NCBI GenBank assembly: GCA_016875535.1
Contig: VGPF01000013.1
Location: 1-47,778, forward strand
DNA from: Chloroflexota bacterium
Lineage (GTDB): Bacteria; Chloroflexota; Dehalococcoidia; SHYB01
DNA length: 47,778 bases
Reading direction: 5' to 3'
Under the pieces are notes generated by a model. The model did not search any database and was not told the origin of the DNA. It saw nothing but the letters and a program-made list of their open reading frames with translations. Positions within the stretch are counted from its first letter, which is position 1. Each line of letters begins with the position of its first letter. Below, piece by piece: positions 1-47,778 of this stretch. Position numbers and translations under genes: made by a program.

Positions 1-132
1 GAGGTGCTCCTCGGACAGTGGAGGCGAATCTACAACGAGGTCCGGCCCCACAGCGCCCTCGGCTACCGCCCGCCAGCGCCTGAGGCGATGTTGCCACGAC
101 TGGCGTTCAGCAGTTCCGCCGGACTAACATAG
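1..132 (+). CDS. IS3-family transposase (OrfB/integrase core), C-terminal fragment cut by window edge
   Basis: An open frame runs from base 1 to a TAG at 130-132 and encodes 43 residues containing YNEVRPHSALGYRPPAPEA. This is the very typical C-terminal end of the DDE integrase core in IS3-family OrfB transposases; the catalytic residues lie upstream, outside the window. The stop is followed within 30 bases by a terminal-inverted-repeat-like sequence, as expected for IS3 elements, where OrfB ends close to the right end. Whether the complete element is intact cannot be seen. Confidence 0.85.
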   Translation, partial: EVLLGQWRRIYNEVRPHSALGYRPPAPEAMLPRLAFSSSAGLT

Positions 133-161
133 CGAGTGGTACAAAGTCTGGGGGCAGGTCA
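1..161 (+). mobile_element. Right end of an IS3-family insertion sequence
   Basis: The transposase C-terminus is followed by a sequence at 137-161 whose reverse complement begins TGACCTGCCCCCAGAC. That is a familiar form of IS3-family terminal inverted repeat, starting with TG and rich in C. I place the element end at the final CA around base 161. The left end and the target-site duplication are outside the window, so the boundary is a prediction. Confidence 0.65.
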
Positions 162-295
162 GAGGAGAGCGATGGCAGCACAACAAGCGCCATCGCGGTG
201 ACCAGAAGGCCTCCGACGACAATGGCCACGCCTATCAAACGCAGGCCAAGCGATCCTTCACCCGACCTCTGGGCTACCTCCACTGGCTGTGCCAT
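162..295 (-). pseudogene. Small membrane protein gene truncated by the IS end
   Basis: A minus-strand frame starts with ATG at 295, preceded by an AAAGGG ribosome-binding sequence. It encodes about 44 native residues with one hydrophobic helix (VAIVVGGLLVTAMALVVL, roughly residues 23-40) before running into the IS inverted repeat at 161. The remaining 17 or so codons to the stop at 107 are read from IS DNA. The N-terminus therefore looks real and the C-terminus looks lost. Function is unknown: a short N-terminal tail plus one membrane anchor could begin many protein types. It could also be a native single-pass peptide that merely abuts the IS. Confidence 0.45.
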
Positions 296-536
296 TTTCC
301 CTTTCGCCTACGGCCAACCGAAGTCGCCCCCTGCGACATAAGGCAAGCCGTTGAAATACCGTAGATCCCTGTCGGTTTTACTTTCCTAACGTACCGCCAT
401 CGCCCGGAAATGAATAGCCGCCGCCGGTAGCGGAAGCGATACGCTTCGGTAACGGGTTAGTAACAAGTAGAGATACGTCAACTTCCTCTCCTGTCACCGG
501 TAGCTCCTCCCTGGCTGCCGTGGTATCCTCCCCTCC

Positions 537-1229
537 ATGCGCTCCATCTCGCTGCATCCCTGGAACCTCTCACTTGAGCAGGCCGTCGCCGTTCAGCGCG
601 ATCTCGCTTCCAAAGTGCGCAAGGTCAACCGCCTGCCCGCGCACATCACCCACATCGCCGGGACCGATGTCTCCGGCGTGGACAAAGACGGCGAAGTCCG
701 TGCCGTCGTCGTCGTGCTGGCCTATCCAGGGCTGAAAGTCGTCGAGGTCGCAAGCGCTCGCGAACGTCCCGCCTTTCCCTACGTTCCCGGATTTCTCTCC
801 TTCCGGGAGACACCCATCCTCCTCAAAGCCTTCGAGCAGCTCAAGCTCACGCCGGACCTCATCATCGTTGACGGCCAGGGGACTGCCCACCCTCGAAGGT
901 TCGGCATCGCCTGCCACCTAGGACTGCTCCTGGATGCGCCAACCATCGTTTGCGCGGAGTCCATCCTCACGGGGCGCTATGGAAGACTGAGCAACGCCAA
1001 AGGCTCCACAGCGCCGCTCATGGATAAAGGCGAGGTCATCGGCTCGGCTGTTCGCACCCGCGATGGCATCTCTCCCGTCTACGTCTCACCGGGCCACCAT
1101 ATAGATATGCCCACAGCCGTCGAATGGGTCCTCAACTGCGGCAAAGGCTACCGACTACCAGAGCCGACGCGCCTTGCCCATCACACCGCCACAACACTCC
1201 TGAAGGATGGCGCCTCCCGCCTGCTCTAG
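537..1229 (+). CDS. nfi: Endonuclease V (deoxyinosine 3'-endonuclease)
   Basis: A 230-residue protein, the usual length for bacterial Nfi, which nicks DNA at the second phosphodiester bond 3' to deoxyinosine and other deaminated bases. Family motifs are all present: AGTDVS with the first metal-binding Asp (about D44), PYVPGFLSFRE (the strand-separating wedge followed by the catalytic Glu, about E91), DGQGTAHPRRFGIACHLG (second Asp, about D112), and PVYVSPGHHID near the C-terminus. The start has no evident Shine-Dalgarno, but a TATCCT hexamer lies at 524-529, seven bases before the ATG, suggesting a leaderless message. It converges with the TetR gene, the stops overlapping by four bases. Confidence 0.95.
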   Translation: MRSISLHPWNLSLEQAVAVQRDLASKVRKVNRLPAHITHIAGTDVSGVDKDGEVRAVVVVLAYPGLKVVEVASARERPAFPYVPGFLSFRETPILLKAFEQLKLTPDLIIVDGQGTAHPRRFGIACHLGLLLDAPTIVCAESILTGRYGRLSNAKGSTAPLMDKGEVIGSAVRTRDGISPVYVSPGHHIDMPTAVEWVLNCGKGYRLPEPTRLAHHTATTLLKDGASRLL

Positions 1230-1837
1230 CGCCGCGCCCTCAGGCCGTTGAGAAACAGCCGCGAAAGCTGCTCGCCCAGCTCCTGCGGCGTCAGCGAGCC
1301 GCCGGGGTCATACCACTCATAGACCCAGTTCGTCATCCCCATGATTGAATGCGTCGCGACTCCGGGGTTCGTGGGCGCGAATGCCCTCCTCGTGATACCC
1401 ACGACAATCGCCTCACGGATCAACCTGCGAAACCTGCGGTGCAACGTCGTCACCGCCTGGAGCTGTCCAGGAGCAAGGTGATGTCTGTCCTTCGTGAGCA
1501 CGGCAATCACATCAGCATGCTCGCAAGCAAACTCGACTCGTCGCCTGATGCCGTGAGCGATAAGTCGCTCTGGGTCGGTCGCCCCGATCGCCTGCATCTC
1601 GCCCGTCGTCCTTTTCAGATAGGCAATAGCGATCCCTGCAACGTGCTCGAGTATCTCCTGCTTGCTGGAGATGTGGTTGTACAGGCCGCCCTTCCGCATG
1701 CCGACGACGGCGGCGATGTCCGCCATGCTCGTCGCCGCATAGCTCTTCTCCCGGAACTGCCGTGCGGCCTTCTCGAAAATTTCCACGCGTCGGCCGTTCG
1801 ATGAATGGCCGTTCATAGCAACAGCTTGGCGCTTCAT
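1226..1837 (-). CDS. TetR/AcrR-family transcriptional regulator
   Basis: About 203 residues from the ATG at 1837, chosen because GGGGAAGG lies just upstream; the frame is open further upstream but that part is not TetR-like. The N-terminal helix-turn-helix domain is clear (IFEKAARQF..., then SMADIAAVVGMRKGGLYNHI at about residues 37-56, then SSKQEIL). The C-terminal ligand-binding region ends WVYEWYDPGGSLTPQELGEQ, resembling TetR proteins that control fatty-acid and CoA-ester catabolism (KstR2/FadR-like). It is divergent from the SBP-led CoA operon beginning at 2045, and a palindrome at 2018-2031 is a plausible operator. The effector is unknown; an acyl-CoA is an inference from context. Confidence 0.9.
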   Translation of the reverse strand: MKRQAVAMNGHSSNGRRVEIFEKAARQFREKSYAATSMADIAAVVGMRKGGLYNHISSKQEILEHVAGIAIAYLKRTTGEMQAIGATDPERLIAHGIRRRVEFACEHADVIAVLTKDRHHLAPGQLQAVTTLHRRFRRLIREAIVVGITRRAFAPTNPGVATHSIMGMTNWVYEWYDPGGSLTPQELGEQLSRLFLNGLRARR

Positions 1838-1974
1838 GGCCCTTCCCCGCAGTGACGACGTTGTGCGCATCGTGAAGGTACAGCAGTATAGCGCACGGCT
1901 GTGCCTCTCCGTCACTCCGGGGGTTCGCCTTAGGTACTGAAGTGGTCCAGCTTCAGATTCGGGGCCGTCCGGCA

Positions 1975-2003
1975 TTGACACATCCCAAGGGTGACGCTAT
2001 AAC
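1975..2003 (+). promoter_or_regulatory. Sigma-70-type promoter of the SBP/CoA operon
   Basis: A perfect -35 TTGACA at 1975-1980 and a -10 TATAAC at 1998-2003 are separated by exactly 17 bases. Transcription would start near 2010, leaving a leader of about 35 bases before the ATG at 2045, which has a GAGGGG ribosome-binding sequence. Confidence 0.8.
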
Positions 2004-2017
2004 TACCTCGCTGCAGA

Positions 2018-2031
2018 TGAACGATTGTTCA
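2018..2031. promoter_or_regulatory. Palindromic operator candidate (TetR site)
   Basis: TGAAC-GATT-GTTCA is a perfect 5-base inverted repeat with a 4-base spacer. It lies just downstream of the predicted transcription start, between the divergent TetR gene and the SBP gene. Size and position fit a TetR roadblock operator; binding is inferred. Confidence 0.55.
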
Positions 2032-2044
2032 CATAGAGGGGCGT

Positions 2045-3685
2045 ATGACCAAACTGTTCAAGAGAGGCTTCGGCTTTGTGCTCCTTGCGCTCGTTGCCAT
2101 TCTGGTCATCACCGCCTGCGGCGGCGATGAAGCCCCCACCGCCACGCCGAACCCCCAGGTTCCCAAGCGCCTCGATGGCAAGCGCGGCGGAACGTTGAAC
2201 CTCCGCGTGCTCAACCTCCCGCGCTCTTGGGACACTTATGACACCGTCGGCCAGGTGGACCTCCACAACCTCGGCCCCATGCTCAACAACCTCGTCTGGC
2301 CCGATCCCTATGGCGATGGCTTCAGCCTTACCGGCGACCTTGCCCAAAGCTGGCAGGTCAGCAGCGCAGGCGATACCGTCACCTTCCGTCTGCGCCAGGG
2401 TGTGAAGTTCCACGATGGCTCCGCCCTCACCTCAAAGGACGTCGCCTATAACCTCACCCGTGCCTGGAAGCCGCGCGCCCCCACTATGACCTACTACCAG
2501 GCCCGCGTCGCCGCCGTCCAGGCTATTGACACCCCGGACGACCTCACCATCGTCGTGAAGCTCAATGCTCCCAGCAACGCCTTCCTCCAGGGCATCGGCA
2601 TGGCTGGCGTCCTCATCTATCCTGCGGCCATTCCCTTCCCCGAACAGTTGGAGACCTGGAAAAAGTCACCCATCGGCACTGGGCCATACAAATACAAGGG
2701 CTCCACCGCCACCACGATGGAGTTCGTCCGCAACGATGCCTACCACGTCTCCGGCCTGCCCTACGCCGATGCCATCCAGTTCGCCGTCATCGCCGATACC
2801 ACCCTCTCCGTCGCCGCCTTCCGCGCCGGGCGTCTCGATGCTTCGAACTTCGATACCAGCGCCATTGAGATTTCCTACCAAGACCTCCAGCGCGAGCAGA
2901 GGTTCGTCACCAAAAAGGTAAACATCGGCCTCTACTTCCTGCACCCTGCGCAAAAGGCTCCCTGGTCATATCCCTCCGTCCGCCAGGCTATCTCCCTCGC
3001 CATCAATCGCCAGGAAATCATTGACGGCTGGCTCAAGGGCCTCGGTGATCGCGCCGCATCCCCCCTCATGCCTCCCGAGCTCGGCGGCCAGTGGGGCCTC
3101 GCCTCCAGGGACATCCTTGCCAGGCCCGGCTTCTCGGAAGACAAGACAGCCGATCGCGCCCGCGCCCGTCAGCTCCTTACCCAGGCCGGCGTCGTCCCCG
3201 GCGATATCACCGTCAGCATCCTCGCGGCTCAGGGCGGCGATGGGCTCTACGGCGAGATCGTCGAGCGCAGCTTCGCCGCCATGGGCTTCAAGACCAAGCT
3301 CGACCTTGTTGATCGCGCCAATCTCGTGCCCAAGCTCCTTCGCGGCGAGTTCGACTTCGCCGCCCGCGCCCAGGCCATCAGCTTTGATGACCCTTCGGAC
3401 TACCCTTCGCTCTGGGTCCTCACCGGCGGCGGCCAGAACTACGGCAAATGGTCCAATCCCAGGCTGGACGCCCTTTACACCGAACAGGACCGCACCCTGG
3501 ACACCTCGCGCCGGAGACAGCTCCTCGCCGAGTTCCAGGAAATCATCCTGCAAGATAACTTCATCATCCCCGAGTTCTACCGCTTCGGCTATATGGGCCA
3601 CATGCCCTGGGTGAAGAACTACCCCTCGCTCCCCTTCCTCTTCTCCCCCTGGTATCGTTGGGAGCAAGTCTACGTGGAGCGCTAG
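2045..3685 (+). CDS. Extracellular solute-binding protein, family 5 (peptide/nickel/opine ABC type), lipoprotein
   Basis: A 546-residue lipoprotein. The signal sequence (LLALVAILVITACGG) has a lipobox whose Cys is followed by Gly-Gly, then a short Thr/Pro linker and the SBP_bac_5 start RGGTLNLRV. Characteristic family segments follow: LAQSWQVSSAGDTVTFRLRQ, GVKFHDGSALTSKDVAYN and NPRLDALYTEQDRTLD. This family captures oligopeptides or other small organic molecules outside the membrane for an ABC importer. No permease or ATPase is adjacent; it instead heads a set of CoA-ester enzymes, so its ligand may be an organic acid degraded by them. It has a strong promoter and a possible TetR operator. 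Confidence 0.93.
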   Translation: MTKLFKRGFGFVLLALVAILVITACGGDEAPTATPNPQVPKRLDGKRGGTLNLRVLNLPRSWDTYDTVGQVDLHNLGPMLNNLVWPDPYGDGFSLTGDLAQSWQVSSAGDTVTFRLRQGVKFHDGSALTSKDVAYNLTRAWKPRAPTMTYYQARVAAVQAIDTPDDLTIVVKLNAPSNAFLQGIGMAGVLIYPAAIPFPEQLETWKKSPIGTGPYKYKGSTATTMEFVRNDAYHVSGLPYADAIQFAVIADTTLSVAAFRAGRLDASNFDTSAIEISYQDLQREQRFVTKKVNIGLYFLHPAQKAPWSYPSVRQAISLAINRQEIIDGWLKGLGDRAASPLMPPELGGQWGLASRDILARPGFSEDKTADRARARQLLTQAGVVPGDITVSILAAQGGDGLYGEIVERSFAAMGFKTKLDLVDRANLVPKLLRGEFDFAARAQAISFDDPSDYPSLWVLTGGGQNYGKWSNPRLDALYTEQDRTLDTSRRRQLLAEFQEIILQDNFIIPEFYRFGYMGHMPWVKNYPSLPFLFSPWYRWEQVYVER

Positions 3686-3723
3686 CCGAACAAGGCCGAT
3701 ACCACCGTATAGAAAAGGCACAC

Positions 3724-4521
3724 ATGGCTTATTCCACCTACGAAACACTCCTCCTTGAGCGCGATGGGAATGGCATTACCACCCTCACCCTCAACCGTCC
3801 CGATCGCCTCAACGCCGCCAGCCACAAGATGGTCGCCGAAGTTCCCAAGGCTATCTTGGAAGTCGGCGAAGATTTGGACTCCCGCGTCCTCGTCATCACG
3901 GGCGCCGGCCGCGGCTTCTCTTCCGGCCAGGACATGAAAGGCACGCCGCAAGACGTCCCCGGTCTCCGCAAACGCTTCATGCCCCGCACCCCGGAAGACA
4001 GCTTCACCTTCGCCATCCGCAAGATCCCCCAGCCCGTCATCGCCTCCGTCAACGGCCCTGCCGTCGGCTGGGGCCTCTCCCTGGCGGCGGCGGCCCAGAT
4101 CCGCATCGCCTCAGAGCAGGCCCGCTTCGGCGCCCTCTGGGTCGCTCGCGGCCTCCCGCCGGAGGCCCAGGGCGGCTATCTCCTGCCGCAGATCATGCCT
4201 CTGCCCAAGGTCTTCGAGATGGTCTTCCTCGGGAAGATCTTCGACGCTAAAGAGGCGAAAGAGGCCGGCCTCATCAACATCCTCGTGCCCCACAGCGAAC
4301 TGAAAGCCAAAACCCACGAGATCGCCCTCCAGCTTGCCAAGGGTCCGCCCATCGCCCTCGCCATGGCCAAGCGCGCCATCTATATGGGCCTGCGCCAAGA
4401 CCTCGACTCTTTCGTCCAGTACGAATCGCTCACCTTGCGCGTCGCCTTCCAGAGCGAAGACCGCCTCGAAGGCATCCGCTCCTTCGTGGAGAAGCGCGAG
4501 CCGCGCTTCAAGGGCGAGTGA
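3724..4521 (+). CDS. Enoyl-CoA hydratase/isomerase family protein
   Basis: A crotonase-fold protein of 265 residues starting at the ATG preceded by AAAGG; the upstream extension of the frame is not homologous. Motifs seen: TLTLNRPDRLNA, VLVITGAGRGFSSGQDMKG (first oxyanion-hole strand) and PVIASVNGPAVGWGLSLAAA (second oxyanion hole). The segment FGALWVARGLPPEAQGGYLL keeps one of the two usual catalytic carboxylates (Glu in PEA) but not the Glu of the FG.PE motif, a pattern found in many isomerase or hydrolase members, so hydratase activity is not assured. It lies 38 bases after the SBP gene and before an acyl-CoA dehydrogenase. Confidence 0.9.
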   Translation: MAYSTYETLLLERDGNGITTLTLNRPDRLNAASHKMVAEVPKAILEVGEDLDSRVLVITGAGRGFSSGQDMKGTPQDVPGLRKRFMPRTPEDSFTFAIRKIPQPVIASVNGPAVGWGLSLAAAAQIRIASEQARFGALWVARGLPPEAQGGYLLPQIMPLPKVFEMVFLGKIFDAKEAKEAGLINILVPHSELKAKTHEIALQLAKGPPIALAMAKRAIYMGLRQDLDSFVQYESLTLRVAFQSEDRLEGIRSFVEKREPRFKGE

Positions 4522-4577
4522 GCCGGACGATTGCGCCCTCGCGCAACGCAGACGCGCGGGTCTCGTAGGAGGAACGT

Positions 4578-5756
4578 GTGGAATTTTCCCTGCCTCAAGA
4601 TGTAAAGGCATTGCAGACCCTCACCAGGGACGTCGTCCGCAAAGAGTGCATGCCCCTCGAATCCAAGTACCTTCCCCTGGACATGTACGAAGAGTACTTC
4701 CCGGAGGATGAGGCGCACCTTACCAAGATCGCCAAAGAGTCCGGGCTGTGGGACGCCCATATCCCCAAGAACTTCGGCGGCGGCGGCCAGGGCTACCTCG
4801 CCAACCTGGTCGTCCGCGAAGAGCTCTACTATTCCGCCGTCATCCTTCCCCAAGCCGAAATCATCCCCAGCCTCTTCGAAGCTAATGCCTACCAGCAGGA
4901 GCGCTTCCTCTACCCCGTCCTGCGCGGCGAAAAGCTCAGCGCCTTCGCCCAGACGGAGCCCGATTCCGGCTCCGATCCCGGGAACTCCATGAAAACCCAT
5001 GCCGTGAAGCGCGGCGATACGTGGGTCATCAACGGCCGCAAGATGTTCACCAGCTACTCCGGCGCCTGCGACTTCTGGCAGCTTCCCGCCGTCACGGATA
5101 GGGCCAAACGCCAGCACGGCATCACCATGTTCCTCGTGGAGAAAGGCACGCCCGGCATCTCCTACCGCGAGATCCCCACCTGGCAGTACCGCCGCACGCC
5201 CAAGCGCGCCACCTACGAGCTCTTCCTGGAGAACGTCGAAGTGCCGGAGAAGCACATCCTCGGCGGCATCGGCCGCGGCTTCCAACTCGGCCAGAAATGG
5301 CTCACCGATTATCGCCTCATCCGTGGCGGCACCTCCCTGGGCCAGATGCAGCGCGCCTTCGATATCTGCGTGGACTGGGCCAAGCGCCGCCACAGCTTCG
5401 GCAAGCCCATCGCCACGCGCCAGGCCATCCAGCACAAGCTCGTGGAGATGCACATTGATATCCTCGCCCTGCGCTCCCTCTCCTACCAGGCCGCCAAGGA
5501 TGCCGACGAGGGAAAAGACCTCCGCGAGGATGCCTCCCTCATCAAGCTCATCGCCGCCCGCTGGGGCCACCACTGCCTGGATCACGCCATGCAGATCATG
5601 GGCGGCATCGGCCTTACCCTGGAACTGCCCATCGCCCGCTTCTACCGCTGGGTGCGCACTGCCCGCATCGTCGGCGGCACCGATGAAATGCATACAATGG
5701 TGCTGGCGCGCGATATCCTCGGCCGCGAGTACGTAGACCCGTACACCAACACCTAG
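4578..5756 (+). CDS. Acyl-CoA dehydrogenase family protein
   Basis: A 392-residue FAD-dependent flavoprotein starting with GTG after a perfect AGGAGG (4567-4572). Family features: AFAQTEPDSGSDPGNS for FAD and substrate contact, HSFGKPIATRQAIQHKLVEM, and QIMGGIGLTLELPIARFYRW at the C-terminal FAD/dimer region. It would oxidise an acyl-CoA at the alpha-beta bond and pass electrons to ETF. Oddly, the position of the usual catalytic Glu (in the EGT motif of MCAD) reads IVGGTDEMH, and the alternative helix-G Glu of isovaleryl-CoA dehydrogenase aligns with Tyr (TDYRLIRGG), so the catalytic base is not obvious. It sits between enoyl-CoA hydratase and CoA-transferase genes. Confidence 0.92.
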   Translation: MEFSLPQDVKALQTLTRDVVRKECMPLESKYLPLDMYEEYFPEDEAHLTKIAKESGLWDAHIPKNFGGGGQGYLANLVVREELYYSAVILPQAEIIPSLFEANAYQQERFLYPVLRGEKLSAFAQTEPDSGSDPGNSMKTHAVKRGDTWVINGRKMFTSYSGACDFWQLPAVTDRAKRQHGITMFLVEKGTPGISYREIPTWQYRRTPKRATYELFLENVEVPEKHILGGIGRGFQLGQKWLTDYRLIRGGTSLGQMQRAFDICVDWAKRRHSFGKPIATRQAIQHKLVEMHIDILALRSLSYQAAKDADEGKDLREDASLIKLIAARWGHHCLDHAMQIMGGIGLTLELPIARFYRWVRTARIVGGTDEMHTMVLARDILGREYVDPYTNT

Positions 5757-5778
5757 CCCCGTGCGCCGCCAGGGGACC

Positions 5779-6954
5779 ATGCAGCCCTTCGCAGCCGCGC
5801 GCATCCTCGATCTCACCAGGGGCGTCACCGGGCCGTACGCCGCCAAGCTCCTCGCCGATCTTGGCGCGCCCGTCATCAAGGTCGAATCGCCGCCGGACGG
5901 CGATCCTGCCCGAGCCATCGGCCCATTCCCCGGCGACACGCCCGATGCCGAAACAGGAGCGCTCTTCCACTACCTCAATAGCAACAAGCGCGGCATCACT
6001 GCGGATCTGGAAAGCGCCACAGGCCGCTCACTCGTCGCCGCCCTCGCGCGCTGGGCCCACGTCATCATCGAAGACTTCTCCCCAGGCCGACTGGCCGATC
6101 TCGGTCTCGGCTTTCACCGTCTCTCCTCCCTGAACCCCTCCGTCATCCTCGTCTCCATCACACCCTTCGGCCAGGTGGGGCCGTACGCCTCCTACGCCGC
6201 CACGGAAGGCGTCCTGGAAGCTATGGGCGGCCCTGTCATCGGCAACGGTACTTCGGATAGGGAGCCGTACAAATACCCCGAGCACGTCATGGAGCTCTAC
6301 GCAGGCTCCGCCGCGGCCGTCGCCATCGCCGCGCCTCTCTTCGGCGTGCTCTTCGTCCAGCCCGGAGGCGGTCAGCCACTTCATCTCGATCTCTCCGTCA
6401 TGGAGACCTACCTCGCCAGTGCCGATCGCCGCTCCGCAGCCCTCCTCGCCTACCAATACACCGGCGAACTCATGATGAAACGCCGCGCCTTGGGGGAACT
6501 CCGCGTCGGCCACGGCATCCGTCGCTGCAAGGATGGCTACGTCAGCATCCATGCCGGCGGCCCCCGCCTTCCCAGGCTGCTTGCCATGCTTGGCGAGGGC
6601 TCCAGCGCCCCGATCCCAAGCGCCGCCGAAGCGAAGACCGAAGCGAGCCGCTCCCGGATAGAAGAGGCCCTCTGGCAGTGGCTTAGCATGCGCACCCGTG
6701 GTCAGGTCTGGGACGCCGCCCTGCGCCACAAAGTCCCCTTCGCGCCCGTTCGCACTCCGGTGGACATCGCCCGCGCTCTGAGCGCATCGTTTTCGGACTC
6801 GATCCTTTGCACGCCGCCCTTCGAAGCGCCCAAGGGCTACTGGCGGCACACCCGCGCGCCGCGCCTCGGCGAACACAATCAGGAAATCTACACTGGGCTC
6901 CTCGGGCTTTCCGCCTACCAGCTGGCTCGCCTTCGCCAGGCGGGAGCCGTCTGA
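5779..6954 (+). CDS. CaiB/BaiF family III CoA-transferase (first of tandem pair)
   Basis: 391 residues from the ATG at 5779, which has AGGGG upstream; a GTG at 5761 is in frame but has no ribosome site. Family III hallmarks: RILDLTRGVTGPYAAKLLADLGAPVIKVE at the N-terminus (residues about 9-37), NKRGITADLES, and PLHLDLSVMET carrying the catalytic Asp that forms the aspartyl-CoA thioester intermediate. These enzymes move CoA between organic acids without free CoA release. The gene ends in TGATG overlap with the next CaiB gene, so the two are translationally coupled and may form a heteromeric enzyme or activate two different acids. Confidence 0.92.
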   Translation: MQPFAAARILDLTRGVTGPYAAKLLADLGAPVIKVESPPDGDPARAIGPFPGDTPDAETGALFHYLNSNKRGITADLESATGRSLVAALARWAHVIIEDFSPGRLADLGLGFHRLSSLNPSVILVSITPFGQVGPYASYAATEGVLEAMGGPVIGNGTSDREPYKYPEHVMELYAGSAAAVAIAAPLFGVLFVQPGGGQPLHLDLSVMETYLASADRRSAALLAYQYTGELMMKRRALGELRVGHGIRRCKDGYVSIHAGGPRLPRLLAMLGEGSSAPIPSAAEAKTEASRSRIEEALWQWLSMRTRGQVWDAALRHKVPFAPVRTPVDIARALSASFSDSILCTPPFEAPKGYWRHTRAPRLGEHNQEIYTGLLGLSAYQLARLRQAGAV

Positions 6955-8264
6955 TGTCTACACAACCCTACGCGCTCCCCTTGCGAAACATCCGCGTCGT
7001 CGAGCTCACCACCGTTTGGGCCGGCCCCTTCACCAGCGCCCTCCTCGCCGATTGGGGCGCCGAAGTCGTCCGCGTCGAATCCACGCGCAACCTCCTGGGC
7101 GGCCGCGGCCCCGTCATCGCTCCAAACCCGGCTCTCGTCAACAGCCTCCGCGCCGGAGGCGAGTTCTACTTCGCCTACCCCAACTGGGAGGCTGGCGAGC
7201 GGCCCTGGAACCGCTGCGTCGTCTTCCAGGTCCACGGCAAAGATAAGCGCAGCGTCACGCTGGAGCTCACCGAGCCTGAAGGCCGCGACGCATTTGATGC
7301 CCTCCTTCGCGCCAGCGACGTTCTCATCGTCAACCTCGCCCCCGACTCTCTAGATGCGCTCGGCCTCACCTTTGAACGACTCCGCAGGGTGAAGCCCGAT
7401 CTCGTCGTCGTCCGCATCGCCGCCTTCGGCCACACGGGAAAGGCCAAGCATGCCCGTGGCCTCGGGGCGGAGGCGGAAGCTCATGCCAGCTTCACCGCCC
7501 TGCGCGGCCATCCCGGCGTGGACCTGATGTTCAAAGACAACGTCGCCTTCGCCGATGCCGCAGGCTCCATGGCCGCCGCCCTCGGTGCCATCTCTGCCTT
7601 GGCCCAGCGCGCCCAAACCGGTAAAGGCCGGCTCATAGACGTCTCCCTCAGCGATGCCGTCGTGAGCCTGCTCACCCCAAGCTTCCTCGATGCTCTGCTG
7701 AACGCCCGCGAGCGCACGCCCCAAGGCAACGCCCACGCTTCGATGGCTCCCCACGGCTGCTACCCCTGCAGCGGCGACGACCGCTGGATCGTCATCACCA
7801 TCCGCCACGATGCCGATTGGCGAAACCTTCGCCAAGCTATGGGCGATCCCGCCTGGGCGCAAGACCCGTCGCTGCAGAGCGCCTTCGGCAGACTGCGCAG
7901 CCGCGAGTCCCTCGATCGCCTCCTCGCCTCGTGGACCGCAACCCGTGACGCCCATGAAACGATGGCTCTGCTCCAGCAGCACGGCATCCCGGCCGGCGTC
8001 GTCATGAACGAGCGTGACGTCATCGAAAGCGCACACATCAAGGAACGCGGCTTCCTCCTCCCGCTTCGCCACCGCGATACCGGCTCACACCTCTACCCCG
8101 GCTACTACTGGAAAACCTCGCCCGCGCCCTCACGGACCGTCCGCGCTCCATGCGAGCTGGGTCAGGAGAACGCCTGGACCTATCGGGATCTCCTCGGCCT
8201 TTCCGCGCCGGCATTCAACGACCTCGTCAATCGAAGGCTCATCGGGACCACGCCCCACGGGTAG
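6954..8264 (+). CDS. CaiB/BaiF family III CoA-transferase (second of tandem pair)
   Basis: 436 residues from the ATG overlapping the previous stop. Family motifs: IRVVELTTVWAGPFTSALLA, WGAEVVRVES, HGKDKRSVTLELTEPEGRDA and GRLIDVSLSDAVVSL with the expected catalytic Asp. The C-terminal part (HGIPAGVVMNERDVIESAH) matches the substrate-closing domain. It has a longer N-terminal insertion than the upstream paralogue, and the two are clearly divergent rather than a recent duplicate. No terminator is evident after it; 187 bases of intergenic DNA with a promoter lead to the second SBP gene. Confidence 0.92.
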   Translation: MSTQPYALPLRNIRVVELTTVWAGPFTSALLADWGAEVVRVESTRNLLGGRGPVIAPNPALVNSLRAGGEFYFAYPNWEAGERPWNRCVVFQVHGKDKRSVTLELTEPEGRDAFDALLRASDVLIVNLAPDSLDALGLTFERLRRVKPDLVVVRIAAFGHTGKAKHARGLGAEAEAHASFTALRGHPGVDLMFKDNVAFADAAGSMAAALGAISALAQRAQTGKGRLIDVSLSDAVVSLLTPSFLDALLNARERTPQGNAHASMAPHGCYPCSGDDRWIVITIRHDADWRNLRQAMGDPAWAQDPSLQSAFGRLRSRESLDRLLASWTATRDAHETMALLQQHGIPAGVVMNERDVIESAHIKERGFLLPLRHRDTGSHLYPGYYWKTSPAPSRTVRAPCELGQENAWTYRDLLGLSAPAFNDLVNRRLIGTTPHG

Positions 8265-8370
8265 CATTGAAGGCTGGGTCGAAGGCAATTCGTTCTTGCT
8301 GGCCTCCTCGGCGACATTTTCTTGCACAGCGACAGCAAAACTTCTCTGGAATGACGAAAAGCGGGTAGTG

Positions 8371-8399
8371 TTGACTTGTGCTTCAACCAGGTATATAAC
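8371..8399 (+). promoter_or_regulatory. Promoter of the second SBP gene
   Basis: TTGACT at 8371-8376 and TATAAC at 8394-8399 are separated by 17 bases, the same core as at 1975-2003. The predicted transcript starts near 8406. The ATG at 8452 follows a GGAGGAGG ribosome-binding site. Confidence 0.75.
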
Positions 8400-8451
8400 G
8401 TGGCTACTCAGCGAAGTGCTCATAGCTGCAGGATAGTTGGAGGAGGAGGCA

Positions 8452-10227
8452 ATGGGATTGAAGCTAAAGACACTTACAGTTGCCGCGGGACTCTTCATTC
8501 TTCTCACCCTGATTGTGGCTGCTTGTGGCGGTGACGAGCCCCAGCCAACCACATCGCCAACCCAGACTCCCAGCCAGCCAGCCCGGACGGCTGCCATCGC
8601 ACCCACCCAGTCGCCCGCCGTGGCCTCAACGCCCACTCCCGTCCCATCGCCGACGCCTACCTCTGTGCCGACGCCTACACCACGGCTGGCGAAATACGGC
8701 GGCACTCTTACCATGCGCGTCTCAACAACTTCACTTCTGGACACCTCCGATAGTAACAACACATCCGGCGCTGCTGCAGTGATATGGCTCCAAAATGCGC
8801 TGAACAATCTCATACACCTCAACTCCAAGACGCCGCGTATCGTCGAGCCTGACCTGGCGGAGCGGTGGGAATACTCCGATGGCGGTCGTGTGCTGACCCT
8901 TGCTCTGCGGCGGGGCGTCACCTGGACGGATGGCAAGCTGTTCACCGCCGCGGATGCGAAATACAGCCTTGACCGTGCGGCGTTCGGAACTGACCCCCAG
9001 CTCAGCTTCAACCAGTCGCGCCTCTCGGCCCTCACGCGGGTCGTCGCCGTTGACGAAGCGACCCTCCGCCTGGATCTCAAGCAGGTGAGCGCCTCCTTCC
9101 TCGGAGGACTCGCAGCGCCCTACATCCTCATGTATCCAGCCCACATCCCATTCCCGGAGAAAGCGGCCGATTGGGCGCAGAACCCCGCGGGGACCGGGCC
9201 GTATAAGGTGAAAGAGTGGAAGCGCGGCATCTCCCGAGAGATGGAACGCAATCCCGCCTACTTCAAGAAGAACGCCGCCGGCCAGCAGCTTCCCTTCGCC
9301 GACCGCATTCAGATCTTCTTCATCCAGGACCAGCTCGCGACCCTGGCCGCATTCCGCTCCGGCAATATCAACTGCGCCTGCGGTTACGGCACCGACCTCA
9401 TCGTAGATCAGATCAATGAGGTCAAGCGAGACGTGCCGAACGTAAAAGTCGCCTTCGCAAGCCCGAACGTAGCCAATCTGCAATTCAGCAACAAGGCCCC
9501 CTCTAATGATGCGCGCGTCCGGAAGGCGCTCAGCATGATCATTGACCGTGTGCAGTTGAACAAGCTCTATCGCGATAACTCCGGCTTTTACCCGCCGGGC
9601 TATCTCCTCGGCCCGGAACAGGGCGGTCAATGGGGCCTGCCTAAAGAGGAGATACTCAAGGTTCCCGGCTTCCGCGAGCCAAAGAGCGCGGACATGCAAG
9701 AGGCCCGGGCGCTCTTCGCCGCGGCGGGTGTTGACCTCGCCGGTACGACCTTTGACCTCCTGGCGGTCACTCCCACGTATGCCGATCTAGGCGAAGCGCT
9801 TGCAAACGTCCTCATAAACGCGGGCGTCAAGATCCGTCTCCAGCTCCAGGCTTCGGCCGCCCTAAACCAAGCCGTCTCTCAGAACAATTTCCAACTCTAT
9901 CTGAGTCCTTCCGGTGCCGTAGAGGACGATCCTAACGGCCTCCTCCTTTTGATGATCGCTCCAGGCGCCGCCCGTAACTACAGCAAGTGGGAAGACCCGG
10001 ACGTGACACGTCTCATCGCAGCCCAAGAAACCACCGTTGACCCGGCGCAACGCAAGGGGCTCTTGGAGCAGCTCCAGCGCGCGATGTATGATCGGCTCTG
10101 GGTCTCGCCCCTCATCAGCGTCTCCGTCGTCTGGGCGGCGGCGGCGCATCTCGAGGATATCGAGCTGGAGCGGCCCTTCTTGGCCAGCTCGTTCCATCGC
10201 ATGGAGCGTGTCTGGCTGAATCGGTAG
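8452..10227 (+). CDS. Extracellular solute-binding protein, family 5, lipoprotein
   Basis: 591 residues from the ATG at 8452, selected for the GGAGGAGG just upstream. A lipoprotein signal (LFILLTLIVAACGGDE) is followed by a long Pro/Thr/Ser linker to about residue 75 that would hold the domain off the membrane. The binding domain starts AKYGGTLTMRVSTTS and contains LAERWEYSDGGRVLTLALRR, GVTWTDGKLFTAADAKYS and SNKAPSNDARVRKALSMIID, typical SBP_bac_5 landmarks. It is transcribed alone from its own promoter, with no adjacent permease or ATPase. The nearest ATPases on this strand are oppD/oppF at about 24 kb. Confidence 0.93.
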   Translation: MGLKLKTLTVAAGLFILLTLIVAACGGDEPQPTTSPTQTPSQPARTAAIAPTQSPAVASTPTPVPSPTPTSVPTPTPRLAKYGGTLTMRVSTTSLLDTSDSNNTSGAAAVIWLQNALNNLIHLNSKTPRIVEPDLAERWEYSDGGRVLTLALRRGVTWTDGKLFTAADAKYSLDRAAFGTDPQLSFNQSRLSALTRVVAVDEATLRLDLKQVSASFLGGLAAPYILMYPAHIPFPEKAADWAQNPAGTGPYKVKEWKRGISREMERNPAYFKKNAAGQQLPFADRIQIFFIQDQLATLAAFRSGNINCACGYGTDLIVDQINEVKRDVPNVKVAFASPNVANLQFSNKAPSNDARVRKALSMIIDRVQLNKLYRDNSGFYPPGYLLGPEQGGQWGLPKEEILKVPGFREPKSADMQEARALFAAAGVDLAGTTFDLLAVTPTYADLGEALANVLINAGVKIRLQLQASAALNQAVSQNNFQLYLSPSGAVEDDPNGLLLLMIAPGAARNYSKWEDPDVTRLIAAQETTVDPAQRKGLLEQLQRAMYDRLWVSPLISVSVVWAAAAHLEDIELERPFLASSFHRMERVWLNR

Positions 10228-10271
10228 CCCTTGCCGCTATCCGGCGGAGGAGCGGGGCGTGGCGCCCCAGC

Positions 10272-10301
10272 CTGATATGGTGCCGCGCCCTCCGCTATAA
10301 T
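10272..10301 (+). promoter_or_regulatory. Promoter for cmk-plsC, probably giving a leaderless mRNA
   Basis: A consensus -10 TATAAT at 10296-10301 lies eight bases before the cmk ATG (10310), and a weak -35 (CTGATA, 10272-10277) lies 18 bases further up. With the usual 6-8 base distance, transcription would begin at or next to the start codon. No Shine-Dalgarno sequence is present, consistent with leaderless translation. Confidence 0.6.
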
Positions 10302-10309
10302 TCTCTGCG

Positions 10310-11011
10310 ATGTCTCCCCCTCGCCAGGCCGCTACATCGTCCCTCTCCGTCATCGCCATAGACGGCCCCGTCGCCTCCGGTAAATCCACCGTCGGCCTGC
10401 GCGTCGCCGCCCGCCTCGGCTACCGATTCCTGGATACCGGCGTCATGTACCGCTCCGTCACCCTCGCGGCGCTGGAGCGCGAAGTATCCCTGGAGGATGC
10501 GGCGGCATTGGCCCGCGTCGCCGAAACACTGCCCCTGCGCCTGGGCGAGATCGGCCCGGATGGAGCGCCGCCTCATGTTTATCTCGATGGCCGTGATATC
10601 ACTAAAGCCCTTGTCGCCCCCGCCGTAGACCGCGCCGTCTCCCAAGTCTCCGCCGTTCCCGGCGTGCGAAAGGCCATGGTCGAAAAGCAGCGCCGGATGG
10701 CGAAGGCCGGCCGCATCGTCATGATCGGCCGCGATATCGGCACCGTCGTCCTCCCGGATGCGCCGCTCAAGTTCTACCTCGTCGCCTCCGCCGAAGAGCG
10801 CGCCCGGCGTCGCTTCGAGGAGCGCCGCCGGCGCGGCGAGCGCGTGGACTATCAAGCCGTCCTGGACGACCTCAAACGCCGCGATAGGCTCGATAGCGAA
10901 CGCGCCACATCCCCCCTCAAGCCCGCCTCTGACGCCAGCCACCTCAACACCGATGGACTCTCCATTGACCAAGTCGTGGACGCCATCTGCGCCCTGGCGG
11001 TCCGTCCATGA
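10310..11011 (+). CDS. cmk: Cytidylate kinase
   Basis: A 233-residue P-loop kinase that phosphorylates CMP and dCMP with ATP for nucleotide supply. The Walker A motif GPVASGKST is at about residues 17-25, followed by FLDTGVMYRSVT (the Asp-Thr-Gly-Met-Tyr-Arg signature of Cmk), an IGRDIGTVVLPDA segment with the nucleotide-binding Arg-Asp, and an Arg-rich lid (EERARRRFEERRRRGE). Length is right for the short Cmk type. It overlaps plsC by four bases (ATGA), a pairing seen in many genomes. Confidence 0.96.
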   Translation: MSPPRQAATSSLSVIAIDGPVASGKSTVGLRVAARLGYRFLDTGVMYRSVTLAALEREVSLEDAAALARVAETLPLRLGEIGPDGAPPHVYLDGRDITKALVAPAVDRAVSQVSAVPGVRKAMVEKQRRMAKAGRIVMIGRDIGTVVLPDAPLKFYLVASAEERARRRFEERRRRGERVDYQAVLDDLKRRDRLDSERATSPLKPASDASHLNTDGLSIDQVVDAICALAVRP

Positions 11012-11670
11012 AGCGCTTCTACGTGCCCCCTTACTATCGCTCGTTTCTGATAATGGTCCGCACCCTTCTCTTCTGCTTCGCCCGCTTCAGCATCACCGGC
11101 AAGGAGAACGTCCCGCCGCGCGGCCCCCTCATCGTCGTCGCCAACCACATCAGCAACTACGATCCGCATGTCATCGGCACGGCGATCCCCCGGCGCGTCA
11201 GGACCGTCGCGAAGGTGGAGCTCTTTCGCCACCCCCTCACGGCCCTCATCGTGCGCGGCTGCGACGCCATTCCCGTAAACAGGGAAGGCATCGCCAAAAG
11301 CACGCTCGAGGAAATCGTCGCCACCCTGGCCCGTGATGGCGCGGTCGGCATGTTCCCGGAGGGTAGCCGCTCCAAAAGCGGGCTGGCCCGCCCCAAACCC
11401 GGCGTTGCCGCCGTGGCAATCAGGACAGGCGCGCCGATCCTCCCCGTCGCCATCACCGGCACCAACAAGATCAAGTCCCCTCTAAGCCTGCTCAAGCGCC
11501 ACAGGATACAGGTCACCATCGGCCAAGCCTTCACCCTCCCGCAACTGGAAGGGAACCTCGGGAAAGCCCAGGTCACAGCCCTCTCCGATATGATCATGGA
11601 GCGCATCGCGGCCCTTCTCCCTCCTGAGAATCGGGGCGCATACCCCCTTTCTTCCGGCAAGCAGCCCTGA
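11008..11670 (+). CDS. plsC: 1-acyl-sn-glycerol-3-phosphate acyltransferase
   Basis: 220 residues; makes phosphatidic acid by adding a second acyl chain to lysophosphatidic acid at the inner membrane face. The HX4D catalytic motif is NHISNYDP (about residues 48-55), the substrate-binding motif is MFPEGSRSKSG, and a C-terminal PVAITGTNKI strand completes the PlsC pattern. One N-terminal hydrophobic segment (FLIMVRTLLFCFARF) could lie in the membrane. Translationally coupled to cmk through ATGA. Confidence 0.93.
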   Translation: MKRFYVPPYYRSFLIMVRTLLFCFARFSITGKENVPPRGPLIVVANHISNYDPHVIGTAIPRRVRTVAKVELFRHPLTALIVRGCDAIPVNREGIAKSTLEEIVATLARDGAVGMFPEGSRSKSGLARPKPGVAAVAIRTGAPILPVAITGTNKIKSPLSLLKRHRIQVTIGQAFTLPQLEGNLGKAQVTALSDMIMERIAALLPPENRGAYPLSSGKQP

Positions 11671-11750
11671 CCTATGCAAAATTGTGGCTGGGGTGCTGTA
11701 TCATGCTCCTAGTCCCGCCCTGCGCATCACATCGGCTTTGAGGGGAGTCC

Positions 11751-13592
<1,842 letters not shown>

Positions 13593-13614
13593 CGCTGTAT
13601 CTAAGGAGGAACCA

Positions 13615-14085
13615 ATGCCGAAGGCGAAGAAAAAGAAGGCAGTTGCAAAGAAGGCCGTGGCCAAGAAAGCTGCTGTCAAGAAGTCCGCGGTGAAGAGGGT
13701 CGCGCCGAAAAAGAAGGCCCCTGCGAAAAAGGCCGCGCCCAAGAAGGCTCCCGCGAAAAAGGCCGTGGTCAAGAAGGTTGCCCCCAAGAAGGCTCTCGCC
13801 AAGAAGGCAGCCCCTAAGGCCGCCGCGCCCAAGGCTGAGCCGAAAAAGAAGTGGGGCATCGAGGTCTGGCCCAAGGACGGCAAGTTCGGCATCTACATCA
13901 ACGCCGCCGAAAGCAAAGTCGTTCGCATCAACTCGCCCTACTGGTTCCCGCCGCCTCCCGCCTGGCAGTTCCTCACTCCTGAAGTGAACATGACCCTCCT
14001 CGCCATCCGGGAACTCGCCGGCAAGCAGGGCCTTGCGAGCAACCCCGAATCGGTGCAGTGGACCTCCATCCCCCTGCTCGATTAG
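13615..14085 (+). CDS. Histone H1-like Lys/Ala-rich protein with a C-terminal globular domain
   Basis: 156 residues with a strong AAGGAGG ribosome site. Residues 1-80 are an extremely basic Lys/Ala/Pro/Val tail built of short repeats of the type APAKKA and VAKKA, resembling eukaryotic H1 C-termini and bacterial H1-like proteins such as Hc1 or AlgP tails. Residues about 82-156 form a non-repetitive, aromatic region (WGIEVWPKDGKFGIYINAAE...YWFPPPPAWQF) that I do not recognise. DNA or RNA binding is inferred from the tail. It follows glmS by 22 bases and is closed by a strong terminator, so it may be co-transcribed with glmS. Confidence 0.8.
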   Translation: MPKAKKKKAVAKKAVAKKAAVKKSAVKRVAPKKKAPAKKAAPKKAPAKKAVVKKVAPKKALAKKAAPKAAAPKAEPKKKWGIEVWPKDGKFGIYINAAESKVVRINSPYWFPPPPAWQFLTPEVNMTLLAIRELAGKQGLASNPESVQWTSIPLLD

Positions 14086-14108
14086 CCGTCATCTCCTAAG
14101 AAGGCTCT

Positions 14109-14146
14109 GGGAAGCGGGGACGCAGGTCCCCGCTTCCCGCTTTTCT
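14109..14146 (+). terminator. Rho-independent terminator after the H1-like gene
   Basis: A perfect 13-base stem, GGGAAGCGGGGAC (14109-14121) with its complement at 14126-14138, a GCAG loop, and a TTTTCT tract after it. It ends the glmS / H1-like unit. Confidence 0.9.
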
Positions 14147-14169
14147 ACGATAGCTCCTGGAGCGCCACC

Positions 14170-14580
14170 ATGGCCGACTATCTGAAGCCGGTGCCCACTG
14201 CAGACGTCGAAACCAAGCCCTACTGGGATGCCTGCAAGCGTCACGAGCTTGTTTTGCCCTGGTGCGCCGGCTGCAAAAACTACTTCTTCCCGCCCCAGGC
14301 CATCTGCCCCCACTGCCTCAAGGCAGACATAGAATGGCGCAAGGCCTCTGGCAAAGGCGTCGTCTACAGCATGTCTGTGGTGCACCAGAACAAGTCGCCC
14401 GGCTTCCGCGAGCAAGGGCCGTATGTCCTCGCCTATGTGCGGCTCGATGAAGGGGTGCAGATGCTCACCAACGTCCTCGCCGCCGACCCCTATACCGTGA
14501 AGGTGGGCACGCCCGTCGCCGTGACCTTTGAGGATGCCACGCCCGAAGTCAGCATCCCCAAATTCACCGTCCGCTCCTGA
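14170..14580 (+). CDS. Zn-ribbon/OB-fold protein (DUF35/ChsH2-like)
   Basis: 136 residues with a rubredoxin-like zinc ribbon (CAGCKNYFFPPQAICPHC, about residues 35-52) followed by an OB-fold (GKGVVYSMSVVHQNKSPGF...YVLAYVRLDEGVQMLTNV). Proteins of this family partner thiolases or MaoC-like hydratases in CoA-ester metabolism and steroid side-chain degradation, binding the acyl-CoA. No thiolase partner is next to it here. It stands between a terminator and a convergent M16 peptidase gene, so it seems to be monocistronic. Confidence 0.88.
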   Translation: MADYLKPVPTADVETKPYWDACKRHELVLPWCAGCKNYFFPPQAICPHCLKADIEWRKASGKGVVYSMSVVHQNKSPGFREQGPYVLAYVRLDEGVQMLTNVLAADPYTVKVGTPVAVTFEDATPEVSIPKFTVRS

Positions 14581-14592
14581 GGGCTGCGCGCT

Positions 14593-15879
14593 CTATCCCT
14601 CCAGCAGCCGGGCGAACCTCGCCTCTCCCTTGTACGGCCCCACCACGCCCAACAGCGCCCGCTCCCGCGCAAATAGCCCCTTCGCCACGCGCTGCACATC
14701 GTCCGCCCTCACCGCATCTATGCGCCGGACGATCTCGTCCATCGTCTTGATCTCGCTGCGCAGCGTCTCCTGCACGCCGTGCCACGCCGCCATGCTGCGC
14801 GTATCTTCCGTCTGCAAGAGCAGACGGCCCTTGGTCATCTCCTTCGCCTTGTGCATCTCATCAGCGGTGACACCCGCTATGACGCCGTCCACTTGCTTGA
14901 GGATGCCTGTCACCGCCTCATCAATGCTCTTGGCATCAACGCCCGCGTAGATAGTCACCGCGCCGTCGTCCATGAAATGGCTCACGTAGCTGAACACCTC
15001 GTAGCACAGGCTCCGGTTCTCCCGCAGGTCAATGAACAGCCTGCTGCTCATGCCGTCGCCAAGGATATTGTTCAGCAGGTCCAGCGCGTAGCGGTCCTCG
15101 TGCGTGGCGGAAAGGCCGTGGTAGGAGATGCAGAGGTGCGCCTGCTCCGTCTTCTGGCGCCGAACGCCCACCTGCGGCCGCCGTCTGCCGTTCACCGCCG
15201 GGAACCACGCCCGGGGCTTCGCCCGCTTCCACATGCCGAACCGACGCTGCAGCGAGAGCACAACGTCCTCATGCGCGAAGTCCCCGGCCACCACGGCCAC
15301 GGCATTGTTCGGGGCGTACTGCGTCCTCCTGTACCCAAGCATCCGCCTTCGCGAAACGGTGCTCACCGCCTCCTTCGTTCCTCCCGGATCCCGGCCCAGC
15401 GGCTGGTCGGGCCATAAGAGCCTGTCTATCAGCATGTCCGCCAGCTGCTGCGGTGAGTCGTTGATCGAATTGATCTCCTCGATGATCACCTTCCGCTCGC
15501 TCTCGATGTCCTTCGCGCGGAAGAGCGGCGTCAGCAGCATATCGCTCAGCAGGTCAACCGTCGTCTCAAAGGCGGGCTTCGGCACCTTCGCCCAATACGT
15601 CGTCAGTTCCCGCCCCGTGTCCGCGTTCAGGTAGCCGCCCACCCGCTCGATCGTCTCAGATATCTGCTGCGGCTCCGGACGGCGCTCCGTCCCCTTGAAA
15701 TGCATATGCTCGATGAAATGGGAGAGGCCCGCCTCTTCCCTCTTCTCATAGCGCGACCCTGTTCCGATGTAGATCGCCACCGTCGCCGAGCGCACCTGGG
15801 GCATCGGCACCGTGATCACACGCAACCCGTTCGCCAGCGACGACTTTTGATAGAGGCCGTGCAGTGGTGAAGCCGTCAT
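14593..15879 (-). CDS. M16 family zinc peptidase (pitrilysin/processing-peptidase-like)
   Basis: 428 residues, the length of a bacterial half-size M16B peptidase. The inverted zinc motif HxxEH is HFIEH at about residues 54-58, within GLSHFIEHMHFKGT, and the distal zinc-ligand region is ERKVIIEEINSINDSP. The N-terminus (LANGLRVITVPMPQVRSATVAIYIGTGSR) is canonical. The second, inactive-type domain follows (YHGLSATHEDRYALDLLNNILGDGMSSRLF). In Gram-positive-type relatives such enzymes (YmxG) act in the cytosol; no signal peptide is visible here. Upstream on the same strand, 4 bases away, is an MBL hydrolase, so the two are probably co-transcribed. Confidence 0.93.
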   Translation of the reverse strand: MTASPLHGLYQKSSLANGLRVITVPMPQVRSATVAIYIGTGSRYEKREEAGLSHFIEHMHFKGTERRPEPQQISETIERVGGYLNADTGRELTTYWAKVPKPAFETTVDLLSDMLLTPLFRAKDIESERKVIIEEINSINDSPQQLADMLIDRLLWPDQPLGRDPGGTKEAVSTVSRRRMLGYRRTQYAPNNAVAVVAGDFAHEDVVLSLQRRFGMWKRAKPRAWFPAVNGRRRPQVGVRRQKTEQAHLCISYHGLSATHEDRYALDLLNNILGDGMSSRLFIDLRENRSLCYEVFSYVSHFMDDGAVTIYAGVDAKSIDEAVTGILKQVDGVIAGVTADEMHKAKEMTKGRLLLQTEDTRSMAAWHGVQETLRSEIKTMDEIVRRIDAVRADDVQRVAKGLFARERALLGVVGPYKGEARFARLLEG

Positions 15880-15883
15880 GCCC

Positions 15884-16525
15884 TTAGTCCCTCAGCCACA
15901 CGATATCGCCGTGCAGGTCCGGCCTGTGCGTCCGGCTCTCGAAGTCGCGGAACTGCTCCTTCTCCCGGGCAAGCGCCGTGCTCCGCCCGTGGCCCGGATA
16001 GACCGCCACATCGTCCGGCAGCGTGAAGATCCGCTCCTTTAGCGAGGCGACCAGTTGCTTGAATGCCTGGGGACTCCACGTCTTTCCCGGGCCGTCCGGA
16101 AAGAGCGTATCGCCCGCAAAGAGCTGATTGCGCCACAAGAGGCATGTCCCGCCCGTCGTGTGTCCGGGAACATGGATCGTCCGCAGCGTCACCCTGCCGA
16201 AGCTGACCGCTCCCTCATGCCGGAAGTGATGCTCCGGCGGGAGCGGCAGCAGCCCCGCCTCCGATTCGTGGACCCATACCGGCGCGCCCGTCGCCTGTTT
16301 GATCTCCGCATGCCCCGTGATGTGGTCCCCATGGCAATGCGTCATCAGAATCGCCTTCACCATCGTCCCCTTCGCCGTCGCCAGCGCCTTCTCCGGCTCC
16401 GCCGGCGTGTCAACGATGACGCTCTCCTTCGTCTCCGGGCAGACAAGCACATAGCAATTGTTATCGTACGGCCCGCAGGAGGCCTGCCGGACTTCGAGAT
16501 TTTCAGTTTTGTAAAGGACCTTCAC
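15884..16525 (-). CDS. MBL-fold metallo-hydrolase (glyoxalase II-like)
   Basis: About 213 residues from a GTG at 16525 with GGGAAG upstream; the frame is open to a GTG at 16570, but that would overlap the upstream gene. Metal motif THCHGDH (HxHxDH) follows a first strand VIVDTPAEPEKAL; later ligands are seen in HVPGHTTGGTCLL (His), FAGDTLFPDGPGKT (Asp) and YPGHGRSTAL (His). This is the glyoxalase II-type arrangement for hydrolysing thioesters such as S-lactoylglutathione-like substrates, but the true substrate cannot be told. Co-directional with the M16 peptidase. Confidence 0.9.
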   Translation of the reverse strand: MKVLYKTENLEVRQASCGPYDNNCYVLVCPETKESVIVDTPAEPEKALATAKGTMVKAILMTHCHGDHITGHAEIKQATGAPVWVHESEAGLLPLPPEHHFRHEGAVSFGRVTLRTIHVPGHTTGGTCLLWRNQLFAGDTLFPDGPGKTWSPQAFKQLVASLKERIFTLPDDVAVYPGHGRSTALAREKEQFRDFESRTHRPDLHGDIVWLRD

Positions 16526-16547
16526 CGCAAGACTTCCCGAACTAAGC

Positions 16548-17179
16548 TCACATCCCACTCTGAGGCCCACCGCCTCTTAAGGACTTAAGTTGCACTGTGT
16601 ACCTTCTCATCGCCTGAGAATAGCGAATCATCTGCATGGTGACAGCCTCAAGTCTCGGAACGTCTCGCGTTTTTCCTCCAAATTTTCTCGCAATCCAATC
16701 CCTGTTTCTTACAGGCCTACCTTCAAGCATCCGCCTAACACTGAATGAGTTTCGTCTTAACCATGCGGAAATTTCTTGCCATTCAACTCCCTCTTTCCGA
16801 GCAACATGAACGGTAAATCGTAGCGCTTCATCCGGAAGCGCAAACAGCACATAACCATTTAGCCCAGGAAGACCGTTGTTGTGGTGAGGGCTAACCGCTT
16901 ATTACCATACACCAAACAGTGATTCTTTATTAGCGACCTCATTAGAACTGCTGCCTTGTCGTGAGTTGTTCGAAGCAAATAGCGACCATTGAACATCTGC
17001 TGTGGTGTAGCCAGGGCCGATTCCAAAAGAGCTTTACCGTGCTTATCGCCCAGATACTGAAAGGCTGGTAAGGGGTCAGGGTAATCCGGGTAGAACTGCG
17101 CGGCGAGTTGGTATATTACTTCCTCAACGTGCGCTAATGTAACGAATATGTAGCGACGTCTAGTAACGCTCCAACTCCT
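16548..17179 (-). pseudogene. Doc/Fic-family (death-on-curing) toxin, frameshifted
   Basis: Two minus-strand frames together encode one Doc-type protein. The first, from about 17179 to a TAA at 16859-16861, reads RYIFVTLAHVEEVIYQLAAQ ... FNGRYLLRTTHDKAAVLMRS ... NHCLVYGNKRLALTTTTVFLG. The second, ending at 16548, continues LNGYVLFALPDEALRFTVHV. Joined they match the Doc pattern, including the Fic-type motif and the following F-L-x-L-N-G-Y strand, so one base has been lost near 16862. The motif is HCLVYGNKR, where active members carry an acidic residue or Asn in place of the Tyr. No ATG, GTG or TTG start is in frame. I conclude a decayed toxin; a sequencing error could explain the frameshift but not the other two defects. 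Confidence 0.75.
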
Positions 17180-17327
17180 TTAGGGCATCTCTGTGTATTG
17201 CGATTGCCAGTTTCGCCGTTTCGCGCACAAGTTCCGTTTTTGCTCTCTCTACACTTTGCGGTGCCACTTTTTGCTTAACCAGCTTCGCTTTTCGCTTCGA
17301 GACTCCTTTGCGCCTTGGTATTGCCAT
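17160..17327 (-). CDS. Small basic protein, candidate antitoxin partner of the Doc remnant
   Basis: 55 residues from the ATG at 17327, with GGGAG eight bases upstream. It starts MAIPRRKGVSKRKAKLVKQK and ends with an amphipathic helix (ETAKLAIAIHRDALKELERY). It overlaps the 5' end of the Doc-like remnant, the arrangement expected of an antitoxin-toxin operon in which the antitoxin is first. I do not recognise it as Phd; the antitoxin role is inferred from size, charge and position only. Like the remnant, it lies in DNA visibly richer in A and T than its neighbours. Confidence 0.55.
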   Translation of the reverse strand: MAIPRRKGVSKRKAKLVKQKVAPQSVERAKTELVRETAKLAIAIHRDALKELERY

Positions 17328-17411
17328 TGAGTTAACTCCCGCGCTCAGTCTATCACGCTCGACTCTCCCGCTACCTTTCCCCTACAATGGTTTCCCCTGA
17401 AGCCCACGCCC

Positions 17412-18074
17412 ATGCCTCCCCCGCCACCCGCCAAGAAGCGCGCCGTCATCTTCGATATGGACGGCGTCATCACGGATAGCGAACCCTTCTACGCTGAGGC
17501 CATCAACGTCGTCCTTGCCGGCCACGGCCACGTCCTCACCAGGGACGATCACCGCGCCATCATGGGCAGCAACATAGACTACACCTGGGACTATGTCGTC
17601 CGGCGCTTCAAGCTGGGCGGAGACATCGCCGGATGGAAGCGCCGCTACGATAGCGCCGTCGTTGAGATCCTCAGCAAGAAGCCGGAGCCGTCGCCCGGCC
17701 TCTACTGGCTCCTGGACGAGCTGGACAAGCGCAAGCTCCCCGTCGCCCTCGCCACCTCCTCCCTGCTCAACTGGGCGCAGACCGTCACCCGCAGGCTCAA
17801 GGTCGAACACCGCTTCCGCTTCATCGCCACCGCCGATATGGTCCCCCACGCCAAGCCCGCTCCCGATCTCTACCTCTTCGCCGTCGCCAAGCTCGGCCTC
17901 TCCCCCGCCGAATGCCTCGCCCTAGAGGACTCCCCTCGCGGCATCGCCTCAGCCACAGCCGCAGGCCTCACCACTATCGGCATCCGGACGCCCCATACCG
18001 TCGGCATGGACCTCTCCAAAGCAGACCGCTTGATCAACTCCTTACAGGACTTCGATCTCTCCTGGCTCGGCTGA
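17412..18074 (+). CDS. HAD-superfamily hydrolase (beta-phosphoglucomutase/phosphatase-like)
   Basis: 220 residues. Motif I is VIFDMDGVITDSE with the nucleophile and acid/base Asp pair, motif II is the Thr-Ser of PVALATSS, motif III is the Lys of HAKPAPDLY, and motif IV is CLALEDSPRGIASA. A four-helix cap (residues about 20-85) makes it subclass I, like phosphoglycolate phosphatase or beta-phosphoglucomutase. The substrate is not predictable. The EDS..G of motif IV is common in the phosphatase/mutase branch acting on sugar phosphates. Confidence 0.9.
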   Translation: MPPPPPAKKRAVIFDMDGVITDSEPFYAEAINVVLAGHGHVLTRDDHRAIMGSNIDYTWDYVVRRFKLGGDIAGWKRRYDSAVVEILSKKPEPSPGLYWLLDELDKRKLPVALATSSLLNWAQTVTRRLKVEHRFRFIATADMVPHAKPAPDLYLFAVAKLGLSPAECLALEDSPRGIASATAAGLTTIGIRTPHTVGMDLSKADRLINSLQDFDLSWLG

Positions 18075-18107
18075 CCTCCTCTTAGGCTCTTCTGAGCGTT
18101 TCTCTGC

Positions 18108-18113
18108 TATACT
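18108..18113 (+). promoter_or_regulatory. -10 element upstream of htpX
   Basis: TATACT in the 120-base gap between the HAD and htpX genes, about 72 bases before the predicted start of transcription reaches the ATG. No convincing -35 hexamer at 16-18 bases was found. Confidence 0.35.
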
Positions 18114-18192
18114 TTATCTGCCCAGGGTAGCGGCATTCCATAGAGCCTCGCTCTCGCGGGGCGCCCTGAGAAGAAAGGACCCGTCACCAGAT

Positions 18193-19083
18193 ATGAGCTG
18201 GATAAAGACGTTCAGCTTAATCATCGTTCTGACCGTGCTCGTCATCCTCGCCGGCGGCGCCTTCGGCGACATGCAGGGCCGCATCATCGCCGCCATCTTC
18301 GCCGGGCTCATGAACTTCATCGGCTTCTGGTTCAGCGATAAGCTGGCCCTCACGATGGCCGGCGCCAAGCCCGTCACTGAAAAGGACGAGCCGCGCCTCC
18401 ACGCCATGGTCGCCGATGTCGCCCGCATGGCCGGCCTGTCCAAGCCCCGCGTCTACCTCATCAACAACGATTCCCCCAACGCCTTCGCCACCGGCCGCAG
18501 CCCCAGCCATTCCGTCGTCGCCGTCACCACCGGTATCCGCAGCCTCCTCTCGGAAGATGAGCTTCGCGGCGTCATCGCCCATGAGATGGCCCACATCAAG
18601 AACCGCGATATGCTCGTCATGACCACCGTAGCCGTTCTGGCGGGCGTCATCGCCTTCCTCGCCACCATGGCCCAGTGGTCCCTTCTCCTCGGCGGCGGCC
18701 GCCGCGATAGCCGCGAAGGCGGCAACGCCCTCGGCATCGTCGCCCTCATCGCCACCATCATCCTCCTCCCCCTCATGGCCACCCTCATCCGCTTCGCCAT
18801 CTCCCGCACCCGTGAGTACGCCGCCGATGAGACAGGCGCGCGGATCATCAGCAACCCCCACGCACTGGCCGCAGGCCTGGAGAAGCTCGGCAGCTTCACC
18901 AGCCGAAAACCCATGCAGGCCACCGCCGCCAATGAGGCCATGGCCCACATGTACATCGTCAACCCCCTGGGCGCTGCCGAGATGCACGCCAAGGAGACCG
19001 GCGGCGGCATGGTCAACCTCTTCTCCACCCACCCGCCTATCCAGGAGCGCGTCCGACGCCTCCGCGCCATGACCCTGAGCTAA
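18193..19083 (+). CDS. htpX: Zinc metalloprotease HtpX
   Basis: 296 residues, an M48 membrane-embedded protease that degrades damaged membrane proteins. Two N-terminal membrane helices (TFSLIIVLTVLVILAGGAF; IIAAIFAGLMNFIGFWFS) precede the catalytic domain. The zinc motif HEMAH lies in VIAHEMAHIKNRDML and the third ligand region is SRTREYAADETGAR. Two more hydrophobic segments (TTVAVLAGVIAFLATMAQW; ALGIVALIATIILLPLMATL) lie between. The C-terminus FSTHPPIQERVRRLRAM is typical. The gene is followed by a strong terminator. Confidence 0.96.
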   Translation: MSWIKTFSLIIVLTVLVILAGGAFGDMQGRIIAAIFAGLMNFIGFWFSDKLALTMAGAKPVTEKDEPRLHAMVADVARMAGLSKPRVYLINNDSPNAFATGRSPSHSVVAVTTGIRSLLSEDELRGVIAHEMAHIKNRDMLVMTTVAVLAGVIAFLATMAQWSLLLGGGRRDSREGGNALGIVALIATIILLPLMATLIRFAISRTREYAADETGARIISNPHALAAGLEKLGSFTSRKPMQATAANEAMAHMYIVNPLGAAEMHAKETGGGMVNLFSTHPPIQERVRRLRAMTLS

Positions 19084-19106
19084 GCCAGGAAGCACAGCTC
19101 GATTCA

Positions 19107-19140
19107 AGGCCGCCCCGAGTATCGGGGCGGCCTCTTTTTT
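19107..19140 (+). terminator. Rho-independent terminator after htpX
   Basis: A 12-base perfect stem AGGCCGCCCCGA (19107-19118) and its complement (19122-19133) with a GTA loop, followed by a run of six T. Confidence 0.93.
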
Positions 19141-19167
19141 GCCTGAAGCCAGGCGTACCACCCGTGC

Positions 19168-19173
19168 TATAAT
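19168..19173 (+). promoter_or_regulatory. Extended -10 promoter of the tautomerase-SDR cluster
   Basis: TGC followed by TATAAT forms an extended -10 element directly after the htpX terminator. Transcription would start near 19180, giving a 55-base leader before the tautomerase ATG, which has a CAGGAGG ribosome site. Confidence 0.6.
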
Positions 19174-19234
19174 CCGCCCGGCTCCGAACACTGACCCGCC
19201 TGCCGCCCGGCGCGGCATCGCACAGGAGGTCCGT

Positions 19235-19423
19235 ATGCCCATCGTTCGAGTGGAGATGTGGACCGGCCGCACCCAAGAGCAGAAGGCCGAACTCGCCAAG
19301 GAAATCACGAACGCCGTCGCCCGCATCGCCAAGACTTCGCCCGACCACACCATCGTCATCTTCGATGACATAGACAAGTCCAACTGGGCCGAAGGCGGCA
19401 TCCTCGCCTCGGATGGCAAATAA
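19235..19423 (+). CDS. 4-oxalocrotonate tautomerase family protein
   Basis: 62 residues starting MPIVRVEMW, so that removal of Met exposes the catalytic Pro1 used by this superfamily to tautomerise 2-hydroxymuconate-like enols. The start at 19235 is fixed by AGGAGG upstream and by the need for Pro at position 2; the longer frame upstream is spurious. The basic residue near position 11 (Arg12 in GRTQEQK) is also kept. It leads a run of SDR, amidohydrolase and LLM genes, consistent with breakdown of an aromatic or cyclic compound. Confidence 0.9.
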   Translation: MPIVRVEMWTGRTQEQKAELAKEITNAVARIAKTSPDHTIVIFDDIDKSNWAEGGILASDGK

Positions 19424-19438
19424 CCGCACACACCAGCT

Positions 19439-20197
19439 ATGCGCCTCCACGGCAAAACAGCGATCATCACCGGCGCGGCCGATGGCATCGGCCGCGGCAT
19501 CGCCATCAAGTTCGCCAAGGAGGGCGCCGATTCCCTTCTGGTGGACCTGAACAGGGCCGGCGTGGAGGAGACCGCCCGCCTCGCCGGAGCCCACGGCTAT
19601 ACGCCCAAGACCATGGTGGCTGACGTCAGCAATCGCTCGCTCCAGGGGCAGATCATCCAGCGCGCCGTGGACGAATTCGGCGTCCTGGATATCCTCGTCA
19701 ACAATGCAGGCGTTGTCTTCGTCGCCCCCTTCCAAGACTTCCCTGTGGACAAGCTCCACCGCATCATGGAGGTCAACCTCAAGGCGCCGTTCCTCCTCGC
19801 CCAGCACGCTGCGCGCTACTGGATCGCCAATAAGCGCGGCGGGCGCATCGTCAGCACCTCCTCCATCAATGCGGAATCCATTCAGCCCAACTCCGCCGCC
19901 TATGCCGCCTCCAAGGGCGCCATCCGCATGCTCACCAAGGCCATGGCCTTCGATCTCGGCCCCCACAACATCACCTGCAACGCCGTCGGCCCCGGCCATA
20001 CGCGCACCGGCATGACCCGGCCGGGCCTCGCCGCCGACCCGAACCGCGAGCGCTTGAATGCCTCCGTCATCCCCATGCGGCGCATCGGCGAGCCCGAAGA
20101 CATCGCCAACGCCGTCGCCTTCCTCGCCTCGGACGAAGCCTCCTACGTCACCGGGCAGACCATCTATGTGGAAGGAGGGCGCATCATCTGGGCCTAA
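19439..20197 (+). CDS. SDR family oxidoreductase (first of tandem pair)
   Basis: 252 residues, classical short-chain dehydrogenase. NAD(P)-binding TGAADGIGRGIA (Gly-rich, residues about 11-22), NNAG at LDILVNNAGVV, catalytic Ser in IVSTSSINAES, YAASK with Tyr and Lys, and the C-terminal SYVTGQTIYVEGG. An Asp at the end of the second strand (LLVDLN) favours NAD over NADP. The next gene is a close paralogue: the same start (MRLH-K-AIITGAADGIGRG), the same SINAE and ASDEASYVTGQT blocks, evidently a tandem duplication. The substrate is unknown. Confidence 0.93.
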   Translation: MRLHGKTAIITGAADGIGRGIAIKFAKEGADSLLVDLNRAGVEETARLAGAHGYTPKTMVADVSNRSLQGQIIQRAVDEFGVLDILVNNAGVVFVAPFQDFPVDKLHRIMEVNLKAPFLLAQHAARYWIANKRGGRIVSTSSINAESIQPNSAAYAASKGAIRMLTKAMAFDLGPHNITCNAVGPGHTRTGMTRPGLAADPNRERLNASVIPMRRIGEPEDIANAVAFLASDEASYVTGQTIYVEGGRIIWA

Positions 20198-20220
20198 GAC
20201 AGCCCGATGAGCCAAACAGC

Positions 20221-20991
20221 ATGCGCCTCCACAACAAGATCGCCATCATCACCGGCGCTGCCGATGGCATCGGCCGCGGCGCCGCCATCAAGTTCGCCAA
20301 GGAAGGCGCCGATTCCCTCCTGGTGGACCTGAACGAAGCGGGCCTCCGCGAAACAGCCGCCTCCGTCGCCAAACTCGGGCGCAAGGCCACCATCCTCGTG
20401 CAGGACATCACCACGCCCGACGCTGCTGAAAAGATCGTTCAGCGCGCCGTCGCCGATTTCGGCAGGCTGGATATCCTGGTAAACAACGCCGGCGTCTCCA
20501 TGGGCGGCTTCTTCACCGATATCCCCCCGGAAATCCTGGACCGCGTCATCGCCGTCAACCTCATCGCCCCGTTCGTCATCTCCCAGGCCGCCGCCCGCTA
20601 CTGGATCGCCAACAAGATCCACGGGCGCATCGTCAGCACCTCCTCCATCAATGCCGAGACCGTGCAAGGCAACTCCACCGCCTATTGCGCCTCAAAGGGC
20701 GGCGTGCGTATGCTCACCAAGGGCGCCGCCGTGGACCTGGGCCCGCGCCAGATCACCGTCAACGCCGTCGGCCCCGGGCACACCATCACCGGCATGACGC
20801 GCAAACACATGGGCACTCAGTGGGAGCGGGAAGGCATCGAGCGGTCCGCCCTCAAGCGCCTCGGCACGGCCGAAGATATCGCCAACGCCATCGCCTTCCT
20901 CGCCTCGGATGAGGCCTCCTATGTCACCGGCCAGACCCTCTATGTGGAAGGCGGCCGCACCATCCAGCCTCCGCCATACCCCGCAAGCTGA
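20221..20991 (+). CDS. SDR family oxidoreductase (second of tandem pair)
   Basis: 256 residues, with TGAADGIGRGAA for the cofactor, LLVDLN for NAD preference, NNAGVS, STSSINAETVQGN with the catalytic Ser, and YCASK with Tyr and Lys. It is highly similar to the preceding SDR over the whole length, the two differing mainly in the substrate loop after PGHT (MTRKHMGTQWEREGIE here). The 23-base gap and shared direction indicate one operon. The pair may act on stereoisomers or on successive alcohols of one pathway; that is inference. Confidence 0.93.
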   Translation: MRLHNKIAIITGAADGIGRGAAIKFAKEGADSLLVDLNEAGLRETAASVAKLGRKATILVQDITTPDAAEKIVQRAVADFGRLDILVNNAGVSMGGFFTDIPPEILDRVIAVNLIAPFVISQAAARYWIANKIHGRIVSTSSINAETVQGNSTAYCASKGGVRMLTKGAAVDLGPRQITVNAVGPGHTITGMTRKHMGTQWEREGIERSALKRLGTAEDIANAIAFLASDEASYVTGQTLYVEGGRTIQPPPYPAS

Positions 20992-21073
20992 CCCCTCTGC
21001 CTTGCTCCCCTCGCCGCTCTTCCCTATACTCCACCTATTACTGAGCTAGGTATCGTCCCTGCCAGGGGAAAGC

Positions 21074-22216
21074 GTGGCTGAACGCCTCTCTTCTCCCATG
21101 AAAGCCATCTTCAACGGGAGCATAGCCGTGGCGGCAAAACTCAAGCTCATAGACTCTGACGCCCATGTCATCGAGCCCCCGAACTTGTGGACCGACTACA
21201 CGGAGAAGAAGTTCCTCTCTCAAGCCCCTCGCGTCGTCAGCGATGGCGCCGCTGATCGCTGGCTCTGCGAAGGCGTCACCATGCACACCACCCGAGAGCT
21301 CGTCGGCGTCACCCGCGACTTCACGGACCGCCGGAAGACCGGGAAGTACGGCGAAGAGATCGCCCAGAGCGGCTACGTGCCGGAAGCGCGCCTCAAAGCC
21401 ATGGCCAAGGATGGCGTCTGGGCTGAAGTCGTCTATCCCACCGTCGCCCTCCGCCTCTTCATGCTCAAAAGCGCGCCCCTCAAGGCCGCCCTCTTCCGCG
21501 CCTATAACTCGTGGATCGCCGATTTCTGCAAGGCCCGCCCTGACCGACTGAAAGGCCTCGGCTGCCTGGCCATAGAAGATGTGCCTGGGGCCGTTAAGGA
21601 GCTGGAGCGCTGCAAGAGGCTCGGCCTCGTCGGCGGCCTCATCATCCTCGAAGGCCTGGAGCATGAAGACCCCCGCTACTATCCCTTGTGGAACGCCTCC
21701 CAAGAGCTGCACATGCCCATCAGCATGCACGTGGAGACCGGCAACGTCATGTCCACCACCACCCGCGTGGACCTCATCACCTATGCCACCCACATCCAAA
21801 AAACCCTTGCCTCCATGGTCTACAGCGGCCTCTTTGATCGCTTCCCCAACTTCAAGCTCGTCTCCGTGGAGAGCGATGCCGGCTGGGCCGGCTACTTCAT
21901 CGAGCGCATGGACTTCTTCTACAACCTCCACGGCTCGCGGCGCAAGGAGCGCGGCATCCTGTGCGAGCGCCCCCCCAGCGAGATCTTCCACCGGAGCCTT
22001 TACTACACCTTCATTAACGACCTCTCCGGCGTCGCCGCGCGCAACATCGTCGGCGTCAACAACATCCTCTGGTCCAGCGACTTCCCCCACTCGGGCAGCA
22101 CCTGGCCCCACTCCCGGCAGTCCGCCGCCAGGCACGTCGCGGGCATCCCCAAGGCCGATGCCGATAAGATTCTCTGGAAGAACACCGCTAGGCTCTACGG
22201 CTTCAGCATGTCCTAA
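21074..22216 (+). CDS. Amidohydrolase family 2 (TIM-barrel metal-dependent hydrolase/decarboxylase)
   Basis: 380 residues from a GTG with AGGGGAAAG upstream. The metal-binding N-terminal motif is LIDSDAHVIEPPNLW (Asp-x-His), later ligands are in PISMHVETGN and the WSSDFPHSGSTWPHS segment with the conserved Asp. This resembles the ACMSD/gamma-resorcylate decarboxylase branch, which decarboxylates or hydrolyses aromatic and ring-opened acids. Its place after the tautomerase and SDR genes and before an LLM oxidoreductase supports a catabolic role. A TATACT-type -10 lies near 21026, so it may have its own promoter. Confidence 0.88.
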   Translation: MAERLSSPMKAIFNGSIAVAAKLKLIDSDAHVIEPPNLWTDYTEKKFLSQAPRVVSDGAADRWLCEGVTMHTTRELVGVTRDFTDRRKTGKYGEEIAQSGYVPEARLKAMAKDGVWAEVVYPTVALRLFMLKSAPLKAALFRAYNSWIADFCKARPDRLKGLGCLAIEDVPGAVKELERCKRLGLVGGLIILEGLEHEDPRYYPLWNASQELHMPISMHVETGNVMSTTTRVDLITYATHIQKTLASMVYSGLFDRFPNFKLVSVESDAGWAGYFIERMDFFYNLHGSRRKERGILCERPPSEIFHRSLYYTFINDLSGVAARNIVGVNNILWSSDFPHSGSTWPHSRQSAARHVAGIPKADADKILWKNTARLYGFSMS

Positions 22217-22251
22217 CTGCCGGACGAACCCTCTGTAGAAGGAATCTCCCC

Positions 22252-23304
22252 ATGCGTTTCTTTGTCTTCCAACTCATGCAAAGCTCCGGCGCCCACCCGG
22301 ACGCGGAGGTCTACAAACGCGAGCTCGACCTGATGGTGGAGGCCGAACAGCTCGGCTTTGACGCCGTTTGGATCGCGGAGCACCATTTCAACTCCTATTG
22401 GAGCATCACTCCGGAGCCGCTTCTCGTGGCTGCGCACCTGGCCGCCAGGACCTCGCGCATCCGCGTGGGGAGCGCCGCCAACATCGCCGGCATGCCCCAC
22501 CCCGTCCGCATGGCGGAGATGGGCGCCATGCTGGACGTCATCTCCGGCGGCAGGGCCGATATCGGCCTTGCCAAGGGCTTCGGCCCCAGGGAGTTCGCGG
22601 GCTATGGCGTCAGCGTGACGGAGCTGAACGAGCGCTTCCGCGAAGGCGTTGAGATCGCCATCCAGGCCTGGACCCAGCCGGACTTCTCCTACACAGGCAA
22701 GTACTACAGCGTGCCCAAAGTCTCCCTCCGCCCGCGCCCCGTTACCAAGCCCCATCCCAGGGCGTGGATCGCCACCACCGGCAGCGCGGAGACCCTTCGT
22801 CTCGCGGCCCGCTATCGCCTTCCCTTCTACTTCGGCGCGCGCGACCAAGCCCAACTGGAGAAGGTCCGGGGAACCTTCTTCGAGCAGGCGCGCGCCGAAA
22901 ACCTCCCGGACGGCGAGGCCCAGCGTGTCTGGAGTCAGACCGCCGTCATCCAGCACGTCCACCTCTCCCATAGCCGGGACCAGGCCTATGCCGAAGCCTG
23001 GGCCGGTATGCAGGGGACCAAGGCCTCCCTGGGCGCCCTCGGCATCCAGCCCGCCCCCGGCGAGCCCACGGGCCTCGGCCCCGCCTGGTCGGCGCCGCCC
23101 TTTGAGCAGAGCAAAGCCCTGGAGCACTACCTGAACGATGCCATCGCCGGGGAGCCTTCGCGGGGGTTGGAGCGCATCCACCAGTTCAAGGCCATGGGCG
23201 TCCAGAACCTTCTGCTGAGCTTCAGCTTCGGCGGCCTTCCTTATGAGGCCGCTCGACGCTCCATGGAGCTCTTTTCCCGAGAAGTTCTGCCCCGAGTCCG
23301 GTAG
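22252..23304 (+). CDS. LLM-class (luciferase-like) flavin-dependent oxidoreductase
   Basis: 350 residues, a TIM-barrel bacterial-luciferase-like monooxygenase. Seen: QLGFDAVWIAEHHFNSYWSI (the AEHHF motif of alkanal/LuxA-like members), TSRIRVGSAANIAGMPHPVRMAEMGAMLD, and SGGRADIGLAKGFGPREF. The AEHHF signature suggests FMNH2 rather than F420 use, but that is uncertain. Such enzymes hydroxylate or cleave C-S, C-N and aldehyde substrates and are greatly expanded in SAR202-type Chloroflexota. It closes the cluster begun by the 4-OT gene. Confidence 0.9.
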   Translation: MRFFVFQLMQSSGAHPDAEVYKRELDLMVEAEQLGFDAVWIAEHHFNSYWSITPEPLLVAAHLAARTSRIRVGSAANIAGMPHPVRMAEMGAMLDVISGGRADIGLAKGFGPREFAGYGVSVTELNERFREGVEIAIQAWTQPDFSYTGKYYSVPKVSLRPRPVTKPHPRAWIATTGSAETLRLAARYRLPFYFGARDQAQLEKVRGTFFEQARAENLPDGEAQRVWSQTAVIQHVHLSHSRDQAYAEAWAGMQGTKASLGALGIQPAPGEPTGLGPAWSAPPFEQSKALEHYLNDAIAGEPSRGLERIHQFKAMGVQNLLLSFSFGGLPYEAARRSMELFSREVLPRVR

Positions 23305-23430
23305 CGTATTGTGGTACACTTTGCGTGTACACGCATTCGGGAACAGCCCTCTGCCCAGCCGAAATCCACGGGGCGCATGACGCCAAAAGACGCTCGTATT
23401 GCGGGTGCGGCAGATAAGGGGAAACTCATC

Positions 23431-23459
23431 TTGACACCCCTAAACCCTTCTGCTAGATT
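23431..23459 (+). promoter_or_regulatory. tRNA operon promoter
   Basis: TTGACA (23431-23436), 17 bases, then TAGATT (23454-23459) preceded by TGC as an extended -10. The predicted start, near 23466, lies about 17 bases before tRNA-Lys. Confidence 0.8.
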
Positions 23460-23482
23460 GCTCCCCACTTGTGGAAAGATAT

Positions 23483-23557
23483 GGGCCGCTAGCTCAACGG
23501 TAGAGCAAGTGACTCTTAATCACTAGGTTACAGGTTCGAAACCTGTGCGGCTCACCA
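23483..23557 (+). tRNA. tRNA-Lys (anticodon CTT)
   Basis: A complete cloverleaf: 7-base acceptor stem GGGCCGC/GCGGCTC (one G-U pair), D-stem GCTC/GAGC, anticodon stem AGTGA/TCACT with loop CTCTTAA giving anticodon CTT, T-stem ACAGG/CCTGT with loop TTCGAAA, discriminator A and an encoded CCA. Confidence 0.97.
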
Positions 23558-23597
23558 CTCTTTACACCGGTCTCGCCTCTTGCCGCGCCAGGCGCGG

Positions 23598-23682
23598 GGG
23601 GAAGTGTCGGAACTGGCAGACGAGCAAGACTTAGGATCTTGTGCCGCAAGGCGTAGGAGTTCGAGTCTCCTCTTCCCCACCA
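23598..23682 (+). tRNA. tRNA-Leu (anticodon TAG)
   Basis: A class II tRNA with acceptor GGGGAAG/CTTCCCC, anticodon stem CAAGA/TCTTG with loop CTTAGGA (anticodon TAG), a long variable arm TGCCGCAAGGCG typical of tRNA-Leu, T-stem AGGAG/CTCCT with TTCGAGT loop, discriminator A and encoded CCA. It lies 40 bases after tRNA-Lys and probably shares its promoter. Confidence 0.97.
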
Positions 23683-23755
23683 GGTGGCGGACAGCGACTC
23701 GGACGCAGGATCCGTATAGCGGCTGATGGCAATCTTCTCGCGAGAGGGGGCTGGA

Positions 23756-24763
23756 GTGACAACAAACGGCTCGGGAAATCTCCTCCTGGATGTCCAGGAC
23801 CTGCGGACCTATTTCTACACCCACGCGGGCACCGTGAAGGCCGTGGACGGCGTGAGTTGGCAGCTCAACGAAGGTGAAACCCTCGCCCTCGTGGGCGAAA
23901 GCGGCTCGGGCAAAAGCGTCAGCGCCCTGAGCGTCATGCGCCTCATCCCATCGCCGCCGGGAAAGATCGTCAGCGGCAAGATCCTCTTCCAAGGCAAGGA
24001 CCTCCTGAAGTTGGACCAGAAGGGGATCCGGAGCGTTCGCGGTAACAAGATGGCCATGGTCTTCCAGGAGCCCATGACCTCCCTCAACCCCGTCCTCACC
24101 ATCCGCCGCCAGCTCACGGAGACCTTGGAGCTCCACCTGAATATGAGCAAGAAGGCGGCTAAGGACCGGGCCATCGAGCTCCTCGGAATGGTCGGCATTC
24201 CGGACGCCGCCCGCCGCGTTGACGATTACCCCCACCAGTTCAGCGGCGGCATGCGCCAACGCGTCATGATCGCCATCGCCCTGGCCTGCAATCCCAAGCT
24301 CATCATCGCCGACGAGCCCACCACCGCGCTCGACGTGACCATCCAGGCCCAGGTGCTGGAAGTGATCAAGAACCTCTCCGAGCGCTTCAACACCGCCGTC
24401 ATGATCATCACCCACAACCTCGGCATCGTCGCCCGCCACGCCGATCGAGTGAACGTCATGTACGCCGGCCATATCATCGAGACCGCCTCCGCCAAGGACA
24501 CCTACGCCGACCCGGCTCACCCATACACCCTGGGCCTCCTCCAATCCGTCCCCCGCCTGGACGAGCCGCGCAAGCACCGCCTGGTCCCCATCGAAGGCTC
24601 TCCCCCCGATCTCACCAACCTGCCGAAAGGCTGCCCGTTCCGCCCGCGCTGCACCTTCGCCGTTGACCGCTGCGCCGAAGAGAACCCCGCCCTCATGCCC
24701 GTCGGCGATAAGCACTGGGCCGCATGCTGGGTTGATGTAAAAACTAGGAGGCCACGCCCGTGA
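23756..24763 (+). CDS. oppD: Oligopeptide/dipeptide ABC transporter ATP-binding protein (OppD/DppD type)
   Basis: 335 residues from a GTG preceded by GAGAGGGGG; an in-frame ATG at 23726 lacks a ribosome site. Walker [10 protein letters not shown]-loop [11 protein letters not shown], signature FSGGMRQR, Walker [13 protein letters not shown] and H-loop ITHNLG are intact. The C-terminal oligopeptide-transporter domain carries the Cys cluster [19 protein letters not shown], known in this family to bind an iron-sulfur cluster in some members. It powers import with OppF; overlapping GTGA links them. The membrane permeases OppB and OppC are not beside it, so they must be encoded elsewhere. Confidence 0.95.
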
Positions 24764-25794
24764 CCACCCAAGCGCCACCCAAGCCGCTTCACGGCGGCGA
24801 TTCCGGGAAGACCAAGCTCGGCGATACGCTCCTTGAGGTGCGCAAACTCAAGATGTATTTCCCCGTCACCCAGGGCATCGTCTTCCAGCGGAAGATCGCG
24901 GACGTCAAGGCCGTGGACGGGATTGATTTCACCATCAAGAAGGGCGAAACCCTGGGCCTGGTGGGCGAAAGCGGCTGCGGCAAGACCACCACCGGCCGCG
25001 CCGTCCTCCAGCTCCATCGCCCCAGCGGCGGAGAGGTCCTCTTTGAGGGCCAAGACCTCACCAAGCTCAATACCAAACAGATGCGCTCCCTCCGCCGCCA
25101 GATGCAGATCATCTTCCAGGACCCCTACGGCTCCCTGAACCCCCGCATGACGGCGGGTGGCATCATCGGCGAGCCGATGGTCATCCACGGCCTGGCCGCC
25201 TCCAAGAAAGAGCGCCTGGACCGCGTGGCCGAGCTGCTCACCACCGTCGGCCTTGCACCCTATATGCGCGATCGCTATCCCCATGAGTTCAGCGGCGGCC
25301 AGCGCCAGCGCATCGGCATCGCCCGCGCCCTCGCCGTCAACCCATCCTTCCTCGTCTGCGATGAGCCGGTCTCCGCCCTCGATGTCTCCATCCAGGCCCA
25401 GGTCATCAACCTCCTGGAGAAGCTCCAGGAAGAGCTCCATCTCACCTATCTCTTCATCGCCCACGACCTCGCCGTCGTCCGCCACATCAGCGACCGCATC
25501 TGCGTCATGTACCTGGGAAAAACGATGGAGCTTGCGACCCGGGAAGAGATCTACGAGAACCCCCTGCATCCCTATACCAAGGCTCTCCTCTCCGCCGTTC
25601 CCATCCCCGATCCGGTGGCCGATTCCAAGCGCGAGCGCATCATCCTTACCGGCGATGTGCCCAGCCCCCTGCGCCCGCCCGCCGGGTGCGTCTTCCACAC
25701 GCGCTGCCCCATCGCCATTGACCAGTGCAAACAGGCCATCCCCGAATGGCGCGAGGCGAGCCCCGGCCACTTCGTCGCCTGCCACCGCGTCTAA
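24760..25794 (+). CDS. oppF: Oligopeptide/dipeptide ABC transporter ATP-binding protein (OppF/DppF type)
   Basis: 344 residues, GTG start overlapping the oppD stop. Walker [11 protein letters not shown]-loop [13 protein letters not shown], signature FSGGQRQR, Walker [14 protein letters not shown]-loop IAHDLAVV. The C-terminal domain has [18 protein letters not shown]. The Gly-Cys-Gly-Lys P-loop and the longer N-terminus ([24 protein letters not shown]) are typical of the F subunit. Together with oppD it forms the nucleotide-binding heterodimer, and it could serve several of the orphan SBPs in this window. Confidence 0.95.
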
Positions 25795-25816
25795 GCGCGC
25801 AACGGTACGCTCCTTC

Positions 25817-25850
25817 AGAGGCCCCGGTGTGAACCGGGGCCTCTTTGTTT
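25817..25850 (+). terminator. Rho-independent terminator after oppF
   Basis: A 12-base perfect stem AGAGGCCCCGGT (25817-25828) and complement (25833-25844), loop GTGA, then TTGTTT. Confidence 0.9.
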
Positions 25851-25873
25851 GCCCATGGACTCGCTTCCAGTGC

Positions 25874-25903
25874 TTGACACTTCCGACTATCACATGCTAT
25901 ATA
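25874..25903 (+). promoter_or_regulatory. Strong promoter driving the structured intergenic RNA
   Basis: TTGACA at 25874-25879 and TATATA at 25898-25903 with an 18-base spacer; TGC just before the -10 makes it an extended element. It starts directly after the oppF terminator, points right, and no ORF with a ribosome site follows until lepA. Confidence 0.75.
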
Positions 25904-25909
25904 TAGACG

Positions 25910-26314
25910 TGTAAGCCTTCGCCAGGACAGCGAGCCGGGAAGGTGTGACCGCTAAGGCGCGCGGCCGTGCGCCCAACGCAGTCATGCCTTCCCTTTTTCT
26001 TTGTCCGGCGTTGTGCGGGCGGTCGCGGTGCGCCGCGCCTAGGAGGCGTGCCGTTGCAGTCTGAGCAAGGCTTGCGCGAAACGTCGGTGGTAGTAGAGGT
26101 GTCGCGAAGAGCGGTCGGTCGGATAGCGGCGCGATGCGCGTCCCGCCCGTGAGCGGGGCGGGCGAGGAGGCATGACGACTACATACCCGTAGGCTCACCG
26201 CGAGCGTGACCGGCTGACACCAGCGTCGCCGAGGAAGCTCCGAGCGCCAACCCTGCATCCCTACAAACCTCGGAGCAGTGGGCCTGCCCATCCTGTAGCA
26301 GTGGGAACTGCTAC
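25910..26314 (+). ncRNA. Candidate structured noncoding RNA, family unrecognised
   Basis: About 400 bases without a credible ORF but with nested complementary segments. Bases 25920-25930 pair with 26001-26010 (one bulged A). Inside, 25937-25949 pairs with 25981-25993 over 13 bases with two G-U pairs, enclosing GGCGCGC/GTGCGCC. Then 26026-26034 pairs with 26045-26053, again with two G-U pairs. Further on are CCCGCCC/GGGCGGG, GCTG-ACAC-CAGC, GCTCCGAG (26237-26244) with CTCGGAGC (26269-26276), and an 8-base stem with a GGGA tetraloop at 26295-26314. The G-U pairs suggest RNA rather than DNA palindromes. It lacks recognisable RNase P, tmRNA or SRP core sequences. The 3' end is uncertain; no T-run follows 26314. 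Confidence 0.55.
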
Positions 26315-26556
26315 GTTAAACGCTCGCAAATCTCGTCCACGTCCCTCCCCTAGACCGTCCGCACAACGCTTCCCACCGCGACACCTCACCAACCAAAGCG
26401 ACAAGCAACAAAAGACAAAAGGAGGCGAAAAATAAAAGGCAGATCCGCCACAGAAGCATAATGCTGACAACCCTTGGCAAGTCGGGCAAGTGCCTCTAGC
26501 AACCAAGAGTCGGATATGGGGTCTCCGCATCTCCCCCTGTGCTACACTGGAATCCC
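26315..26556. other. Intergenic stretch before lepA
   Basis: Mostly purine/pyrimidine-skewed sequence with an A-rich block near 26400-26435 and no ORF that looks real. A TACACT hexamer at 26543-26548 lies eight bases before the lepA ATG and could be the -10 of a leaderless lepA transcript; no clear -35 was found. It may also carry the unrecognised 3' part of the RNA described upstream. Confidence 0.4.
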
Positions 26557-28404
26557 ATGCAGCAGTCCCATATCCGTAACTTTTGCATCATCGCCCACAT
26601 TGATCACGGCAAGTCCACCTTAGCCGACCGTCTCCTGGAAGCCACCAACACCATCGAGCGGCGGCGCATGATGGACCAAGTGCTCGATTCCATGGACCTT
26701 GAGCGCGAGCGCGGCATCACCATCAAGATGCACCCCACGCGCATGCTCTACCGCGCCAAGAACGGGCAAGACTACCAGCTCAACCTGATAGACACGCCGG
26801 GGCACGTGGAGTTCTCCTACGAGGTCTCGCGCAGCGTGGCCGCCTGCGAAGGGGCGCTCCTCATCGTGGACGCCTCCCAGGGCAGCCAGGCGCAGACCCT
26901 GGCCAACGTCTACCTGGCGCTGGAGTCCAATCTGGAAATCATCCCCGTGGTCAATAAGATTGACCTGCCCGGGGCGGAGCCCGATCGAGTCGCCCAAGAG
27001 CTGCAGGACGTCTTCGGCTTCAAGGAGTCGGAGATCCTCCGCATCTCGGGGAAGACGGGCCTGGGCGTGCCTGAGCTCCTGGAGACCATCATCGAGCGCG
27101 TCCCGCCTCCCGCAGGCAAGCCGGACGCCTCCCTTCGCGCCCTCATCTTCGATTCCAAGTACGACCCGTACAAGGGCGTCATCGCTTCTGTGCGCGTGGT
27201 GGACGGCTCCGTCTCCGCCCCTGGGAGACGCCTGCGCTTCATGGCCACCGGGCGCATCATCGAACCCCTGGAAGCGGGCGCCTTCAAGCCCGATTTCCTG
27301 CCCCTTCCAATCCTGGAGACGGGGAGCGTCGGCTACATCGCCACCGGGCTTAAGACGGTTGAGGATGCCAAGGTGGGCGACACCATCACCTGGGACGAGA
27401 GCCCCGCCGCCACGCCGGTCGCCGGGTACAAAGAGCTGAAGTCCATGGTCTTCGCCGGCCTCTTCCCGGCGGACGGCCAGAACTACCTGCCTCTGCGCGA
27501 AGCCCTGGAGAAGCTCAAGCTGAACGACGCCGGACTCGTCTTCCAGCAGGAAAGCTCCGGCGCGCTGGGCTTCGGCTTCCGCTGCGGCTTCCTCGGCCTC
27601 TTACACATGGAGATCGTGCAAGACCGCCTGGAGCGGGAGTACAACCTGGACCTTTTGGCCACCGCCCCGAGCGTCGCCTATCAGGTGGTGAAGACGGACG
27701 GCGAAGTGGTGGAGGTGGATAACCCGGCGAAGCTCCCCGCGCCGAACTACTACGACGAGATCAGGGAGCCGTGGCTGGAAGTGACCATCATCGTGCCGAA
27801 CCGGTACGTGGGCGGCATCATGGACCTGGTCTCCAACAAGCGCGGCGAGTTCAAGAAGATGGATTACCTGGACTCCCGTCCCGCCAATACGGCCAAAGAT
27901 GCCCAGGAGCCGTCCAAAGACCCGCGCGTGATGCTGGTCTACCACATCCCCCTGGCGGAAGTCCTCATAGACTTCTACGACCAGTTGAAGTCGCGCACGC
28001 AGGGCTATGCCACGATGGACTATGCCTTCCTGGAATACCGCCCCGGCAACCTGGTGAAGCTGGATATCCTGGTGAACGGCAAGCCGGTGGACGCCCTTTC
28101 GCTGATCACCCACCGGGACAATGCCTATTACCAGGGGAAGGCGCTGGTGGAGAAGCTCAAGGACCTCATCCCGCGCCAGATGTTCGAAGTGCCGCTCCAG
28201 GCGGCCATCGGCAGCAAGGTCATCGCCCGGGAGACGGTGCGCGCGATGCGGAAGAACGTCCTGGCCAAGTGTTACGGCGGCGATGTGACGCGCAAGATGA
28301 AGCTCTTGCACAAGCAGGCGGAAGGGAAGAAGCGGATGAAGATGGTGGGGTCGGTGGAGATCCCGCAAGAGGCCTTTTTGGCCCTGTTGAAGTTGGAGAA
28401 GTGA
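26557..28404 (+). CDS. lepA: Elongation factor 4 (LepA), ribosomal back-translocase GTPase
   Basis: 615 residues from the ATG that gives [20 protein letters not shown]; the in-frame ATG six codons earlier is unlikely. G1 is [10 protein letters not shown]2 includes the RGITIK loop, G3 is DTPGHVEF, G4 NKIDLPG, G5 SGKTGLG. The LepA-specific C-terminal domain follows, with [20 protein letters not shown] and [20 protein letters not shown], ending [20 protein letters not shown]. Length and motifs are standard. It remodels stalled ribosomes. Confidence 0.97.
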
Positions 28405-28475
28405 CCGGACCGCCCAGCCCACGGAGCGGCCTTAGGCCAGCCCCCTACCAGGAAGGAAAAGGCTCGCTGGCTCAC

Positions 28476-28652
28476 CTACACCCGGGTACGCTGTTTGCGT
28501 TTGTACCGCCAGACGGCAAAGGCGATGGCGAGCAACGCCGGAAGGATGAAGCCCAAGAGCAGGGCGTTCACAAAGGCCATGCCGGAAAGCCACAGCGTAA
28601 AGGTCAATACGGCGCAGGCGAGCCAGTAGACCACCGAAAGCATCGTCCCCAT
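28476..28652 (-). CDS. Small two-helix membrane protein
   Basis: 58 residues from an ATG at 28652 with GAGGTG seven bases upstream. Two hydrophobic helices (VVYWLACAVLTFTLWLSGM; LLLGFILPALLAIAFAVW) are followed by a basic tail WRYKRKQRTRV that would be cytoplasmic by the positive-inside rule. It lies 22 bases after galU on the same strand, so it may be its operon partner. No known family recognised. Confidence 0.6.
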   Translation of the reverse strand: MGTMLSVVYWLACAVLTFTLWLSGMAFVNALLLGFILPALLAIAFAVWRYKRKQRTRV

Positions 28653-28674
28653 AGCCGCACCTCTGCCAAGGAGC

Positions 28675-29553
28675 CTACCGCTTGCGCAACAAGTCCTTAA
28701 GGTAAGCCCGTATATCGTCCCGGGTATCCTCGCGCTCCAACGCCATCTGGACGGAGGCCTTCAGCAATCCCAAGGGCGTGCCGGCGTCTAACAGCGTCGC
28801 CTGGTATTCCAGGCCGTAGACGGCCTGCTCCCGGGAAAGGGTGTCAATCGCCTCCGCCAGCTGGATCTCGCCGATTGCCCCAGGCTTCTGCTTCTCGAGG
28901 ATCTCAAAGATCCGGGGATGCAGGATGTAGCGCCCCATGGAGGCCAGCCTGGAAGGCGCCTGCTCCATCTTCGGCTTCTCCACTACGCCGGTGATCTTAT
29001 GGAGGCCCACTCCGGCCTTCGCCGCCTTCACGATGCCGTAGCGCGTCACGTCCTCCTTGGCGACTTCGGAGAGCGCGAGGACGCTCGCCCCGTGGCGCTC
29101 GTGAACGTCCAGCAGCTGCCGCAGCACCGGCTTCTTCGCCGCGACGTAGACATCGTCCGGCAACATGACGGCGAAGGGCTCGTTGCCCACGATGCCCTTC
29201 GCCATGAGAACGGCGTGGCCCAGGCCCTTCTGCTCTCCCTGGCGCACGGCGTAGATGTTGGCCATGCCGAAGAGCGCCTGCACCTGGTCGAGCCGCTTCG
29301 TATCGTTGCGCCGCTCCAGGATCGCCTCCAGCTCAAAGGTCCTGTCGAAGTAATCCTCGATGGCGCGTTTGTACTGGGATGTGACCAGCACGATTTCCTT
29401 GACGCCCGAGGCGACGGCCTCTTCCACGGAATACTGGATGACCGGACGGTCAATGATGGGCAGCAGCTCCTTGGGGACGACCTTGCTGGCGGGAAGAAAG
29501 CGCGTTCCCCAGCCTGCGGCGGGAATGACGGCCTTGCGTACGGTGGAGGGAAT
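28675..29553 (-). CDS. galU: UTP--glucose-1-phosphate uridylyltransferase
   Basis: 292 residues if started at the ATT at 29553. Makes UDP-glucose for glycolipid and envelope polymers. The N-terminus KAVIPAAGWGTRFLPASKVVPKELLPIIDRP holds the nucleotide-binding loop; QYSVEEAVASGV, QGEQKGLGHAVLMAK, VMLPDDVY with a metal-binding Asp, and VVEKPKMEQAPS follow, all GalU signatures. No ATG, GTG or TTG occurs in frame near the homologous start, whereas ATT is preceded by AGGAGA at the correct distance. An AUU start, as in infC, is therefore the best reading; a CTG codon further up is the alternative. Confidence 0.93.
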   Translation of the reverse strand: MPSTVRKAVIPAAGWGTRFLPASKVVPKELLPIIDRPVIQYSVEEAVASGVKEIVLVTSQYKRAIEDYFDRTFELEAILERRNDTKRLDQVQALFGMANIYAVRQGEQKGLGHAVLMAKGIVGNEPFAVMLPDDVYVAAKKPVLRQLLDVHERHGASVLALSEVAKEDVTRYGIVKAAKAGVGLHKITGVVEKPKMEQAPSRLASMGRYILHPRIFEILEKQKPGAIGEIQLAEAIDTLSREQAVYGLEYQATLLDAGTPLGLLKASVQMALEREDTRDDIRAYLKDLLRKR

Positions 29554-29581
29554 GGCGGCTCTCCTGAGTGGGGCTGGCTCG

Positions 29582-29587
29582 ATTATA
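29582..29587 (-). promoter_or_regulatory. -10 element of galU
   Basis: TATAAT on the minus strand in the 62-base gap between yihY and galU. The message would begin about 20 bases before the AGGAGA ribosome site. The -35 region is weak. Confidence 0.55.
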
Positions 29588-29615
29588 GCCAGGGCCGTGG
29601 AATAAGAAAACCTCG

Positions 29616-30599
29616 CTACCGGCGCGCCATCCGCCTCATCCAGCGCCGGGCGTGCTTGATCCCGGGCCAGATGCCGAAGGTCCAGATGGCCGTCTCCGAG
29701 ACGATGCGCAGGCGCACCAGGTCGGCGTAGATGGAGCAGATGAGGGCGCCGATGAGCATGATGGCGGCGGCGACGTAGAGCCAGCCGAGGAGGACGGCGA
29801 CAGAGGTGAAGGAGCCGTAGATCGGCGAGGTGTTCAAACGGCTCCGGGTGTAGTAGAAGAAGGCCCCGAGCGCGATCTCGAAGGAGACGGCGGCGATGAG
29901 TCCACCGAAGAGCGTCTCTTTGAGCCGCACCTTGCGGTTGGGAAGGAAATAGTAAATGACGACGAAGGAGACCCAGAGGAGAAGGACCGATAGGAAGAAG
30001 AGCCACGGGGGGCCGGTGAAGAAGCCGACGTCCTCCACGTCCGTCTCCGCGAAGGAGCGCACGACGGTGGTGGTGAGGAGCAGGCCCAGGAAGAGCATGC
30101 CTGCGCCGAAGGTGATGCTCAGGTCAATGATGCGCTCCTTGACCCAAGCGCGGGGGCTGCGGATGTTCCATGCCGTATTGATGCCCTTGCGCAGGGTGGC
30201 GAAGACGCCGGTGGAGCCCCAGACAAGACCGACGATGGCGGGCGGCGCGGCGACGGCCTTGGAATCGGCGGCGGTGCGCACCGCATCGGCGATGACATCC
30301 TGGCTCACCGGGATGAAGGTGGCCAGGGCGCGCACCAGGTTGGCGTTCTGCACCGCCGTCTGGTTCACGAAGAGGTCAAAGGAAAGGATGATGAGGATGG
30401 AGAGCGGGAAGATGGAGAAGAAGGAGTAGAAGGCGACGGCCGCCGCCATCTGCATGCTGTTGTTCGTGAGGAACTGCTGGGTGGCGCGGGCGCAGAAGAC
30501 CACGAAGGCCTTGCCGCCGGTGCCGAGCCCCGCCGCCAGGGGATTCACCACCGCCACCGGCTGTTCCCACACGCGCTCTTGCTGAGGCGTCGTCGCCAT
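29616..30599 (-). CDS. YihY/virulence factor BrkB family inner-membrane protein
   Basis: 327 residues. The conserved core is LTNNSMQMAAAVAFYSFFSI and FPLSILIILSF near the N-terminus, followed by further membrane helices (LSITFGAGMLFLGLLLTTT; WLFFLSVLLLWVSFVVIYYF; GLIAAVSFEIALGAFFYYT; SVAVLLGWLYVAAAIMLIGA), six in all, with PNRKVRLKETLFG between. This family was once misnamed RNase BN; its function is unknown, possibly transport or envelope maintenance. It lies 11 bases after rph, so they are likely co-transcribed. Confidence 0.9.
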   Translation of the reverse strand: MATTPQQERVWEQPVAVVNPLAAGLGTGGKAFVVFCARATQQFLTNNSMQMAAAVAFYSFFSIFPLSILIILSFDLFVNQTAVQNANLVRALATFIPVSQDVIADAVRTAADSKAVAAPPAIVGLVWGSTGVFATLRKGINTAWNIRSPRAWVKERIIDLSITFGAGMLFLGLLLTTTVVRSFAETDVEDVGFFTGPPWLFFLSVLLLWVSFVVIYYFLPNRKVRLKETLFGGLIAAVSFEIALGAFFYYTRSRLNTSPIYGSFTSVAVLLGWLYVAAAIMLIGALICSIYADLVRLRIVSETAIWTFGIWPGIKHARRWMRRMARR

Positions 30600-30610
30600 C
30601 TGCGTGCGCC

Positions 30611-31336
30611 CTACCGGGGGCCGGCCCCGTGAATCGCGATCGCCTGGCAGACGCCAAGCTCGCGGATGCCGCGCCCAGCCAGGTCCAGCAGCCCGTTGAG
30701 ACGCTCTCTGCTGAAGGGTTCGTCCTCGGCGGTCCCTTGGACTTCCACGAAGTCGCCCTTCCCAGTCATGATGACGTTGAAGTCCACCTCGGCGCGCGAG
30801 TCCTCCTGATAGCAGAGGTCGAGCATCTCCCGGCCGTCCACTACGCCGACGCTCACGGCAGCGACGGATGTGGTGAGGGGCATGGAGGCAAGGGCGCCGC
30901 TCTTCACCAGCTTCTCCATCGCCTGGTAGAGGGCGACGTATGCTCCGGTGATTGCCGCCGTCCGCGTGCCGCCGTCCGCCTGGAGGACATCGCAGTCCAC
31001 GGTGAAGGTGCGCTCGCCCAAGAGACCCATGTCGGTCACGGCGCGGAGGGAGCGCCCGATGAGCCGCTGGATCTCCACGGCGCGGCCATCGGGCTTGCCC
31101 TCCGGGCGCGGCGTCCGCGTGTGGGTGGAGCGCGGGAGCATGGCGTACTCCGCCGTCACCCAGCCGCGCCCGGAGCCCTTGAGGAAGGGCGGCACTTTCT
31201 CCTCGATGGAGACGGCGCAGAGGACGCGCGTCAGGCCGGCCTCAATGAGGGTGGAGCCCTCAGCGAAGACCTGGCCGCCGGGGCCGATGCGGACAGGGCG
31301 AAGCTGGTCGTTCCTGCGGCCGTCAATGCGCGGCAG
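30611..31336 (-). CDS. rph: Ribonuclease PH (tRNA 3'-end phosphorolytic exoribonuclease)
   Basis: 241 residues if started at a CTG at 31336. The protein trims tRNA 3' ends using phosphate. From the CTG it reads [20 protein letters not shown], the standard RNase PH N-terminus (RxDGR...LRP), then the [13 protein letters not shown] segment, [20 protein letters not shown], a Arg-rich loop after TEYAM-like LPRSTHTRT, and the phosphate-binding [15 protein letters not shown]. No ATG, GTG or TTG is in frame upstream of the domain; AAGGAG lies six bases before the CTG. An internal ATG-less start was excluded because it would delete the conserved N-terminus. Confidence 0.93.
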
Positions 31337-31364
31337 AGGCGTCTCCTTGGCGAGGGTTTGAGCG

Positions 31365-31370
31365 ATTATA
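31365..31370 (-). promoter_or_regulatory. -10 element of rph
   Basis: TATAAT on the minus strand between the comEC stop (31400) and rph, 28 bases before the CTG start. No good -35 was seen. Confidence 0.5.
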
Positions 31371-31399
31371 TCAGGAGCAAAGGCCGCAGCGAGCGCCCT

Positions 31400-33796
31400 T
31401 CAACGGCCGATCCAGACTCGCCTGCCATCGCTCGTCACTGCGGCGCGCCGGCCATCTTGCAGGGAGACAAGCCGCTCCTGCGGCACCGCTCGGGCGGCCG
31501 CCGCGGCGATGCGCTCTTCGCCAAGCTCCCCTCTTCCAGGCGTCAGCACGATCGCCTGGGGCGCTGCGGCGGCGATGAACCGCTGATGGGCGGCGGTCGC
31601 CCTGGCATCGGCCATCACGAGCAGACCTGGGAGGCCGGAGACGGCTTGGGGAGGGACGCGCTCCAGCGTTTCGCTCCGAGCCGTCGTCGCAACAAGCATC
31701 GCCGCTCTGCGGTAGCGGACCGCGAGGACGAGCGCATCGTCCTCCATCGCGGAAAGGGCTGTGGGGGCGTGCAGCACCTCTATGGTCACTTCGCCCAGGC
31801 GAATGACATCACCCGGGCGCGCCGTCCGCCGCGCCACGCCTCGCGCCGCCAGCGCCCCCTCCAGCGCGGCATAGGCCGCCGACGTGCCTTGGGCCGTTGG
31901 GGCAAGAAAGGTCGTCACGCTATAGCGTCGCACCGCCTCCGCCATGCCGCCGATGCTCTGCGCGCGGGGGCTTGTGGCAATGGCAACGTCTACCCGCCGC
32001 CTCAGGCCGAGTCGCGCGCCAAGGGCCTGCGTGGCCGCCTGCCCATCGCCGCCGGCGTCTATGAGCGCCACATGTCGCGAGGGGGTTTGCACGATGATCG
32101 CCGTGCCGCCGTCGCTCACTGCGATGGTGACGTGCATGTGCCGCGGTGAGGGCCAGAGGGCGGCAGTCCAGATCACCGCACCGAAGGCGAGCAGCACGAG
32201 CATCGCCCACCAGAGGCGGGAGAGTCGCGGCCCTTCGATGGCAGGCAGTCTGGGCAGAGGAACGAGGAGCGAACGCCCGGCGACCTTCGCCGTCCTGAAC
32301 AGCCAGGCGAGCAGAGCAAGGCCTGCGTAATACCCCCCAAGCACAGCCCTGCCGACTTCCCCAACGGTCACCGAGGAGAGCGGGAGGCTTGCGAAGAGGT
32401 GCGCCACCGCCGCCGTGTAGCTGAGGCTGAGCCAGGCCAGCCAGCCGAAGAGCCACGCGCCGCCGGAGGAGACGAGGCCGATGAAGGCGGCCAGGGCGGA
32501 GGCAACCATCGCCACTGGGAGGGCGGGGCTAGCCAGGACCGTCGCGGGGATGGTCGCCAGGGAGACGCGGTGGAAGTAGAAGGCGATGGCAGGCCAGGTG
32601 AAGAGCGCCGCCGCTACGGACATGGCGCTTACGACGGCGGCCCATCGCAGGAATTGGGAGAGCAGGGTGCGCTTGGGCGAATCGAAGGCGGGCGCGAGGG
32701 AGTCCTCGGCCCAGGGCATGAGGAGGACGATGCCTGCCATGGCGAGGAAGCTCAGGTGGAAGGAGACCTGCCAGAGGGCAGACGGCGCGAAGAGGGTGAT
32801 GACGACGGCCGAAAGGAGCAGCGATTCCAGGCCGTGGCGCTGTCGCCCGAGGAGCATAGCTCCGATGTAGAGGCTGCCCATCACCGCCGCGCGGAAGGCC
32901 GATGGCGGCAGGCCAGCCAGGAGGGCATAGCCCCAGACGAGGGCGAGGGCCGCCAGGTAGACGCTCCGCCGCGAACGATGGAGAAGCGTCACGCCGAAGA
33001 GGAAAACGGCGGCCAGCAAGATGCTGACGTTCTGACCGGAGATCGCTAGGAGATGCGTCGTGCCGCTTCTGTTGAAGTCCTCCTCAAGGCTTTCGGGCAT
33101 ATCGGAGCGGATGCCTAAGAGGATCGCCTTCGCCAGCCCGCTCTGCGGCTCCGGCAGGGCCGCCTCCAGCGACTCCGCCAGGCGGCTCCGCAGGGCGAAG
33201 AGCCCCCTATCGAACCGGGGGCCTGCGCCCTCTTCGATGACGGTGAGGCGTGGGAAGCTCAGCACCGAGCGAACGCCCTGCCGGTCAAGATAGGCAGGGA
33301 AATCGAAGTCGCCAAGGGGTTTCGGCGCTTCGAGAGCGCCCCGGAGCGCCAGCCGATCGCCGGTGTGGAAGTAGGGCGGGTCGCGACGGTCCACCAAGGC
33401 TCGCGTCTGCCGCGCCGTAACCAGCACCCGTCCGCTGACGCTTCGCCAGGCCCCATCGGCAAGGAGGTGCTCAGCCTTCAAGCGGAACTGCGTCACCGAC
33501 CCTCGTTCCTCGGGATAGGAGTCAATGACGCCTTGCAGCTCTACCTCGCCCCGGCCGTTGAATGCCGCGAGAATCTCTGCCTCGCGCGAGGCTTCATGCG
33601 CCTCGTAGCGAAGGAGTCCCGCGAGGAGGCCCAGCGCGGCGAAGCCGAGGAGCAGGAGGCGCCAGCGGCGGCGCAGGAGGAAGAGCGCCGGGAGGAGGAG
33701 GACGATGAGCGGAATCGCGGCTGCGATAGGAAGGTCGCTGAGGGAAGCGGCGTAGAGGCCCGCGAGCCAGGCCGCCGCGAAGGAGATGAGGCGCAT
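31400..33796 (-). CDS. comEC: ComEC/Rec2 family competence channel protein
   Basis: 798 residues. N-terminal membrane helices and an OB-like DUF4131 region (AAFNGRGEVELQGVIDSYPE) precede the Competence domain, with the diagnostic GTTHLLAISGQNVSILLAAV and ASLPLSSVTVGEVGRAVLG segments and about ten helices. It forms the inner-membrane pore for single-stranded DNA uptake. The C-terminal beta-lactamase-like domain begins at about residue 560, but where the HxHxDH motif should stand the protein reads ATSPRAQSIGG, and the later TGD motif reads ATT, so the nuclease-type metal site is lost. It is 2 bases after comEA. Confidence 0.93.
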   Translation of the reverse strand: MRLISFAAAWLAGLYAASLSDLPIAAAIPLIVLLLPALFLLRRRWRLLLLGFAALGLLAGLLRYEAHEASREAEILAAFNGRGEVELQGVIDSYPEERGSVTQFRLKAEHLLADGAWRSVSGRVLVTARQTRALVDRRDPPYFHTGDRLALRGALEAPKPLGDFDFPAYLDRQGVRSVLSFPRLTVIEEGAGPRFDRGLFALRSRLAESLEAALPEPQSGLAKAILLGIRSDMPESLEEDFNRSGTTHLLAISGQNVSILLAAVFLFGVTLLHRSRRSVYLAALALVWGYALLAGLPPSAFRAAVMGSLYIGAMLLGRQRHGLESLLLSAVVITLFAPSALWQVSFHLSFLAMAGIVLLMPWAEDSLAPAFDSPKRTLLSQFLRWAAVVSAMSVAAALFTWPAIAFYFHRVSLATIPATVLASPALPVAMVASALAAFIGLVSSGGAWLFGWLAWLSLSYTAAVAHLFASLPLSSVTVGEVGRAVLGGYYAGLALLAWLFRTAKVAGRSLLVPLPRLPAIEGPRLSRLWWAMLVLLAFGAVIWTAALWPSPRHMHVTIAVSDGGTAIIVQTPSRHVALIDAGGDGQAATQALGARLGLRRRVDVAIATSPRAQSIGGMAEAVRRYSVTTFLAPTAQGTSAAYAALEGALAARGVARRTARPGDVIRLGEVTIEVLHAPTALSAMEDDALVLAVRYRRAAMLVATTARSETLERVPPQAVSGLPGLLVMADARATAAHQRFIAAAAPQAIVLTPGRGELGEERIAAAAARAVPQERLVSLQDGRRAAVTSDGRRVWIGR

Positions 33797-33798
33797 CG

Positions 33799-34380
33799 CT
33801 ACGGCACGTCCACGAAGGGCCGCAGGCGCGCCAGCGTCGTCGGGCCGATGCCGCTGACATCCAGCAGCTGCTCTACGGAGGTGAACCTACCCAGCCTTGC
33901 CCGGTGGTCCAGGATCGCCTTCGCCAGCACCGGCCCGATGCCCGGGAGCGCCTCCAGCTCCTGCTGTGTGGCCGTGTTGAGGTTCACCCGGGCGGCAGGT
34001 GCTCCGGCAGTCGAAGTCGGCGAAGGCTCGCTCACACGCGAAACGTGGATGTGGTCGCCATCGCGGAGGAGGCGCGCGCCGTCCACTCGCGACCTATCGG
34101 CATCCGCCGTAAGCCCGCCTGCGGAGGCGATGGCGTCCGCGACCCGGTCGCCATCGCGCATGGAGAAGAGGCCTTCGCGGCCGACGGCGCCGGTGACGTA
34201 GACGACCAGTGGCTTGACGGGGCTCGCCGTGGGCGCGATGAAGGCGACTTCGCCATCCGGCGAAGCGCTGCGCACGGCGAGGAGCACGACGCCGGTTATC
34301 ACCAGCGCCAGCACCAGGGCAAAGGCGGCGATCCACAGCGCCGCCGGAGTCACCCGAAAGATCCGCACACAGCCTCCCAT
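33799..34380 (-). CDS. comEA: ComEA family DNA-binding protein (SLBB + helix-hairpin-helix)
   Basis: 193 residues. An N-terminal membrane anchor (ALWIAAFALVLALVITGVVLL, about residues 13-33), then an SLBB domain (PLVVYVTGAVGREGLF; LRDGDHIHVSRV), a short Pro/Ser/Thr linker and a C-terminal double helix-hairpin-helix domain (VNLNTATQQELEALPGIGPV; VSGIGPTTLARLRPF) that binds double-stranded DNA outside the membrane and hands it to ComEC. The order comEA-comEC is the classic late-competence operon. Confidence 0.95.
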   Translation of the reverse strand: MGGCVRIFRVTPAALWIAAFALVLALVITGVVLLAVRSASPDGEVAFIAPTASPVKPLVVYVTGAVGREGLFSMRDGDRVADAIASAGGLTADADRSRVDGARLLRDGDHIHVSRVSEPSPTSTAGAPAARVNLNTATQQELEALPGIGPVLAKAILDHRARLGRFTSVEQLLDVSGIGPTTLARLRPFVDVP

Positions 34381-34446
34381 CTCCCCTAAAGAACGGGCAG
34401 ATTCTGTTCGATTGCTAGAATGGTGTCAATCGCCTGGGCCGCACCT

Positions 34447-35562
34447 ATGAACCACGACCCGCTTCGCAAGCCGCTTTCCACTAAACTCCTCGCCTTTATA
34501 GGCGAAGGCGTCGGCGGGCCGCGCGATAAGTCGCGCTTCAACGCCCTGGCGATGGAGGTCTTCGCCTACCAGTTCGCGCGCAACCCCGTCTACGCGCGCT
34601 TCTGCCAGGGGCGCGGCGTGACCCCGGCGACGGCGAAGGGCTGGCAAGAGATCCCCGCCGTCCCCACGACGGCGTTCAAGGAGCTGACCATCGCCTGCTT
34701 CCCCGTGGAGAGGGCCGCCGCCGTCTACCAGAGCAGCGGGACGACGGGCGCGAAGCGCAGCAGGCACTACCTGGCGACGCTGGAGCTGTACGAGGCCTCG
34801 CTAAAGCCGAACTTCCAGGCGCATCTCCTGCCCGATGGCGCGCGCCTCCCGATGCTCATCCTCGCCCTGCCGCCGCGCCTTGCGCCCCATTCATCGCTGA
34901 CGCACATGCTGGAGGTGGTCATGCGCACCTGGGGCGCCGAGGGCTCGCGCTACTACCTGGACGAGGACGGCCTCCAGCGCGAAGCCCTCCTCGCAGACCT
35001 GCGCCGCTATCAGCGCTTGGGACAGCCTGTCGCGCTTCTCGGCACCGCCTTCGCCTTCGTCCACCTCATTGACCACTGCCTGGAGCAGGGGCTTTCATTC
35101 AGTCTTCCGCCAGGCAGCCGCATCATGGATACCGGCGGCTACAAGGGGCGCTCCCGCGAAGTGCCGAAGGAGGAGCTCTACCGCCTCTACGACTCCGCTC
35201 TCGGGATCCCCGGCCATGACGTGGTGAACGAGTACGGTATGACGGAGATGTCGTCGCAGTTCTATGACACAGTCCTCTTGGACACATCGCGCGGCCGCTC
35301 GCGCCCGCGCTGCAAAGTCGGGCCGCCCTGGGCGCGAACACTCGTCATCAACCCGGAGACGATGGCGCCTGCGAAGCCTGGCGAGATCGGCCTCCTGCGC
35401 CACTTCGACCTGGCGAACCTGGATTCGGCGATGGCGATCCAGACGGACGACCTGGGCAGGGAGATCGGCGAGGGCTTTGAAATCATCGGCCGGGCGAAGG
35501 GGGCAGAGGCGCGGGGCTGCTCCATCGCCGTGGATGAGCTGCTCTCGAAGGCGCAGGGCTAA
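34447..35562 (+). CDS. luxE: LuxE-type acyl-protein synthetase (long-chain-fatty-acid adenylating)
   Basis: 371 residues from the ATG at 34447; a further ATG nine codons earlier is possible. LuxE activates a fatty acid as acyl-AMP, holds it on its own Cys and passes it to LuxC. Adenylation motifs are visible: YQSSGTTGAKRSRHY (phosphate loop, about residues 98-112), MDTGGYKGRSREVPKEELY, NEYGMTEMSSQFYD, and LRHFDLANLDSAMAIQTDDLG. A single Cys (GRAKGAEARGCSIAVDEL, about C358) lies 14 residues from the C-terminus, near the place of the acyl-accepting Cys in Vibrio LuxE. One base separates it from luxC. Confidence 0.87.
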   Translation: MNHDPLRKPLSTKLLAFIGEGVGGPRDKSRFNALAMEVFAYQFARNPVYARFCQGRGVTPATAKGWQEIPAVPTTAFKELTIACFPVERAAAVYQSSGTTGAKRSRHYLATLELYEASLKPNFQAHLLPDGARLPMLILALPPRLAPHSSLTHMLEVVMRTWGAEGSRYYLDEDGLQREALLADLRRYQRLGQPVALLGTAFAFVHLIDHCLEQGLSFSLPPGSRIMDTGGYKGRSREVPKEELYRLYDSALGIPGHDVVNEYGMTEMSSQFYDTVLLDTSRGRSRPRCKVGPPWARTLVINPETMAPAKPGEIGLLRHFDLANLDSAMAIQTDDLGREIGEGFEIIGRAKGAEARGCSIAVDELLSKAQG

Positions 35563-35563
35563 G

Positions 35564-36922
35564 ATGACGGTCCAGCAGTGGTGGCTTCCGGGCATCGAAC
35601 CTGCCGCCTTCGCCGATGTCCCATCCGGCGAGACGGCGCTTCACGTGCCCATTGCCACGCCCGAGCTCGTTCGCGAGACCGCCGCCCGCGCCGTCGCCGC
35701 CCGCAGGCGCTCCCTCTCGCGGATGCCCGCGCTCCACATCGCGAACGTCCTCGCCGAGGCCGTCGCCAAGTGGCAGGACCACAGCTACCGCCTGCGCCGC
35801 TACGCCGAAGCTTTGCTGCCCGAGATTACCGGCTACTCGCCCGCCATGATCCGTCACGGCCTGCCCTATCTCCTCTCCACCTTCACCAGCGATGGCCTCC
35901 TCGACCTTATCCGCACCGAAGTCGGCGATCCCTCAGCCCTCGATGAGCGGGCCATCGCAGGCCCCGAGCTGACGCTGCACATCCTGGCGGGAAACATCCC
36001 GGCCGTCCCTGTGGAGACGATGGTCCGCGCTCTCCTGGTCAAATCGGCGTGCCTGGTGAAGCCCTCCTCGCGCGACCCCCTCTTTCCCGCCCTCTTCGCC
36101 CGCTCCATCGCCGAGGTTGACCCCCAGCTCGCCGAGGCCGTTGCGGTGCTCTGGTGGAAGGGCGGCAAGCGCGCCATAGAAGCGGCGGCCTTCGCCAGGG
36201 CCGATGCCGTCATCGCCTATGGCGGCGCCGAAGCGATCGCCGCCGCGCGGCAGCAGGCCCCGCCGGGGGCAATCTTCATCGAGCACGGGCCGAAGGTGAG
36301 CTTCGCCGCCATCGCCCGGGAAGCGCTGACGCATGAGGCGCTTCCGCACATCGCACGGGCCGCCGCGTGGGATGTCTCTCTCTTCGACCAGCAGGGCTGC
36401 GTCTCGCCACATGCCGTCTATGTGGAGCGCGGCGGGAGCCTTTCGCCCATCGCCTTCGCCACGCGCCTCGCCGAAGAGCTCGCCGCCATCGACCGCACGC
36501 TGCCGCGCGGCAGGCTTTCGATGGACGAAGCGGCGCAGGTGCAATCGGCGCGCGCCGCTGCCGAGATGCAGGAGGCGGCGGGCAGGCGTGTGACGCTCTT
36601 CCGAAGTCAGCAGACGACGGCATGGACCGTCATCTTCGACGCGGAGAGCCTGGCGCTATCGCTTTCATGCCTCAATCGCGTCGTCCGCGTCATCCCGGTG
36701 GACGACCTTACGGATGTGCCGGGGTTCGTGCGCCCGCTCGGGCCGTACCTGCAGTCGGTCGGCGTCGCCGTCCCGGAGCGGCGACTGCCTGCGTTCGCGA
36801 AGGCTCTGGAGGCCGTCGGCGTCACGCGCATCTGCGAGCTCGGCGAGATGCAGCGGCCGGCGCCCTCATGGCGGCATGACGGGAAGGCGAACCTGCTGGG
36901 GCTATTGCGGGGCGCGGAGTAA
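35564..36922 (+). CDS. luxC: LuxC-type acyl-CoA/acyl-protein reductase (fatty aldehyde forming)
   Basis: 452 residues in the aldehyde-dehydrogenase fold. The N-terminal LuxC region is followed by HILAGNIPAVPVETMVRALL (cofactor-site motif), KSACLVKPSSRDPLFPALFA, and the active-site segment SLFDQQGCVSPHAVYVE, whose Cys (about residue 279) is the acyl acceptor. LuxC reduces the acyl group to a long-chain aldehyde with NADPH. In luminous bacteria it forms a complex with LuxE and LuxD; no luxD or luxAB is adjacent here. It likely makes aldehydes for another purpose, such as an alcohol, wax or a substrate of the LLM oxidoreductases. Confidence 0.88.
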   Translation: MTVQQWWLPGIEPAAFADVPSGETALHVPIATPELVRETAARAVAARRRSLSRMPALHIANVLAEAVAKWQDHSYRLRRYAEALLPEITGYSPAMIRHGLPYLLSTFTSDGLLDLIRTEVGDPSALDERAIAGPELTLHILAGNIPAVPVETMVRALLVKSACLVKPSSRDPLFPALFARSIAEVDPQLAEAVAVLWWKGGKRAIEAAAFARADAVIAYGGAEAIAAARQQAPPGAIFIEHGPKVSFAAIAREALTHEALPHIARAAAWDVSLFDQQGCVSPHAVYVERGGSLSPIAFATRLAEELAAIDRTLPRGRLSMDEAAQVQSARAAAEMQEAAGRRVTLFRSQQTTAWTVIFDAESLALSLSCLNRVVRVIPVDDLTDVPGFVRPLGPYLQSVGVAVPERRLPAFAKALEAVGVTRICELGEMQRPAPSWRHDGKANLLGLLRGAE

Positions 36923-36946
36923 CCGGCCATCGCGCCGCGCCCGTCC

Positions 36947-37363
36947 TCACGCGCCTTTGCTGCGTACCCACTCGGCCCCTTCGGCCCAGACTTCCTTCTT
37001 CCAGATGGGCACCAGCTCCTTGATGCGCTCCACGGCGTGCAGGCAGGCGTTGAATCCCTCGCGGCGGTGCTTGGAGGCGACGGCCACGATGAGGCTCGTC
37101 TCGCCGACGTGCAGCTTGCCGATGCGATGGACGATGGAGACGTCCTCCACCTGGGGCATCTTCTTCACCTCTTCCGCGATGGCGCGCATCTGCTCCTCCG
37201 CCATCTCCGGATAGGCCTCATAGTCCAGGTAGTCCACCGTGCGCCCTTCATTGTGGAGCCGCACCGTGCCCATGAAGGTGGTCACGGCGCCGTGCTCCTT
37301 GATGACCAGGCTCTTGATGACCGGCTCGGCGATCAGGGGATCGCGGGTGATCTTGATACGCAT
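36947..37363 (-). CDS. moaE: Molybdopterin synthase catalytic subunit
   Basis: 138 residues. The start is the ATG at 37363 after GCGGAGGCGC, overlapping the moaD stop as TGATG. MoaE signatures: GAVTTFMGTVRLHNEGR, LDYEAYPEMAEEQM, IVHRIGKLHVGETSLIVAVASKHR (substrate and catalytic His/Lys region), IKELVPIWKKEVWAEG with the catalytic Lys. It transfers sulfur from MoaD to precursor Z to make molybdopterin. Confidence 0.96.
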   Translation of the reverse strand: MRIKITRDPLIAEPVIKSLVIKEHGAVTTFMGTVRLHNEGRTVDYLDYEAYPEMAEEQMRAIAEEVKKMPQVEDVSIVHRIGKLHVGETSLIVAVASKHRREGFNACLHAVERIKELVPIWKKEVWAEGAEWVRSKGA

Positions 37364-37611
37364 CACGCGCCTCCGCTCACAGGGGGGATCAGGGCCGCCT
37401 CGTCGCCGTCTTTGAGCGCGTGGGCGTGGTCCACATAGACGCGGTTCACGGCCACCACCACGCGCGAGGGATCGGGGCAGAAGTTGGGATGGCGGCGCAT
37501 GATGGCCGCCACCAGGTCGCCCACAGCGGCGGCGGCGGGCAGGTCAAAGGACTCGGTGTTGCCGCCGACGCGTTCGCGATAGAGGGCAAAGTATCGGGCG
37601 CAGACCTTCAC
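37363..37611 (-). CDS. moaD: Molybdopterin synthase sulfur carrier subunit
   Basis: 82 residues, ubiquitin-like fold: VCARYFALYRERVGGNTESF, LVAAIMRRHP, VAVNRVYVDHAHALKDGDEA, LIPPVSGG. MoaD must end in Gly-Gly to carry a thiocarboxylate, yet the frame here ends Gly-Gly-Ala before the TGA, so a trailing Ala would have to be removed. It is translationally coupled to moaE. Confidence 0.93.
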   Translation of the reverse strand: MKVCARYFALYRERVGGNTESFDLPAAAAVGDLVAAIMRRHPNFCPDPSRVVVAVNRVYVDHAHALKDGDEAALIPPVSGGA

Positions 37612-37638
37612 GGAGAGGCATCCTTTTAGAGTCGGGAG

Positions 37639-37872
37639 TCAAGCGCGGCGTCTGCTTGCGTGCAGGATCGTATAGCCGACGAGCTTCTTCCCTTCGTACC
37701 GCATGATAACGTCGTCATCGGTCAGCTTGCTATCGGTCGCTCGGCTCGGCTTCTTGAAATTGATATAGAGCGTATCGGCCTCGACATCGTAGCGCGACCA
37801 TAGCATACCCGTCGGCGAATGCCTCACCGCGGGAATCACCTTCACGTAATCGCGGACATCTACGACGGCCAC
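37639..37872 (-). CDS. DUF2283 family protein
   Basis: 77 residues from a GTG at 37872. The DUF2283 core is WSRYDVEADTLYINFKKPSR and DDDVIMRYEGKKLVGYTIL. Members are small proteins commonly found next to DUF4258 or nuclease-like toxins and are suspected antitoxins. It overlaps by 13 bases the end of just such a nuclease-like fragment, so it may be the surviving half of a toxin-antitoxin pair. Confidence 0.8.
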   Translation of the reverse strand: MAVVDVRDYVKVIPAVRHSPTGMLWSRYDVEADTLYINFKKPSRATDSKLTDDDVIMRYEGKKLVGYTILHASRRRA

Positions 37873-37991
37873 ACCTGTCTCCTCTTCATCAGCGACCGCA
37901 CCCTCGTGGTCAGAAAGGCCGTGATGACAAAGCCATCATCCGACATTTCCCTGTAGACCGCAACCTCAAGAAGGACCTTCGAGCGCGGCAA
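37860..37991 (-). pseudogene. C-terminal remnant of a DUF4258/PBECR-like nuclease-toxin gene
   Basis: A 43-codon minus-strand frame (from a TTG at 37991 to a TAG at 37860-37862) reads VLLEVAVYREMSDDGFVITA and FLTTRVRSLMKRRQVW. The VYRE..DDGFVITAFLT pattern is the familiar C-terminal strand pair of small nuclease-like toxins that precede DUF2283 genes. The N-terminal half is missing because the frame meets the end of the CoA-transferase gene eight bases away. I infer a truncated toxin; the family name is from memory. Confidence 0.45.
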
Positions 37992-37999
37992 AACGCCGC

Positions 38000-39211
38000 C
38001 TACTTCAGCACGTCCCGCTTCGCCATGTCTTGGACCCGGCTTTCAGGCAGCCCCAGCATCGAAGTGAAGAAGCGCACGTTGTCTATCCCGTAGGGCTGGC
38101 CCATGCGCCGGAGGGCGCCCGGCGTCCGGGTGAGCCGCCAGGGGATGCCGTAGGTGATCTGGTCCTTGGTGATGGTGTTGTCCAGCACCGTGATGTTCGT
38201 GCGGCGGTAGGCATCATGCGGGTCCAGGAAGGCATCGCCCACCGTCATCACCCGCGCCGCCGCCACGCCGTGCGCCTGGAGCAGTTTCACTGCCTCGTCC
38301 GGCGGGCGCTGCCGCGACCATTCCTGGATGAGCGCATGGAGCGCCGCGCGGTTCTTACGCCGCAGGTCGAAGGTGCGGAAGCGCGGGTCGTCGGCAAGCT
38401 CGGGTCGCTGGAAGGCCTTGCACAGCCCGCGCCACTCTTGGTCGGTCTTCACCGCGATGGAGATCCACGCATCGTCGCCATCGGCCCGGTAGACGCCGTG
38501 GGGCGCCATCACCGGGTGCGCGTTGCCGCGCAGGGCGGGCAGCCTGCCCCACATCTGGTACTCCAGCATCGCCTCGCCGATGAGTCCCGTCAGCACTTCA
38601 AAGAAGGAAAGGTCAACCAGCTGGCCCTCACCCGTGGCCTGGCGGTGGTAGATGGCGAGCAGCACGCCGTAAGCCCCCGCCACGCCCATCACCGGGTCCG
38701 GGTCCCAATAGCTGGACATCAGATCTCCCGTTTCCGGGTAACCGACCAGGCTATCGCTCCCGGCGACTGCGTTGACGGAGGGCCCAAAGCCCACCAGGTC
38801 TTTGCGGGGGCCGGTCAACCCCGCCGCCGAGATCGTGGCCATAACGATGTCCGGGCGCAGGGGGCGGATATGCTCATATGTGAGCTTCAGCTTCTCCATC
38901 GCCCGGGGAGCGATATTGCAGATGAAGACGTCCGCCGTCCGCACGATCTCCCGGAAGAGGTCGTGGCCCTCAGCCGTGCCCAGGTTTATCGAGATATAGG
39001 AGTCGCGGCTGCGCGGGTGGCGGTGCAGCTCCAAAAAGGCCCGCAGGGGGCTGCGCTCAACCTTGGAGAAGCGCCCGAAGTCCGTCCCCAAGGCCGATTC
39101 GACGCGGATGACCTCCGCGCCCATATCGGCAAGGCAGGAGCAGAGCTGGGGCCCGGCCCAGACCTGGCTGATCTCCACAACACGCAGGCCTGCAAGTGGG
39201 AAGTCGTTCAT
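38000..39211 (-). CDS. CaiB/BaiF family III CoA-transferase
   Basis: 403 residues. LRVVEISQVWAGPQLCSCLA and MGAEVIRVES at the N-terminus, ISINLGTAEGHDLF, and GEGQLVDLSFFEVLTGLIGE with the catalytic Asp. It overlaps the upstream gene 39208 by four bases (ATGA). This resembles the pair at 5.8-8.3 kb, where two CaiB genes also overlap, suggesting that these enzymes work as obligate pairs or heterodimers. Confidence 0.92.
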   Translation of the reverse strand: MNDFPLAGLRVVEISQVWAGPQLCSCLADMGAEVIRVESALGTDFGRFSKVERSPLRAFLELHRHPRSRDSYISINLGTAEGHDLFREIVRTADVFICNIAPRAMEKLKLTYEHIRPLRPDIVMATISAAGLTGPRKDLVGFGPSVNAVAGSDSLVGYPETGDLMSSYWDPDPVMGVAGAYGVLLAIYHRQATGEGQLVDLSFFEVLTGLIGEAMLEYQMWGRLPALRGNAHPVMAPHGVYRADGDDAWISIAVKTDQEWRGLCKAFQRPELADDPRFRTFDLRRKNRAALHALIQEWSRQRPPDEAVKLLQAHGVAAARVMTVGDAFLDPHDAYRRTNITVLDNTITKDQITYGIPWRLTRTPGALRRMGQPYGIDNVRFFTSMLGLPESRVQDMAKRDVLK

Positions 39212-40440
39212 AGGACCTTGGCCCGCTTCAGCGCCGCGAGCTTGGCTTTTGAGAGCTTCGCCAAGCCGCCGAAGACTTCATCGGTATGCCGGCCCAGGCG
39301 CGGCGCATCGCCGAAGGGCCGGGCCGGCGTGCGGCTCATCTGCGCGACGGGGCCGGGAACGGTCCAGGCCTTCCCCGAGCCATCGCGCACCTGCTGCCAG
39401 TAGCCACGCGCTTTCAGGTGGTCCCACCGCAGGGTCTCGTCCACCCGCTGCGCCGGATGCCACGGGATCCCGCGCGATTGGCACATCTCCCATAGCTCCG
39501 CCTTGGTGTGCTTGGCGAGCCACGGCTTCACAAAGGCGTCCACCTCATCCGGATACTCGTAGCCCATCTTGTAGCGGTCCTGGTAGCGGGGCTCCTTGCT
39601 CCAGGCCGGGCTGCCCATCAGCTCCACGAACCTGTCCCAGTGGTGCTGGTTCGCGATGATGAGGGCGAAGTAGCCGTCCTTGCAGGGCAGGATGGTATAG
39701 GGGTAGAGGTTCTGCACCCGGTGACCCCGGCGGCTGGGCACCGCGCCGCTCTCCATATAGAGGATCGTCTCCATGCCGTTGCAGAAGGTGTTCATCGCCT
39801 CGACTGCCGAGAGGTCTACGTGCTGTCCCTTGCCGTCCCGCCGCCGCGCGATGAGCGCGAGCATGGTGGCGGGGGCGGCGTTCAAACCACCCCAGTAGTC
39901 GCCGCGCTCATAGGGCATCGCCAAAGGGTAGCTCTCCGGCAGGCCGATGCGGTGGGTCGTCGCGCTGGCGGCTGTGGCGTTGATGGCGTAGCCCTTGTAG
40001 TCGGCGTAGGGCCCCTCCTGGCCGAAGACGGTGACGGAGGTGAAGACCAGCCCGGGGTTGACCGCTTGGGCATCCTCATAGCGGAGGCGCAGCGCCTCCA
40101 GCTCCCTGGGCAGGTAGTTGTGGACCAGCACATCGCACTTGCGGATGAGGGCGTCCAGCAGGTCGCGGCCCCGGGGTTTGGCGATATCCAGCGTGACGCT
40201 CTTTTTACCGGCGTTGAGATAGAGGAAGAGGCCGCTGCGCTCCGGGTCGGGCCGCTTGCCGGGGAAGGGGCCGTGCCTGCGCGCCGAATCGCCGGCGAGC
40301 GGCTCGATCTTGATGACCTCCGCGCCGTAATCGGCCAGGAGGCGCGCGCAGTAGGCGGCGGAGACATAGTCGCCCAGCTCAAGGACGCGGATGCCATGCA
40401 GGATCTGTGGGGGAGGCATAAGGCCCGGCAAGGCTAGCAT
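39208..40440 (-). CDS. CaiB/BaiF family III CoA-transferase
   Basis: 410 residues from the ATG at 40440 (a second ATG at 40419 is also possible). ILHGIRVLELGDYVSAAYCA, YGAEVIKIEPLAGDSARRHG, NAGKKSVTLDIAKPRGRDLL, and GKGQHVDLSAVEAMN with the catalytic Asp. The C-terminal half includes WEMCQSRGIPWHPAQRVDE. First gene of the pair with 38000. Confidence 0.92.
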   Translation of the reverse strand: MLALPGLMPPPQILHGIRVLELGDYVSAAYCARLLADYGAEVIKIEPLAGDSARRHGPFPGKRPDPERSGLFLYLNAGKKSVTLDIAKPRGRDLLDALIRKCDVLVHNYLPRELEALRLRYEDAQAVNPGLVFTSVTVFGQEGPYADYKGYAINATAASATTHRIGLPESYPLAMPYERGDYWGGLNAAPATMLALIARRRDGKGQHVDLSAVEAMNTFCNGMETILYMESGAVPSRRGHRVQNLYPYTILPCKDGYFALIIANQHHWDRFVELMGSPAWSKEPRYQDRYKMGYEYPDEVDAFVKPWLAKHTKAELWEMCQSRGIPWHPAQRVDETLRWDHLKARGYWQQVRDGSGKAWTVPGPVAQMSRTPARPFGDAPRLGRHTDEVFGGLAKLSKAKLAALKRAKVL

Positions 40441-40493
40441 CCCAGGAGAAGGCGCGTCAAGGGAAGCGGCGGCTCGACAGCGCCGAGCATCGC

Positions 40494-40522
40494 TTGACGC
40501 CGATCCCAGAGCCTGGTACGTT
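40494..40522 (+). promoter_or_regulatory. Weak promoter upstream of META lipoprotein
   Basis: TTGACG (40494-40499), 17 bases, then TACGTT (40517-40522), 32 bases before the ATG with AAGGAGAG. The -35 is good, the -10 is poor. Confidence 0.35.
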
Positions 40523-40553
40523 CGCCCCGAGGCTAGTTAGACAAGGAGAGCCC

Positions 40554-40985
40554 ATGCGCATTCCCGCGCGATTCCTGGCTGTTGTTCCTCTTCTCGTTAC
40601 GGCTCTTCTTATCGCGTGCGATGAGGAAGAGCCTCCCGCGCTCGAAGGGCGGACATGGCTCCTCACCGCCATCGAGACCAGCGGGACTCAGCAGCCTGCC
40701 CTCACCGGAACGGAAATCACCGCCACCTTTGACGCGGCCAAGGGCCAGGTCACCGGCTCGGCCGGATGCAACAACTACTTCGGCGGCTACAAGCGGCAGG
40801 GGAACGCGCTCTCCTTCCCTCCGGCCATGGGCGCGACGAGGAAGTTCTGCGGCGAACCCGAAGGCATGATGCGCCAAGAGCAGGACTACCTCACTGCCTT
40901 GGGCGCGGCCCAGGGCTACACCATCAAGGGCGATAGCCTTCGCATCACCGGCCCCGGCAAGGCGCTGGTCTTCAAGCTCAAGTAG
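40554..40985 (+). CDS. META-domain lipoprotein (HslJ-like)
   Basis: 143 residues from the ATG after AAGGAGAG. Signal sequence LAVVPLLVTALLIAC with lipobox Cys at about residue 22 and an acidic DEEE after it. The META domain begins LEGRTWLLTAIETSG and contains GQVTGSAGCNNYFGGYK, the most conserved feature, followed by GATRKFCGEPEGMMRQEQDY. HslJ relatives are envelope proteins linked to heat or novobiocin response; function is unknown. Confidence 0.88.
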   Translation: MRIPARFLAVVPLLVTALLIACDEEEPPALEGRTWLLTAIETSGTQQPALTGTEITATFDAAKGQVTGSAGCNNYFGGYKRQGNALSFPPAMGATRKFCGEPEGMMRQEQDYLTALGAAQGYTIKGDSLRITGPGKALVFKLK

Positions 40986-40999
40986 CCGAGGGAGGCCCC

Positions 41000-42001
41000 T
41001 CAGTTCCCGATGAACTGCGTCATCACTTCTTTGCGGAACTTATCGATGAGGCGGCGATCAAAGGGGCGCGGCGTCATGATGATGAAGTGCGTCACCCCGG
41101 CGGCCACATAGGCGCGTATCCGCGCGGTGACCTGCTCTGCGTTCCCGATGAGGGCATTGGCCATCGCGCGCTCCTCCACCGGCTCGCCCCCCAGCGCATT
41201 GCGCGCCTGCGCCAAGACAGGCCGTTTCTTCGCATCGGTGATCCGCGCGATGCCCGCCTCCAGGGTGCGGCGGACTTCGCGGGCGTCGTCGCTCAGAAAG
41301 ATGCTGGAATACTGGGCGCATTCGATGGCCGCCGGGTCGCGGCCTATCGCCCGAGCCTTCGCGGAGAGGAGCGCCACGCGGTCCGCCGCAAAGGCCGGTG
41401 TGACCACGGCGCACCACATCTGGGCGTGCCGCGCCGCGATCTCGATGCCGGCCTCGCCCACTGCGGCCAGCATGATAGGCGGGCGCGGCTTCTGCACCGG
41501 CCCCGGCGAGACGACGGCATCCTGCAAGCGGTAGTGCTTCCCCTGATAGGAAAAGCTCGGCCTGGTCAGCAGGCCGTCCAAGATCTCCACCGCTTCGCGG
41601 AGGCGCTCCTGCCGCTCGGCCAGGGGAGGGAAATCGAGGCCGAAGGCGAGATGGTCGTCCTTGGACCATGCGCCGCCGATGCCGATATCCAGGCGGCCGT
41701 TGCTCACCACGTCCACCGTGGAGGCGATCTTCGCCAGCATGGAAGGGTGGCGATAGGTGACGCCGGAGACCAGAACGCCGAAGCGCAGTCGCTTCGTCGC
41801 CGCCGCCAGGGCCGTGATCAGCGTCCACGGCTCCATGGCGGGGATGTCCACCGCCATGCTGGAGACGCCGAGCATGTGGTCGGAGGCGTAGAGCGTGGTG
41901 AAGCCAAGCTCTTCGATGGCGCGGGCGCACTCAAGGGCCTCCGCGAAGGTGCGGAAGCCCATGGTCCCGCCCATGCTGAAACGAACTGCTCTGGACGGCA
42001 T
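41000..42001 (-). CDS. LLM-class flavin-dependent oxidoreductase
   Basis: 333 residues. TIM-barrel luciferase-like fold with EELGFTTLYASDHMLG, TKRLRFGVLVSGVTYRHPSM, LAKIASTVDVVSNGRLDIG and GGAWSKDDHLAFGLDFP. The ASDHM and GxGGAW elements are characteristic of F420-dependent members (MER/FGD-like), so F420 as cofactor is plausible, in contrast to the AEHHF protein at 22 kb. It lies 25 bases after the PAC2 gene and is probably co-transcribed with it. Confidence 0.9.
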   Translation of the reverse strand: MPSRAVRFSMGGTMGFRTFAEALECARAIEELGFTTLYASDHMLGVSSMAVDIPAMEPWTLITALAAATKRLRFGVLVSGVTYRHPSMLAKIASTVDVVSNGRLDIGIGGAWSKDDHLAFGLDFPPLAERQERLREAVEILDGLLTRPSFSYQGKHYRLQDAVVSPGPVQKPRPPIMLAAVGEAGIEIAARHAQMWCAVVTPAFAADRVALLSAKARAIGRDPAAIECAQYSSIFLSDDAREVRRTLEAGIARITDAKKRPVLAQARNALGGEPVEERAMANALIGNAEQVTARIRAYVAAGVTHFIIMTPRPFDRRLIDKFRKEVMTQFIGN

Positions 42002-42026
42002 AGTCGTGGACTTTTCAGCGCCGAGG

Positions 42027-42938
42027 CTAGTTCTTGGAGGGGCCTTCGTCCGGCTCTTTGCCCTTGAGCAGGCGGTCTATCTCCTCGGCAAAGACGCGCG
42101 GCAGCTCGGGGACCGTGGGACCCTGGGCCTGTTGCTCCTGCTGGGCGGCCAGCTCGCCATCGAACTGCTGCTCCAGGCGCTTCACGTAGGTGCTCAGCTC
42201 CACGCTGGCCGCCACCATCTTGGTCGCCTCCGTCTCAAAGGCCGAGGCCTGCAGGGCGATGGGTTCCATCGGCAGGTTCAGGCCGAAGGTTGCGTTCACC
42301 TGGCGCACCAGCGCGGCCGCGACCTTGTAGTTGGGCAGGCGCTCCACATAGTGCGCGGCGTGGCCCCAGATATTGATGTGCCCCAGCCCGCGCTCCTTGC
42401 AGGCCTCCACAAAGATGGTGTTGATGCCCACCGGCCCCTGGTAGGAGCTCTCTGTAAGCTGTATGCCAGGCAGGCGCGCCTTGAGCTCTTCCCGGCTGAC
42501 GATGCCGGAGATCGGCGCGTCCCGCGTGTGCGGCGCGGCGGCAAGGAGGCTGCCCAGCGTGATAACGGCATCCATCTCATAGGGGGCCATGACGCGCTGC
42601 AGCAGGCCGATATAGGTGCGCCAGCGGAGGCTCGGCTCGCTGCCGAGGAAGAGGATCAGGTCGCGGACGCCCGCCGGATCGGACCAGTAGTAGAAGTCGT
42701 TGGTGGGCCAGCGGATCACGCGCTGGCCCTGGGCGTTGTTGTAGACGATGGGCCGGACGGAGGTGAAGTCGTAGAACTCCTCCGAATCTATGGAGGCGAA
42801 CTTGGTGGCGTGCAGGTGGTGGACGAGATAGCGGATGGCGCGGGTGGCGCCCTCCTGGGCATCCGTGAAGCCCGCAAAGGCCCCGATCCATGCGGGGTTC
42901 CGCAGGCCAGGCCGCTCCGTGATCTGCAAGTAGTCCAC
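42027..42938 (-). CDS. PAC2 family protein (proteasome-assembly-chaperone-like)
   Basis: 303 residues from a GTG. PAC2 signatures: AWIGAFAGFTDAQEGATRAI, SEEFYDFTSVRPIV, LILFLGSEPSLRWRTYIGLL, VITLGSLLAAAPHTRDAPIS. The C-terminal tail (residues about 255-303) is a charged coiled-coil with many Gln and Glu (LEQQFDGELAAQQEQQ). In Actinobacteria PAC2 proteins associate with proteasome or ATP-dependent assembly; role here unknown. Confidence 0.85.
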   Translation of the reverse strand: MDYLQITERPGLRNPAWIGAFAGFTDAQEGATRAIRYLVHHLHATKFASIDSEEFYDFTSVRPIVYNNAQGQRVIRWPTNDFYYWSDPAGVRDLILFLGSEPSLRWRTYIGLLQRVMAPYEMDAVITLGSLLAAAPHTRDAPISGIVSREELKARLPGIQLTESSYQGPVGINTIFVEACKERGLGHINIWGHAAHYVERLPNYKVAAALVRQVNATFGLNLPMEPIALQASAFETEATKMVAASVELSTYVKRLEQQFDGELAAQQEQQAQGPTVPELPRVFAEEIDRLLKGKEPDEGPSKN

Positions 42939-42982
42939 ACGCTCCTTCGCCTTCGCGGGAGTCTAGCACCAGCATATCAGGG

Positions 42983-43020
42983 AGAACAAGAAGGCCCTTC
43001 CGCGACGCGGGAGGGCCTTC
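42983..43020 (-). terminator. Rho-independent terminator after the third SBP gene
   Basis: On the minus strand GAAGGCCCTCCCG pairs with its complement (one G-U) around a CGTCG loop, followed by TTGTTC. Placed 23 bases after the SBP stop at 43044. Confidence 0.8.
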
Positions 43021-43043
43021 GATCACACGCGGGGCTGAAGGCG

Positions 43044-45014
43044 CTAACTTGCCAGCCAGATGACCTCGACGAGGTGGCCGCCCTGGTGGAAGGCCTCGCC
43101 GCCGCCGGACTGCTGGTAAGCGTTGCGCAGGCGGCCGCTGTAGACCACGTAGCGCGCCTCCGTCGGCAGGACGAAGCGCTTCGCCTCAGCCTTCTCGATG
43201 TTCCAGACCTCGCGGGAGATCTCGGCCAGCTTCTCGCGGGTCACACCGCGCGAAGCCTCGGCGACCAGAGCGTTGATGCGCGGGATGTTGTATTCCATCA
43301 AGTTCGCCTGGTTGCCCGGCGTAAGGGTCTGGAGGTCCAGCGCCGGGTTCGGCAGGATCTGGTTGAAGAAGAGCGCCATGCTCTCAAAGGTCTGGTGCTG
43401 CTGGCCGGGGTTGTAGCCGATGGCCGCGTAGAAGACGTTGATGTCGGAAACCTTGTTCAGCGTCACTTCGATGCCAAGGTTCTTTTCAAGGTCGCCCTTC
43501 ACCGCCAGCATCTGGTTCGTGATGGTGGGGCTGTACTCGTTGTAGATGAGCGTGTGCTTCTCGCCGGCCCTATGGCCTGAGGCCGCCCAGAGCTCCTTCG
43601 CCTTCGCCGCATCGAAGATCCAGGGGTTATCATCCCGGTTCGCAAAGCCCTCCGCGATCTTGGCGACTCCCGGCGGCTCATCGTAGAGCAAGCCCGTCAC
43701 CACCGTCGGCGGGGCCAGGGTCGCGGCGCCGCCGTGGATGTTGTTGATCATGGTCTGCCAGTCAATGGCTTTGGCGATGGCGAGGCGGGCGCGCTTATCG
43801 GCGAAGGGGGCGTTGGCGCCCTCCGTCCTCAGGCCAAGGGAGAAGATGCCCTTGGCGCTGAAGAGCTCCGTGATCTGGCAGGCGGAGCACTGCCGGCCGA
43901 AGTTCACCGCGTCCGCCGGGGTGGAGATGCCCACGGTCTGGGCGCTGTCCAACTGGCCGGTGGTCATGCCGGAGCGAAGGAGGGAGACGGCGGTGATGAC
44001 GTTGATGACGTGCTTGTCCAGGTATGGCAGGGGTCTGCCGTCGCCGCCGTTCTTCCAGAAGTTGGGGTTGGCGGTCATCTCCACCTTGGTCGTGCGGTCA
44101 TAGGTGGCAATCATCATGGAGCCGCTGCCCACGATGCGCTTGGTGTAATCGCCGTCCAGCTGGAAGACCTCAGGCGGCAGGATGCGTGATTGGAAGTCGG
44201 CCAGAAGGAGCGTCGTGTAGGGATCGGGGCCCTTCAGCTGGATCTCGATCGTCGCGGCGTCAACGGCGCGAACATCGGAGAGGTTGTTCCACTGGGGGCC
44301 CTGGGCGATGGTGGGCTGAGGCGAGCCATCGGCCTTCCTGAGCTTGCCGAGCCAGTAGTTCATGCTGTGGACCACATCCGCAGCCACCACCTGGCGTCCG
44401 TAAAGGGGGGCAAGGCGCGCATCATACCCATAGGCCGCCTGCGGCAAGTTCTGCCACTTGGCCGCCGGGTTCAGCTTCAGCGTGATGACCTTGGCGTCTT
44501 GGGACATCGTCCAGCTGGTAGCCAGGTCCGGCTCCTCCGCGCACAGACCGATGTTGCCGACCTTCTGGTTCGGCGCCGGGGTGCAGCGGATCAACTGGCT
44601 ATAGATGGGCGTCGCCACCGTCATGGTGGTGAAGGAGCGGCTGATGATGGGATCCGTGGAGGCGGGCGGCGAGTTGAAGCCGTAATTGTGCGTGCCGCCG
44701 CGCCGGGGCGGGACGCGCCAGTTGGGCTGGTTCTGGATCCACCGGAAGCCGATGATGTTTTCCGTCTGCGCGCCCAGGCCCGGCTGGGGCGTCGGCGTGG
44801 CCGTCTGGACGATAACCAGGGGCGTCGGCGTGGGCCCCGTGGTGGGCGTCGGGCGCGGCGTCGGTGTGACAACGATGACCTGCGGCGTGGCAGTGGGCCC
44901 AACCGTCGGCTCATCGTCATCTCCGCCGCCGCAGGCGGTGACCACAAAGACCGCCGCCATGAGCAGCACGCCAAAGAGACCGACTCTACGGCGCTGTCGT
45001 ACCAGGTGCTTCAT
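43044..45014 (-). CDS. Extracellular solute-binding protein, family 5, lipoprotein
   Basis: 656 residues from the ATG at 45014 (AGGAG at seven bases); the longer frame upstream is not protein-like. Lipoprotein signal GVLLMAAVFVVTACGGG, then a long linker of TP repeats (residues about 35-80, such as VTPTPRPTPTTGPTPTPLVI) to lift the domain. The binding domain has LATSWTMSQDAKVITLKLNP, KLRKADGSPQPTIAQ and NPNFWKNGGDGRPLPYLDK. It is larger than the other two SBPs. Own promoter and terminator; no permease adjacent. Confidence 0.9.
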   Translation of the reverse strand: MKHLVRQRRRVGLFGVLLMAAVFVVTACGGGDDDEPTVGPTATPQVIVVTPTPRPTPTTGPTPTPLVIVQTATPTPQPGLGAQTENIIGFRWIQNQPNWRVPPRRGGTHNYGFNSPPASTDPIISRSFTTMTVATPIYSQLIRCTPAPNQKVGNIGLCAEEPDLATSWTMSQDAKVITLKLNPAAKWQNLPQAAYGYDARLAPLYGRQVVAADVVHSMNYWLGKLRKADGSPQPTIAQGPQWNNLSDVRAVDAATIEIQLKGPDPYTTLLLADFQSRILPPEVFQLDGDYTKRIVGSGSMMIATYDRTTKVEMTANPNFWKNGGDGRPLPYLDKHVINVITAVSLLRSGMTTGQLDSAQTVGISTPADAVNFGRQCSACQITELFSAKGIFSLGLRTEGANAPFADKRARLAIAKAIDWQTMINNIHGGAATLAPPTVVTGLLYDEPPGVAKIAEGFANRDDNPWIFDAAKAKELWAASGHRAGEKHTLIYNEYSPTITNQMLAVKGDLEKNLGIEVTLNKVSDINVFYAAIGYNPGQQHQTFESMALFFNQILPNPALDLQTLTPGNQANLMEYNIPRINALVAEASRGVTREKLAEISREVWNIEKAEAKRFVLPTEARYVVYSGRLRNAYQQSGGGEAFHQGGHLVEVIWLAS

Positions 45015-45144
45015 TCTGTGCTCCTTCATCTGCTGATGCCTTGAGTACGCCGCGGCCTCACCCGCAGATTCCCGCTTGGCCGCACCAAGTTTCGGCCTGG
45101 GCGCGGGACACGACGCCCAAAAGACAGGTTTGCGAAGTGGCGGG

Positions 45145-45173
45145 AGTATAGTCCCGGCGCGGCAAAGACGCAA
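45145..45173 (-). promoter_or_regulatory. Promoter of the third SBP gene
   Basis: On the minus strand TTGCGT, 17 bases, TATACT. It would start a leader of about 125 bases before the SBP ATG. Confidence 0.6.
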
Positions 45174-45218
45174 AGGCAAGGGGCACGTAAGCGATTACGA
45201 AGGGCTGACGAATTTCGT

Positions 45219-46010
45219 CTAGGCGCCCGTCCACTTGGGAGGCCGCTTCTCGACGAAGGCCTTGGCTCCTTCGATGATGTCATTGGTCTTGGCGGTGACG
45301 CCGTTGAGGTAAAGCTCATACTCCACGGCGCGCGTCGCCTCGGCCTCCATGCCCCGGCGCAGGGCGCGCTTGGCCAGCCGCACCGCGATGGGCGATTGCA
45401 GGAGCATCTTTTGGGCCGTATCCATGGCCGCCTTCTCCACCGCCAGGTCGCCGATGACTTTGTTCACGATGCCCAGCCGCAGGGCCTCCTGAGCGTCAAT
45501 CTGCTCGGCGAGGAAGCTCATCTCGCAGGCCTTGGCATAGCCCACACTCTGGATGAGGAAAAAGGTGGCGCCCGAATCGGGGACGAGCCCGCGCTTGGTG
45601 AAGGTGGCGGCAAAGCGCGCGTCCGGCGCGGCGATGCGGATATCGCAGGCGAGCGCCAGGCAGAGGCCGCCGCCCACGGCATGGCCCCGGATCGCCGCGA
45701 TGGTGGGCTTTTCGATCTCCCAGAACCGCAGGGCGCTCCAGCCGATGTGCCCCTGGCGATCCACCGCCGGCGCGGCCCCCTTGGTGATGCGCCCGGAGGT
45801 GATGCCCTTCAGGTCGTACCCGGAGCAGAAGGACTTCCCATTGCCCGCCAGGATGACGACCCACACCTCGCCATCGCGCTTCACCTTTTCGATGGCCTCA
45901 TCCAGCTCCAGCGCCATATCGTTGCTCACGGCGTTCAGCACGTCCGGGCGGTTCAGGGTGATGGTGGCGATATGCCCGTCTTTCGCGTAGAGCACCAGTG
46001 GGTCCGGCAT
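45219..46010 (-). CDS. Enoyl-CoA hydratase/isomerase family protein
   Basis: 263 residues from the ATG at 46010, fixed by AGGAGG upstream. Crotonase features: ITLNRPDVLNAVSNDM, VVILAGNGKSFCSGYDLKGI (first oxyanion strand), KPTIAAIRGHAVGGGLCLAL (second), and GLVPDSGATFFLIQSVG with an Asp where hydratases have Glu, like PaaG-type isomerases. The C-terminus AFVEKRPPKWTG is standard. It is monocistronic, divergent from an SDR. Confidence 0.9.
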   Translation of the reverse strand: MPDPLVLYAKDGHIATITLNRPDVLNAVSNDMALELDEAIEKVKRDGEVWVVILAGNGKSFCSGYDLKGITSGRITKGAAPAVDRQGHIGWSALRFWEIEKPTIAAIRGHAVGGGLCLALACDIRIAAPDARFAATFTKRGLVPDSGATFFLIQSVGYAKACEMSFLAEQIDAQEALRLGIVNKVIGDLAVEKAAMDTAQKMLLQSPIAVRLAKRALRRGMEAEATRAVEYELYLNGVTAKTNDIIEGAKAFVEKRPPKWTGA

Positions 46011-46147
46011 AGGGGCCTCCTTGCATCTCCGCCGCACATTGTAGGCGACTCATGACAAGAGAGGAACGTAGGGACGGACGCCTTGCAGGGTTGCCTCAGC
46101 AATCGCCCTCTGCAACAATGCCACCACCGTCACCCTGGAGGCACGTT

Positions 46148-46963
46148 ATGCGAGAGTTGGAAGGCAAAGTCGCCATCGTCACCGGCGCGGGACGACTGCG
46201 CGGCATCGGGAGGGCCGCCTGCGTGGCCCTGGCCAAGATGGGCTGCGCCGTGGCGCCCACCGGCACCGGGCGCAAGCCGGAGACCTTCCCGCCGGATGAG
46301 AAGGCGGCGGGCTGGCGGGACATCGAAAGCACGGCGGAGCAAGTGCGCACCGCCGGGGCGAAGGCCCTGCCCCTGGTGGGCGATGTAACCAGCGCCAAGG
46401 ATGTGGCGCGTTTCGTCCAGCAGACGCTGGATGCTTTCGGGCGCATAGACATCCTGGTGAACAACGCCGCCTTCGCCCGGGGCGAGGACCGCGTCACCGT
46501 GGATAAGCTGGACGAGGCGCTCTGGCGCAAGGTCCTGGACGTGAAGGTCACGGGCTCCTTCCTCATGTCCAAGGCCGTGGCGGACGTCCTCCTGCGGCAG
46601 AAGCAGGGCGGGCGCATCGTCAACATCTCCTCCATCGGCGGCAAGCGCGGCAATGCCGTCAGCCCCGCCTATTGCACCGCCAACTTCGCCCTCCAGGGCT
46701 TCAACCAGGTGCTGGCCCAATGGCTCGCTCCCTACGGGATCACCAGCAACGCCATCTGCCCCGGCATCACGGATACCTCCCGCATGGACGATGTGGGCTA
46801 CCCCCGCGGCGCCGCCTGGGACCGCATGGTCCAGCTCATCCCTATGAAGCGTCCCGCCACGGACGATGAGATCGCCGGAGTCATCGCCTTCCTCTGCACC
46901 AAGGCGGGCGGCTACATCACCGGCCAGGCAATCAACGTGGATGGCGGCATGGTCATGTGGTGA
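46148..46963 (+). CDS. SDR family protein with altered catalytic motif
   Basis: 271 residues from the ATG after GGAGG. VAIVTGAGRLRGIGRAACVA is the cofactor loop (an insertion makes it longer than TGxxxGxG), LVNNAAFARG replaces NNAG, ISSIGGKRGNAVSP carries the catalytic Ser, then YCTAN stands where YxxxK is required, so the catalytic Lys is Asn. The C-terminus YITGQAINVDGGMVMW is conserved. It may be inactive, use another base, or bind substrate without catalysis. Confidence 0.88.
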   Translation: MRELEGKVAIVTGAGRLRGIGRAACVALAKMGCAVAPTGTGRKPETFPPDEKAAGWRDIESTAEQVRTAGAKALPLVGDVTSAKDVARFVQQTLDAFGRIDILVNNAAFARGEDRVTVDKLDEALWRKVLDVKVTGSFLMSKAVADVLLRQKQGGRIVNISSIGGKRGNAVSPAYCTANFALQGFNQVLAQWLAPYGITSNAICPGITDTSRMDDVGYPRGAAWDRMVQLIPMKRPATDDEIAGVIAFLCTKAGGYITGQAINVDGGMVMW

Positions 46964-46972
46964 GGGGGAAAC

Positions 46973-47003
46973 CCTGGGCGACCATATAAGGTCGCCCCTA
47001 CAT
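46973..47003. repeat. REP-like palindrome, copy 1
   Basis: GGGCGACC-ATATAA-GGTCGCCC is a perfect 8-base stem (46976-46997), directly next to the RAYT stop codon. A 31-base stretch that includes it recurs in inverted orientation at 47228-47258 with four differences. Confidence 0.75.
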
Positions 47004-47606
47004 GCGGATGTGCGTGTCTGCGGCTTGATTCTCCGCATCAAGATGCCATCGCTCGGGGTTGCGCCGGATGTATTCACGAATCGGTCCCAAGCCGTCAGCG
47101 CGGATGATGTGTTCGTAGAAATCCTGCTGCCAAAGCCGTCGAAAGAACGGCGTCCAATTCGATTCACGAACCCCACGGGCATATTCAGCGGTGGTCATTG
47201 TCTTGAACCACCCGATGACGCCTCCCAATGTAGGGGCGATCCTATGTGGTCGCCCGGGGTCTATATCAAAGACCCCCTGTGGCCCATTGACGCGGACCCG
47301 CGTCCACGCGCCGTGCGTGAGAACAAGGATTGCGTGAATGTGATTTGGCATGACGACGTACTGGTCCAGCAGCACCCCCGGATATTTATGCGGGATCTCC
47401 TTCCACCACCGCTCGATCATCCGGCCCGCATCGTTCAGATTCACCGGTCCGTCGCTGACGCTCCCAAGCAATAACTCTCGTTGTTGAATCACAAGCGTGA
47501 TGAAGTACCCTCCAGGCAGGCTGTACGACCGGCCTTGCAAACGCAGGGAAGGCCGCCCCTGCCATTCGTCACCCGCATCTGTCACTTGCATGCTGCGATG
47601 ATGCAT
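46998..47606 (-). CDS. REP-associated tyrosine transposase (RAYT, Y1/HUH type)
   Basis: 202 residues from the ATG at 47606 (a TTG two codons earlier is possible). HUH nuclease of the IS200/IS605-related RAYT branch: GGYFITLVIQQRELLLGSV near the N-terminus, VVMPNHIHAILVLT (the His-x-His metal site), and the catalytic Tyr in WQQDFYEHIIR, then IREYIRRNPERWHLDAEN. RAYTs nick REP hairpins. Two REP-like palindromes lie at and inside this gene, one at the stop and one under APTLGG codons. Confidence 0.93.
   Translation of the reverse strand: MHHRSMQVTDAGDEWQGRPSLRLQGRSYSLPGGYFITLVIQQRELLLGSVSDGPVNLNDAGRMIERWWKEIPHKYPGVLLDQYVVMPNHIHAILVLTHGAWTRVRVNGPQGVFDIDPGRPHRIAPTLGGVIGWFKTMTTAEYARGVRESNWTPFFRRLWQQDFYEHIIRADGLGPIREYIRRNPERWHLDAENQAADTHIRM
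47228..47258. repeat. REP-like palindrome, copy 2 (inverted, inside the RAYT gene)
   Basis: It matches copy 1 reversed at 27 of 31 positions and has the stem GGGCGA/TCGCCC. On the RAYT coding strand it spells GRPHRIAPTL. Confidence 0.7.
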
Positions 47607-47680
47607 CAGCAAGACCGTTCGCGATAGGGGCGGTTGTCACTTCCTGCCATCGTCCGGTTATGCTTTGTCGCGCAGACCGC

Positions 47681-47686
47681 TATACT
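47681..47686 (+). promoter_or_regulatory. -10 element for the right-edge ORF
   Basis: TATACT, 27 bases before the ATG at 47713. No good -35 was found. Confidence 0.4.
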
Positions 47687-47712
47687 TGAATCGAATCCCT
47701 AGTACGCCCCCT

Positions 47713-47778
47713 ATGCCTGACCAACAGCCTGAAAGTCACGGTCCGCTTCCGCCGCCCCAGGGCACGCCCTCCGGCGGG
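47713..47778 (+). CDS. Partial ORF cut by the right edge
   Basis: 22 codons from ATG at 47713 to the window end, reading MPDQQPESHGPLPPPQ and then GTPSGG: a Pro/Gly-rich, disordered N-terminus. No function can be proposed. There is no strong ribosome site. Confidence 0.45.
   Translation, partial: MPDQQPESHGPLPPPQGTPSGG

Follow-up and report, generated by a model that had tools for sequence, protein, structure and literature searches.

The window analysed here is a stretch of 47,778 nucleotides from a Chloroflexota bacterium (contig VGPF01000013.1; genome G000), and the feature described lies between oppF and lepA (Table 1). Downstream of the predicted terminator of oppF, which the earlier note had also placed there, a promoter-like box is followed by a structured non-coding sequence of about 520 nt. 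The stretch between the two genes is GC-rich and folds far better than its shuffles, with a minimum free energy of -206 kcal/mol compared with -188 +/- 5.9 kcal/mol (z = -3.1; 0 of 100 shuffles), and the helices named in the earlier note (25937-25949/25981-25993, GCTCCGAG/CTCGGAGC and the GGGA hairpin at 26295-26314) are present in this fold. That note had described about 400 bases ending at 26314. The feature itself is real but extends over approximately 25874-26425, because other copies show the 3' helix strand (26353-26369) and a conserved tail to about 26425. At the place of the strong promoter claimed after the terminator, TTGACA (25874-25879) and TATATA (25898-25903), with an 18 nt spacer, can be read directly; a consensus scanner that needs T at position 6 of the -10 element listed no promoter here. 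A 133-aa antisense frame and a 61-aa sense frame were broken or unrecognisable in other copies, so a protein-coding reading was rejected and the non-coding assignment was kept.

Table 1 Features of the oppF-lepA locus in the window and parts of the predicted RNA
Feature	Position	Strand	Basis
oppF	24760-25794		ABC_tran and oligo_HPY domains
oppF terminator	25817-25844		Terminator prediction
Promoter-like boxes, TTGACA-18-TATATA	25874..25903	+	Direct reading; left end of shared unit
Structured RNA body	25907..26430	+	99% identical second locus with a different promoter spacer
5' domain: AGGACA/UGUCC helix around GGGAAGGUGUGAC/GUCAUGCCUUCCC, U-rich internal loop	25915..26007	+	Predicted fold
Closing helix P1, 5' strand GCGUUGUGCGGGCGGUC	26008..26024	+	Pairs with 26353-26369; covariation in 21 copies
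Conserved core: CUCAC, GCGAGCGU-GAC (core helix 5' strand), hairpin GGC-U-GAC/GUC-GCC	26194..26230	+	Alignment A1, pair counts
Variable core hairpins, including GCUCCGAG/CUCGGAGC and GUAGCAGU-GGGA-ACUGCUAC (26295-26314); length and sequence differ among copies	26237..26314	+	Fold
Core helix 3' strand GUUAAACGCUCGC, then A	26315..26328	+	Alignment, pair counts
Closing helix P1, 3' strand GACCGUCCGCACAACGC	26353..26369	+	Covariation
U-poor, A/C-rich tail ending in AAAAGGAGG (26417-26425), without a start codon after it	26370..26425	+	Tail counts
lepA	from about 26557		LepA_C domain

The window reached the gathering score of no Rfam 15 family, and lower-scoring hits were limited to terminator-like matches attributable to chance. 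With relaxed thresholds the window and 12 loci carrying copies still gave no match; this included HEARO (RF02033), and the OLE, GOLLD and ROOL models likewise matched neither the window nor the tested copies. ARAGORN reported no tmRNA in the window, and literature searches returned no described repeat RNA of Chloroflexota. The suggested HEARO/omega-RNA identity found no support, the HEARO model being unmatched by the tested copies even under relaxed thresholds. A diverged member of a known group (HEARO/omega RNA, group I or II intron, RNase P, tmRNA, OLE, GOLLD or ROOL) would be of similar size and complexity, but the Rfam and ARAGORN results, together with the missing reverse transcriptase (see below), make it extremely improbable.

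What the earlier reading had missed is that the sequence is a dispersed repeat. Genome G000 (2.52 Mb, 86 contigs) contains 28 DNA matches to the window sequence, including a full copy at 99% on contig C33, partial copies at the ends of contigs C8, C75, C40 and C3, and many matches at 75-90%; the copies as a whole range from 99% to about 45% alike. A 16-mer of the conserved 5' domain was found in 15 places of this genome with at most one mismatch. The aligned copies have a common layout in which the loops vary and the 5' domain is of more than one type, the window type being common to about 15 copies. A second dispersed repeat, beginning with GTAGGGGCGCGGGGCACGCGCCC, was often seen in the variable loops or just 3' of the RNA (L029, L009, L014, L006 and others).

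The architecture common to the copies consists of a TTGACR box at the left end, the long-range closing helix P1 (26008-26024/26353-26369) and a core (26194-26327 in the window) with the consensus CUCAC, GCGAGNNU-GRC, GGC-W-GAC-N4(6)-GUC-GCY, variable hairpins and GYU-NN-A-NNCUCGC-A. Pairing in the core was counted in an alignment of 17 cores (A1), covering an eight-pair core helix and a six-pair hairpin. Pairing was found in 95.6% of the cells of the helix, 100% of those of the hairpin and 97.5% of both together, compared with only 21-48% when the register was slid by 1-3 columns. Double changes were present in 17 cells, against 6.0 in shuffles (0 of 500 reached the observed number), and four pairs were changed on both sides. 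RNAalifold independently recovered the core helix and added a G-R-C/G-Y-U extension (G-U, A-U/G-C and C-G pairs), whose second pair covaries between A-U and G-C, nine to seven. From a full-length alignment of one subfamily it recovered the core alone, because the outer parts were misaligned.

The closing helix comprises 10-15 pairs, with sequences that differ between copies, for example UUGCGAUGCAGACGG/CCGUCUGCAUCGCAA in C3b. Across 21 copies, 83% of its cells were paired and 62 were double-changed, compared with 67% and 19.7 when the 3' strands were swapped between copies (0 of 1000 swaps reached the observed values); since the strands were aligned by hand on a conserved GG with the pairing register picked by eye, and the sequences are related, these counts lean towards pairing. 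Duplex energies calculated without an anchor for the entire 5' and 3' halves showed no cognate signal, the duplexes being over-extended, and the anchored hand count was used instead. P1 is missing from the lowest-energy fold of the lone window copy, and forcing P1 and the core together costs about 3 kcal/mol of 247 in a constrained fold. A GUGGG/CCCAC pseudoknot beyond P1, judged by eye, was dropped since it fits one subfamily only. The check for compensatory changes thus found both the core helix and P1 covarying among copies, and the element is a non-coding sequence of several hundred nucleotides held by covarying long-range helices, as in large structured non-coding RNAs.

The distribution of the family was found to be narrow. 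A covariance model of the core (R1) detected at least 20 copies in G000 and 12 in G003, a genome of the same genus, several of them at contig ends, and 0 copies in 117 other genomes of the class. The two other genera of the family and one genus of the order were also without a copy when more candidates were scored. Across 84,980 GTDB species genomes, an IUPAC core pattern matched only CAMAVV01 contigs and a single Labrys site, the latter taken as chance because its closing strand was absent by eye; the viral contigs of IMG/VR contained no core match. CAMAVV01, deposited under the name Thermoflexus hugenholtzii JAD2, is a metagenome-assembled genome and apparently the sister genome G003 itself. 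Apparently, this is an uncatalogued, high-copy structured RNA family of one sampled genus. Its two covarying helices, one-genus distribution and absence from Rfam bear out the lineage-specific long RNA that had been proposed.

In another genus of the family (G001), oppF and lepA lie side by side with about 109 bp between them and no RNA. Downstream of oppF, G003 has a methylase-like frame and an IS3-like transposase (rve; L143:392-1204, contig C1), and the 288 bp examined upstream of its lepA are unrelated sequence, also with no RNA. Homologues had been expected upstream of lepA, but in these two genomes the gene is kept and the RNA is absent; the homologues found are paralogues elsewhere in the genome. 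A cis element linked to lepA or oppF was rejected, since relatives lack the RNA there and other copies have unrelated neighbours. More generally, the neighbour genes of the copies are unrelated and lie on either strand, the downstream gene being on the same strand in the majority of copies and on the opposite one in about a third. A truncated copy, L049 (G000, contig C43, near 10600-10700, minus strand), has only the 5' domain, without a TTGACA box, and lies a short distance before a 269-aa ORF that has an AGGAGG site; it is possibly an exapted 5' UTR. The position of this copy, close to the start of a gene that has a ribosome-binding site of its own, and the majority of same-strand downstream genes are what a cis-acting, riboswitch-like leader would give. 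However, the third of downstream genes in opposite orientation, the unrelated neighbours and a purine motif that is rarely followed by a start codon leave such a leader very improbable. Because the neighbours are unrelated and on both strands, a cis leader is unlikely, and a free-standing RNA acting in trans would be the most economical reading.

Presence and absence at orthologous sites were observed in two comparisons: the oppF-lepA site is empty in G001, and in G003 about 100 bp without any RNA separate the left flank of C54 from the right flank of C76, which fits the insertion of a copy at this place followed by its recombination with another copy. For copies C30, C166 and C7 of G003, the two flanks are on different contigs in G000, although some of these split flanks may be assembly breaks. 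Judged from such comparisons, copies appear to sit at rearrangement points. Three sites carry a copy in both species, at mobA (C11/g3C137) in the same orientation and at EF-G (C46/g3C109) and HAD (C3b/g3C48) in opposite orientations, and mobility explains these no better than long-standing residence or a preference for certain sites. Within a genome the best match of a copy reaches up to 99-100%, compared with mostly 42-45% in the sister species, while the genes flanking the copies are mostly 75-88% identical between the two species. The copies form species-specific subfamilies, and the site differences taken with the within-genome likeness are signs of repeated species-specific spread.

The window copy, C33 and C8 have bodies that are 98-99% alike and promoter spacers that differ, which suggests that the bodies have been homogenised by recombination. 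The left limit of identity varies with the copy pair, lying near +1, at -35 or further out, and the intergenic flanks are very diverged. No terminal inverted repeats, defined ends or target duplications were seen among the copies. With none of these features seen, and neither of two candidate enzyme classes found (see below), mobility is inferred from distribution only.

Proteins that might move or bind the RNA were searched for with control genomes. No Y1 transposase (PF01797) was found in the genome (control positive in 5 genomes), so mobilisation of the RAYT or IS200/605 type was rejected. No reverse transcriptase (PF00078) was found in G000, G003, G001 or G002 (control positive in 3 genomes), and a retro-element, retron or group II intron was rejected on this ground. 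A CsrB/RsmZ-type sponge was likewise rejected for want of CsrA (PF02599; none in the genome, control positive in 3 genomes). The N-terminal RRXRR domain of IscB (PF14239) had no match in the genome, and none in the control genomes either. The mobiliser search with working controls covered Y1 transposases and reverse transcriptases. A non-autonomous MITE-like DNA transposon, whose hairpins act as DNA only and whose RNA is irrelevant, would be dispersed, intergenic, high-copy and lineage-specific, as this family is. It is nevertheless improbable, given long-range pairs that are kept through double changes with G-U allowed, the constant position of a promoter-like box at the left end, and the lack of terminal inverted repeats and of a Y1 transposase.

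TTGAC[AG] was present at the matching place in 24 of 24 tabulated copies (variants TTAACA once and TGGACA once), the search pattern itself having been based on this box. The sequence between box and body differs between copies. In window-like copies a -10-like hexamer follows 17-18 nt after the box. In another subfamily the best -10-like hexamer (TATNNT-like) is only 8-9 nt from TTGACR, so the box there may be something other than a -35 element, for example the end of the element. Some copies carry a near-palindrome, TACTATGCATAGTA, at the box region, which is perhaps an operator.

The tail outside P1 has a composition of its own, with 10.7% U compared with 19.8% in the next block, and is rich in A. 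AGGAG, usually as AAAGGAG, occurs in 21 of 29 tails (2.3 expected from shuffles), and in 17 of these 21 no start codon follows within 14 nt. Upstream of the core, 17 of 24 copies also carry AGGAGG, AAGGAG or AAGGAAG (3.1 expected); because close relatives and near-identical copies are included, neither the tail count nor the internal-motif count is fully independent. Beyond P1 even copies that are otherwise near-identical have diverged, and AGGAG is still kept. We take the tail AAAAGGAGG and the internal purine motifs to correspond to the sequence that is generally complementary to the 16S rRNA 3' end. The RNA might thus act in trans as a complex docking on the 30S subunit through its AAAGGAG tail, often with a second, internal AGGAGG, a role that we put forward tentatively and regard as doubtful. 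The putative docking motif is the only functional clue that the sequence offers, and in the window copy the hypothetical 30S-docking motif would be AAAGGAGG. In the predicted fold the GGAGGC of the window tail can also pair with the 5' GCCUUC, which could form a cis alternative to ribosome docking.

Taken together, the copies probably belong to a family of free-standing structured-RNA genes that amplifies in a mobile-like way and is homogenised by recombination, with selection still acting on each copy as RNA. Each would be transcribed from its own promoter into an RNA of about 500 nt, closed by P1 and with an unstructured purine-rich tail outside it; copies would multiply by duplication or by in-trans mobilisation by an enzyme, and the transcribed bodies would be kept alike by gene conversion between loci. 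A stronger version, in which a selfish element has as its sole payload a promoter-driven RNA of about 500 nt docking on the 16S 3' end through Shine-Dalgarno-like motifs without start codons, and has been spread to at least 20 loci by a host or mobile enzyme, seems unlikely. Possible, but not favoured, is that the copies are regulatory or housekeeping RNAs of the host that act in trans, a multigene family that is OLE-like but many-copy, was enlarged by duplication, is held alike through gene conversion and is not itself mobile. P1, core, box and tail persist in nearly all full copies, unlike in decaying non-autonomous transposons, some sites are common to both species, and neither a Y1 transposase nor a reverse transcriptase was found. 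Against this, the differing sites, species-specific subfamilies and empty sites would need frequent dispersal to new intergenic places.

Under the preferred reading of an amplifying, mobile-like family, the question is how an RNA gene without a protein spreads with neither a reverse transcriptase nor a Y1 transposase; if the RNA is directed to the ribosome, it would be a new way to touch translation. At least 20 divergent paralogues in one genome provide built-in covariation data, and they are open to folding, pull-down and deletion experiments. Large structured RNAs with no known function are rare in bacteria, and the present one matches none of the well-studied examples OLE, GOLLD and ROOL.

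HEARO, the omega RNA of IscB/IsrB, is structured and can occur as many dispersed, partly ORF-less copies. The present family resembles it as a dispersed multi-copy structured RNA but differs in that the tested copies have no HEARO match. REPIN-type elements are much shorter than about 500 nt and depend on Y1 (RAYT) transposases. HEARO RNA binds the nickase IsrB (PMC12286853), and REPINs are dispersed, non-autonomous, intergenic, multi-copy structured sequences (PMC3116915). The family shares these properties with REP, BIME, REPIN and MITE elements, and is unlike them in its length of about 500 nt, its RNA covariation, its promoter-like box and the lack of a Y1 transposase. OLE is a large (about 600 nt) structured non-coding bacterial RNA for which a link to the small-subunit protein bS21 has been reported (PMC12054373; PMC12286853), and its carriers are mainly Gram-positive Bacillota, extremophiles and anaerobes (PMC12054373); the present RNA is also large, structured and non-coding, but occurs in one genus, in many copies and without an Rfam match. 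GOLLD binds ribosomes in pull-downs, and phages and prophages carry the genes for GOLLD and ROOL, in many cases close to tRNA islands (PMC12286853). These two are also large ornate RNAs with long-range helices, whereas the copies described here are chromosomal and intergenic, with no IMG/VR or Rfam match. Given the link of OLE to a small-subunit protein and of GOLLD to ribosome pull-down, a docking role would have company. The family is therefore known in kind, as a large structured bacterial non-coding RNA, and unusual in its copy number and apparent mobility.
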